Below, in pieces: positions 1 to 64,000 of a stretch of DNA of 64,000 nt. A program made the translations under genes and the position numbers. Each line of letters opens with the position of its first letter. The stretch's first letter is position 1. The notes under the pieces were generated by a model. The model had not been told where the DNA came from. It worked only from the letters and a program-made list of their open reading frames with translations, and searched no databases. The DNA comes from Aselliscus stoliczkanus (Eukaryota > Chordata > Mammalia > Chiroptera > Hipposideridae): contig CM066730.1 in the NCBI GenBank assembly GCA_033961575.1, positions 115,347,523 to 115,411,522 of the forward strand, given 5' to 3'.

Positions 1-172
1 TTCAGACAGAATATAATAAAAAAAGACAGAATATAATAAAAGCATTAGAGCAGGAGAATGTGTTTTGCAGTTGGAGACATGGCTCTATTATTTTTTTCCC
101 AGTTGTTTTGGTAAACCCCACCTGAGGCTTTAGCATTAAAGGATATTACAACCTCAAGGAAGAAATAGCTGT

Positions 173-222
<50 letters not shown>

Positions 223-2255
223 CCTTAGTTTACCCATCTTCACAATAACCTAAAAGAAAATATCTGCTGGTGGTGGCTAGGGTATTTGAGCAGAGACACA
301 GTAAAGCAAGGCCTCAAGAGAGAAAATCAGGACTAGCAAATAATGAGACAAGCACTCATGAATATTTTGCTGACGTGAAATCTTCAAATAATTTTTCACA
401 CATGATAGAGTGAGTAGCACTGGACAATAAGCATGTCCAAGAAGAGTGTAAAGAGAACAAAATGATGTTTATGAAGTTCGGAATCCTAAGACAAGTGAAA
501 GGACTTTTTTCTGAGAGGAGCTTCAAAGGAAGTTTTTCAAGTGTTTGCAGATGTCTCTTAGTCAAGGAGAGCCAACTTTATCTACTGACCAAGAAGGTGC
601 TTTCTATAGCTGTGTCATATGAGGAAAGGATGGGAAATCCCTCTTCTGCTCCAATCCAGTCCTAAACCCAAAATACCTTTATATCAGTGCTGAGAGAAGG
701 GAGTGAATTCTATCACTGAAACATCATTGCCATGACAAAAATCTGAGTTATATGTTAAGTGGACATGTCTTTGAGTGGACAAAATATTACTATCAAGTTA
801 AATGTGAATGTGAGTGACTTTTTTAGACTCCACATCAGGAAAGTGTAAGACAGTGAGGCTTTGGCTACATAATACTACTAGGGGAAAATAACTGAGTGAA
901 GAATGGGACACAATTTTTCCTCTGTATTTTGGCTGCCATTTTAAGTGATGGGAGCAAAACCTTCTTTCTCCCCCTTCTATGCCATTTAAAAAGTCCATTC
1001 TCAAAACTTGGAACACTTCCTGCATGCAAATGTCTCTTTTCTGGCTGACTTTCCACATCCTGCTCTTACATTTTAAAATTCATTTGGAATATTCCATTTT
1101 AATGTTATACCATCCACTAAAAATTACTAAGGTTAAAATAGAGTACAAAATAATATTCTCAAAATCACGTCTCCCTCCTTACTTGTCAATTTTAGACAGT
1201 AGTATCATCATTTTCTAAGTCAACCAGATTGAAACCCTCACAAATTAGCTTTATTCTCCTTCAGTTTATTCTTCATATACTGCCAAGCTAGATCCCAGAT
1301 CAATTTGTAATCTGTTTGTAGGGTGAAGCTACAAACCAGATCTTTAAATCAGTCTGAACATAGATTCCTAACCCTACATCCTCTAACTTATATGCACTTC
1401 ATTGTTGGAGAGTAGAGGAAAATAGGTTTGTTTAAATTATTATGGCAGTTTTAATGTAAGTAGTGGCTTGATGATCTGGAAGATGGAAGACACATATTCA
1501 TATAAAGTGACATGATATACTCTGGGTGGGAATGGAAATGGATAGAAACAGGATTTTGTAAAAAGTATTTTGAAGGAAATAGTTGATGTTGACATTTTAC
1601 ATGGGACATGAATGAAGAATCAAAATTTAGTCCAAGTTTTTGAATCTAACAGAAAATGGGAGTGTTGTTTAAACACAGATTTAAAAAAAGGAGCTGAGTT
1701 CCGAAGAGAGGCGAATAAAACAGAACACCAGTGAAAAGAGTGGTTGAAGAGCTAAAGGAAACCCTACATTTTTAGATATGAATGATTATTCACTCTCTTC
1801 AGATAAATTTATTTCCAAGATACTTTCCTTCCATTTTCAAGCCAGGTTCTTGAGTTTATTCATCTAATTTAAATTTATTTCACAACAGAGAAGGGTGGGA
1901 GAAATCTTGGAAGCATGAGATTTTTTTATGTAGTCATAGAAAAATGGACATTATATTATTGGACAAAGTCTACTTTTTATGGAAAATTCAACATTATTAG
2001 TTTTTGATGTTATTCCTTAACTAAACTCTGTGGGAAAAGTAAAAGAAAAAATAGGTCTGCTATTTCATTACTTCACTATTTTATTATTTAATTTGGTCAT
2101 ATCTAAACAATAATTTCTATCTCATTTTGAAGTTTTGATTTTAATTGACAATTTACTTTGAGAAAAATATAGAATTCAAACTTACAACAACCAAATTGTT
2201 TTTCTTCATTAAGACTAAATGCAAACACAAAAACGTGCGAAGTGGGAACTCTGAC
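1..2255. other. CLCA4 intron 9 (partial)
   Basis: AT-rich intronic sequence. Apart from the GT microsatellite at 176-219 I see no repeat family or exon that I can support. Confidence 0.7.
176..219. repeat. (GT)n microsatellite
   Basis: About 22 uninterrupted GT units in CLCA4 intron 9. Confidence 0.97.
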
Positions 2256-2362
2256 CTGAATAGGCTGCTGGGAAATGTCGGTGTTTCCTGATGCAAGAGA
2301 CCCAAAAGCATCAATGAGGCCGTTGTTCTGGACTACATCTGAGGCAAAATAATGTCTTCCTC
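2256..2362 (-). CDS. CLCA4: CLCA4 exon 9
   Basis: 107 nt, phase 1 to 0. It reads [20 protein letters not shown] and then [16 protein letters not shown], the end of the VWA domain. Acceptor TTTTAG, donor GTCAGA. No further CLCA4 exon was found in 1-2255, so the next exon is outside the window. Confidence 0.92.
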
Positions 2363-5300
2363 CTAAAATGTAAATACATAAACTAGGTTGCTTTCTAGAA
2401 AATAAATACGTGTCACAATTTAGTGATTTTAAGGTAATAGGATAATTAAAATAACAGTTTCAGTATATATTAGTAAAATAGACTAAAACCTAATAGGTGT
2501 AAAGATTAACTCTGAAATGTTCACTTAAAAAAAATGTGAGAACCAGGAAGTGCAAGCTACCTTTATACTTCACTTATAGAAATCTCAGCTGGCTGAAACA
2601 CATCAGATGATCATAAAATACAAAAACGAAACAAAACAGGAAACCAAGATGTTACAGTTCCATGTGTTAAAGCTCACAAACTTCACATACTCCTTTAGGG
2701 GAATTATTCACTTTTATTTAAGATACAGTTCTAATAATATTGGCCTTCAGATTTTCCAGCCAGAGTAGATCAGAATCAGAAAACATTCTAGGTTAAAGAG
2801 CTGCTCTACCTAATCAGGTATCCTGACAATAGCGAGGTAGAAAATGTAATCAATGGAGACAAGTTGAAAAAAGCACTACTTGTGGTCGGGGGCTACTTAG
2901 GACAGAAATAAATTTTACAATAGACATGAAAGCACTTTGAAACAAAGGAAGTTTGCACAACTAAGCACTTAAAATGCAAGTATATATTTGCTAACATTAG
3001 AAGCCAACTCAATATAAAAATTGATATTCATGTTATAAATTTTGTATTCTCTACAATGTTTAAGAAGGCACTGAAAACATGTAGTCCACCTTCATCACAG
3101 GTCTCTGTATTTAAGATTACAGCTACCAGAGTAACTATTTATCTAGAAACTTCTTTGTTATTTAGATCTGTTCAGCCAGATCCTCTGTTAATCCCATTCA
3201 GTCCCTACCCCTGCAGCCTAAGTAAACTCTGGTTTCATGGATTTCACACTATCCCTCTGTGTGCCTTGCATTGTCATTTCAACCTGAATTTTTATATTCA
3301 CGATCTGATCATCTTTTCTACCCACTTCCCCATCAAAGAAATTCAGCATCTTGTTCAAGGCCCAGCTTAAAAGCCACCTTGTCTCTCATGCCTTCCTTTT
3401 CTGACTCTATACAACCCTTGGAGAATTTCTGGCTTCCACTGCTCACACAGTGCTTGACTCCTATATATTCCTCTTGTTATGGAGGAATGTTATCTGATTA
3501 GCAGTTTTATTTGTCTCTCCAGCCAGTGGACTCTGGGCACCTGAGAACAGTCTTGTTTCACTGGCCCCTAGCTCCTGGCACAGCAACTACAGAGCTCGAA
3601 AGAAGTTGATGAGTTGTCACCCTCTAAACTTATGCATTGCTATTAAAGAATTAGAGTATATGGGTCATATTTTACCTGTTATATTGCTCATCTCTGTGAC
3701 TGCTGGATCAGCAGATGGTCCCAAAGCAATAAAATGAATGATGGCTCCACTGTTCTTCACTTCATCAAGACAGCTCCTTGCAGAGTTATCTTCCCCATCA
3801 GTCAGCAGCACTATTTCAGATCCATCTAGTTCGGGGTTTTGTTCTCTCATTACCTGCAAACATAATCAGAGCATAATTATCAGATATTTCTAGATCAAAT
3901 GGATTTATAGGAGATTAGAAAAAAATGTACAGGGAAAAGAAAATTGTGCAGAAAAGAAGTGATGGCTTCTGTTTTAAAATGATAGAATCTGCAATCCCCG
4001 ACCCCTAGGGGAACACAAACATGTCTGTATTTCTTGTCAATCTGCCTTAGGGAATGTTTGCTCAAGGGAAGTTATGTGGGAGCAGGGCTTTGGAACATCC
4101 TTCTTGGGTTAAACGACAATGACATCTCAGTCTGGGGAAGTCAGGTCAAGCAGACACCAAAAATGTAATGGCAGAATGTGGCATTAAATAGTTCTCTTCT
4201 TTCTTTGACCAGACTTTCCTCTGACAAGCCTTCAGTGTATAAAATCTGTTGCATAGACAGCTATCTGCATTGAGGATCCACCTCAACATTAAAAAAAAAA
4301 AAAAGTTAATGATTCCAAATTAGGGACCCGTCAGTATGCTTGTAGAGAAAATATAGACAAAGCTCTAAGCAGGTCAAGGTTTGGGATCTTGTTATATAAC
4401 TTTTATTTTACCTTTAAAAACAATAAGCACAAAACTTAGTATATTGGTGATGCTCAGAGAATACATGAATTGTATTTATTGAGTTCTATTTGTGGCTTGA
4501 ATGCTTTCCTATAAAGTCAAATAATTTGCACTCAGAGTTCTGAATCTAGGGTCCTGTAAAAAGAGATTGAGAGAATTTATCACAGGTAGCAACTGTATTT
4601 CATCTTCTCTGACAGCTTTAATTGGTGGTGGCTTTTACATCATTTTGAAAAATTGAGTCTAGACCAAGAGGAATAAAATGCCAGGTTATCAGCAGCTTTC
4701 ACGGACTTGGAACAGAGATGTGTGTACATTTGCAGAAAAGGGTTTGGAATATAGAAATCCTTAATAATACTGGGGTTAGGGAACATGAACAGCCTCATTT
4801 AAATTTTTTTTTGTGTTTTGAGACAAAGAATGACTACTATGGATATTGCAATATAAGAAAAATATTTTCTGACATGCATTAAAACAAAACTGAAGAATAG
4901 GAAATGCTTTTAAACATTTACAGCCTTTTTGCAGTGCCCCCATCACATTCCTCCTACACATTTGATCGCAAAATGAAGATCCAAAGATGAAGTAGAGTTC
5001 TCTCTCCTTCACCTCTCCCTTTCTTGTATTAGTTATTCACTGAGCACTTACTATGTGTTAGCTACTGTCCTGGCTGCTGGGAATTCAACAAGAACCACAC
5101 AGTTCCTGAATTTGTAAAACAAAAGGAATTAAATTTTAAAATATTTATTGAGATATAAATGAGAGACTATAGAGACATAGAGATGAGTGACCAAGACACA
5201 AATAATATATTCTGTAGTTCAAAAGAAACAGCACAGTAGTGTAGCGCTGCTTTTTGGGGAACATTTGCTAGGTGTTAAATGTATTTTATACAATGTGTAA

Positions 5301-8300
5301 TTTACATCTGAGTTCCCAATTTGTTCCCATTTCACTACCCTATTACCTACAGTTTATTTTATACAGGGCAACTAGAGTCATCTTCCTAAAACATGAATTG
5401 ATTATCAATCCCTGGTGCTTAAAAATAAAACCCTTCAGTAGCTTCCTGTTGTTTTTTAAATACAAACCTTTTATATATATTCTTTAAGCTTTGGAATATC
5501 TAGCCATTGTCTGCCTGCCAACCACATTCCATACCCCCTCATTTGTGAAACTGCGGTGCCATTAGCTTCTATCAGTTCTTAGAATAATTTAGTTCTTTTC
5601 CACCTCTTTCTTAAGAGACTTTACACTGTCCCTTCTGCCTGAACCACTGGCTCTTTCTCATCCTTCACATCATAGCTTAAATGCTACATTTCAGAGTGGG
5701 CCCAGTGGCTTCTCTACCTAAAGTAGACAGAGCTCCTCCTTTTCCAGCTACTCTTTCATGTCACCCTGTTTGTTTCCACAATCTACATTATTGTTTTTAT
5801 TCATTTATTTATCTATGTATTATCTGCCCCAACTGAAACAGCATGCACAAGAACAGAGAAGCTTTGCTTGGCATATAAATATATGTTCAATAAATTATAA
5901 CATGTTATATGTTTGCCCCTGCCTCCCACAATAAATATATATTGAACGAATTAAAACATGAACAACCCTAGGTTCGAGCTTTCATTACCCAATTTTACCA
6001 ATGAGGTAATCGATGACTATAGAGATGAAGACTCATGCCTAGGGTCACAAAGCTAGTAAGTGATAACTGGAGTTTGAACCCAGGACTTAACATTAGAAAG
6101 CTACACTAAAATGCCATGCAATTCATAAATGAGAGAAATTTAATAGTGTTGGGAATCTAGGTTCCAGTAAAAAAGGAGGAAATGCTACATGAAAGAGCAA
6201 GGATTTTGAAGAATTGGTAGAATCTTAGAATACAAAGATAGAAAGAAGGAAACATTTTAGGCAGAGGAGTTGGACGGGCAAAGGTATGGAGGCTGTTAGT
6301 ACATGGTGGGCTTGGAGAACAATGTGTGCTGTGAATTGGTTACAGCATAAAGCATCAGAAGGGGAAAACTGAGAAAAAAGGCTGGAAAGAATGATGAGAG
6401 CAGTTTTATTGAGGGGGTGAGAAACTTTTGAATAGCATCAGACTGACGAATTTAGACTTAATTCTATATATAGATTGTGATGGGGGAGTGAAGATTTCTA
6501 AGCAGGAAAATGACAATTTGATATTAAGTATAAACTCAACATGACAATTTGGAAAAAAAATAACATTTATAATAATAGTTGTGAGTTACATAGTTGCTAT
6601 GTAATATATAAATATTAAGAATATAAATATATCGTTTCATTTAATTCTCATAATAACCCTATGAGGTAGGCATCCTTATTTTCCTGTTTTTTTGTTGTTA
6701 AGGCATTGAGAATCCAGAGATACTGAAAATGTTGCCTAAGATCATATAGCTGCTAAATAGCAGAGCCAATACCATGATGTCAAAACTCGTGTTCCCCAGC
6801 ATGCCTTACCCTATGACTAATAATCCTTGCTACATCTGCTTCAATAGATAAACATCAGGTTGCCTTAACTGAACCTCACAGAAACTGAAATGAGGATTGG
6901 CCCAAAGTGGAATCATACCATACATATAAGTTGTTTCATTGCCTTAAAAGTTGAATTATGTGGCCAAAGCACACTTATTTAACTAACAATTATTGAGTAC
7001 TGACTATTGCAATGTGAAAAGACAAAGTTTCTCACTTATTGGGCTTATACTCTAGTGGCATTTTTCTAGTAATGTGTTCACCTATCAGCTGATTCACTGA
7101 TCCACTGAGAAAATCATCAAGTGAATTTTTGAAAAATAATCAAACTAATTTTTTTTAGTTATGTTGATATTAGTGAGCAAGTGTGTGCAGCAGCACTAAC
7201 GGAAAAATGTCCTAACAATAAAAAACAAACAAACTATACAGGCAGTATGATTTTCACCTGAAATCCTGATTGTATTCCAGCACAGATGGATGTCCCTCCA
7301 TTAGCTACTGTAGGCAACATTTTCAAGAGGTGGTTTCTTTCAGTATCGCCTTTTATTTGGATTAGCTGGCTTTTAATGTTGGCAGTATTATCAAAGTGCA
7401 CCATTCCCACCCAGGATTCATTTTCAATGATCTTCAACAGGAAATATTTTGCTGCTTGATTCATTCGATTTAAACGGTCAGAACTCTGAATAAAAAAGGA
7501 CAAAAAACACAAACAAATGGTTTTCCACTGAAAAATATTAGCGTATCACAAAGAATGAGTAAATAAAGTTTGTTATTAAGAATTTCCTATCAATAGTAAT
7601 TGGTGTTAAGGAAAGCTATTATTTTTTAATTGATGAAATTTAAAAATACAGTTACATTTATTATGAGACACTTATAAGTATAGTAAGGCACACGGGCTTA
7701 TAACTAGAGGTGATTCTTGGCTGCTAAGCACCCAAATTACAGTTGGAGTTTGGGGGGGTATTGGGTTGGAATTGGAGGGTGATGACTCATACCTTACAGA
7801 TGTCTCAATTACTCTTGGGGTCCTCTGCTCCAGTTGTATCAAGAAGAAATGACTTCCCAGTTCCCCCCAATATCAAACCAGACTTACATGGACTCTAAGT
7901 AGAGACTGAAGCCTCCCCGTCCACTGGAGATAACACAACTCAAAAGTTGAAACTTTCTTGAGCTGCAGGTAAGTTCTGAGAGGCCCAGCTACTACCTCTT
8001 CTGCTCCTAAAATCTCCCCACCACTTCTCCACCAATGGATTAGTTGGAATTGGTTCTGAGGTACCCCATTCAGACTCACATCCCTCTTTCCTAGGTGAAT
8101 GCTCAGGATGTAAGCCTCTTCATACATTTGTCTTTTCCAGCCCCTCAACATCAACTGATTTGTAGTATCTCCCCTTAATACATAAGCTAATTTCCCTCTG
8201 AGCTCCCTAGAACCAAGTCACAGCGAGAAATTTCTACATCCCCATCTTTGAGGGCTCTCTCTGCCACTTTGACTTACCTTTAAACCTGGCTCTGCCTGCA

Positions 8301-11300
8301 CCTTATCTAGGGGTGGCTACTCATTTTCTCTTAATCAGGAATGTCATCTCTCTACAGTGACACTTTCTAGAACACTTCTATGTGCTGGTGTCTAGCACAC
8401 TGATGCTCTTTCAGAAACCCTGTGCTATTGTGAATGATTTCATCCAGCTGTATCATTGTCTACCCTTTTCGTTAACCACACAAGCCACCATTTGGTGAAT
8501 ACATTATTCCTGAAGTTTAGCACACTCAGTCCTGCCTCAACGTGCTGTTCTTCTGGGTGCCTTAGCACATTATGTCTGCTGGATTGTAGTCCATTTATAT
8601 CAACAGTTATTATTTTTCACCTATATGTGATCAATCTTTTTCTAGGCTAAAGGGTTACAAAGATGAATAAAACTTGGTTTAAAGTAGTAGAGGACATTGT
8701 TCCTGGAGGATCTGGTTCCAAGTACTAGAGGAGCTCCTACTCTAGTGAAAGAGAAATGTGTAATTTTAATATAACTAATAGAGGTTTGCCCAGTTCATTG
8801 TGGGTGATCAACAGAAGGGCCTTCAGCGCAGCTTGACTGGCCTTCAAACCACTCAATTTCTGGGAGGAAGTGTGTGCGTGTACCAAATTTTGAAGCATGA
8901 GAATAAGTTAACTAGGTGATGTGGAAGGGAGAGAAAGTTTTCTCCATGCGACTGTGAATCCTGCAAGGTTATGGGTCTCTATTCCTAGAGTCTGGCGTAG
9001 TGACTACTATTTATTAAATGGTAGTAGAAGAAATGAATGGCTGAATCTGACCATATGTTCTTCATGGTGATGCTTTTTTTGTGTGTCTTTGATCATAAAG
9101 AGGTCATTTATACAGATAATAAATAAAATTGATTCAGAAGGAAGTTCAGCATTCCACTCTGTCCTAATTTCTGTCAAGTATTTCCGGTAGATAAAGGGAG
9201 CATATTTCAGTATTTGTTCTGATCTTCTAACTAAATCTTTACTAATGGGCCTAAAAGTTCTCCTCAGTAAACTCTCCATTTTCTGGGAGGAAAAAACAGA
9301 GACTTTTAGGTTAAGTCTTTTAAACTCTATTGCTATCCTTCTTTTATTACAATATTCACTTCCTCTCCTGAGGAACTGATTACAGGAAGTGATGGGACTT
9401 ATGCCACCATGAAATTTCAAACAACCCAGGTAAAGAAAGTGTTCAGAGTGTTCTTAGGCATTAAATCAACCACGAGTCACTACATCCAGGAAAAATGGGA
9501 TCATGAACTTACCCCCATGCTTCCAGACGTATCAAGAACTAAGCACACAATTCTTTCACTGATCCTCAGCAATGAGAAGACAGGTGAAGGGGGTGGTGCC
9601 ACCATAGGCGTGGTGTTTTTGAAATCCTCTGAATTACTGATCACTTCCCATGTGCTTTTTAAATGGCACATTTTGTTTTGTAGGTTTGGAGCTTCTTGGT
9701 TATGGTTTTTTTTATTACAGAATTCAGCGACCTAAAAGGTTAATAAAATGAAAAAAAAGTTTTATATATGATGCATTTAAAAATTCAACTACAAATTTGA
9801 AAAATATTTCTGCTGTGCTAATATGTTGTTTATTTAATAAAATATGATTCATTAGGAATCATAATAGTAAGGTGGATTTTCAATAATAGTGATAATAAGT
9901 AACACCAGCTGAGTGCTTACTATGTGCCAGTCAGTGTTCAAAGAATTCTATATTAATATATCTAATCCCTCAGGTCACCTGCATAGATATTTTATAAACA
10001 TAATAACATGTCCTTTGATTATAAATATACAATATGAAATGATAATTGACATACTTACAGAATCAATACCTTGCATAAACATTATGGATGTCTTTTCAGT
10101 TTGAGCTTTATCAGGGAAGAATTGACAACCTTTTTCATACAGCTTTGTCTTAGAATCGACTCTGCATCTACCAATTGAACAGCTGCCTCCTTGACACTTA
10201 TGAACTTTATTTGTACCAGTAATACCTGCAGAACACCTGAAAAAATGTGACAGTCTTTGAGACAACCTAACCATCAACATTTTCTTGAATATCTAAGTGT
10301 CTATTCACAATGATCCTTATATCAAGGATTTTATTCTTATGTGAGTATCACACACATCGTATTTTTTTTTTAAATTTTTTTGAAGGTAGTGTCATCGGCT
10401 CTCATATGTGGGATCCGAATCGGGGCCGCTGGCTTCCGAAGCCAGCGCTCGACCACCATGCCACTTGGCCTGCCCAACACACACATCCTATTTTGACAGC
10501 AAAGTTTAATTAAGGGTTTCTACCAGAGCAATTTTCCAAGAAATTTCAGCGGGAAATGTTAAGTGGGCTCTTCAGTATTTACAATGGCTGAGTTCTCTAC
10601 TGAGGCTAAAGTTGCTGCTCACCTGCCTACACTAATGGCTGTAAGCTCCGCTTTTCCAAACATCTCTTCTGGTAGCCTTGTGGTGGTAAATCCATTGCAG
10701 ACATCTGAACAAGGCAACTTGTGAAACACTTATTCTTGGTACCACCTTGGCATCAAGTTCTTTGTAGATTTCTTTTTAAAGAAGATATCCCCAAAAGAAT
10801 GGGATATGGCATAACTACAAGTGTTTTGATTATTCAAGGAGCATTTTTTCCCAAAGTGAAACGTGGTTTTAAGGAAAGGTTGAGGTACTGCCTGGGACAG
10901 TAAATAATGGTGGAGGCATTTTAGATATTAACATCTGTTTGATTGCATGAAATTGGTGACAGGTTGCAGTGATATAACAAACATGCTGGAATGTGAATAT
11001 ATCCCATCTTTTCAATGTGTTTCCAATTCATATTTAAGAGGCAATGTCTAAATTTCATTCAGTCATTTAGTAAGTCTCTTACATATATGTATGCTTCTAC
11101 TGTCCCCAAAGTCAGTGAATATAATGATGTTATCTAGGTTAACAATCATGATAAATTTTCTGCAGCAGAAACTAGACATTTTGGGGGGATGTGATGTAAA
11201 CAGATGTAATCAATAAATACATGTCCTGAAACTGGTGTTATGGGCTGATGAGGGCCTTCTTTGAAATCATATATCATTCAGTTTGTACATTTTTGATAAG

Positions 11301-14300
11301 CCCCCAAGCCTGAGGAGGGCATCTAAGATTGATTAAACTGATGGGGCACAATTTTAGATGGATTTCCCCCAACCATTCTCCTCTCTTGACATTAGAACCA
11401 ATAGCATTATCTGGTATTACTGTGATGTTAGATTGGTATTTTAAAATGAAGTTTATAAATCCCAAGAAATTCCTGTTTGGCTCCTTGAAGCTGGTTTATT
11501 TCTTACTCAGCCCACAGTTACCACTATTTATTAACAATTTTTTCATTCTTGTGTAATGTAAATAATTTTGATCTCCCAGCACATAGTATGGTTCTTTACA
11601 CAGAACACAACTTTTGCATAAATGAGTTCTGGCAGCCATGGAGGAGAGGTATTAAAACATGTCAACTTCCAAATGTTCTTGATGTTATGTGTATTTTAAA
11701 TTGGCAACCATCTATTTTGAGATACATTTACTGAAAAAACCAACCAAACAAACAAACAAAAAAACCCCAAAACCAAAAAAACAAAACAAAAAGAACCCCA
11801 GAGAAGCACTATTTTGTGAGATAGCATCTATTATCTCTGCATTGGGACAAAATGAATGATTGGCAGTTCAAAGAAATCAAACTAAGGGAAATAGGAAGTT
11901 ACAGACTGAAGTAATTTAAGAAAATGTAAATGGTCATGCCTTGTTGCTTCAATTCTTTTCGAGCTCCCACTGTAGTAAGGCTTATCGTCATTGTACTCAT
12001 CAAACACTCCCCAGCGGAGATGGGCCCACTCGTGGACAAACAGTTTACCTGTGGGAAAATATTTCCAATACATGATCATAATTCAAGTGACAAAATTTGT
12101 CCTTCAAGTATTTTAAGAAATATTTTTTAAATAAAAAAACATATACTTATGTTTGAAATAGCTGCCAACATTTATATATTATATAGTATATTATCTTTTA
12201 ATTCTACAACATGTTAAATCAATGGAACATTTATTATGTATATGCTATGGACAGAATAGACTGGGCTTTGGGGTTTGGTTCTTGGGTGGCAAAAAGTCTT
12301 AGATATTGCAATGGTTTTTGGCTCTACAAAGCTCACTCCTACTAACAATATAAACAGATATGTAACATATTTGTGGTATTAAAATTTCATAAAGGTGCAA
12401 TTGAATGTTAAAAAATATGCCTGTAAACACTCCTTAGGGCATAGATAATGAAAAAAAAAAAAGGAAAAACACTGCTATAAACCATATGTAATGTTGGGGG
12501 TATCTAAATGAAATGATTAATTTATATTAGCACAAATAAGTATTAATTATATGAAAATAATTATTATCAATTTTATGTATTAAATACTGTGCTGCATACT
12601 AGGAAATATAAAGATGAGTAAGATATATATCTTTACTAGGACAAGCTTATAGAGAGGGAGTCAGAATTAAAAAAAAAATTCCTAGGCATTTCAAGGTAAA
12701 TAAAAGAATAAGGGTAAATCCACAGCTTATGAAATGCTTGAAGAAAAAAAAAAGCAGAATTTTTGTTTTATCAATATGAGGAAAAACTTCAAAGGAAATC
12801 GAAAAGGAGAAGTTGGAAAATAAAATAGCCTAGTCTTGCTGCCATGTGTGTTTCTCTCACTCATATTAACTCATGAGATCTGAAGGTGGGAAAATATCAG
12901 TATTATGCTAACGTTATGTATCTTTAAGTCCTTGTTACTGAAAATGGGTTCCTTGACTCAGCAGCATCAGTGTCACCTAGGAGCAAACAAGAAGTGCAGA
13001 ATCTTGGGCCCACTCTAGACCTCCTGAATCTGCATCGTAACACGATCCTAAGTGATTTCTATACGCATTAAAGTTTAAAAATGTTGGTTAAAGATTTCCT
13101 AGGCAGATGGAACCAGATTAATGATTGTGAAATTATATGTAAACTTCAACAGAGGAGGGAAAAACCTTCATACCAGCTACTGCAATAAGAGTTTGGTGAA
13201 CTTTAAGAAAATTTAAAACTGCCTGGTCTGTGGCTGCCTTGTTACTGGGGTCCATTCTCAGATTTGCTTCCTTCTCAACTCATGGCAGGCTGCCCTGCCT
13301 CCCATGTCCACCTTACTTTGCTAAGAAAGTAGATTTCAGGTCTCACTACACACACCAAAAAAAGCTAGCTGTGAGGAGATGATATGTTGGTTAGCTTGAC
13401 AATAATATCATGTCACTCTTCACTATGCCTATGTCTATCAAATCATCATGTTGTACATGTTAAATATATACCATTTGTATTGTAAGAAATGCAGCCCCTC
13501 TGACTTAGAATTCCATTTCCATCTATATGATTGTCTCAGTTTCCACTAGCCCAGTTCTCATTGTTAATAGCATTTCACTCTTTGTGTATGTGCTTTTGTG
13601 TGTGTACTTTTAATATCTACTAGGATGTCAGCCTCCAGCCACACAGCTTCTGCCAGGATGGTTTAAATAATCTTTCCAGTTATCTATTGTTATTGTTATC
13701 ATTTTTATTACAAAGTGCATATATTTTGAGGACTCTCTTCTTAACCTTGTTTTTTCCAAATGCCTCGTTGTTTTTACTTATTTATTTTTTGTTTTTTTGA
13801 GGGCAGTGTCACTGGCCCTGGTATGTAGGACCCGAACCGGGGCCGCTGGCTTCCCAAGCCAGCGCTTAACCACTGTGCCACTCGGCCGGCCCAGCCTCGT
13901 TGTTTTTAGAACATTGTTTTTCAGAATGTGAGTTTTCACAAACACATGTATTACATTAAGCTGTCATTTGTCAGATAGGGCTGAGGCGGGAGGTATGAGA
14001 AAAGACTAAGAGCTCAGGTGGGGACATTGGCTTTAAAAATTGGAAAATCCTTGTCTTCTAGTACAGGTAGAGGTGGGCATGAGTTCAGCAGTAGAGAGAA
14101 GAATATAGGGACTCTGTTTTCATAAATCAAGACATGTATTGATTGATAGGATTGAAAAAAGTAACTAGAGAACTTGAGAAAACTGGTAGAAGTTTTATAA
14201 CAGCTGCTATGAGGGATGAATGAGAAAGAGTTAAGAAGAGGCAAGTATGAACATTGTTGAGTAGCTTTGAGGGCTTTACTAAGTTTGGAAAACATGTTTT

Positions 14301-17300
14301 AGTAATCATACCAATTAGTTTTGTCATTTTCTTTCACAATTTTGGAAACATTAAAGGAGCCAAAGGAAACTAGCTGGAAATTTAGTACAGAGGATTTGGC
14401 AAGTTGAATGAAATATAAAGGTAAGAGTGGTGAATAAGTTGAGTTATTTATACTTGTAGTTGAAATGACTGACTTTGCTGGACATGCCAGGTAGGGGGAA
14501 AAAGGTATAGCTAGAAGGAAGCAAAAGATTAGGAGAGCCAAGGAGAACAAACATATCCAGACTCAAGTATGGGGAAGAGTTAAGATTAGGGTGGGATTAG
14601 ATGTGGAGATTCCCTGGGATGGGGAACAGGTCCAGGTAATGATGAGAACCAGGGCTAGCTGGGAGTTTGACAGAAACAAGAGACTTAATTGAAGGGGCAG
14701 TGGAAGAAGGAGAGGTAATCTCAGATGATGCAGAATCAGAAGGGTTTTCCTTGCATAGTGACATGTGAGTTGGGCCCTCCTTTCACAATAATTTGCATTT
14801 TTATCTGAAAAATAATGTGCTTTAGTTCATTTGAACCAATGATGTTAACTTTTAGATTGAAATAAATGAAACTGCCATTTTTATAGGTAAAAATGATCAC
14901 TTATAGACAAGCTCATCTAGTTCAACAAAATGGGTTGAATAATAAAATCAGCAACTAACAGCCCATGAGTATTTTTTCTTGGCCAGAAAAAGTCACCTTG
15001 GCTCTTTTCAGCTTTTCACAATCTGCCTTCCATCAAGGTGGCATGTGATTGACTAATATCCAGCTGTGGAGAACTGGAAAATTAAAATCTGCAAAGTATG
15101 CTTTAAGAACAATATTTACTATTGCTGCCCACTGTTCATATTTCTGTAGATACTGTACTGAGTACAGTTACATGGATTATTTGTTCTAATATTCACAACA
15201 ATCCTACAAAGTAAGAACTTCTCTATTTACCATTTTACAGGAAATAATCACAGAGAGGCTAGCTCACACGACCAAGGTCACACATAACTGATAAATAGAA
15301 GAGTCAGGATTTGAACCTAGGTATTCTAGCTCCAGGACTTGTGCACTTAATCTGGGTACACAGCTGATTATTGGAAGCATTGCAAAATATATGTTAACTG
15401 AAATTCCTACCTCTTGGCCCATATTCATTTTGTTTTTTTCCAAGTATGAAGTCAGGGGTGAAATGAATATATTCTCCGTTTTCTTCACAGTTTTTGAAGT
15501 GCTTGGTATATGGTTCATCTCTACCTGGGAGGGTAGGTGGTGCAACTAAAACATCAGCCTGAGAATGTTTAAAAAGATTTCCAAATCATTAAAATCGTTT
15601 TAGAAATAAAAAAAAAATCATTTAAATTATTTTAGAAATAAAAATGATAACACTTAATTTGGAAAACTCTGAAATAATCAATTTGCAGCAAATTTGAAAA
15701 GCACCAGAAAATATATTTTAAGAGAAATTTTTTGACACTTACATGGTTGTAGCTTTCATGTTTTGGCCTCTTGTATTGAGGATTATTCTTCCAATTCTCA
15801 GGAATCAATATTGATACATTTTTGAAAAAAAATCTTTTTTCTGTGGCTTCAAACAGGTAAGTAGAAGCGGTAGTCACCGTGTTCTGTTATTAAAGGTAAA
15901 AAATATGTGAGGATAGCCAAGTGACAGTAGTCTAAATGAGCAGAGGCTCATCATCGTCATATCCCAGATTAAGAATGGAGAGAAAACGCAGTTAACTACT
16001 AAACAGAATTCCTGTCAATCTGAAATTGTAGCTTAATCCTGTACATTTAAAGGTTTTGAAGGGCCGGCTGAGTGGTGCGGTGGTTAAGCGCTGGCCTGGG
16101 AAGCCAGTGGCCCCGGTGCAGTTCCCACATATGAGAGCCAGTGAAACTGCCCTAAAAAATAAAAGGCAAATGTTTCTATTTGGTGTTAGGAGAAATTGCA
16201 TAATATGATAAAGAACATAGATTTCAGAGACATCTACTTGGTTCCAATGCTGGTATTAACACTTTCTGGGTGATAGATCTTGACCAATTTATATAATACT
16301 GTGAATCTCATTTTCCTCATCTCTCAAATGGACTATGACTACCTATCTTTAAGGATGGCATAAACATAATGCGTTATAAAGTGCTCTACACATAGACAGT
16401 TATAAAACTGGTTGATATCCTTAGTGTTTATAAGTTACAGCCTTCGCTGATGCAAGTTGAGGAGAACAGTCCATAGGCATGGGTCACAGGAGAGGCTTTT
16501 CATTACACAAGCATTCCCCCAGTAGAGGCAACTGGGTTGGAGCCTGGGGTCAGGTGATGGAAAATTTCACAGTAGAGGTAGAACTTTTTGACCATAGGCA
16601 GAGCTTGTTGCTCTGCTATCAAACTGAAAATAATGTCATTCTATATTGTTCATTATCCTGAATCCCAAAATACAATAATTAATAAGAAAAATAGTCTCAC
16701 CCTAGAGCTTCCTATTTAGAGGGGGGAAAAAAGATGGTGAAAGAGCTTTATGGTAATTTAATCTACATGAGCAAACCCACTGAATAACTGAGGGATCTTT
16801 GGTGCTGGATGATGATATCAACCTCTTGCTAGCAACATTCCAGAAAAAGAAAGAAAAGATCTCCAAATCAGAAAGGCAGAAGTAAAACTGTCACTATTTG
16901 GAGGTGGCATGTTATTGTATATGAAAGCCCTAAAGACTCCATCACAGAAACCTGTTAGAGCTAACAAATGAATTCAGTAAAGTTGCAGAATACAAAATCA
17001 ATGTGAAAATATATTGCATTTCTATACACTAATAACAAGCTATCAGAAAGAGAAATTAAGAAAACAATTCAATTTACAATTGCATCAAAAAAATTATATA
17101 CCTAGGAATAAATTTAACCAAGGAGGTGAAAGTCCTGTACATTTAAAACTGTAAGACATTGATGAAAGAAATTGAAGAAGACATAAATGAAAGATATCCC
17201 ATATTCATGGATTAGAACAATCAATAGTGTTAAAACGCTTATAGTATCCAAGGCAATCTACAGATTCAATGCAATCTCTATGAAAATGCCAATTGTATTT

Positions 17301-20300
17301 TTCAGAGAGATAGAAAAAACAATTCTGAAATTTTGTATGGAACCCAAGAGACCTTAAATAGCCACAGCAATCTTGAGAAAGAACTATGCTGGAGGCATCA
17401 CGCTTCCTGATTTCAAACTATACTATAAAACTATAGTAATCAAAATAGTATGGTATTGGCATAGAAATAGACACAGGGGTCCATGAAACAGAATTGAAAA
17501 TCCAAAAATAAACCCACACATATATAGTCAATTAATTTATGACAAAGGAGGCAAGAATATACAATTTGAAAAGAACAGTCTCTTCAATAAATGGTGTTGG
17601 GAAAACTGAACAGACCCATGCAAAAAGAATGAAACTGGACTACTATCTTACAATATATACAAAAACTAAATCAAAATGCGTTAAAGACTTAAATGTAAGA
17701 CCTGAACCATAAAATTCCTAAAAGAAAACATAAATGGTAAGCTTCCTGACATTGGTCTTGGTGATGAGTTTTTGGATTTGACACCAAAAGCAAAGGCAAT
17801 AGCAAGAAAAAAACAATCTGATTAAAAAATGGGCAGAAGATCTGAATAGACATTTTTGCAAAAGGACATGCAAATAGCCAACAGGCACATAAAAAGGCAC
17901 TCAACATCACTAGTCATCAGGAAAATGCAAATCAGGACCACAATGAGATATCACCTCACATATGTTAGGATGAATATCATCAAAAGAAATAACAAATGTT
18001 GGAGGGATTGTGGAGAAAGGGAACCCTTATAACTTTTGTGGGAATGTAAGTTGGTGCAGCCACTATGGAAAACAGTATGAAAGTTCTTGAAAAAATGTAG
18101 AACTAGCATTTGATCCAACAATTCCACTTCGGGGTATTTATCCAAAGGAAATGAAAACACTAATTCAAAAAGACATATGTACCCCATTGTTAACTGCAGA
18201 ATTATTTACAATGGCCAAGACATGGAAGCAACCCTGTGTGCATTGATGGATGAATGGATAAAGAAGATGTGCTATATAAAATCAATGGAATATAATTGAG
18301 TCATAGGGAAGAGGGAAATCCTGCCATTTCTGATGGCATGGATGCACCTTGAGGGCATTGTGCTAAGTGAAATAAGTCAGACAGAGAAATACAAATAATG
18401 TGCAATCTCACTTTTATGTGGAATAAAAAAAAAAAGAAAGAAAAAGAAAAAACACAAAAAAACAAAAACTGAACTCATAGATACAGATACAGAGAACACC
18501 CTGGTAGTTGCCACAGGCTTTGGGGCAGTGGTGGGGGTGGTGGGGGGTTGGCTAGATGGGTGGAGGGGGTAAAAAGATACAAACTTCTAGTTATAAATAA
18601 GTCATGGTGATATAATGTATATCATGGTACTATAGTTAATAATACTGTATTGTATATTTGAAAGTGCTAAAAAAGTAAATCTTAAAAAGTTTTACCACAA
18701 GAAAAATTTTTTTGTCACTATGTTATGGTGATGGATATTAACTACATATATTTTAGTGATCATTTTGTAAATTATACAAATATCAAATAATTGCATTGTA
18801 CACCCTAAACTAATATACGATGTCGCTTATATCTCAAAAACTTCTAAAAGGTATATATGTCAGTTTGAATTATGGTACCAACTGGAAAAGTGGGATTGCT
18901 GTATACAGTTGTGTGGGTTGTGCATTGTATAATTCCAAGGGATTTCATTTACTTTGCAGACTCCATGGCTCTTTGTGACTATCTGAGATAGTGGTATGTT
19001 CTCAGATTGCAGAGGTATTTTATAGACCCTGTATCAGACAACTGTGATCTCCTGGAGCATACTAGGGTGGTTAATAATGGTTGCTGCAGGCTTTCCAAGC
19101 AGAATTCCTATAATATTCCTTCTAAATTGTTTCTCAGAAGCCTATAGAATTGTAGTTGGATCAACAAAGATTAAGATATCAAAGTTTCAAAAAATAAGTA
19201 CTATCAAACTAAAAAGATCCATGAAAGTTGACAATTGACATCTCAGTCCCTAAATTACAAAGATCCATGAAAGTTGACAATTGACATGTCAGTTCCTAAA
19301 TCAATTCAGCATAAATCTTATTGTGGCTCAGACAGTAGTATTCCCAGGAGTAAAGTTATATCCATATGTTGGTTCACCAATTACAAAAAACAGTGATGTT
19401 TTTCATCTTGTACAAGTCAGAATCCATACCCACGTCTGTAAGTCTTCAGGGCCCTTGTGCTGGATCTCCACTCTGCTTGTGCTACTTAGGAAACCTTTTA
19501 AAAAATCATTCAATTTCTCCAAATCCCAGTTTTCTCCTCTGTAATGTGAATGATAGATAGTATTTTGCACAACTGTTTGATACTATAAATGCAAGGACTG
19601 TGTAGAAGGCTGAGAGAAAGTCAGGAAACAGTGTGATCTATGAATACCTACTAACAATTGAATTTTTACTTACAGTTTCAGTAGAGGACCATTTTAGCAT
19701 TGTTTTCTTTTTTACTCCTATGAACAATTCTTCCAAATACAGTAATGCCTCGGTGTGTGAGCATAATTCATTTCAGAAACAAACTACTTGCATTGCAAGA
19801 CATTGCTTGTTTACCAAGTTAAAATGTATTATTAGGTTGGCACCAGGCTAATAGAAATGTTTGCTCATCTTGCGGAACACTCTCAAATGAAGTTACTTGC
19901 AGTCCGAGTTTTACTGTACTGACTTTTGAGGCTCAGAAGTATTTGAAACGGATCGACTTTCCTGGACACTAAGAATCCATTATTCAGAATCAGCTATTAT
20001 TAATTGCTACTCACGTCTGTGTTCTTTAGTAAACAGACCTGTACCTTACTCTGTAATTCAAAAGGTATCAATAAGTGAACACCACTCTACTGCAAGAGTT
20101 TATGCAGAGCGAGTGGTGAATGGTAGCCATAGAATCACCTGCTCACGACTCACATCATGCCCACCAGCTTCTTGTTGATAACAACACCCATGCAGAAGGC
20201 TAAAACAATAAACATGGGAACACAGAGAGGGGTAACTGAGTACAAGGAATTAGTAGATGTTGATGTCAGGGACAGGAGAAGCAAATTTACATGGCCGTGG

Positions 20301-21954
20301 CACCACTCTATTACAAGTAATGATATAGTTGAAAAAAAGCTTTAGGAATACAATTATTGGTGCAGTCCTGGAGCTGTTTGCTTCTCCATCTACATTACCT
20401 AATGAACTCACTTGTTCTCATGGCTTTAAGTCTCACCTACACACTACAGACTTACAAATATTTATCTTCACCAAGGTTTTCCTTCTGAATTCTGATTCCT
20501 GTCTCCATCTACAACGATATTTAATAAGCATCTCAAATTCAAAATGTCCCAAACTAACACCTGATATCTCAACTGCCAAATAATCTCCACTGAAGTCTTC
20601 CCCTTCTCAGCTGATGATAATGCCATCTTTCCAAGTTTTCAGGTGCAAACCCTTAGTGACCCCTGCTATACCGGGTCTGACAACTAAGTTCATGAACTTG
20701 TTGCAGTGATGTTGCTACTAACCTGTTTTGATATCAAAGGGATTCTTCATTATGAATTTGTACCAACTGGACAAACAGTTAACCAAGTTTACTATTTGGA
20801 AGTGCTGAAAAGGCTGCGTGAAAAAGTTACACGACCTGAACTTTTCACCAACAATTCATGGCTCTTGCATCATGACAATGCACCAGCTCACATGGCACTG
20901 TCTGTGAGGGACTTTTTAGCCACTACACCTCTATGCTGCACAGAGCTTATACAGCATGAGTGACAAGTGGAAACCCTCTACAGTTTTCTCAACACTACAG
21001 TCAGAGTGACCCTATAACATTCACTAGAGAACACACCTCTCCTCTGCTCAGAATCCTTCCATGGGTTCCTATGGCACTCAGAGTAAAAGCCTAAGTCTTC
21101 CCAGTGGCCTGGGTCCTGCTACCTCTTCAACTTTAGCAATCCCACTCTCCCTCCTCCATTTATAGTTGTTTCCTTAGTTTCATCAAGCATGCTCCCACCT
21201 CCATGCTGCTGTAACTTCTATTCCCTCCCCCAGATTTTCAATTGGCTCTTCCTTCACTCATCGCAAGCCTCTGCTTAGACGTGACTACCCTACATGAAGG
21301 AGTAACTCACATTCTCCCCCTACCTCAGCCTCTCCCACACTGCCTAGCCCTCTCTGATGATTTATTTTACTCCATAGCAGCTCACTTCTAACTGGCCTGC
21401 TATTGTACATTTCTATGTTTTTATTACACATACCTGAAAAGAATCATGTATACTGCATGAAGGCAGGAGATCTGCCATTCACTGGGGTCTTGCCATAAGC
21501 ATTCAATAAATAATTGTTTAAAGAACAAACAAATCCAGCTGCCCATTTACAGATGAAGAAACTGAGGCTCAGGGAGGCCCTGTGCCTTATCTTTGGTCAT
21601 ATGCTGAGACAGGATAGACCCGTCTACGGCCTCCAGTTCCCACTGTCCATTCCAGCATTGTGGTCACTGCACCGCTGCTTTTAAACTGTCTGGAGCATTC
21701 AGAAGTTTCCATAATAATTATTGACTACTAATGTTTTTTTTTCCTTCTCTATAATGCAAACAAACAAACAAACAAAAATCCCATTTCTTCCTTACCTTTA
21801 TTTGTTCAATTAGTGTTCCATCTTCTGGCACACGAGGGTCTATAGCAATGAGAATGCTCTCGTAGCCATTGTCACTCAGTCGAACAAGAGATGTATTGGA
21901 CCCTTGCAGCAGGCATAGGACTAAGAGGAAGCCAGTGCTTCTGAATAACCCCAT
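2256..21954 (-). CDS. CLCA4: CLCA4, calcium-activated chloride channel regulator 4 (5' nine coding exons)
   Basis: Nine exons join without a stop or phase error into 489 codons: 21954-21796, 15883-15743, 15558-15411, 12048-11940, 10236-10059, 9731-9513, 7485-7258, 3853-3676 and 2362-2256. The family protein is about 920 residues, so the C-terminal part lies left of the window. Visible in order: signal peptide (about 1-21), N-terminal zinc-metalloprotease-like domain with HEWAH at 155-159, a Cys-rich stretch (about 187-235), and a VWA domain with MIDAS residues D312, S314, S316, T383 and D413. CLCA proteins are secreted or surface epithelial glycoproteins that self-cleave; CLCA1 is known to modulate TMEM16A chloride current, and a like role for CLCA4 is inferred. 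Residue identity is closer to CLCA4 than CLCA1 (for example [14 protein letters not shown] and QNEYGP), and the gene lies downstream of CLCA1 as in other mammals. No inactivating lesion was seen. Confidence 0.95.
2363..3675. other. CLCA4 intron 8, with probable L2/L3 relic
   Basis: The part at about 3180-3600 has the pyrimidine-rich, plus-strand character of an L2/CR1-type 3' end, including text like GCCCAGCTTAAAAGCCACCTT and a CTCCTGGCACAG motif. It is diverged. The remainder is unremarkable. Confidence 0.45.
3676..3853 (-). CDS. CLCA4: CLCA4 exon 8 (VWA domain, TDGEDN)
   Basis: 178 nt, phase 0 to 1. It encodes [20 protein letters not shown] and [15 protein letters not shown], giving the last MIDAS aspartate (D413). 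Acceptor TTTGCAG, donor GTAAAA. Confidence 0.95.
5480..5960 (+). repeat. L2 LINE 3' end
   Basis: Diverged L2: CCCTTCTGCCTGAACCACTG, then AAATGCTACATTTCAGAGTG, and a 3' end resembling TTGGCATATAAATATATGTTCAATAAAT. Confidence 0.65.
5985..6115 (+). repeat. MIR SINE fragment
   Basis: Matches the MIR core and 3' part: ATGAGGTAATCGATG, GGGTCACAAAGCTAGTAAGT, TTTGAACCCAGGACTT. Confidence 0.7.
6590..6800 (+). repeat. MIR SINE
   Basis: MIR signature: TTTAATTCTCATAATAACCC, ATGAGGTAGGCATCC, then a decayed region with AAGATCATATAGCTGCTAAAT. Confidence 0.7.
7258..7485 (-). CDS. CLCA4: CLCA4 exon 7 (VWA domain)
   Basis: 76 codons, phase 0 to 0. It reads [33 protein letters not shown] and [14 protein letters not shown]. 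The Thr of GGTS (residue 383) is the MIDAS threonine. Acceptor TATTCAG, donor GTGAAA. Confidence 0.95.
7486..9512. other. CLCA4 intron 6
   Basis: No repeat family or gene is recognised with confidence. The stretch 7790-8230 is somewhat richer in GC and C+T than its surroundings but has no identified origin. Confidence 0.5.
9513..9731 (-). CDS. CLCA4: CLCA4 exon 6 (start of VWA domain)
   Basis: 73 codons, phase 0 to 0. It starts [17 protein letters not shown] and contains [18 protein letters not shown], a Pro-rich linker, then [14 protein letters not shown]. That end is the first MIDAS loop (DxSxS) of the VWA domain. Most CLCA proteins I recall have Lys in DKSGSM; here it is Thr. Acceptor TTTTAG, donor GTAAGT. 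Confidence 0.95.
9895..9990 (+). repeat. MIR SINE fragment in CLCA4 intron 5
   Basis: GAGTGCTTACTATGTGCCAG followed by a decayed MIR core. It lies inside the 326 bp intron 5. Confidence 0.6.
10059..10236 (-). CDS. CLCA4: CLCA4 exon 5 (Cys-rich)
   Basis: 178 nt, phase 2 to phase 0. After completing Arg186 it reads [19 protein letters not shown] and continues to [10 protein letters not shown]. It holds several conserved cysteines of the CLCA N-terminal region. Acceptor TTTTTTCAG, donor GTAAGT. A short SINE sits about 130 bp upstream of its acceptor, inside intron 4. Confidence 0.95.
10366..10478 (-). mobile_element. Short tRNA-derived SINE (copy A)
   Basis: Antisense on the plus strand: GGGCAGTGTC-like tail, CATATGTGGGATCCGAATCG (A/B-box side) and a terminal GGCCTGCCC. 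It is flanked by a 16 bp target-site duplication with one mismatch (10350-10365 and 10479-10494). It lies in CLCA4 intron 4. Confidence 0.88.
10479..11939. other. CLCA4 intron 4, remainder
   Basis: No gene. 11739-11800 is an A-rich, AAAC-repeated simple sequence. Other sequence is unassigned. Confidence 0.5.
11940..12048 (-). CDS. CLCA4: CLCA4 exon 4 (metalloprotease HExxH motif)
   Basis: 109 nt, phase 1 to phase 2. It encodes [19 protein letters not shown] with the zincin-like HEWAH signature and the downstream acidic VFDE residues used by CLCA self-cleaving proteases. The acceptor is CCCACAG. The donor is GC instead of GT (ACAAG followed by GCATGA). The Arg codon it splits is completed correctly by the first G of exon 5, which supports this border. 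Confidence 0.93.
13777..13893 (-). mobile_element. Short tRNA-derived SINE (copy B)
   Basis: Near-consensus copy: T-rich tail, GGGCAGTGTCACTGGCCCT, GACCCGAACCGGGGCCGCTG, CACTCGGCCGGCCC. It has a perfect 15 bp target-site duplication at 13762-13776 and 13894-13908. Confidence 0.93.
15150..15345 (+). repeat. MIR SINE
   Basis: Near-complete MIR: CACAACAATCCTACAAAGTA, CATTTTACAGGAAATAATCA, CAAGGTCACACATAACTGAT, GGATTTGAACCTAGG. It ends only about 65 bp below the exon 3 donor. Confidence 0.8.
15411..15558 (-). CDS. CLCA4: CLCA4 exon 3
   Basis: 148 nt, entering at phase 0 and leaving at phase 1. It reads [19 protein letters not shown] and later [20 protein letters not shown], typical of the N-terminal CLCA domain. 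The donor is GTAGGA. Only 184 bp of intron separate it from exon 2, the shortest intron seen here. Confidence 0.94.
15743..15883 (-). CDS. CLCA4: CLCA4 exon 2
   Basis: 47 codons, phase 0 at both ends. The acceptor is AACAG before an AAC codon and the donor is GTAAGT. It encodes [19 protein letters not shown] and the following [10 protein letters not shown], a strongly conserved CLCA N-terminal segment. The family's usual Asp-Met at the exon start reads Asn-Thr here. Confidence 0.95.
16061..16165 (+). mobile_element. Short tRNA-derived SINE (copy C)
   Basis: Sense copy: GGGCCGGCTGAGTGG, GGTTAAGCGCTGGCCTGGGA, CCCACATATGAGAGCCAGTG, ending CTAAAAAATAAAA. Flanking duplication unclear. Confidence 0.85.
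16230..16440 (+). repeat. MIR SINE
   Basis: MIR opposite-strand type text: TCTCATTTTCCTCATCTCTC, AAATGGACTATGACTACCTA, followed by a decayed AAAGTGCTCTACACATAGACA. Confidence 0.65.
16890..18840 (+). repeat. Old 5'-truncated LINE-1 (ORF2 C-terminal part and 3' UTR)
   Basis: Sense L1 DNA broken by many stops: TACAAAATCAATGTGAAAAT, TATACCTAGGAATAAATTTA, GTTGGTGCAGCCACTATGGA, CTAAGTGAAATAAGTCAGAC, then a 3' UTR with TGTATATTTGAAAGTGCTAA and ATTGTACACCCTAAACTAAT. The divergence and 3' end suggest an L1MA/L1MB-age element. Its 3' boundary is approximate. Confidence 0.85.
19215..19303. repeat. 46 bp tandem duplication
   Basis: A unit starting AGATCCATGAAAGTTGACAA occurs at 19215 and again at 19261, with a few differences (ATCTCAGTCCC versus ATGTCAGTTCC). 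Confidence 0.9.
19490..19620 (+). repeat. MIR SINE fragment
   Basis: CAATTTCTCCAAATCCCAGT, TTTCTCCTCTGTAATGTGAA and a decayed tail fit MIR. Confidence 0.5.
19740..19921. mobile_element. Palindromic MITE (pogo/Tigger-like), copy 1
   Basis: Ends CAGTAATGCCTCGGTGTGTG and, inverted, CAGTAAAACTCGGACTGCAA, flanked by TA. The interior aligns with the copy at 58069-58227 (GAAACAAACTACTTG, GCAAGACATTGCTTGTTTAC). It differs mainly by an extra segment of about 22 bp near 19830-19851. Family name uncertain. Confidence 0.7.
20360..21515 (+). repeat. L2 LINE interrupted by a mariner copy
   Basis: L2 ORF and 3' region in plus orientation: CTCATGGCTTTAAGTCTCAC, GCATCTCAAATTCAAAATGT, then after the interruption CCTCTCCTCTGCTCAGAATC, CACTCAGAGTAAAAGCCTAA and a CATTCAATAAATAATTG-like 3' end. 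About 300 bp of mariner DNA lies inside it. Confidence 0.8.
20669..20975 (+). mobile_element. Mariner-type DNA transposon fragment
   Basis: Starts with GGGTCTGACAACTAAGTTCA next to a TA. A following frame reads [30 protein letters not shown] and the signature [11 protein letters not shown] of mariner transposases (second catalytic Asp). It is internally deleted: the 5' end is joined directly to the middle of the transposase, and the transposase 3' part is missing. It cannot be active. Confidence 0.85.
21796..21954 (-). CDS. CLCA4: CLCA4 exon 1 (signal peptide)
   Basis: 53 codons beginning MGLFRS and ending IEQIK, followed by donor GTAAGG, phase 0. A hydrophobic core (FLLVLCLL) forms the signal peptide. 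I chose the ATG at 21954 because CLCA1 and CLCA4 relatives begin MG(L/P)F and because A at -3 and G at +4 make a good Kozak context. An in-frame ATG ten codons upstream (21984) would only add a short extension, and no relative I know has one. Confidence 0.95.
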
Positions 21955-22021
21955 TGTTCCTGGCCTCAGTGCTGGTTTATGCAAGAGGCTTTTCTATGAC
22001 CTTCTTTCTCTCCATATATGT

Positions 22022-22056
<35 letters not shown>
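21955..22056 (-). promoter_or_regulatory. CLCA4 5' UTR / core promoter region with (TA)n tract
   Basis: Upstream of the CLCA4 ATG lie about 65 bp of ordinary sequence and then a perfect TA run at 22024-22056. The 5' UTR and promoter must lie in this area. The TA run is 70-100 bp from the start codon, where a TATA element could fall. The transcription start cannot be fixed from sequence. Confidence 0.35.
22024..22056. repeat. (TA)n microsatellite upstream of CLCA4
   Basis: About 16 perfect TA units, 70-100 bp upstream of the CLCA4 start codon. Confidence 0.95.
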
Positions 22057-22057
<1 letters not shown>

Positions 22058-22584
22058 GCCTAAACCTTACAGGTGTGACTCATTATGGGTCACTGACTGT
22101 ATAAAGTTCAGTTTTACATGGGAAAACATTTTATTTGCTTACACAATCGTTTTATTGTATATCATCATAAAAATGATCAGGAAGCTTTTTCTGTACTTTC
22201 TAATTTTGGCTAATTTCCTAAAGATAGACATATACTTGGTATTTTCCATAGAGTGCAATGTGAAAATGAAAATTTCATAATGAAATGAATAGAGACAATA
22301 ACGTTAATGTTGTTTTTCAGTTTTACAAAGCAATTTAATTATTTAGATTATTTACCAAGGGTATAAACAATAGAAGAGAATGTAAAATTATTAAATGTAA
22401 ATAACACCAAATTAGGCAAGATTGCTTTGAAACCTAAATTAAAAATTTTAAAGACTTGGATAAAATCAGGAAGATTTGATAAAGTTATTAGAGTACAGTT
22501 AAAAAACATCCTGCCCAGTAAAGAATGAATAGAATTTGCTTTCATACAAGCATATCAAAAAAGTCTGGAAGAATGTCAACTATA

Positions 22585-22979
22585 TATATATATATATATA
22601 TTTTAAGATTTTATTGGGGAATTGGGGAAGGGGAACAGCCAAGTTGTTGTCCTTCAGTTTTAGTTGTAGAAGGTGCACCTAGCTCAGCTCCCAAGTCCAG
22701 TCTCCATCCAGCCGCCTGTCGCAGCTCATGGCAGCTCAGCTCAAGGTGCCGTGTTCAATCTTAGTTGCGGGGTGGGCGTAGCCCATTATCCCATGTGGGA
22801 ATCGAACAGGAAACCTTGTTGCTAAGAGCACAGGCTCTAACCACTGTTCAATCCTGGCACCTGTTGGCAGCTCAGGGTAATTCAGCTTGGGCGCAGCTCA
22901 CTGGCCCATGTGGCAATCGAACTGGTGACCCTGTTGCTCAGAGCTTGCGCTCTTAACCAACTGAGCCACTCGGCCGGCT
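22585..22979 (-). mobile_element. Long dimeric tRNA-derived SINE (copy E)
   Basis: Read on the minus strand it has a CCGGCCGAGTGGCTCAGTTG head, two tRNA-like units (each with GTTCGATT.CCACATGGG), a GAGCTGAGCTG-rich body and a tail CCCCAATAAAATCTTAAAA. Flanked by the 9 bp duplication TCAACTATA (22576-22584 and 22980-22988). A TA run sits in its 3' tail. Confidence 0.9.
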
Positions 22980-23039
22980 TCAACTATAATTTTTTTTAAG
23001 AAGTCTAGTAGTGTGCTGGTTTCTATTAAAGCAGAATGA

Positions 23040-23245
23040 GTGATAGTAACAGTTAACACTTATTTGGTGCTTACCAGGGAAGAGATTCTCTCACCTAATC
23101 CTCACCACAATGCTCTCAAGTAAGCTTGACTATTATGTTCATTTAGCATGAGAGCCAGGGGAACACAGAGATTCAATAGCTTGCCAAGATCACATAACTA
23201 GAAAATGGCAGAGTCAGGGTCTGGACCCAGCATTCCTACCCCAGA
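23040..23245 (+). repeat. MIR SINE
   Basis: TTATTTGGTGCTTACCAGGG, CCTCACCACAATGCTCTCAA, AAGATCACATAACTAGAAAA, CAGGGTCTGGACCCAG: near full-length MIR. Confidence 0.8.
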
Positions 23246-26200
23246 GCCCATGTGGATTTAAATACTCCACAATACAGCAATGTTATTTATAAGGCAAATA
23301 ATGTAGCTTTTTTTTTTTTTTAAATAGGAGGAACGGGGTCAGGGTAGGAGTTTTGATGATGAATCCAGAATGTCTACTCCTAAAACAAAAGCAGCTATGA
23401 TTCATCAGAAACACAAGAGAACTGAAATTAGAATAGCAGAAAAGGTCTTTAATTTCTGAGCAAGGAGACGTCCCCAAGATAGAGGCTTTGTCCTATGTGC
23501 CCAGACTCTGCCCTTTTAGGCAACATTCCACACCTTCCCCCATTCCCTCAGGAATATTATGGGATAATTATACATGCATAGAATATGTTGTATAAGGTAT
23601 AGGATGGAGTTGTTATGCTGACAACTGCAGGGATTGTGATTTCCTGGAGGGGTAGGACTGTGTATTAATAAATATACCCTAGGCAGTCTTGTCCTGGTCT
23701 CAATGACCTCTCTTCCAACTGCCCATGACCTCGCCTGGATTTCCAAATTGGGGACTTCAAGCAAACCATGAAGCCTGCTCCTACCCCACAGAGTTGATTC
23801 TCAGATGTACTGATGGATGAACAGACTGAACTAGTGAATGATTCTCATTTTAACCCCAACTAACAACATATCAGTCCCTAAACAGAAGCTTGTCCAAAGC
23901 CTTTGAAATGTTGGAGAAACCTGGGAGACTCAGAGCCCCTTTAATGTTTTGGGGGAGCGTCTAGATTATTTTGAGGGGGTGTTATTACTCCCTCAATAAA
24001 ATTGTGAGACTCTTAGTTATAAGGTTGGAAGGCAGATTGTTCCACTTTGCGAGAGGAGTTAGGAAAAGCTACCTTTAAGCACTGGACACATGCAGCTCTG
24101 TGAAAATAGAAAAAAAAAGATTATAACAGTTCTCTTCTACTTGTTCCTGGTGGCACAGAACAGAGCGAAGCTTCATGAACTGTGAGAAAGGACCTCCTTG
24201 GAATTGGAGACAAATGTCTGCTCTTGGCTTATTTTCCATCTCTTTCTCTTGCTGTGTTTCTAGCCTTCATTGTAAATAGGGAAGTAGGTAGCTTCTCTGG
24301 GGCCCTCAGAGCCATCCCCGTCTATATAGCTAGCCTGCCTCTTGCTGATTCCCAGTTGGTTGCCCAGTTACAAGGGTCACTGTTTCCACCAATCCAACTT
24401 CAGGTAGACATTCTGGGCAGAGGCTGACTGGTCACAACTCAGAAAGGATTGTGCAAGTGTATTTAAAATGAATTCTGCTCAAACAAACAGCCTCATTCAG
24501 GATACTTAAAAGGATCGGGTTTCCTTGCCTATAACTGGGATAAGAAGGAGTTTTGAAAAAATTCAGGCATTATTCAACATATCAAAACTGTGATTTCACA
24601 GAAATTGCTGTTAAAAGGATAGCAAGTTTTTTTTTCTTTTTTTCAAGTGAGTTGATTTAAAGATAAAAGAAAATAGAACAGGTACATGAATATAGCAACA
24701 GCCCTTAAGTTTGTATGTGCATGCATGAGTTTAGGAAACCTGGTATATAGAATTATATCATTTATTTAAATTTTGAATACAATTTTATAATATAGAATAA
24801 CTATAGCCTAAGAATTTCCTTATTATTGAACAGCTATAGGGGATTATATAATGTAAGAGAAAGTACACTCCATATACCTCCATTAGCTCCAGAAATTATA
24901 CATTTAAAAATTATTTTAGTTATTACTGTTGGTGCTGCTCATGATTTTATTAACATCTTTTATCAGTTATTGCTTCCATTACTTTTACTTATATAGTGTA
25001 GGTCTTTTTCTAACTTCTCAAGTTGATTGCTGCTATTTTATTTTTATTTATTGTTGTTTATGAACAAATGCTAAAACAAATACACTGAGTAGTGTTTTTG
25101 CCATGTCTCACAAGGTTTAATACATTGTGTTCTATTCTAGACAGTCTTTGTTCCACTGATGCATTTGACATTTATTGCTACATAGTTTGTAATTTTAATT
25201 TTAGTTTTGATTTCCTCTGTAATTATACATCAGATTGTGGAAATTTGGAACATTTAATACTGAGGCTGTTTCATTTAAGTAATCCCAGTGTCCTTAAATA
25301 TACAGTAATTTCATATTCGGTTGTATTAATTTTTATTTCACTTTTCAATAAGATCTCTAGGTTGATATATGCATTATTAGCAATTGATAAATATGTTTTT
25401 TTGAAAATATAATTACTATGCATTGTTTCTGTATAAAAAACTTTATTGGGTATGAAAATCTTTATTCAACTTCAAAATGCAGTTTTTGCCAAGTTTAGTT
25501 ATCAGATCATAACCATAAAAGGACAGGAGTTGATAACGTTTTATTAATAATTGATTAGAGTGGGGAACAGCTTCTATTATGTAATATTAATAGTTTGGGT
25601 GAGCATTTAGAATCTTAGGAGAACTTACCTTTACTATGTTAATAATTCCCTATCCTACTCTCTTTCTGCCTCAAATAGACGTTTTATTGCTGTGATAAGG
25701 AACAGCAAACGTTACTCAGTTGAATAAGTAACACTCATTCCATGAAAGAGCCATAAAAGAAACAGATTTGTGCTTTCCCATGTTGCATTTATCAATGAGA
25801 GAAGTTCCTTCTATCCCTCAGAAGAGGAATGAATGTGCCAACTCAAGAAAATGGGATATTAATTTTGTTCTTTTTTTCTTTTTGAAATTCCATCCTAATT
25901 CTTCTCTTCTGTGGGAATTTAGCTGAACAGTACTGAATTCTCCAGGGAGAGTCAGACTTCTGATTACACATAGCAACACATAGGTCTCCTATCGTGGGAC
26001 TTTTAAATCATGGGTCAGTAGCATGCTAAGACAGTAATAATAGCCAGTTTCTTTCCTTAACAGTAGAGGATTTGGATTATTATATTGTGGCAGGAATATG
26101 GTCTATGATTTCATTTTTATTCTCTGGGAGGAATGATAATATCTGTAAATTTTCATTTTAAAAAATGAGAAGAGCTTCTTTTTTAATTACAAAGCTGAGT

Positions 26201-28195
26201 TACTCATTCTTATACAATTTTTTGAAGGCTGCACTAAATTTCTATTATTACAAGTTATTCACTATTAACACAGAACCCAGGGTACACATAGGCTGAGATT
26301 TAGTTTCTTCCTCCTCTTTTGGATCTCCCTGTCTACTGTGTGTTTATTCTGTTCTAGGTTCCTTGTGCTAAGCACACATGTCCTCCTGTCTTACCTTCGA
26401 GAGGCAGGTCTGGAAACCAGTTTCTCCTTCCCTACTGCTAGTGTCCAGCTTATGTGAGGTTGTGATTCCCGCTGTGCCTACTCAGAATAAGTATCTGCTT
26501 TGCACATGCTATGTTGGTGAATGGTGGAGGGAATATCTTTCTGAGTTCTAGATATGGAGAGAAGCATTAGGAGTCCCAGTGTGCTTCAGGTCAAGTCATA
26601 TTTGTTAATCCAAACAGCCAATATTTTGATGATCTGTCTGAGACTTCTCTGTTTCTGAATCAGTTCCAAACTCAAAAAGGGAAATGTTTTGTTTTTGTTT
26701 TTTTGTCACTTAAAAACTCAATGTATTAAATAGGGTACAATGTGAAATCACATACTTTTGTATGTTCTTGGCACAGCCCACCATTAAGGGGTTCTTATTG
26801 GCACTTCTTCCCACTTAGTGTCCATCCAGGTTTCCCCTTCCTTTCCTCATTCTCTGCTGCTCATCTTTTCCTCCCAGGATTGTTAAATTCCTGCGCCTCC
26901 AAAAGCTCTCTGTTCTACAAAGTAGTGCTCTTTCCTGCTCCTACTCTCAAACTTGCACATTCAAACCCATCAAGGAGAGAAATTTATGGTTATAAAGAGC
27001 TGGATAGTCTTGCATAAACAAAAGGAGTTCTACCTTTTTACCAATTTTCCACATGGGGATGGGCAATTGGAGATGATTCTATTTTTTTCTCTCACTGTTA
27101 GAGGAACTGTGCCCTGTTCAACTGATCTCTTTACAGTATTAGCCACATGGTATACAGCCCTCAATTTTCAAGGATTCTCAATCCCATAACCAGGCAATTT
27201 GGCAGCCTTCTTACAGACTGCTTAGCCAACAGTGTCTTTTGGCTCCAATTCATCTTGCACATCACTGAATTACCTCACGTACACCCTTTCCTTCTCTAAT
27301 TCTTCAAGAGCTCATGGTTACTGTTAGATGGGCACAATCCTTTACTTACTATTCAGAATACATCCCAATCTCATCAGTTTTTGTTTCTGGTTTTATCTCC
27401 CAGTACTACCTATAATAAATCTTCCCTTCTGATCAACAAGGTCTACTCATATTTTGTGAAAAATTATTTTTCTTTCCACTGTTATGTCCTTGACCATATT
27501 CGTTTTTCAAATTCCTGCTTATTCTTTAATATCTAGCTTAAATTTTTTCCCTTTGAATGTTTCCCTGACCAATCCAGCCTGTCATATCCCTTCTCAAGAA
27601 TTCTGTACTCCTTGTACCACCACAGGAGTTTCTATACAGGAAATCATTCAGATTTCAGGATTTAGGAGTTGAGGTTTCAAATATCCACATAATAGAACTT
27701 TACTGTTGGAAGGCATCTGAGAGACCATCTCAGTTAGCCACTGATGTTTTAGATGAGAACACATGTCCTAAGGAGGTAAATGACATAGTGGCAACACTTG
27801 AACCAGAGACATGTGATTCGGTCCAGTTTGACCTCTTCTGACGGCTTCCTGCTCATCAACATTGAATCAGCCCCTCCTCACTCTCCTTGGCTGGTGCTTC
27901 TGTTGTTATTTGTTACACAGGCTGTATTCTGAGACCAAGGCACCCATTTTTTTTTACAAGTTGTAAAGTTAGCAGATACTACAGAACTATTGTAACATTT
28001 GAACTCCTAAATTAAAGCATTTATTCTCATGTAATGAGGTCTAAAGAGTCATAAGGAGAAAAATCCTTTGAACAAAATTGTTTGAAACAGAAAACTTGTC
28101 CAAAGAATGTTATTCCAGGAGCAAGTACTTAGATTAATCTAGTGACAGTGATCTCTATAATGCATTCTTCATATATGTTCGAATTTCTATAATGA
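23246..28195. other. Intergenic, mostly unassigned; faint old LINE relics
   Basis: No gene seen. 24930-25700 has an AT-rich texture like antisense old L1 ORF2 (CATGTCTCACAAGGTTTAAT and following), and 27230-27640 resembles a decayed L2. Both are weak. 23310-23323 is a T run. Confidence 0.4.
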
Positions 28196-29110
28196 TTAGG
28201 AAATATATATATATTTCAGGTATACATTATAATTCAACATATGTGTACACTACAAAGTGATCACCCCTAAACAGCAACCCTAAGTGCAAAAATTAATGGA
28301 ATATTATTTTCAAAGTGTTGAAAGAAAAAAATTAAGCTTAATATTTCAAATTATCACTTAAATGCTAAAGTGAAGTAAAAATAATGTCAGAAATTCTAGA
28401 CCACCTAATACACACTCTAAAAACACCCTTAGAAGAGATTCTCTGGCAAGAAGCAAAATAAATCAAAAAAGAATCAATAAGATAGGCAAAATAAATGCTA
28501 ATAAAAAATTTAGTATGATTTATTGCCTAAATAAGCAATGAATAACAACAAAAATTTATCAATTCACAATTTAAACTCTAGAAAATACCAATATGAGGGA
28601 GGATGGTGTTAGAGCCTAGTGAGAGACAAGAACCTGCTAAGGTATTTCTATTAGAAGTGAAGGGGGAATATAAATAAGTATTGATGTGTTTGAATTCTAT
28701 TACTGTAGGAAATAAATAAATGAATAATAAATATAAGAATGAGCCTTGATGAGTTGAGATAACTACCAGAAGATGAACATCATAAGGTGTGATTTTCAAA
28801 ACAGTAGAATAAAACTCAATCCATCCAATGGAAGTTAGAAATGGAGAGGAATAGAAGAAACAAAAGGAAATATGTGAAATAGAAAATACAGGAAAAGATG
28901 CCAGAAATAATTTCTAACAGATCATTAAACCTATGTGAATCACTAAAACTCAGTTTTGGTGAGACAGATTCTCAGCTTAGATTTTGAAAAGATACAATCA
29001 TATGCTGTCAAAAGACACACATTTAAAATTATGTTATAACACTTCTTAAATTATCTATGTGTAAAAGAAAAATGTAAGAAAGGTGGGATACCTGTAACAG
29101 GTAATGAAAA
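28196..29110. repeat. Relics of old LINE-1 sequence
   Basis: 28215-28270 (TTTCAGGTATACATTATAAT, TACAAAGTGATCACC) matches the antisense L1 3' UTR seen at 47080-47140. 28290-28560 resembles a sense ORF1 3' region. Strongly decayed. Confidence 0.45.
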
Positions 29111-29249
29111 AGAAAAAAAAATCAGTTGACCCTGAAAGATTTTATTTTACCTTATTATGACTTTGCACAATAGGTAATTGGCTCAAAGACTGCAACCCCT
29201 GTCCTTACAGAACTCATTGTCTCTATCCTGACAATCTTTCTAAATACTA

Positions 29250-29745
29250 ACATGATCTTGCCCTGCCGTAGCTTTTTTACTGTCATTCCCCTCTTGCCTA
29301 CAGCATGAATGAAGTCCAAGGTCTTTGGCACTTATTCAAGGCCTTCCTGGATATGGAGCCTAGCTGCTTCCCCCATTGCCTCCCTACTCAGCCTCCTGTG
29401 TTCTCTGCTTCCTGCTTTAGGCATACAGAAACGTTCCCACTTTTCCAAATGGAACAGCCTGTCTCTCATTTTTATGCCTTTATCTGTTTGACTCTTTCTG
29501 ACTGGAATTTCCTTCTTCCTTTTCTATTTGTGCTTCAAGATGTAGGTGAGGTGTCACCTTTTCCATGATGCTTTTTCCTTATTCTCCTGTAATTACATGG
29601 TGTCACATCATATTACATTAAATTCCTTTGTCTATCTCTCTGACTAAACTGTAAGTCACTGGAAGAGGAGGCACCATGTGGTCCCAGCCCAGCCCCCGGC
29701 ATTGTACAGTACAAATTATGCTCAATGACGAAATGAATCCAAGTC
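29250..29745 (+). repeat. L2 LINE 3' region
   Basis: CTTCCTGCTTTAGGCATACA, GATGTAGGTGAGGTGTCACC, CTAAACTGTAAGTCACTGGA and GCTCAATGACGAAATGAAT fit the L2 3' end. Confidence 0.65.
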
Positions 29746-31730
29746 AACAAATATTATGTTCCAGGTACTAGATGATACTAGACTCAGACCAATAGGTGAG
29801 GAACAAAAATTTAGGAAATGGGTTTTGTGTATAAAGTTTACAGTGAATGATTTTTCAGCTCAAAAAGGAGAATTAAGTAAAACAACTTGTTTTCTGAAAT
29901 ATTAATTATATTGTATGACTGTTTTTGGTGGTACTCTAGTTGCTTGTGACAGAAAACCCATGTTAGTTAAATATGTGTTTGTTTGTTTGTTTGTTTGTTT
30001 GTTTTTGAAAGGATATTGGGTGTATCCCACATAACATTGCCAAAGTGAGGTTGCCCCTGGAGCTAGGTTCAGCGGGAGCTGGGCAAACTAGGGATGTGAA
30101 TATAGTCAGGTTATTTCTTGGCTGGTTGCCTTCCTCATTTCATACCAGCTTTCCCCTTTTCAGCAAAAAAAAAAAAAAAAATTGACTGAGATTAGTCCCA
30201 TGACTCACAACATATAGATTTGCTGCCAGAAAGGCATTAATCATCTTCCCCATTTCTGGTTCCAAAGTCCTAGAGAAGAGTTCTGATAAGCTTGCTCTGA
30301 GCCAGGAGGCCACCCTGAAGGAGTCAAGACTATGATGGCCTGAGTCAGGTACCTACCCTGAGTGAATCAATGATAGCCAGGAGGGCATGGTCAAATAGCA
30401 AAGATATGAGAAGTGTGGGCACTCTCAGTTCTTGCCACTCAAAGTGAGGTCCTCCAGCATCATCTGGAGGTCCTTAGAAATGAAGAATCATGGGCCCCTG
30501 AACCTGCAGAAGCAGAGTCTTCATTTGAACTAGCGCCCCAAGTGATTTATGCGCACACTCAAGATTGAGAAGTACATTAACCAAGAACAACTGTCCTCTG
30601 TTTCTTCTGAGGCTGGGAACATTAGCATTGGTTTTAAGGTGTAGCAGAAAAGTATTTCAAGGAAATGTTTGCAAGATTATCCTAAGTGTTTAAAACATAA
30701 AATGAAATGTTTTGGAAAGTTCTGGAATTTTCTTTTTGAGCACATTTTACAGAGAACTGCCACTCACTATTTTTCTCTGGGATAGTTTCTCACATATGCA
30801 AAGAAATAGACGGTTCAACTTTACTGACCCATCATTTTTATAATAAATTCATCTACTCTTATTTCACAACCTAAAGACTAATTACTGACTCCTAGAAGTT
30901 CCCATTTCTAAACCACTGACCTGTGTTCTCCTTGGGCACCGCTCTTATTATGTTTTCCCCATATGGTCTTGATTAAACAATTTGACATTGACCATGATAA
31001 CTCCTAAGTCATGGTCCTGTGGTGCTTTCAATACACTTTCTAGGATGGTTATTATTATATGACCTGCAATTTCATTGACCTGGCTTATTCTAATGGTACA
31101 GTGATTTTAAGGAATATGGCTGTCATGTCTATGTAGAAGTGTTTCCCTTTCATTTTCGGAACACGTTTGTATTGTTTCCAAAGCGGCAACTATCCATTTG
31201 AACCGTAATCAAACTAGAGTAGCCAAAGGTGCTTTCCATTTGGTCCACAGATTTACTGGAGACAGCTGAATTGCTTCTCCTTCCGGAAGTAGGTCCCTGT
31301 GAAAACTAGGAACCAGTCTGTTCAGCCTGAGTCTTAGTTGTTCCAAGATTTGTGCCTGAGAAGTTGCAAGCCTGAAGAACACACCACGTGGGTGAGTTCG
31401 AGACATAGGTTCATTGAGATCTATTGACGGGAGAATCTCACATGGCAGCTGGCTGGAGGGGTAGTTATCTGCACACAGGCAGAGAAAAAACAAGATTATA
31501 CAGGTATAGCAAAACAAAGAATATTTTGTGGGAGAAATCATCTGGCAGGCCCTGCTCATATGTGAACAGCATCCCAAGAAGCTGGGAGAGCTTGACTGCC
31601 AGCCAGTGTACGGAACTAGCTGTCTGATAAGCAGTGTTCCCAGGGAGTTGCGAGACGTTGACTGCCTGCTTGCTCATCTACCTGTAGGCCAGGTCCGTAC
31701 CCAGACCTAGTATGGATTACCTAGGACCAA
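29746..31730. other. Intergenic, no gene recognised
   Basis: Contains a (GTTT)n run at 29967-30004 and an A run at 30166-30181. Nothing else supported. Confidence 0.5.
29967..30004. repeat. (GTTT)n simple repeat
   Basis: Eight to nine GTTT units. Confidence 0.95.
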
Positions 31731-31744
31731 AACAGATCAGTTTT

Positions 31745-32280
31745 TATTTTTAGTTTTTAATGAAATTTAATTAATTTATTTATGTTTTAAATTGGGGAAT
31801 AGGGGGAGGGGAACAGTGTTGGGGAATTGGGGAAGGTGACCAGCCAAGTTGTTCTTCAATCTTAGTTGTGGAGGGCGCCAGTCACTATCTGGCTACCCTT
31901 CAGCAGCTCGTGGTCTCTAAGCTCAAGGTGCTTGTTACAATCTTAGTTGTGGGTGGGTGTAGCCATCTTCCCATGTGGGAGTCGAACCAGCAGCCTTGTT
32001 GTTAAGAGCACATGCTCTATCCACTGAGCCATCTGGGTAGCAGCTCAGCTCAAGGTGCCAAGTTCAGTCTTAGTTGTCGGCGGGCATAGCCCACCATCAA
32101 ACAGGCAGTCTTGTTGTTAGGAGCATGTGCTCTCACCAGCTGAGCCATCCTGCCACCTATTGCAGCTCAGCTCGGGCGCAGTATCACTGACCCATGTGAA
32201 ATCGAACTGGCATCCCTATTGCTCAGAGCTTGCGCTCTTAAGCTAACTCTTAACCAAGTGAACCACTCGGCTGGCCCAAT
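31745..32280 (-). mobile_element. Long SINE with three tRNA-like units (copy F)
   Basis: On the minus strand: GGGCCAGCCGAGTGG head, three successive tRNA-like blocks, and a tail with AATTCCCCAACACTG plus a second TTCCCC...CCCAATT end. Perfect 14 bp target-site duplication AACAGATCAGTTTT at 31731-31744 and 32281-32294. Confidence 0.9.
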
Positions 32281-32294
32281 AACAGATCAGTTTT

Positions 32295-33460
32295 GCTGGC
32301 AACTTTTTCCCCTACAACAGATTCTGAAAGTATGTGGGGGATGATTCCTAAAGTCTGAGATGGTCCCAGGTGAAAACACCTTGGCTAGCAGATGCATCAG
32401 GCTGCTGTTGTTCTAGGAGAACCAGTCTTAGCCAGCCTGGTCCTTGATGTTATTTGTATTCACTGTATGGTAGCCTTACAGGTCTGGCATCGATCAGGAA
32501 TAAATAATGCCATTGAACTTTACAGATAACTTAAGCCTAACTCCTTTTGTTTGAAAACTCAATTTTAACTATTTTTGTGTCTATCTTTCTGAAAGGGATT
32601 ATTGAGCAGGGCATATTGAAGATAACTTGGGTGATATAATGGAACCTAAGAGTGAGTGCAGGTGGCAAGAGTCTTCATGAATACCATCCAGTAGGCACCA
32701 GGGTCATGTATTTCAAATCTTTATTCAAAGGGAACAATTTTTATTGACGCACACAAATATTTTCACAGAAGGGAAGAACCACATTTTAATGTTTTTTAAT
32801 AGTCAGTTCCAAGTAAATTCATATGGTAATCAGTTATGAGGAGAGGGAGTGGAGAAAGCTCATTTACTTTATATCTTCTCTGAGTGTTTCTTAAGCTTGC
32901 CCCTCTGGGGCATCTTCTATTTAATGTTAGAATTAGTTTAGCAGCAAACTCAGGATTATTATTCTGTAAGTCAACTTTTGGGGTTTCATCTGGAGACCAA
33001 TACAATGTTTTTGAAAATTTGCTGATCTCTGTAGAGATGTGTGGTGGCCCATGTGTCTTTAGCATGGCACATTGGCCCCTGAACTCACTGCTGAGATATT
33101 GTCCTTATTCTGCAGGGAATATATTCTTCATTTTCCTCATTTCTTGCTCTTTTCTGTCTCCCAGTGTTCATTTCTTTTGTTGCTATTTTGAATCTCTGGC
33201 ACCATGCTTCTGGTTTTTGTTTCTCAACATGTTTTGACTTTTGTACTATGTAGATTATTTCTTTCTTATATGTAAAATATTTATTCTGATTATAAATAAT
33301 AAATGTTTACTGTAAAAATGTTGAAAGGCTTTACAAGTCTTAAGAAAGAAATTTTAATTACCTATTATATATTCTTGAATCATCAAGACCATACTGTGTA
33401 TTAATTTTTGTAAACATTTAAAAACTGGATATATTATAAGCATTCTACCAAAAGACAGTT
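32295..33460. other. Intergenic; possible old L1 tail at the right
   Basis: 33270-33450 has the AT-rich texture of an old L1 3' end. The rest is unassigned. Confidence 0.35.
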
Positions 33461-33464
33461 TAGG

Positions 33465-33668
33465 AACGAGGATGATGATATGATGATGGAGATGATCAGA
33501 TGACTAATACTGACTTAGTGATCCCTCTGTTTCAGGTACCGATCTAATCACTCTGCTTATACTTATTTAATCTTCATATCAATCCTGTGATGCCTTTATC
33601 GTCTACTACAGATAAGGAAGCTATAGTACAGCAAGATAAGTAACTTATCCAATGTTCCATAACTAGTG
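33465..33668 (+). repeat. MIR SINE
   Basis: TTTAATCTTCATATCAATCC, ACAGATAAGGAAGCTATAGT, AACTTATCCAATGTTCCATA, ACTAGTGAGTGTG. Confidence 0.7.
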
Positions 33669-33698
33669 AGTGTGTATATATATTTAAAGCATTTTCTT

Positions 33699-33747
<49 letters not shown>
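33699..33747. repeat. (TTTA)n tail of the half-L1
   Basis: About twelve TTTA units on the plus strand, that is an AAAT-patterned poly(A) tail in element sense. Confidence 0.95.
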
Positions 33748-34512
33748 TTAGTTTTCAGTGTACAACACAATGCAATAGTTATACTCTTTACCCCCCAAAG
33801 TGAAAACCCCCCTCCCCCAGTTCGCCACCCCACTCCCCCCACATATCATACATATCCATCACAACTCCCCTGACTCGCCTCCACAGCATACTCCACATCC
33901 CGTGACCACCCACATATTCAGTTGCAGTTGGCATACAATACTATACAACATCAGCTTCAGGTGTACAGTGCAGTGATCAAGCCTCTATTTCATCCATGAA
34001 GTGGTCTCCCTAACAAGACATGTGACTATCTGACACGCCACAAAATTTTTACAACATTATTATATTCCCCGAACTGTGTTTCATATCCCTGTGGCAATAT
34101 TGTAGTTGTCTATTTATGCTGTCTAATCCCTTCCCCTTCCCCCCATCCCCCCCCAACTAGCAACCCTCAGTTTTTCCTCTACATCTATGAGTCTGTTTAC
34201 TTTGATCGTTCACTCAGTTCTTCAGACTCCACACACAAGTGAGATCACATGGTACCTGTCCTTCTCCGACTGACTTATTTCTCACAACATAATAGTCTCT
34301 TCACAACAATATCAATTACATTCCCAGAACTGCCCCCATAACCCTGCGGCAACATTGTAGTCCCACATATACTGTCCAAAACCTTCCCCCTCTCCCTCTT
34401 CCCCACTCCCTCCCAACCAGCAACCATCAGTTTTTCCTTTATATCTGCTTGATATGACATCAATCTTCTTAAATTGTCTCTCTGGGTTAGCTTGTTTACC
34501 CCTTTCTTTTGT

Positions 34513-35385
34513 TTAAAAAAGTCCTTTTAACATTTCTTGCAATGCTGGCTTGGTGATAATGAATTTCTTAAGCTTATTCTTTTCTGAGAAGCTCTTTATT
34601 TCTCCTTCAATTTTAAGTGATAGCCGTGCTGGATAGAGCAATCTTGGTTGTAGGCCTTTATTTTGTGTCACTTTGAGTATCTCCTGCCACTCCCTTCTGG
34701 CCTGCAGAGTTTCTGTAGACAAGTCAGCTGTTAGTCTAACAGGAGTTCCTTTGTATGTAACCTGCTGTCTTTCTCTTGCAGCCTCTAGGATTCTGTCTCT
34801 GTCTTTAACCTTTGCCATTTTCACTATGATGTGTCTTGGTGTGGACCTGTTTGGGTTCAGCTTGTTTGGAACCCTCTGCACTTCCTGGGCATGTATGTTG
34901 ATTTCCTTCACCAGGGTAGGGAAGTTTTCAGTCATTATTTTTTCAAATACCTTTTCAACCCCTTGCTGCTTCTCTTCTCCTTCTGGTATCCCTATGATTC
35001 GAAGGTGGTTGCGCTTCATCTTGTCCCATAGGGCTCTTAAACTATTTTCATTGTTTTTTATTCTTTGGTCTTTTTGCTGTGCCAACTGGGTGAGTTCTGC
35101 TATTTTATCTTCCAAATCGCTGATCCGCTCCTCTGCTTCATCTACTCTACTGGTGATTCCTTCGAGTGTATTCTTCATTTCAGTTATTGTATTCTTTAGT
35201 TCTAACAGGTTATTTTTTATGGTTTCCCTATCTTTCTTTATGTCCTCGCTAAGTTCCTTAAACATTCTTATCATCAGTGTTCTAAACTGTGTCTCTGAAA
35301 GGTTGGATCCCTCTGTTTCATTTGGTTCCATTTCTGGAGGTTTCTTCTGATCTTTTACTTGTGACATGTTTCTTTGTTTCTCCAT
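34513..35385 (-). CDS. LINE-1 ORF1 protein, intact (within the half-L1)
   Basis: RNA-binding chaperone of L1 particles. The open frame runs from 35463; I prefer the Met at 35385 (MEKQRN), giving 290 codons, near the usual ORF1p size. Visible: a charged N-terminus, a long heptad-like coiled coil (KNTLEGITSRVDEAEERISD and flanks) that would trimerise, an RRM (HLRIIGIPEGEE ... TPRHIIVKMAKVKD) and the C-terminal domain with RLTADLSTETLQARREWQ and the closing KPALQEML. No stop or frameshift. The related copy at 42523-43185 in the neighbouring L1 is broken. Starting at 35463 would add 26 unrelated residues. Confidence 0.9.
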   Translation of the reverse strand: MEKQRNMSQVKDQKKPPEMEPNETEGSNLSETQFRTLMIRMFKELSEDIKKDRETIKNNLLELKNTITEMKNTLEGITSRVDEAEERISDLEDKIAELTQLAQQKDQRIKNNENSLRALWDKMKRNHLRIIGIPEGEEKQQGVEKVFEKIMTENFPTLVKEINIHAQEVQRVPNKLNPNRSTPRHIIVKMAKVKDRDRILEAARERQQVTYKGTPVRLTADLSTETLQARREWQEILKVTQNKGLQPRLLYPARLSLKIEGEIKSFSEKNKLKKFIITKPALQEMLKGLF

Positions 35386-36506
35386 TCTGGCTGTCACTCT
35401 GGGATTGCTTTGATGTATTAGATAGATCACCAGGAGAGCCCTGGCTGGATCACGCAGGCACACAGCTCACGGCCCAACACTCCCAGGAGAACTCCCAGTC
35501 TCAGCCTGTCCCAATCAGCCGCTCGCAGATCAGGCCGAGCAGCCCGACAACCAATCACCAGCCTGGCAACTCTGCAAGCGCAGTGTGGAAAGCAGAGACC
35601 CAAGGCGGCTTGCGTGCTCCCGCGTCTCAGTGAGCAGCCTGTTGGAGTCGGATCACTCCCACTAGGCGTTTTCCTGGCAACACAGCACAAGCCGAGCGGA
35701 GGGTGGGGATCCGAGGTGGCTCGCGCTCCCGGGTCTCAGTGAGCCGCAGTAGGAGCTGGAGGGCACCGCCCTGTGTTTCCCTGGCAATGCAGTATAAGCC
35801 GGGCGGAGGGTGGGGATCCAAGGCTGCAGGCACGTGCACGCACGCACACAGGCACTCACACACTTCGCCAATTCCACCAGACCAATTAGGTCTCGGACCT
35901 GATCCTTCGTGGGAGGGCCCAAGCCCGACAAAATGGCGCCCTCCTTACACCACTCGCGTGCAAGCTCCGCACCACGGGAAAAACAATCCAAAAACCTCCA
36001 GCCTTTGCACCAAAGGTGCTCAGCTCAGTCCGTCCCCGCAGGCTCCCGGCTCACACAGCCACTCCCTCCATCAGGAACCAGGTAAGTGCTCACCGGCGAG
36101 CAAGCCCGGGCGCCGGCCCCACTGATTCTCCAGCCGCTCTTAGCCTCACCGAGCTGAGGAAAGAGAGTCCTTACTAATTTATTGCCGGCTATCTTAGAAC
36201 TCCTCTTCCCGGCAAAGGAGCTCTGGGCTGGTGAGCTTGGGGTGCGGCCGGAGGGTCTCTCCCCCAACCAGACAAGCTTCCCACGACTGGGGCTTCCCTC
36301 ACGGGGCTTGCCCTCTCTGGTCTCCGCCCGTCCTACCAGACCCGACGTGGCCTCCTCTTTAAGTTCTTTGTTTAGTGGTTCTGTTCCTCCAGTGTTCCGG
36401 GGACCTCCAGGGTTGAATGCTGTATAATTTGCTTGTAATTTTGGTGTGATCCTGGGAGGCAGTTAGCACAGCGTCTGTCTATTGCGCCATTTTACTGGAA
36501 GTCTCA
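35386..36506 (-). promoter_or_regulatory. L1 5' UTR / internal promoter with tandem monomers
   Basis: The most GC- and CpG-rich stretch of the window. It holds a 107 bp tandem repeat: GCCGAGCGGA at 35691 recurs as GCCGGGCGGA at 35798, each followed by GGGTGGGGATCC. An earlier, more diverged unit starts near 35585. Such repeated units act as promoter monomers in some rodent L1s; that role here is inferred. Confidence 0.75.
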
Positions 36507-36519
36507 AAAGCATTTTCTT

Positions 36520-36790
36520 ATAAAAATAAATATTTCATAAATTGCATTTTAAATGCGTAGGATTTTATCACATAAATACTTCATAATTTGTTATTATTAT
36601 TAGACATTGAGATTCTTTCCAATTTGGGTATCTTTCAAATAATGCTGCTATGAACATCTTTGTTGACAACTTTAGTTATTTCCTCATGATCGATATCTGG
36701 ACATAAACAAAACTGTGCTAAGGGATGAAGATAGTTATGGCCCCTGACATTGCCAATTGCTTTCTAGAAAGACAGTGCCTGTTTATAGTC
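36520..36790 (-). repeat. Old LINE-1 fragment hosting the half-L1
   Basis: GAGATTCTTTCCAATTTGGG and AATGCTGCTATGAACATCTT match the antisense C-terminal ORF2/3' part of old L1s. Confidence 0.55.
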
Positions 36791-36875
36791 CATGGGATAC
36801 TATATATTTCATTGCACTTCATAAATATTAACATTGAATGATATCTTCATTAATTTGAAAAGTAAAAATGCTGTT

Positions 36876-36927
<52 letters not shown>

Positions 36928-37755
36928 TTAGTAATAAGGATTTTATTGTTCTCGTTGTTGTTACCAGTGGGATTGCTCACAGCACACAGAATTGAGGGTG
37001 GTGAGGAAATGGAATGAGTCAATCAATCCTAATGCTTAGTATCTTCTGTTTGTATTCTTGGTGCCTCTGTCACTGCTTATTCAGTGACCACTGATTCACT
37101 GCCAGGTATGCATATTTGATTCATGTGTTTCCACATAGATCCAATCCTATCCAGTAGTAAAACAGAGCAACAAAACAACCTAACTAGACAATTAGGTTGT
37201 ATTATATTAGTTAATTTGATCCACATGTTGTTCAGCGTTAAAACTAAAAAACAAAATAAGCAAGTTAGGTAATGAATGAACTCTGTCCATTGTTAGCAAA
37301 TTTGATTGACATGCAATTCTAAAGTGAATAGCTTTGATTAGAACCATTTCATACTGTAATAGTTCTTCTGTGAATCAGCAGGGTTTTCCCCTTAGTTCCT
37401 GGTTCCCTGCTGTACTAAAGGGAGGTATACAGGAAATTGAATAAATATAAAATGTTTCCTGTATATGGAACCTTGGCTATATGGTAAAGAAAAAATTAGG
37501 TTTCTAATGGGAGTATTTGAAAATTCTTTTCTGAAAAGTAAAATTCAAGAAAAACTAGTTAATGCGAGATTTTAAAAACTGGTTAATGCGAGATTTTAGT
37601 TAGTTATGTCAAATAAACCTAAAGTCTATTAAAGTTCCCTGTACTATTATTTTAGAAATGTTTACTGATCATATTGTCTGGGTCAGTTGGTTTAGTACCA
37701 TCTGTCTTCAAATGTATGACATTAATATAGGGATGGGTCAATGTTTAGAGAGAGA
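36791..37755. other. Intergenic with (TA)n and a small duplication
   Basis: A TA run lies at 36878-36924. A 24 bp unit (GGTTAATGCGAGATTTTA) is tandemly doubled at about 37556-37600. No gene seen. Confidence 0.6.
36878..36924. repeat. (TA)n microsatellite
   Basis: About 23 perfect TA units. Confidence 0.97.
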
Positions 37756-37759
37756 GATG

Positions 37760-37989
37760 ATTCAAAGTAGCAGGCTGCCTGGGTTAAAAATGCTGACTTT
37801 GTCACTAATTAGCTGTGTGACCTTACTCAATTTGTTGGACCACTCTTTACCTCAGTTTCCTCATTTGTGAAATATGGCTAATAATATTACCAAATTCATG
37901 GAGTTTCTGTGAGGAAAAAATGAGATAATATAGCAGAAACTCAGTTCATTACCTGGCATGTAGTAAGTGCTAAGTAAATATTACCTATT
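37760..37989 (+). repeat. MIR SINE (split by the L1)
   Basis: TTAGCTGTGTGACCTTACTC, CTCAGTTTCCTCATTTGTGA, GGCATGTAGTAAGTGCTAAG. It appears to resume after 45209 (TACTACTGAATAATAATAAG), consistent with an L1 insertion into its 3' end. Confidence 0.8.
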
Positions 37990-38509
37990 TTTTTTAAACT
38001 TTTTTTTATTATTATTATTAGTTACAGATGTATAAAACAATGCAATAGTTATCTTTTTCACACCTAACAAAGTGATTACCCCTCCCCTATCCCTGTTCCC
38101 CCACCCCAGCTATCATACATATCTATTACAATTCCATTGACTCCATCCCCACACTATATTTCACATCCCATGACTATATATGTGTTAAATTATAGTTGAC
38201 ATCTAATATTATTCAGCGGTAGCTTCAGATGTACAGTGCAGTGGTCAGGCCTCTACATCGTCCATGAAGTGGCCTCCCTGACAAGACATGAGTCCTTCTG
38301 ATCCCCTAAGAAAAAATATTTACAGCCTTATTGATTATATTCCCTAAACTGTCTCTTCTGTCTCTGCAGTAATATTGTAGTTATCAGTTTGTGTTGCCTC
38401 ATCCCTTCCCCTTTTCCCTCATGCCCATCTCCATCCCCTCTAGCCCTCATCAGTTTTTCCTTTGTGTCTCTGAGACTATTTCTGTTTACATTGCTCATTT
38501 ATTTAGTTC

Positions 38510-42310
<3,801 letters not shown>

Positions 42311-42522
42311 GCCATTTTGTTATTTGTGTTCCTAGTCTTTCTTAGTTAGGTTGTTTTTCTCTTCTGCTTAAAGAAGCCGTTTTAACATTTCCTGCAAAGT
42401 TAGTTTGGTGGTAATGAATTCCCTTAACTTATTCTTTTCTGGAAAGCTCTTTATCTCTCCTTCAATTTTAAATGATAACCTTGCTGGATACAACCATCTG
42501 GGTTACAGGCCTTTATTTTTCA

Positions 42523-43185
42523 TCACTTTGAAACCTCCTGCCACTCCCTTCCGGCCTGCAGAGTTTCTGTAGAAAAGTCAGCTGATAATCTTATGGGGAT
42601 GCCCTTGTAAGTAACTTGCTGCCTTTCCCTTGCTGCTTTAAGGATTCTGTCTTTGTCCTTAACCCTTGCCATTTTCACTATAATGTGTCTTGGTGTGGGC
42701 CTGTTTGGGATCATCTTGGTTGGAACTCTCTGCACTTCCAGGGCTTGTATTTCACTGTCCTTTGCCAGGTTAGGGAAGTTTTCAGGCATTATTACTTCAA
42801 ATATGTTCTCAATCCCGTGTTCCCTCTCTTCTCCTTCTGGTATTCCAATGACCTAAAAGTTGTTGCATTTGATGTTGTCTCCCAGCTCTCTTAAACTATT
42901 TTCAATGTTTTTCATTCTTTTTTCTTTTTGTTGTTTCGCTTGGGTGATCTCTGCTATCTTGTATTCTAAGTCACTGATTCGATTTTCTGCTTCATCCAGT
43001 CTTCTAGTCATTCCATCAAGTTTGTTATTGAATTCAGTAATTGTGTTCTTAAGTTCTAGCTGGTTGCTTTTCATGATTTCTCTAGCCTTCTTTATATTTT
43101 CATTAATTTCCTTGAATATTATAATAATCAGTGTTCTGAACTCTGTCTCTGATAGGTTGTTTACTTCTATTTCCTCTAGTTCCAT
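42523..43185 (-). pseudogene. LINE-1 ORF1, broken
   Basis: Two pieces: the coiled-coil half (LDEAENRISDLEYKIAEITQ) at 43185-42853 and the RRM/C-terminal half (TPRHIIVKMARVKDKDRI, RLSADFSTETLQAGREWQ) at 42789-42523, separated by at least one stop. Clearly the same family as the intact ORF1 at 34513-35385. Confidence 0.9.
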
Positions 43186-43299
43186 TGATTCGGAAGTTTC
43201 TTCTATTCTTTTATTTGGGTTGTGTTTCTTTGTCTCCCCATTCTGGCTTACTCTTTGTGCTTGCTTTGATATAACAGATAGATCCCCTAGGTCTCTCAG

Positions 43300-44755
43300 T
43301 CTTTTCTGGGTGGACTTATGTGGTATGTGTCTTTTATATTTGAATTACTCAGTCTCCCTATTCTCCTGTGCATGTATTTATCTAAGGTGTTCCTTGTGTT
43401 GTGTGTCCTCATCTGTTGAAGTTTTAGTTTTAATTACTTTTGGCTTGTCAGTATGTGGGATTGACTCCCAGACTGATTAGCTGTGAGTATCAGCAGTGTC
43501 CGCAGTTTATGAGCTGCTGTGAGAGGGTTGACCCCTCTGATGAGGCTTGGACCCTATGAGCCCTAGTACCTGTAGCAACTTCCTTTTGGGTGTGACTCTT
43601 GTATGTCAAATGCAGAAATGCTCTGGTTTTATCTAAAATTGGCCTCCGTGTATGATAATTCTTGTGTCTCCTTGTTTTGGCCCAGCTGCAGAGTGATTTT
43701 AGAGCAAAACAGATCAACAAGAACAACCACTGCAGCCACCAAAGGAAACAAAATGCTCTCATATGTAAAAAAAAAAACCAACCATCAACCTACAGTCAAT
43801 TTGTACAGAAATATCAAACATACAAAGGAAGAAAACAAACAGAAACAAAACAACAACCACACACACAAAAAGAACAGAAGAGGAAACACAATAAAATATA
43901 ATATCATAAAATAAAAAAATAGGATAAATATGAGAAACCAAATAGCTATACCGAAAAGTAAAATTAAAATAAAAAATAAAAAAATAAAAAAGTAAAAACA
44001 ATAAATAAATGAAATAAAATAAAATTTGCAGAAAAAAGGAAAGGAGGAAAAGTATAGCAGTGAGAAGAATGAATAAAAGTAGGGAGAAAGTAAGGGTGGG
44101 AAAAAAAGAAGAAGAAAAGAAAGAAAAAGAATATATATATATATATATATATATATGTCTACACACTCATATATATGGACATATATTCACCTATATATAC
44201 CCATATATATGCCTATATTAAAAACTGGGAAATGATAATAATGAAATAGCAATAAAAACCAAAAACAACCAAAATAAGCAACCAATAAGGGGGAAAAAAA
44301 CAAAAAAACAGAAAAAACCACCCCTTGCCGGTCTTGGCTAAAGTCCACCAAGCTCTCTTCAGTTTGTCCTCTGCTGTACGAAACTTCCTGTGCGTATTGT
44401 GGGAACAGAGTAGGCCACCTGACGCCTAGCATGATCCTGGCACTGCAGGTTTGCTGTACTTGAGTGTGGTTGTGACGTGTGATTGGTAGTTTTTACAAAG
44501 TCACTGCCATTTTGCTTTCACCTGTCCCAAGGCAGGCTGCACCCCCAAAGCCTCAATGAGTGTCTTTGGGCACCCTTTCCGTTGACAGCGATCTGCTCTC
44601 TGAAGCTCGGTGCCTCAGCAGCCGCAGGTGCGGGCTGCACCTCACGCATCTCGCCGCCTTCTTTCCCTACTTTCCCGGCCTGCCCACCTTCCAGCAATCG
44701 TTGTGTGAGACTCTTAGTTGCTCTGTGTGATGAGTAGATGTCCCACTTTTCTTAT
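43300..44755 (-). promoter_or_regulatory. LINE-1 5' UTR with a strongly strand-biased block
   Basis: From about 43760 to 44330 the plus strand is overwhelmingly A-rich (pyrimidine-rich in L1 sense), with a TA run at 44130-44156. GC-rich sequence follows at 44500-44720. Confidence 0.55.
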
Positions 44756-45420
44756 CTTCAAGTAGAAAACATAAAGTCCAGTTCTTTTCATGGTTTTGGT
44801 CTCCACCATGAATTCATATTCCCTTGAGAAATGTTAGGAAAGCAACTTGGCTAACAGTCCAGTGCATCTGAGGAATGTAGACTTGTGCAGAGCTCTATGA
44901 ATGTTAGTTAGTAAGATGGTGTTTTCCAGATAAGAAGACGAGTTATAATAATACCAGTGATGTGAGAAACCACCTGCTTACACAAGCTCATCAAATCAAG
45001 AAATTGGGTAATTTGTGTTGACCCAGCTATTAAACAGATTCTCTGAGAAAACTCATCTATTTTCATTCATGGAGAAATCATTCCAGAAACAAGATCCAAA
45101 TCTCTAGTGATACCTTTGGAATTGACTATATAAGTTAGGGTTCATCTTTTTCAAAAAAACAAAAAACAAAAAAAACACCCCAACAAATTGCTATTGAATA
45201 TTACCTATTCTTACTACTGAATAATAATAAGTATTCTTGACACTATAATTCTATGTATTATAATTATTACTAGTTAGGAAAGCTGCTTGCCTCCTCTCTC
45301 TTCATTAAGCTAATGTTTTATGAATAGTATTAGCATCATTGCAATTATGTTTCTGGAATCAGCCTGCCAGCAAATCAATCTGGAGGTCCTTCTTGGTTGT
45401 GGTAAAGAGAATACTGGGAA

Positions 45421-45851
45421 GGCCGGCCGAGTGGCATGTTGGTTAGGAGCTGGCTTGGGACGCCAGTGGCCCTGGTTCGGATCCCACATATGAGGGCCAG
45501 TGACACTGCCCTCTACAGCTAAGATGGTGAACAACAGCTCCACCTGGAGCTGGGCTGCTTCAGTCCCCGGGACAGCATAGCTGCAGCCCCTGCTGCAGTG
45601 GACTGCCATAGGCTACAGTGAGTGACCAGCAGCCAGCGTGAGAGGTTGGCAACCAGAGTGAGCTGCCAACAGCTGCCGTGAATGGCTGTCCAGAGGTGGG
45701 CAACCAATCTGCCTCACCCAGGAAGAGTGCAATGATAATACCAACATGGGCCAGTGAAGCAATGTCCTCCACAACTAGACTAAAGAACAAAAAAAAGACA
45801 GCAACTTGTCCGTTCCCCTCCCCCAATTCACCAATAAAAATCTTAAAAAAA
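45421..45851 (+). mobile_element. Chimeric SINE: short-type head, long-type body and tail (copy D)
   Basis: The head GGCCGGCCGAGTGGC ... CCCACATATGAGGGCCAGTG, then ACACTGCCCTC, matches the short SINE. It continues into a GAGCTGGGCTGC-rich body and ends CCCCCAATTCACCAATAAAA like the long SINE. Perfect 13 bp duplication AGAATACTGGGAA at 45408-45420 and 45852-45864. Confidence 0.88.
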
Positions 45852-45954
45852 AGAATACTGGGAAATCTAAGGCTTGTACACTGTTGTCTCAGTCCATGCA
45901 ACTGGGCTTTTGTTTTTAGAGGGAGTAAAGCAGTTGGTCTGCAGATTTCGAATA

Positions 45955-46030
45955 ACTCTGATTTAAATACTACTTAAATCACTTACCAGTTGAGATTGTA
46001 GGCAAATTACTTCACTCTGAGCCTTGGTGG
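45955..46030 (+). repeat. MIR SINE fragment
   Basis: CTTACCAGTTGAGATTGTAG, GCAAATTACTTCACTCTGAG. Confidence 0.5.
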
Positions 46031-46203
46031 CGCATCTATACAGCCTTCTGAAAGGGCGTCCCTTCCCTTTAGGGGCTCTGGTTTGGCTCCTTGCTGGCTG
46101 TGCCTTTCCTGGGCGTGAGACACAAATGGCCCTGCACTCAGGAAGGTCCTGTACTTGGTTTAATGCTCTGCTATAGTTGTCCTGAATTCTTTTCCTTCCT
46201 TTC

Positions 46204-46930
46204 TTTTTTTTTTTTTAAGATTTTCATTTTGTTTATTGCATTTGTAAATTTTTATTAAAATTCACACATACTGCTTGTGTAATTAAAATTGAGAAAAAAG
46301 GAAATGAGCAAGAGAACAATGGAAATAAAGCTCCATCAGAGGTTCAGTCCCTCAGCTATGTGATTCCAGGATGGGGCCACTCTGGCCTCTCAGCAGTTTG
46401 GGTGAAGAATCCCGGTGGGCTCTAGGTAGGACCACAAGTTCACTATAAGTTACCATCAAAAGGCTGCTGCTTTCCTAGGTTGTGTTGGTGGAAATGTAGT
46501 ATCTGCATCAAAGAAGATGACCTCGTGATCCCCCCAGACCCCACGTCAGACCAGATCAGGGGATGTGACAATGGTGTATAGAAGCTGCTGAAGGGCCTGA
46601 AGATACCTCCTTCTTCTTTTTGGGTCCCTTGCCTCACTGCTCCTTCCTCAGGTGTGCACTCCAGCAAGACTGGGCCTCATCAGTGCCCCAGGCACTCCGG
46701 GTTCTCTGTCACTGTGTGGATGCTCTTCCTGTCCCCCAAACACACCACCCTGCCCCATCATGCTCCATTTCCCAATGAGCAAAATAAGCTCAGGGCACCA
46801 GCAAAACTCTCCCAGTTTTTCTTTTAAAACATTGATATTTGAACATCATTGGAGTTGCTCACCCTTTTCCTGACACCAGGGAGATCTCCCCAGGAAGTCT
46901 TCCCATGTCCCACGCTAGGTGAGGGTCTGG
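46204..46930 (-). pseudogene. Probable processed pseudogene (mRNA 3' UTR retrocopy)
   Basis: On the minus strand the segment ends AATAAACAAAATGAAAATCT followed by an A run at 46219-46204. It has the base composition of an mRNA 3' end, unlike its AT-rich flanks. A 74-codon open stretch (46667-46443) matches nothing I recognise. I could not name the parent gene or fix the upstream end. No target-site duplication was found. Confidence 0.45.
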
Positions 46931-48493
46931 CCTCCTGCTCCCTGTCAGCCCAAATCTCTCCTATTTGGCCTTGTGTATGCTTTATTGCTACTGCTGGTTT
47001 GGTTATTGTTTATTTTTTGTTTTTAATTTTTTTAATATTTTTAAAAATTAAAATTTAGCTAACATACAATATTATATTAGTTTCAGGTGTACAGCATAGT
47101 TATTGAACATTTATATACCTAAAGAAGTAATCACTAGAAGTCCAGCAACTATCTGACACCATACCACGCTAATATTGTTGACTACGTTCCTATGCTGGAC
47201 TTTACATCCCCATGACTTACTTGTTTTATACCTAGAAATTTCAACCTCTTATTCCCCTTCACCTTTTTTCCCCCTTTAAATAATTTTCAATTACAGTTGA
47301 CTGTATTCAATACTATTTGATATTAATTTTAGGTGTACAGCATAGTGGTTAGACATTTATATAATTTAAGTGATCCCCCTGACTACTCTAGTACTCCCTG
47401 GCACTATACATACTTATTACATATTATTGACTATATTCCCTATGCTTTGCTTGCCCTATGCATGCCCTACAGCATGACTATTTCATAACTATCAATTTGT
47501 ATTTCTTAATTCCTTCACTCTTTACACCCTGTTCCCTAACCCCCTTCCCATCTATCACCCTGATAAATCTAGTCCCCATCTGATACCAAACATAGTTATT
47601 ACAATATTATTGACCATAATCCTTATGCTATACCTACATCCCCATGATTACTGTGTAACAACCAAATTGTACTTCTTAATCCCTTCCTCTTTTTCACTCA
47701 CCCCCAAATCCCCTCCCATCTGGCAACCATCAATATGTTCTCTGTATCTATGAGTGTTTATATTTCATTTGTTTGTTTTATTCTTTAGATTCCACTTATA
47801 AATGAAATCATATGTGTCTTTCTCTGTCTTACTACACTCATCAAAATGTGCTCCAGGGTCCATCAATGTTGTTGCAGATAGCAAGATTTCATTTTTTTTT
47901 TATGGCTGAGTAATATTGTATACATATACCACCTCTTCTTTATCCATTCAGAGACACCTAGGTTGCCTTCATATCTTGGCTACTGTAAACAAAGCTGCAA
48001 TTAACACATGGATGCACCCATCCCCTTGAAGTGGTGTTTGGGTTTCTTTGGATAAATACCCAGAGTGGGATTACTGGGTCCTTCTTTGTCTCTTGTTAAA
48101 GCCTTTGTTTTAAAGTCTGTTTTGTCTGATATAAGTATTGCTACTCCAGCTTTTAATTTTGTTTTGTTTTCATTTTCATGAAATATCTTTTTCCATCCCT
48201 TTACTTTCCAGTCTGTGTGTGTCTTTCTAACTGAAGTGAGTCTCTTGTAGGCAGCATATGTAAGGGCTTTGTTTTCTTACCATTCAACCACCCTCTTTCT
48301 TTTGATTGGAGCATTTAATCTATTTACATTTAAAGTAGTTGTTGATAGATATGTAGTTATTGCCATTTTATTATTCATGTTTTTGATCTTTTTTATTTCA
48401 TCTTAAAGAAGTACCTCTAACATTCCTTGTAATACTGGTTTGGTGGTGATGTTGAGCTCCTTTAGCTTCTTCTTTTCTGGGAAGCTCTTTATC

Positions 48494-48643
48494 CTTTTTT
48501 TTTTTTTTTTTAGCTGAGCCATCCTGCCACCTCAATGGCAGCTCAATGGCAACTCAGCTCAGGCTGGCATCGAACCACCATTGCTCAGAGCTCAGCTCAC
48601 ACTCTTGAGCAAGCTCTTAACTAACTGAGCCACTCGGCTGGCC
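48494..48643 (-). mobile_element. tRNA-derived SINE, long-type head, truncated (copy G)
   Basis: A T-run tail, AGCTGAGCCATCCTGCCACC, and head GAGCCACTCGGCTGGCCC. Perfect 17 bp duplication CTGGGAAGCTCTTTATC at 48477-48493 and 48644-48660, inside the older L1. Confidence 0.92.
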
Positions 48644-50668
48644 CTGGGAAGCTCTTTATCTGTCCTTTGATTTTAAATGATAGCTTTGCTGGGTGGAGTA
48701 ATCTTGATTATAGGTTCTTGCTTTTCATCTCTTTCAATATTTTGTGCCAATCTTTTCTGGTATGCAGTTTCTTTTAAGAATTCTGCTGACATACTTATGG
48801 GAACTCAAATGATATAAGTAACTGCTTTACTTTTGTTCCTTTAAAATTCTCTGTTTTTAAACTTTGGCATTTTAATTATGATGTGTCTAGGTGTGGGCCT
48901 CTTTGGGTTTATCTTGTTTACTTCCTGTACTTCCTGGGCTTGAATATCCATTTCTTCGAACAGATTAGGGAAGTTTTATGTCATTATTTCTTCAAATAGA
49001 TTTTCAGTTCCTTGCTCTCTGTCTTTTTCTGATACACCTATTGTGCAAATATTGGTACAATTGATGTTGCTCCAGAGAGCCCTTAAATAGTCCTCATTTT
49101 TTAAAAGTCTTTTTGTTGTTCTGATTGGGTGTTTTCTGGCACCTTATCTTCTAAATCACTGATTTAATCCTCTGTTCCATCTAATCTACTGTTGATTCCC
49201 TCTAATGTATTATTCATTTCAGTTATTGTAGTCTTTGTTTCTGAATAGTTATTTTTTTAAGTTTTCTATCTCCATTTTTACTTTTCCTATTTCTTCTTGA
49301 AGTTCTCCCTGAGATCATTGAGCAAACCGTATAATCAGCGTTTTGAATTCTGCATCTGGTACATTGCTTGTGTCTATTTTGTTTAGTTCTTTTTCTGGAG
49401 CTTTGTTCTGTTCTTTTTTGGGGGGTACGTTTGTCTCTTTGTTTGACTGCCTCCCTGTGTTTCTTTTTATGTATTATTTGGGGCCGCTATGCCTCTTGGT
49501 CTTAGTAGAGTGGCCTTATATAGTAGGTGTCCTATGGGGCTTGATGGCACAGTCTCCCTGGTCACCTGAGCCAGGTGCTCCAGATATGTCCCTTTTGTGG
49601 GTTGTGGGTGCCCTCCTGTTGTAGTAGATCCTTAATTGCTGTTTCCATGTCAATGGAAGGGATTGACCTTCAGGCAGATTGGTCCTGAGGACTGGCTGTG
49701 ACTACAGTGGAGAAGCTGTTGTGCAGGGGCTGACCCTATACAGCAGGATTCTCTTTAGAAGGGCTCTGCCTGCCCAGTCTGCTCTTTGTGTGAGTCATCC
49801 TTGGAGGCAGCTGGATGATGCTCTGGCTTGGTCCAAACTTGGTCATTGGGCATGCCCAGCCCTGGAGCCTACTGGGAGGAGCCCCACTGCATGCCAAGTT
49901 CAGCCACAGTCTGTGCCCTGCCTGGGGCCACCTGGCATGAGCCACAAAGCAATCTGCTGATGGCTGCCTCCCCTGTTGGCCTTGGAGGTGCCTCAAGAGT
50001 CCAAGCTGCAAACCAAGGCTAGCTGTGGCTAGAGCCAGGCTTAGGGCTGCTCAGTCAAAGGTACAGGACATGCCAAAGCCAAATGCTGTTTGGGTTTTGT
50101 GAACCTTTGAGAGATTTTATGAAAGTCTGCATCATGAGCCAAGGCAGGCCGTTTGTATAGAAAAACCACTGGAAGTGGCTTTGGGTATGCCTGGAAGTTT
50201 GTGGGGTGAACAAATAGTGTTGGCCATGTTGATGGAGACTCAGATTGGCAGTCACCTGTGTGTGCATGCTGGGAGCAAGGAAGTCTTAATAGAGGAACAA
50301 TGGCTTCCACCAGCTCCTCCCTCGTAGGGAAAACTGCTCCTCCAGCCCTCACTCTGAAGCCAGACAACTCAGTTACTCTCTATATGTCCCTGGCACCTTT
50401 CAAGCTGCTGCCCCAGTGCTGGAGCTCAGAGCAAGTGAGTCCCTCCATGCGAGTAAGTCCATGTTTGGGCCCTTTAAGAGGAGCACCTGGGCCTCCAGCT
50501 GCCCTCCATCTCACTCAGCCATAGTCTCTGCTTATTTTCACAATCAGAAGTTACGGGGACTTTTCTCCTCAGCACAGAAACCCTGGGCTAGGGAGCCTGG
50601 CATGGGACTGGGACCCCCTTGCTCCTCCAAGGAGGATCTCTGCAGCCAAGACACCCCTCCCTATTTTT

Positions 50669-50787
50669 TTTTTTTTTGAGGGCAGTGTCACTGGCCCACA
50701 TAGTCACTGGCCCTCATATGTGGGACCCAAACCGGGGCCGCTGGCATCCCAAGCCAGCACTTAACCACGGTGCCACTCGGCCGGCCC
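50669..50787 (-). mobile_element. Short tRNA-derived SINE (copy H)
   Basis: GGGCAGTGTCACTGGCCCAC, GACCCAAACCGGGGCCGCTG, CACTCGGCCGGCCC. Perfect 16 bp duplication at 50653-50668 and 50788-50803. A small internal duplication repeats TCACTGGCCC. Confidence 0.93.
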
Positions 50788-51893
50788 ACCCCTCCCTATT
50801 TTTAATGAACACGCGTGGGTGTATGACCAGCCTGTTCCACTCCTCTGCCACTTTCACCAGTCTTCAGGTGGTTTCTTTTGTATGTCCTTAGTTATAGAGC
50901 TTTGGTTCAGATAGACTTCAGGTGATTCTCAATGATGGTTGTTCTGTAGTTTAGTTGTAATTTTGACAGGGTTGTGAGACAATGCAAGCACAGCATTTCC
51001 CTACTCCGCCATCTTGACCAGATATTCGTTGTCTTGAAATTCTTAATAATTTTGTCTTTGGACATATGGTTTGTAAGTGAAGTCTGATGGGGTAATGCAT
51101 CATACATTTAAGTAGAGGGATTACATGCAATATGTGTGTCTACCATTGTTTGCTATCCCATTTGCATATATTATTCATGATGTCCCATGACTACAGAATT
51201 CAGGTGGACTCACAATGTTTTGGAGTTCAGCAAGACTCAAAGTGAGTACAAGGTAAACTTACATGTTCTGTCTGTGACTCAGTAGGTGGTGCCCTGACAG
51301 ATGGAGAGGCTGTGATTTCAGAACTGTGGACACAGAAAACAGGCAATGACAGTCTAAGAAACACAAATGACCTAGAAACTATATTGTATCCTTTCTTATT
51401 CATGTCATTTTCCTTTGTATCCAACTACTTATGATAACCTGGAAGGAAAGAGAAAAATAGGGCAACCCATAGTTTCTTTTCCTTTCAGTCCTTTCTTACT
51501 TACTGATGAGACTAAGGTAGATAGCAAATAGCAAGATGTAAAACAGAAAAAAACACTTGAGTCAGTTTTGTGCAGTGTTTTCATTGTTTTGGCAAGAATG
51601 AAATACATATACATGCACGAACTACAAAGATACAAATTGTGTATTCCACACACAAGTTAAATGCTCTTATATTTGCATTTACAACTGGCATTGTACAATA
51701 CAAAGATGAATGGTAAAGGTCATATGAATACTTTAAAATTGTAATTTTTCTTTATTTGGAACAACTTTAAATAACATAAAAAAAATATCATAACAAGCCA
51801 AGAAAGACTATGGAAAAAAGGAGAAAGCTTTATATTTTAATAGCTTTCATAACATTATTTTTTACTGCCGCTTGAACAAGGGGTCCTGCATTT

Positions 51894-52520
51894 TTATTTT
51901 GCACTAGGTCCCTGAATTAATGAAATAGCCCTATCCTCTTTCAATGAGGTGAGGACGCCACAAGCACAGGGGTTGTGGCTATCTAATGAGTGACATCTCA
52001 CCCCTTCTAGAACACAGTACACATGCCTGTAAACTGAAATTTTCTGATAAGTAATTGCTCCTTCTTTTGTGGCCTGCATCAGCCAGACTTCAGTTTTGCC
52101 TGGGGCAGATTGCATCAATGGTGTGTGAACTTCCAGGCTGGAAAGATGGACAAAGGGCAACTGTTGATATGTTGTGTAGGCTGAACAGGTCACACCCCTG
52201 TCCATGAGTGTCCTGAGGGTTAGGACTGGAATCAGGAAAGATAGAAAGAAAAGAGGGTGTTCCATGGTCCATCTGTTTCTCAGCTGCCATGTTGCAGCAT
52301 GTGAGGGGCCCAAGAATTTTAAATTTGAACCTGGCCTTATATGTGAATCTCCACTTGTATTTTTGCCTTGGGGACCCTCAAGTATTAGGGGAGGGTATGA
52401 ATATGAGTACGTAGAACACATAGTGCCCAGCAAAAACTTAGGAGAAACCCAGAAAGTGTTGGCTCTTATCAATATCAGATTATAGAGCAAATAACGTAAC
52501 ACTATTCTCTTCTTGGCCAA
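51894..52520 (-). other. Unassigned 208-codon open reading frame
   Basis: The longest open frame outside the L1s. A possible internal start (MEHPLFFLSFLIPVLTL) has signal-peptide character, and the downstream part holds several cysteines. I recognise no family. It could be chance, a degraded retroelement envelope-type frame, or a lost gene. Confidence 0.25.
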
Positions 52521-55500
52521 AGCCCTGAATTCCTGTTCACCTCTCCCTCCCCCTACACCTCTTCCTCGCTCCCAGCAGGAGAGGTGGTAGTGGTAGTGGT
52601 GGTATTCTGCTTTCCACCCCCCAGAAACGTTGCTCTAGGCTGGATGCCTGGATCCTTAAGGTGCTGCCATGGGTCCGACAGCCACGCCCTCTGAGTAGCA
52701 TAAGCTACTCCCTGCCCAGTGCCTGCCTGAGTCATGCATGAGTCTGGTATGCCCTCTGCTGTTTGAATCGTGCTGTCTATTCTGCAGCTCATCACGTGCT
52801 TTTTGTTTTTTTCCCAATGGATTTGGAATTACTTTTGAAATTTAGAAGAAGATTTACCTCTAGTTAAAATAGGCTAAGAAGGACAATTTATCATGTTCCA
52901 CTTTCCATACTGGGTGCCAGGAACTGGATTAAATAGATTTTCTCAATTGCAAAAACGATGCATTGCTTAGGCTTTCTAGTAAATTTCCTATGCATGTTAT
53001 TTAGTTCTTATCTAGATTGCCATATCTGACTGTTTCTATGAAATTTTACTGTAAGCCTCCTTGTACACTGTTTTGTTGATTTATCTTCTCTTTTTCGGTT
53101 TTAATGAATCCCTCTAACCAGCATGCTTGAAAAGCATGTTCTTTGGAAACATTTTGGCATTTCTTCAAAAGTCTGAGACCATGTAGAATTAATTGGGGGT
53201 AGGTAGAATTCATTGAGGCTATAGGTCAGGTAGTTTTTTAAAGTATAATTTAGAAAAAACACACAGCGTTCTTTTGCTGGAGTTGATATCACCAGATTAT
53301 TATTGAGTGAATGAAATTTTAGATCCCTAGGATTACCCCAGCGAGCATCTGGCAGTAGATTTTGCCCAGCATGTCAAATACAGTAATATTTAAAGAAGTG
53401 AATTTTTGATTAGGGTCATTTTGTTTCTTTTCTTTCACTTGGTTTTTCCCTCCTTATTTTATACTGATAGCCAGACAGCATGAAAGTGGAAGCACCACTT
53501 CCTCTGGCAGACACCAGGTGTGAATTAGCTACCAAACCATGGGTTCTTAAAATCAGTACTTGCCCTAAAATAGTGCCTACCTGCTGTGTGTTAATTGCTG
53601 GCTTGCTTGTTTATCAATGGACTAGTTATAAAGTCCTTGAGAGCAGAAACCATTGCTGGCTTGTTTGCCCATTGTATGATGGTTAACCTTGCATCTAACA
53701 CACTACTTGGGATACAATGTGTACTTAAAAATATTTGCTAAATGGATAAATGAATGCCTCAAGTACACAGACAATATGCTTAACGCAAAGTTAGGGATTT
53801 GGGGGGCAGGTGTAATAAGAAGATAAGTTGATGAGGGAGTTGAAGGGACATGTAGGGGCTATATAGAGAAGGAGATAATGGATAGGGTAAAAAGGAGGCA
53901 ATCAAATTATAAGAGGTCATTGTGAAATAAGAAAGCCAGTTTAGTGGGGTAGTAAGTGAACAACTCAGAGGAGGCTGTGGCCAGAGTAAGATACTGGATT
54001 TTAAGATTTCATTGGTAGAACTGTTGTAGGTCATTGCTATGTCTAGATTGTGGCCTTGGAAGTATTAGGTCAAACCACATGGAATTGCCAATATTATCCC
54101 ATTTTTTACTTATAAAAAGGCATTTTTCATGACCCCATCCAATAGTTTGCTAAAGTTTAGTGTACATGGGGTGAAGATCAGGAATTTTGAGGCCAAGGTA
54201 TTCATAGACTTTTTCATATAGATTCTGACACCAGGCAGAGTGATTTTAGGAGGTAAGTGGGGAGTGTTGTGACTCAGTTGCCTGTCTTGGGTGAGATGGT
54301 AGATGACAGTGAAGACAGGGGGTGAAGGACAGCATAGCTCAGTGGCATAGGCTGGAAGCTTAAAAACAACGAGACCACAGGAGTAATGGCCTAGTTTGGA
54401 AAGGGGAGCTTAGAGAACACTTCTCCCTGCCGCTGGTACTTGGAGCAGACTCTTCTAGAAGAAAGGGTGTTTTCCAATAAAAGTTCAGGCTCAGTTAAGT
54501 AAAGGAGGCAGAGAAGACATTCACAGAAGAAGCAGGATAGAGCTGTGGTTTCAGAAGAGAAAGCTTAGATAGGACAGAGGCGTTTACTTGAAAATCCTAA
54601 GTTACCAATGCCTAGGATATATTCCCTAGATTTACCTACTTACTTGATTGAATTATCAGAAACTTAAAAAAACTAAGGTCATTGTGAGATAATGATGACA
54701 TAAAGCAACATTTTGGTTTGTTTGATCACCTATGACAATCCAGATCCATTTTGCAACAAGCTGTCCTATCACCCAGAGGACATAAAAATGTTTCTTTTGC
54801 TGTTCTCTTCTTTCTGTCTTATCTGTATCCTGACATTTACCTCATTTCTCTGAAGTAACATTGTACATTCCTATGCAGCTCCTCACTACATCCCGAGACA
54901 CATTCCACTGAGCTCACCCAAATAGGAAATTAAAAATCTCAATTAGTGACTTAGAAATTGTCTGGGCTAGACCCATGGCAGTCATTCTATAGGGCTGAGT
55001 TGGTGGCCTCAGACTCCTTTGTACACATGGGGCGGGTGAGTGGCCCTCCAGTTAGGCATATATTCTCATCTGGTTTCATAACTTTCAGGAGAAGGCTTCA
55101 ATCTAACCCTCTGTCCCTTTGGTTGGCACAGTACCTGATGTGCCCTCAATGAACAATACTAAAGTTTAGGACATCAGTGTCTTCTTAGCCTCAGAACTCT
55201 CTGCTGCTCAGTTATTGTAACAAACTTGGCCATAAGGAAAAGCTAGTCATAGAAAATGGCCTGAAGGACATGCAATCCATTCACACCAGATTTTATCTTT
55301 GGAGCCAACTCAAGAGCTACTTGCTAGACTTGTCTGGGCCTCTGTGTAATTGTCTCTCCTGAACAACACTGGGGTGTCACTCCATTGTGACACCACAGTA
55401 AAGTGTGATTACAGTAAAGAATGTTGTGGTCCCCACTATGTTAAACTGTTGTGGTTTTTATATGGATATTGCTTAGGCTGCACTCTTAACATCATAGTAT

Positions 55501-56759
55501 CCTAACGTGCAGATGAAAACTTCACATGGGTCCCAAGTAGAAAAAGCCATTCTCCTCCTGATCCTCTCTGGTTTGTTTTTCACTGTAGACTCTGTTAATC
55601 TTGTTACTCATATATCTCCTTTGTTCTGCTTGCTTGGAAGCTCAAAATGAAGTGTGAGACCTGGCTGTTGTGGCTGTACAGAACATTATAAGGCATTGGA
55701 TGTGCCGATCCTTCCTCTAATTGACTTCACTCCATTTCTTTATTTTCTTACATTTTTGTTATGTTTATTGCATGTATCTCTAAGGTACCTCAAATCCTGT
55801 TTGGAAATAAGGAAGATCTGTAGATAAAGCAGTAATTTTGGGGTCTACGTAGGTAGAAACAATCTCCTAGATATTTTGTTTTCAAGCACAGAGCCACCCA
55901 CATCTTGAACTCATTATGTTAATGAAACTGAGAACTTGAAACACCTTTCACAAGAACACTTTCCCTTGGAGGCACTGGCATCTGCAACTAGCTCTTGATG
56001 GGGGCTGCCATATTGCTAAGTCTGTTTGTCTCCTTTTTTCCTTTACTTCTCCTTCCTCTTTCATCTGTCATGCCCGTAGCCTCCCCCACCTTTTTCTATA
56101 TGGTCCTCAAAGTCCCCTTTCTCGAGTGTAGCTCTGATTATATCTGCTTCCTGATTATAAAAATAAAAAAATTAAAAAAAAATCCTCAAATTTTTTTTTA
56201 TTGCTTACAGGAAAAAGGCCAAATTTTACTTATCGTTTTCTACTCAGCACTTAGAATAGGCCTGGAATATGGTAGGCGACTCATACATGGTTGTTGAATG
56301 AATGGAATTGCATTACATAACATAATGAATTGCGTTATATAACATAAGGCATCTAAGGCACCAGTAGAGAGCACTGGCACGAAAATGTTTATTTCTCAGT
56401 CACGTTCCATTCACACCCAGCATGAACCTACCTTTCCTATCTCATCTTTCACCACTGTGACTTTAATTATCACCGACTCATAAGTTTATGCACATAACAA
56501 ACATTTCTATGCCTACGGGGCCTTCATCATGCTGTTATTTCTACAATGCAGTCACTCCCTTGAATGCCTTAACCTTGCCTAAATCTAAAGAAAATAATAC
56601 ATACCCCTGGTGATGTTGGTTTAAATCTTCTCTATAACAATCCATGCTTTTATATTCAAATAGTTTGACCTGGTTGGGCATTTCTGGCATCTTTCATATA
56701 CAATTACATATTCTTTTTAACCAGCAAAGCCCCTTTAAACGAATAAAAACATACTTCCA

Positions 56760-56765
56760 TTTATT
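56760..56765 (-). terminator. Candidate CLCA1 polyadenylation signal
   Basis: AATAAA on the minus strand about 215 nt after the stop codon. Another AATAAA at 56965-56960 is only about 15 nt after the stop. The more distal one gives a more usual 3' UTR length. No transcript evidence is available. Confidence 0.4.
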
Positions 56766-56979
56766 GATGCACGCACCCCTTCTTTCTAGTATTCAAAATC
56801 ATACTAAATGCCTGAATGCTGATTAAACTTTTGTCTTTGAATGGATAGTTTTTTATACATATGTAGCGAGTTGTTTAGTATTTAATTTCATTAATTTGCC
56901 CCTACAGGAACTCTAAAATATGTTTTAGAAAATTTTATAATCAAAAGAAGTATGGATGGTTTATTTATCTCATGAAAAC

Positions 56980-57362
56980 TCAGCCCAAGGCTACCGACAG
57001 CTGCAATTCTCCTAGCCACTTCCACATAATTTTTAAAATGTGAATGCCAGGAATGGTGCTATTGATATTAATATTAGGACAAGGAAGAGAAGGTGTCTCT
57101 GGTGGAGCCTGTGGAGGAATAAACAAAGATACTCGTGCAATGTTGGAGATTTCTGATGTCAGGTTGACCTTATCAACAGCCTGAACAGCAATGAAGAGGT
57201 CCGTGCCATTTTCCAAAGTGATGCTTTCTGGTGTAAACACAAAGACTTCTTTTGAGCTGGCCTCCTGGGGAATGAGGTCAGCAGTGTTCACTTGAAATGA
57301 TTCACTGAACTTGTCTCTGAGATCAAGAATATTCGTGCTTATTCCAATGATATACTTGGAAG
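56980..57362 (-). CDS. CLCA1: CLCA1 last exon and stop codon
   Basis: 383 coding nt ending in TGA at 56982-56980. It reads [38 protein letters not shown] and the terminal [20 protein letters not shown]. The linker between PPETPS and CPNI is about five residues shorter than in human CLCA1 as I recall it. The acceptor follows an 11-base T run. Confidence 0.94.
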
Positions 57363-60300
57363 CTGGAAAAAAAAAAAGCAGTGACTTATAATTCTCAAGC
57401 CTTCAAGAAGTTTTGAAAGGCTGTTAGCAACATCATCCCATAAAGTTCTAATGATTAAATAACTGATGGTCCATTTTTACAAGCGTTAGTATCTCTTTAC
57501 ATCCTTGTTTGTGTATCTCAACAGAGTGATAAATGTAAAACTGTAGGCTTGGTCAGTATTTCTGGGCATGGCACTTGGCTAGGGGAGGAGGTGGTTTAAT
57601 TACTGCTTGCTATTTAATTATGTATAGAGGAGTTTTCAGTATGGGTGCCTTTCAAATCTGAAGTTCATACAGATCACCCAGAGATCTTAAAATGCCAATT
57701 CCGGTTCAGCAGGTCTGGGGCGGGGCCTGAGGCTCCATAGTCTAAGCAGCATTCCTGCGATGCCCATGCAGCAGTTCACAGACTGTACCTGGAGAGGTTT
57801 CTTCCAAAGGACAGCTTTGCTCCATAGATAACTATGCTCTATTCCCAAACCTCTGCAGGACTCATTACTAAAAATGGGCTTTACTAAAGGATACTTTGGC
57901 AAGGAAAAAACTGGAGGATTGTCTTTTCCTGGTTGAAACCTCTTATACCTAAAATACGCCAGTTCTTCAGATTCAAAACCTCTCATTTTAAGATCTTTTT
58001 AAAAAATTTTTTTATGGGGATAGTATTGGTTAATAATACTATATAAATTTCAGGTGTACAACATTATACAGTAATACCTTGGTTTGTGACTATAATTCGT
58101 TCTGGAAACAAACTACTTGTATTGCAAGACATCGCTTGTTTACTAAGTTAAAATGTATTAGAAATGTTTGCTTGTCTTGCAGAACACTCGCAAACCAAGT
58201 TACTCACAATCCAAGGTTTTACTGTAATTCAATATTTGTATGCTCTACGGCATGCTTCCCACCAAAAGTTTAGTTTCCATCCATTACCATATATCCGACC
58301 CCATTTCCCATTTACCCTCTCCCAAACCCCTTCATTTCAGAGGACATTCAAGATCCCTCCTGCCCCTGCCCTCCACATGCAGCACAAAACGCCTGCCTCA
58401 TGCCCTCCTGCACCCCTGCTTAGCTGCTCAGCTCCTCTGCAGGTTCCACACCACGTTGAGCTTACCTCTCCCATGGTCATAGTCATCCCCAGGAGCCGTC
58501 CATGTCAGATTAATAAGACTGTGTCCTTGTATTTTTGCCTTCAGGTCGGTGATTTGACAAGGTGGGAAGAGATCAGGTATGGGAGGCTTTGGGACACTGG
58601 AGACCACAAAGGAGCCTCCCGAGGATGTCCTGCTGAAACACACTTGCTTGCCATGAAGGTCATCCTCACTGACTTCAGGTCTCGGTGGGTTCCATTTTAC
58701 TTCACCTACATTAAAACTTTCTTCAATATATGGGAAGCAGCACCACAAAATGGGCACACTTCCTTCTGTTTTATTATTGGATTGCCCTCTTCCTACTCTT
58801 TCCTTCCGTTTTTCCCCTCCCACTTACAAAATTCATTTTAACGATTGGGTATAAAAATCTCAAATCCGTTTGCATCAGAAGGAAAAAGGCAAAGAGAGAA
58901 CCACAGTTCTTTATCTCACAGACATTTCCTGGCTATTTACTGGAATAACTTTCATAAATTATTTTCATGACATTTGTCCTGAAATTGTTTCTTTCCCATC
59001 CTGATCTTACTCTTCCACAACGTTGGTTTAAATGCTATCTCTACTTTAAACCTTCTCAGACTACCTCAAGAAGTCTCTTTCCTCTAAATAATATTGTGGA
59101 TTTCATTATCTTTTCTATTTATTTGATAGTTAATCATCTGGACCTTTAAGCATTGCCTTACTTATTTATTCTGCACATTTTTTTCTCTTTCTCCACATTT
59201 GTATTTTATCTTTCTTATTAGACTACAGTTTCTTATAAAATGTTTTGTGTAAGGTATTCTCAGATTTTATGCTTTTCAAAGACTTCTGATTTTTCTCAAT
59301 GAATGCATGGAAACCTAGTTCTTGTAGCAAATTTATTTTCTCATAAACTACTTCTTTAGCCCTTAAAATTTTTGCCTGTAAAGACAGAATGATCTTCATA
59401 CTTTCATACCCATTAATCTGGTCTTGGACAACAAAGATGAAGTGGGTACGTGTGCAGGTTCAGGGGTAATATTAGACTTACCAATAGAGAGTTGGTGTGA
59501 AGGATCATCAAGGTATGGAAGGGAGAACATGGCTTCCCAATACCATAACCACTATTAGTTATGAAGGCCAATATCTTATATAACCTCTGTTTCCCCATCT
59601 TTAAAATGGGATAGTTAGGAAAATCGGATGTACTAATGTAAGTAACAGACTAAGCATAGGCTTGATAGAGCCATTAAACCAGTCTCCTCCTGCCTTCTCC
59701 CCCTAACTCAAAAAGAAAAACAAATGGGAATAAAATAAGCTGAAATATTTGAAAGAGCTTTGTAAGCAATGGTGTTTTTTAAAGCATTTTTTTTCTATAT
59801 ACTTTTTTTTTTTGAGGGCAGTGTCACTGGCCCTCATATGTGGGACCCGAACCGGGGCCACTGGCTTCCCAAGCCAGCGCTTAGCCACCGCGCCACTTGG
59901 CCGGCCCTCCTATGATACTTCTGCATGAGGAGATACCACATGTCTTAGAAACCTCACTTTATGGAGCATACACCCAAGTAAACAGCACAGCGGTGAGCTT
60001 TTAGGAGGAGCTATTCTTACGCACAGCAGTGCTAGGAAAAAAGCTGCCCAGGACAGAGTGGAAATTGATGGAAAACAGGTCCTAGAAACCATTAGGACTC
60101 AGCATTGGTCCCAATTCCAGCTCTAGTCTGGAGAAAGTGTTTACTACCAAGAGTGGTATGGGACTGTTTCTTGGAGTGTAATTTTCCCACATGCTTGCAT
60201 GTGGGCTCAGCGTGCTGGCTGGTGTTGGATTCATCTACTGTTCTTCCTGGTCTAAGCAGGAAGAGAGAGGAAGACATGGAGACAGTGACCTTATGGTGAT

Positions 60301-61244
60301 GTAGATAAGCCCTAAATTGTTATGTTTTGATTCTATGGAAATGCCTGCATCGGTGGAAAGAGTTTCATTACAAAATGTTTATGAAAAAGAATAACAAACA
60401 TTTATTCAACACTTACTGTTGAACCAGCAACAAGTTTACTAGGTGTATTTCCTTGTTTATTGCTCAGAACTATCCTACAAGGAAGTAGCCATTATTATCC
60501 CTATTTAACAACTGAGAAAAGTGAAGCACAAAGAGATTACCTAAAATAATTTATTTGGCAGAGGACTAAAATTTGAACCGAGGCAGTCAAAAGCTACATT
60601 CAATCTAGTGATCATCATATGGGGGCTGTTTTGCCTCCTAGAGGACAGTGGATAATGTCTGGAGACTTCTGTGATTGTCATGACTGTGAGGGTTGCATTC
60701 GATATCTGGTAATAGGGCCAGAAATGCTGCTAAATATCCACCAATGCACAGGACAGCCATCACAACAAATATGTGGCCCAAAGAGTCAAGAGGGCCAAAG
60801 TCTAGAAACCTGATTTAATCCTGCACTTTCTCCCCACAGGCTTAATGGCTTCCTCTTGATCTTAAGCCTCTAACTTAAGTCAGATGTGTCATTACAGAGT
60901 ACTTACCATTCTCAATCCAGCCGGGTATGTACATGGCTCCATGCTGCTGGGCTATTGCCCTCCGCCTGGCTGCGTTCACTCCTCCCAGGGCCTGCACTTT
61001 TACACTGTATCTGCCATTTGTATCATATGCTGTAAAATACCTTGAATATATACCATCATCCTTAGTAGCATCAGCACCTTGACAGGGAAATGAGGACATT
61101 AATGAGTATCCTAAAGGTAACCAGGCATTTGTATATTTCCAACTCATATGTGGGTTAAAAACTTTCAAAGTAAAGAGAATCCAGCATGATTTCCAAAAGA
61201 GTTTAGGATTTGACTATGTTAAGGATGAGGTCTACTTCTTTTAC

Positions 61245-61288
<44 letters not shown>

Positions 61289-61890
61289 TGTTTATATTGG
61301 GTTGTTGGAAAAGTCGTGACGTATTTTTTTTCTCTGTTTTTCATTGCAAAAATGTGTCATGACTTTTCCGACAATCCAATAGTATTATATGTGTACATCT
61401 TGTCCTCCTGAATTGTTGTCTTTCTTTTTAAAATCAGAGATCACATCATGTCTCTGTTACATCCAACATAGCACAAGGTAACAACTCAACAGGTATCTGT
61501 TGAACTGAACAGAATTGCTATACATTACTGGGAAGAAGAAAATGTTATATGATTATGTTTCAAAAATTCATGACTTCTCTCCAGGGTAAATTTAGGTAGA
61601 AAATTCATTTACAGAATTTGTTCTAATATTACTTGCATTACCATTCCTCCTAAAAAGAAATGTAGAATTATTTCACTTTGTTCCTGTTGGATTTCTTAAT
61701 TACAAAAATAATGGGCAGGATTTTCACTTTGGAGACAAGATAATATAGAGTCTGCATATGTATAGGAATTACATATAACTTGAATCAGTCTCTGCTGCTT
61801 TCTAAACGTGAAAACCTCCGTTTCTTCATTTGTAATGTAGGGAAAATAATATCTCAAAAGTATGTGGTGAAGATAAAAATGAAGATATAC

Positions 61891-61948
<58 letters not shown>

Positions 61949-63507
61949 CAAAAAATGTATACACATTTTAAGAAAGGAAAAAACTATTAAAATATAATAC
62001 TCAATATATACCAATAACAAAAGACGAATACAAGTCATGTTTGACTTCTGCAATTACAAGAGGTGCTCAAAGTGGTTACCATCAGTGTCCAGACACTTCT
62101 GATTATGGCGAACTACTGCTTGAGCAACGTTGACCAAAGTGTCCACTTGTATCGCTGTGCATACTGTTTCAGTTTCTTCACACAGTACCATGCGTCTCAA
62201 ACTTATCACGAATGCTTGTGGTTGTTAGGCATGCTGGAGGGTCTGTTGCATACTCACGCCTCCATTGTCATCGTACTTCCACAACGTTCTCAAATTTCAG
62301 ATACCACTTCAAAATGGTCTTGTGCTCCTCAAACGACAACCATGCTTCTGCCATTTTATTTTATTTTTTTTCATTTTTTATTTTTTAGCTGAACCATCCT
62401 GCCACCTGTTGGCAGCTCAACGGCAGCTCAGATTGGGTTGGGCATCAAACTGCTATTGCTCAGAGCTCAGCTCACACTCTTGAGTGAGCTCTTAACCAAC
62501 TGAGCCACTCGGCCGGCCCCTGCCATTTTTTTTTATTGTCCTACCTGTCGCATGGTGACACTAGGATTCATTTGATTAATATTATCTTTTGAGGGAATGT
62601 CATGCTATACATTGTTACCATAATTCAATTCAACTTAGAAATGTAATACATAGATAACATCTCTTAAAATGTGTGTACATTTTTTTGGCACCCCCGGAAT
62701 ATATCTATATCTATATCTATATCTATATCTATATCTATATCTATATCTATATCTATATCTATATCTATATCTATATCTATATCTATATCTATATCTATAT
62801 CTATCTATAGTGTGATCAAACAATAAAGAAGTGATTACAGTAAAAGGCACATTGACATTAACCCCCCTCAAAATACTACCGCTCACTTCAAACACATTTA
62901 TCCCATTGTTCTTGCCACTTACCAGTTCTGGAAGTCCCCTTTCGTGACTGTCTTTAGTTGGGGAGTGCAGAATACCCTGTGATAACTCCCTAGGGTCTCT
63001 GAGCCTATTGAGTTTGAGCCACTAATGAGTTTGGGCTTTGTGGAAACTAAATGTGGGCCTTTGTTCATGTTTTTTTTTTTTTTAACATTTTGAAATATAA
63101 GAATTATGGGGAAGCAGAGAACTCTCTCAACCAGACCCCAGTGCTGGACTCCCTGCTTCTAAATGTCTTCACTAGACCATGTCCTCCTGCTGTTCCCTGG
63201 TTGCTTTTTGGAAAAGAAAGATGTTTTTTCCAATTGGGTGATTACCTGCTCCATTGTCCAACAATTCCAAGGTAACTGTTTTTCCATTCACTGATTCTAT
63301 CAGGGCCGTGACACTGGCCCTGAGAATCGGCAAGGATCCTTGCTGAATCTTTGCATAAACTACCATAGGGCTAGGGAATTTTCCTGTGCCTTTGTTCATT
63401 TTAGAGGTCACTGTGACTGGAGGCAAGGTAGCACTTGATGCGCGGGAGGTGACCGTCAAAGTCAGGGTTTGCGAGCTTGCTTGCAAACTGTAATTCCAAA
63501 CGCCAAC
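56980..63507 (-). CDS. CLCA1: CLCA1, calcium-activated chloride channel regulator 1 (last four coding exons)
   Basis: Exons 63507-63246, 61077-60907, 58705-58466 and 57362-56980 join in phase into 351 codons plus a TGA stop. They cover the beta-sheet-rich and fibronectin type III regions of a protein that is about 914 residues in human; the metalloprotease and VWA domains lie beyond 64000. The C-terminus [13 protein letters not shown] is diagnostic of CLCA1. CLCA1 is a secreted, self-cleaving goblet-cell protein linked to mucus and to TMEM16A surface stability (family knowledge). Possible N-glycosylation sites include NLT, NGT and NST. It ends 35 kb upstream of the CLCA4 start, in the same orientation. 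The protein looks functional. Confidence 0.95.
57363..58465. other. CLCA1 last intron
   Basis: Contains a palindromic MITE at 58069-58227 and otherwise unassigned sequence. Confidence 0.7.
58069..58227. mobile_element. Palindromic MITE (pogo/Tigger-like), copy 2
   Basis: Terminal inverted repeats: CAGTAATACCTTGGTTTGTG at the left, and CAGTAAAACCTTGGATTGTG reading in from the right, flanked by TA. It ends about 240 bp from the second-last CLCA1 exon. Confidence 0.8.
58466..58705 (-). CDS. CLCA1: CLCA1 second-last exon (FnIII start)
   Basis: 240 nt, phase 1 to 1. It reads [34 protein letters not shown] and then [17 protein letters not shown], the start of the fibronectin type III domain. Where relatives have PPGQITDL this copy reads PPCQITDL, an additional cysteine. 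Acceptor AATGTAG, donor GTAAGC. Confidence 0.95.
59805..59907 (-). mobile_element. Short tRNA-derived SINE (copy I)
   Basis: GGGCAGTGTCACTGGCCCTC, GACCCGAACCGGGGCCACTG, CACTTGGCCGGCCC. An imperfect duplication (CTATATACTT versus CTATGATACTT) flanks it. Confidence 0.9.
60385..60600 (+). repeat. MIR SINE
   Basis: TTATTCAACACTTACTGTTG, GAACTATCCTACAAGGAAGT, CCCTATTTAACAACTGAGAA, AAATTTGAACCGAGGCAGTC. Confidence 0.75.
60907..61077 (-). CDS. CLCA1: CLCA1 third-last exon
   Basis: 171 nt, phase 1 to 1. It reads [40 protein letters not shown] and YIPGWIEN. Acceptor CTGTCAAG (AAG rather than the usual CAG or TAG), donor GTAAGT. Confidence 0.95.
61246..61287. repeat. (GT)n microsatellite
   Basis: About 20 GT units directly left of the 87 bp MITE. 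Confidence 0.96.
61295..61381. mobile_element. Mariner-type MITE (87 bp palindrome)
   Basis: Nearly all inverted repeat: TATTGGGTTGTTGGAAAAGT at the left pairs with TATTGGATTGTCGGAAAAGT read from the right end; TA at both borders. No coding DNA remains. Confidence 0.85.
61898..61943. repeat. (TA)n microsatellite
   Basis: About 23 TA units abutting the left end of the Tc1/mariner element. Confidence 0.96.
61944..62696 (-). mobile_element. Tc1/mariner-superfamily element, internally deleted
   Basis: Inverted repeats: ACCAAAAAATGTATACACAT at the left and GCCAAAAAAATGTACACACA read from the right. On the minus strand the remnants read [20 protein letters not shown] then QWRREY (helix-turn-helix N-terminus) and [20 protein letters not shown] (C-terminus). 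The catalytic middle is absent, so it is non-autonomous. A SINE is inserted at 62358-62519. Confidence 0.75.
62358..62519 (-). mobile_element. tRNA-derived SINE, long-type head, truncated (copy J)
   Basis: AGCTGAACCATCCTGCCACC, head GAGCCACTCGGCCGGCCC. Duplication CTGCCATTTT at 62348-62357 and 62520-62529. Same shape as copy G. Confidence 0.9.
62697..62808. repeat. (ATATCT)n hexamer microsatellite
   Basis: About 18 near-perfect ATATCT units immediately right of the Tc1/mariner element. Confidence 0.96.
62811..62965 (-). mobile_element. Mariner transposase 3' fragment, decayed
   Basis: On the minus strand: GACTTCCAGAACTGG (frame DFQNW), then a decayed block ending near GGGGGGTTAATGTCAATGTG. 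This fits the C-terminal part of a mariner transposase gene with several stops. Confidence 0.6.
63246..63507 (-). CDS. CLCA1: CLCA1 fourth-last exon
   Basis: 262 nt, phase 0 to 1. It begins [19 protein letters not shown] and ends [12 protein letters not shown]. It includes [15 protein letters not shown] and [14 protein letters not shown], clearly CLCA1. Acceptor TGGTCAG, donor GTAATC. No further CLCA1 exon was recognised between 63508 and 64000. Confidence 0.95.
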
Positions 63508-64000
63508 CTGACCAAAACAAACAGAGACATGTCCAGTTAGCAACTAGGTGACACAGACCCGACTGCAATGCAACCTATAGGAAGAGCCTATATGACACAG
63601 TGTGTTATAAGCAGATCTAAGACGGTCTTTGATAGTCTCAGCCAAAGTTTACTTTGGTATGTTTGAACTAACTACATGATTCCTCTTGTCAAGAAAATCC
63701 TAGTTGTGGAAAATGAAGTCGGAAAGCTGTGTCCTTATCATTCCGTTGGTTTCTCAAGAGCAGGTTCAAATTGATGGGCTCCTGAGGTAGAGGAAATCAT
63801 TCTTATGATCCTGAAGCTTCAAGGATCATGTCTCATCTTGAACTGCTATGTAATTTGAAAGTTCTTGTTTTAGTTAAACCCAGAGAAACTATCACCAATT
63901 TCCTTTATCTTGATTTGCTGTCATACTGAAAGCTTTTCACTGGATGGAGGTTTTTTTTTGTTTTCTCGTTCATGCAATACTGACTCTCCTTTTAGCAATC

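What the first reader, a model, noticed from the sequence alone, without database searches (positions are those of the whole stretch)
33699..36506. Recent ORF1-only LINE-1 (half-L1) with intact ORF1 and perfect target-site duplication
Seen: full 5' UTR, uninterrupted ORF1, no endonuclease or reverse transcriptase, 3' UTR, AAAT tail and an exact 13 bp duplication. Known: HAL1 elements are ORF1-only L1 derivatives that mobilise in trans and are mostly ancient. Inference: this may be a young, independently arisen half-L1 lineage in this host, which keeps ORF1p while borrowing ORF2p.
Basis: partly seen in the sequence, partly recalled or inferred. Interest (0 to 1): 0.78.

Follow-up and report, generated by a model that had tools for sequence, protein, structure and literature searches.

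The report
Young ORF1-only LINE-1 family in bat
This is one recent copy of a numerous family of jumping genes that kept only the first of the two LINE-1 proteins, probably spread by borrowing the second from ordinary LINE-1s, and show signs of preserving the protein they kept; the kind is known from other mammals, and this family was not checked against repeat libraries.

Summary
On the minus strand, 36506 to 33699, lies an L1-derived element with an open ORF1 (290 codons), no ORF2, an AAAT tail and an exact 13-bp target-site duplication. The ORF2-deletion junction is spanned by 58 of 59 copies examined (the other is 5'-truncated there). Duplications of 11 bp or more flank 33 of 40 copies, against 3 of 386 with swapped flanks. 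One copy (L016) carries the 3' flank of another (L038) behind its tail and has its own duplication: an ORF1-only locus was itself transcribed and copied. ORF1 is intact in 17 of 36 copies picked without regard to ORF1; variants shared between copies are poorer in amino-acid changes (23N:19S) than private ones (80N:27S plus 9 stops; Fisher p 0.016 one-sided). So this is a recently mobile half-L1 (HAL1) family, not a local deletion. The junction also keeps a 27-bp endonuclease island and a duplicated 3'-UTR piece. Its 3' end is closer to young L1s of this genome than an older L1's is. New member of a known kind; repeat libraries were not available.

The parts
36507..36519 (.). target-site duplication, copy at the element's 5' end
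   Evidence: exact 13/13 match with 33686-33698
35386..36506 (-). 5' UTR (1121 bp), CpG-rich, presumed promoter
   Evidence: CpG o/e 0.59; 40 of 40 scored genome places at 96-100%; no match in the ~1.3 kb upstream of ORF1 of young L1 L070 or the ~0.7 kb of the window's own L1
35562..35823 (-). two overlapping units of a ~107-bp repeat inside the 5' UTR (35673-35823 and 35562-35716), 73% alike
   Evidence: self-BLAST
34513..35385 (-). ORF1, 290 codons, L1 ORF1p (trimer, RRM-like, C-terminal domains)
   Evidence: intact in 17 of 36 copies incl. this one
34476..34512 (-). inter-ORF spacer left after ORF1
   Evidence: aligned with the window's other L1 to element position 2031
34448..34475 (-). 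island of about 27 bp from the ORF2 endonuclease region
   Evidence: element 2034-2059 matches the window's L1 (88%, E 0.001) and 2032-2058 matches L070 (89%, E 4e-4); it tiles between its neighbours
34315..34446 (-). piece A: upstream copy of a 3'-UTR segment
   Evidence: 73-78% identical to piece B; the segment is single in young L1s L050 and L070
34225..34300 (-). last ~75 bp of ORF2 coding sequence
   Evidence: element 2207 onwards aligns with the end of the ORF2 frame of L070
34059..34186 (-). piece B: second copy of the segment, in its normal place in the 3' UTR
33757..34224 (-). 3' UTR with G-rich tracts
   Evidence: ORF2 end plus 3' UTR differs by 16% (ungapped) from young L1 L070 and 25% from the window's older L1; G runs
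33699..33756 (-). A-rich tail, (AAAT)n with 11.8 units
   Evidence: TRF; other copies carry A-rich tails of different make-up
33686..33698 (.). target-site duplication, copy at the element's 3' end

Best explanation
The element is a recent, full-length insertion of a young, multi-copy half-L1 (HAL1) family in a bat genome. Shown: an L1-derived unit with its own CpG-rich 5' UTR, ORF1 and an L1-type 3' end, whose ORF2 was lost by rearrangement in an ancestor; the rearranged unit then multiplied by L1-type retroposition (A-rich tails, target-site duplications at A-rich sites); in one case an ORF1-only locus (L038) was transcribed from about its own 5' end, through its tail into the flank, and copied elsewhere (L016). 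Supported by small-number tests: selection kept ORF1 open in the source lineage. Inferred: the transcript is translated into ORF1p, which coats its own RNA in cis; ORF2p comes in trans from full-length L1s, of which the genome holds young copies; target-primed reverse transcription from the A-rich tail makes the new copy. Also inferred: the lineage is mosaic, the 3' ends of HAL1 and of young L1s sharing a source that the older L1 lacks.
For: Host-genome search with the 3' part: 40 of 40 scored copies (of 1634 first-look candidates) match all 401 bases at 98-100%. Of the 39 others fetched, 32 start within the first 14 bases of the element. Junction spanned in 58 of 59 copies, incl. 19 of 19 picked by ORF1 alone. 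TSDs of 11 bp or more in 33 of 40 against 3 of 386 with swapped flanks. L016 carries at least 564 bp of the 3' flank of L038 at 99.3%, then poly(A) and a 15-bp duplication of its own target; its 5' flank is unrelated to L038's beyond a few bases next to the element. ORF1 intact in 17 of 36. N:S private 80:27 (+9 stops), shared 23:19 (0 stops), p 0.016 one-sided, 0.029 two-sided; tree branches terminal 86:32 (+8 stops), internal 17:16, p 0.019 one-sided. dN/dS 0.24 against ORF1 of young L1 L070. Young L1s: L049 and L070 98.3% alike, ORF2 open for 1065 codons in L049.
Against: No expression or mobilisation data. The copies examined are those nearest to the window copy, so the family's age range and size are unknown. 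The selection test rests on 42 shared changes, and the first 20 loci alone showed no contrast (36N:23S private, 9N:5S shared). ORF1p differs from 75 database relatives (of 120 listed, of 1718 hits) at 6 of 51 nearly invariant positions, equal to the most deviant of them (0-6), though the columns were chosen without it. Seven of 40 copies showed no TSD of 11 bp by the finder (L009, L016, L027, L029, L032, L039, L047); L016 has one beyond its transduced flank. L1 ORF2p is thought to prefer its own RNA (recalled), and no fully intact L1 was confirmed: L070's ORF2 is broken twice, L049 is 5'-truncated with a frame change near its end.
Confidence: 0.9

Rival explanations
1. A single L1 insertion lost its ORF2 here by a local deletion after insertion.
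For: L1 fragments with internal ORF2 deletions do occur nearby: window 47679-49736 has one with a different junction.
Against: The same junction is found in 58 of 59 copies on many contigs, 33 of 40 with separate target-site duplications.
Confidence: 0.01
2. The family is a passive passenger of L1: ORF1 has no role and is often open only because the copies are young.
For: The nearest copies to this one are 1.3-1.5% away, so many frames would be open by youth alone; ORF1p has 6 changes at 51 nearly invariant positions; no contrast in the first 20 loci.
Against: Shared and internal-branch changes are poorer in amino-acid changes and hold no stops, private ones are not; dN/dS 0.24 against the host's young L1 ORF1 over a synonymous distance of about 0.6, though part of that path may predate the loss of ORF2.
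Confidence: 0.09
3. Assembly artefact: collapse or mis-joining made the ORF2-less copies.
For: Repeats are prone to assembly error.
Against: The junction recurs at dozens of places on large contigs with different flanks, different 5'-truncation points and different tails.
Confidence: 0.01

Closest known systems
HAL1 (half-L1) of mammals, incl. guinea-pig HAL1s (Bao and Jurka 2010; not held, known here through citing passages)
   Same: L1-derived, ORF1 kept, ORF2 lost, TSDs and A-rich tail; in guinea pig ORF1 coding capacity kept about 29-44 Myr (passage in PMC3627910); several independent origins (passage in PMC5753468).
   Different: Different host; junction with an endonuclease island and a duplicated 3'-UTR piece; 3' end shared with the host's young L1s.
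Young L1 of the same genome (L070, L049/L050)
   Same: ORF1 73% identical in protein; ORF2 end plus 3' UTR 84% identical ungapped.
   Different: Has ORF2 and an unrelated 5' UTR; a single copy of the A/B segment.
SINEs and other L1-dependent non-autonomous elements (general knowledge)
   Same: Need ORF2p in trans, A-rich tail, TSDs.
   Different: This one encodes a protein and appears to keep it under selection.
L1TD1, the domesticated ORF1-derived gene (PMC4161310: abstract in listing and passages)
   Same: ORF1-type domains without ORF2.
   Different: L1TD1 is a host gene; this is a dispersed repeat family.

Membership tests
HAL1 (half-L1) | derived from L1, encodes ORF1p | tested here: met
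HAL1 (half-L1) | no ORF2 (endonuclease, reverse transcriptase) | tested here: met
   only a ~27-bp island and the last ~75 bp remain
HAL1 (half-L1) | a multi-copy family sharing the deletion | tested here: met
   58 of 59 copies; 40 of 40 scored for the 3' part
HAL1 (half-L1) | target-site duplications and A-rich tail | tested here: met
   33 of 40 against 3 of 386 with swapped flanks; tails
HAL1 (half-L1) | the ORF1-only unit is itself the template for new copies | tested here: met
   one pair: L038 to L016 with its 3' flank
HAL1 (half-L1) | ORF1 coding capacity maintained | tested here: met
   17 of 36 intact; N:S tests; small numbers
HAL1 (half-L1) | mobilised by L1 ORF2p in trans | not testable with these tools
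   inferred from TSDs and A-rich sites
a named HAL1 subfamily of Repbase/Dfam | high identity to a library consensus | not tested

The most novel reading that the evidence does not exclude
The ORF1-only lineage is not a dead-end derivative but a long-lived partner of the host's L1: its ORF1 diverged from L1 ORF1 long ago and stayed functional, while the 3' ends of HAL1 and of the now young L1s were exchanged later, so that non-autonomous and autonomous elements share one evolving 3' end and perhaps feed modules to each other.
Probability: 0.3. Interest if true: 0.62.

Novelty: new member of a known kind. Interest (0 to 1): 0.47.

Why it matters
Why an element that must borrow its reverse transcriptase should keep its own ORF1 is a question about what ORF1p does in cis. 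A young, numerous family with many intact ORF1 copies, a traceable parent-offspring pair and young L1s in the same genome makes that testable by population genetics and by a reporter assay. The 3' end shared with young L1s also bears on how L1 modules are exchanged.

Tried and rejected
Local post-insertion deletion: rejected. Splicing of a full-length L1 RNA as the origin of the deletion: by eye the donor positions in the aligned L1 do not read GT (alignment); not tested further. Divergence of pieces A and B as a clock for the loss of ORF2: given up, because against L070 the changes are lopsided (25 private to A, 4 to B, 17 shared), so A may come from another L1 subfamily. A search of viral contigs for places that encode ORF1 relatives found none. 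Copy number was not obtained: the genome search scores only the best candidates, and the junction-pattern search did not complete. Older members of the family, and L1s with everything intact, were not reached. Host identity is only inferred: the tRNA-type SINE with a GGCCGGCC head suggests from memory a rhinolophoid bat; the protein hit of highest identity is from Rhinolophus ferrumequinum (70% over 81% of the query), while the best E-values are from Cnephaeus nilssonii, 51-56%. Literature: searches 'HAL1 + LINE-1 + bat', 'HAL1 + LINE-1 + Myotis' and 'HAL1 + Hipposideros' gave 3, 2 and 0 papers; the HAL1 passages shown to me of those three papers do not describe a bat HAL1. Bao and Jurka 2010 is not held (one search was a wrong DOI of mine).

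Full report
What is there. The element runs on the minus strand from 36506 to 33699. Exact 13-bp duplications lie at 33686-33698 and 36507-36519. ORF1 is 34513-35385 minus, 290 codons, with the three L1 ORF1p domains in Pfam and human ORF1p 2ykp as the best solved structure by sequence, E 4e-62. The 5' UTR is CpG-rich (58 CpG, o/e 0.59, against 0.18 for the rest of the window) and holds a ~107-bp internal repeat. The tail is 11.8 units of AAAT. The first bases resemble, from memory, the start of human L1 with its YY1 site; this was not tested.

Anatomy of the junction. A decayed, near full-length L1 in the same window (about 38001-44015 minus) served as a yardstick, later joined by a young L1 from the same genome (L070, fetched into its 3' UTR). 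Along the element: ORF1 and spacer to position 2031; about 27 bp of the ORF2 endonuclease region (88-89% identity, E 0.001 and 4e-4); a 3'-UTR piece A at 2061-2192; from 2207 the last ~75 bp of ORF2, then the ordinary 3' UTR with piece B at 2321-2448. A and B are 73-78% identical depending on the alignment; the young L1s hold the segment once. So ORF2 seems to have been lost in at least two steps, with a duplication of the ORF2-end/3'-UTR segment.

The family. The host genome became searchable: 2,187,126,926 bases in 146 contigs. The 3' part gave 40 scored copies of 1634 first-look candidates, 40 of 40 covering all 401 bases at 98-100%. Regions around the 39 other than the window's own were fetched. 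Of these 39, 32 start within the first 14 bases of the element. Target-site duplications of at least 11 bp were found in 33 of 40 copies including the window's, against 3 of 386 when 3' flanks were swapped between loci; all 33 begin with A/G-rich bases and 18 are preceded by T, though A's of the tail can lengthen an apparent duplication. The seven without are L009, L016, L027, L029, L032, L039 and L047. The ORF1 protein gave 135 scored copies of 77,945 candidates, at 97-100% identity, 127 of 135 without a stop; this list is ranked by protein score and so favours intact frames. Of these 135, 19 were fetched over the junction only and 19 of 19 have it at 95-99.6% identity. In all, 58 of 59 copies span the junction; L027 is 5'-truncated at it. 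The 5' UTR gave 40 scored places of 7299 candidates, all at 96-100%; by my reading of the lists 26 of the 40 adjoin places already seen, and the other 14 were not looked at.

A parent and its offspring. When flanks of the 40 copies were compared with each other, one pair stood out: L016 (contig C10) and L038 (contig C13) share their 3' flank at 99.3%. The shared flank runs for at least 564 bp, to the end of what was fetched of L038; in L016 it ends in a poly(A) run, followed by a 15-bp duplication of the sequence at L016's 5' edge. L016 also starts with a few bases that lie just upstream of L038's element, while their 5' flanks are otherwise unrelated. L038 has its own 16-bp target-site duplication close round the element. 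This is a 3' transduction: the ORF1-only locus L038 was transcribed from about its own 5' end, through its tail into the flank, and the RNA was copied into C10. The ORF1 lesions of the two differ (a stop at codon 129 in L016, one frameshift in L038), so none is seen to predate the jump. Other flank matches are shorter or weaker (71-94% identity, up to 297 bp) and look like common interspersed repeats; they were not followed.

Age. Among 30 full-length copies in one piece (window included), pairwise differences are 0.4-4.5%, median 2.2%; the window copy is 1.28% from its nearest relative and has 13 private substitutions, 0.47%. At a mammalian neutral rate of about 2.2e-9 per site and year (recalled) that is about 2 million years or less. 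The copies are the nearest ones, so the family's full age range was not measured.

ORF1 under selection. The 36 copies with a full ORF1 (of 40; L014, L027, L032 and L047 dropped) were picked by their 3' part, not by ORF1. Of these, 17 of 36 are intact. Private variants are 80 nonsynonymous, 27 synonymous and 9 stops; variants shared by two or more copies are 23, 19 and 0 (counts; Fisher p 0.016 one-sided, 0.029 two-sided). On the tree of the 30 full-length copies, terminal branches carry 86N, 32S and 8 stops, internal branches 17N, 16S and none (p 0.019 one-sided). Against the mutational opportunity this is a ratio of 0.8-1.1 for private and 0.3-0.5 for shared changes, depending on the transition weight. 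Against ORF1 of the young L1 L070, dN 0.143, dS 0.602, ratio 0.24. Against this reading: 6 of 51 nearly invariant ORF1p positions differ, as many as in the most deviant of 75 database relatives, and the first 20 loci alone showed no contrast.

Partner L1s and exchange of 3' ends. L049 and L070 are L1s 98.3% alike over 3.8 kb; L049 is 5'-truncated with 1065 open codons of ORF2, L070 has an intact ORF1 (291 codons) and an ORF2 broken twice. A supply of ORF2p in the recent past is therefore likely; no fully intact L1 was confirmed. For ORF1, L070 and the window's old L1 group together (133 sites, against 32 for HAL1 with L070 and 21 for HAL1 with the old L1). For the 3' end the element groups with L070 (78 sites against 34 and 35). 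L070 and the old L1 differ by 7% in ORF1 and ORF2 but by 25% in the 3' end, the change lying near the start of the 3' UTR. So the 3' UTRs of the young L1s and of the HAL1 seem to come from a common source that the older L1 lacks. Only two L1 lineages were compared.

Comparison with what is known. HAL1s are L1 derivatives that encode ORF1p only and arose several times in mammals (PMC5753468, passages); they depend on full-length L1s and number about 2,100 in human (PMC5322556, passages); in guinea pig ORF1 coding capacity lasted some 29-44 Myr, from which the authors infer that ORF1p in cis and ORF2p in trans are both needed (PMC3627910, passages). These passages cite Bao and Jurka 2010, which is not held. 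The present family meets the HAL1 features that could be tested. What it adds is a further host, a very young age, an unusual junction, many intact copies, a parent-offspring pair, a sign of selection once private changes are set apart, and the 3' end shared with young L1s.

Verdict. Interest 0.47.

Noticed in passing
L038 (G000:C13) and L016 (G000:C10): 3' transduction linking two HAL1 copies: L016 carries at least 564 bp of L038's 3' flank plus poly(A) and its own 15-bp target-site duplication.
   Followed up: yes
window 47679-49736 (minus): An older L1 fragment with its own ORF2-internal deletion at about 48079 (a different junction from the HAL1's), interrupted by a tRNA-type SINE at about 48488-48644.
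   Followed up: partly
ORF1 stop codon in HAL1 copies, e.g. L017, L030, L039: 8 of 36 copies read AAA in place of the ORF1 stop TAA, scattered over the tree; the frame would run on about 66 codons through the ORF2 island and piece A. Several further copies have open frames of 382-396. (My note says 9+; 8 is the count.)
   Followed up: partly
window 38001-44015 (minus): Decayed L1 whose ORF1 and ORF2 are 7% from young L1 L070 but whose 3' end is 25% away: a 3'-UTR replacement in this L1 lineage.
   Followed up: partly
G000: Other groups of open L1 ORF1s (frames near 293, 334 and 363 codons) besides the HAL1 group (317); one of the 293 group is L070. Several L1 lineages may have been active recently.
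   Followed up: no
window 13772-13892, 59787-59907 and others: Short tRNA-type SINE family with a GGCCGGCC head, several copies in the window.
   Followed up: no
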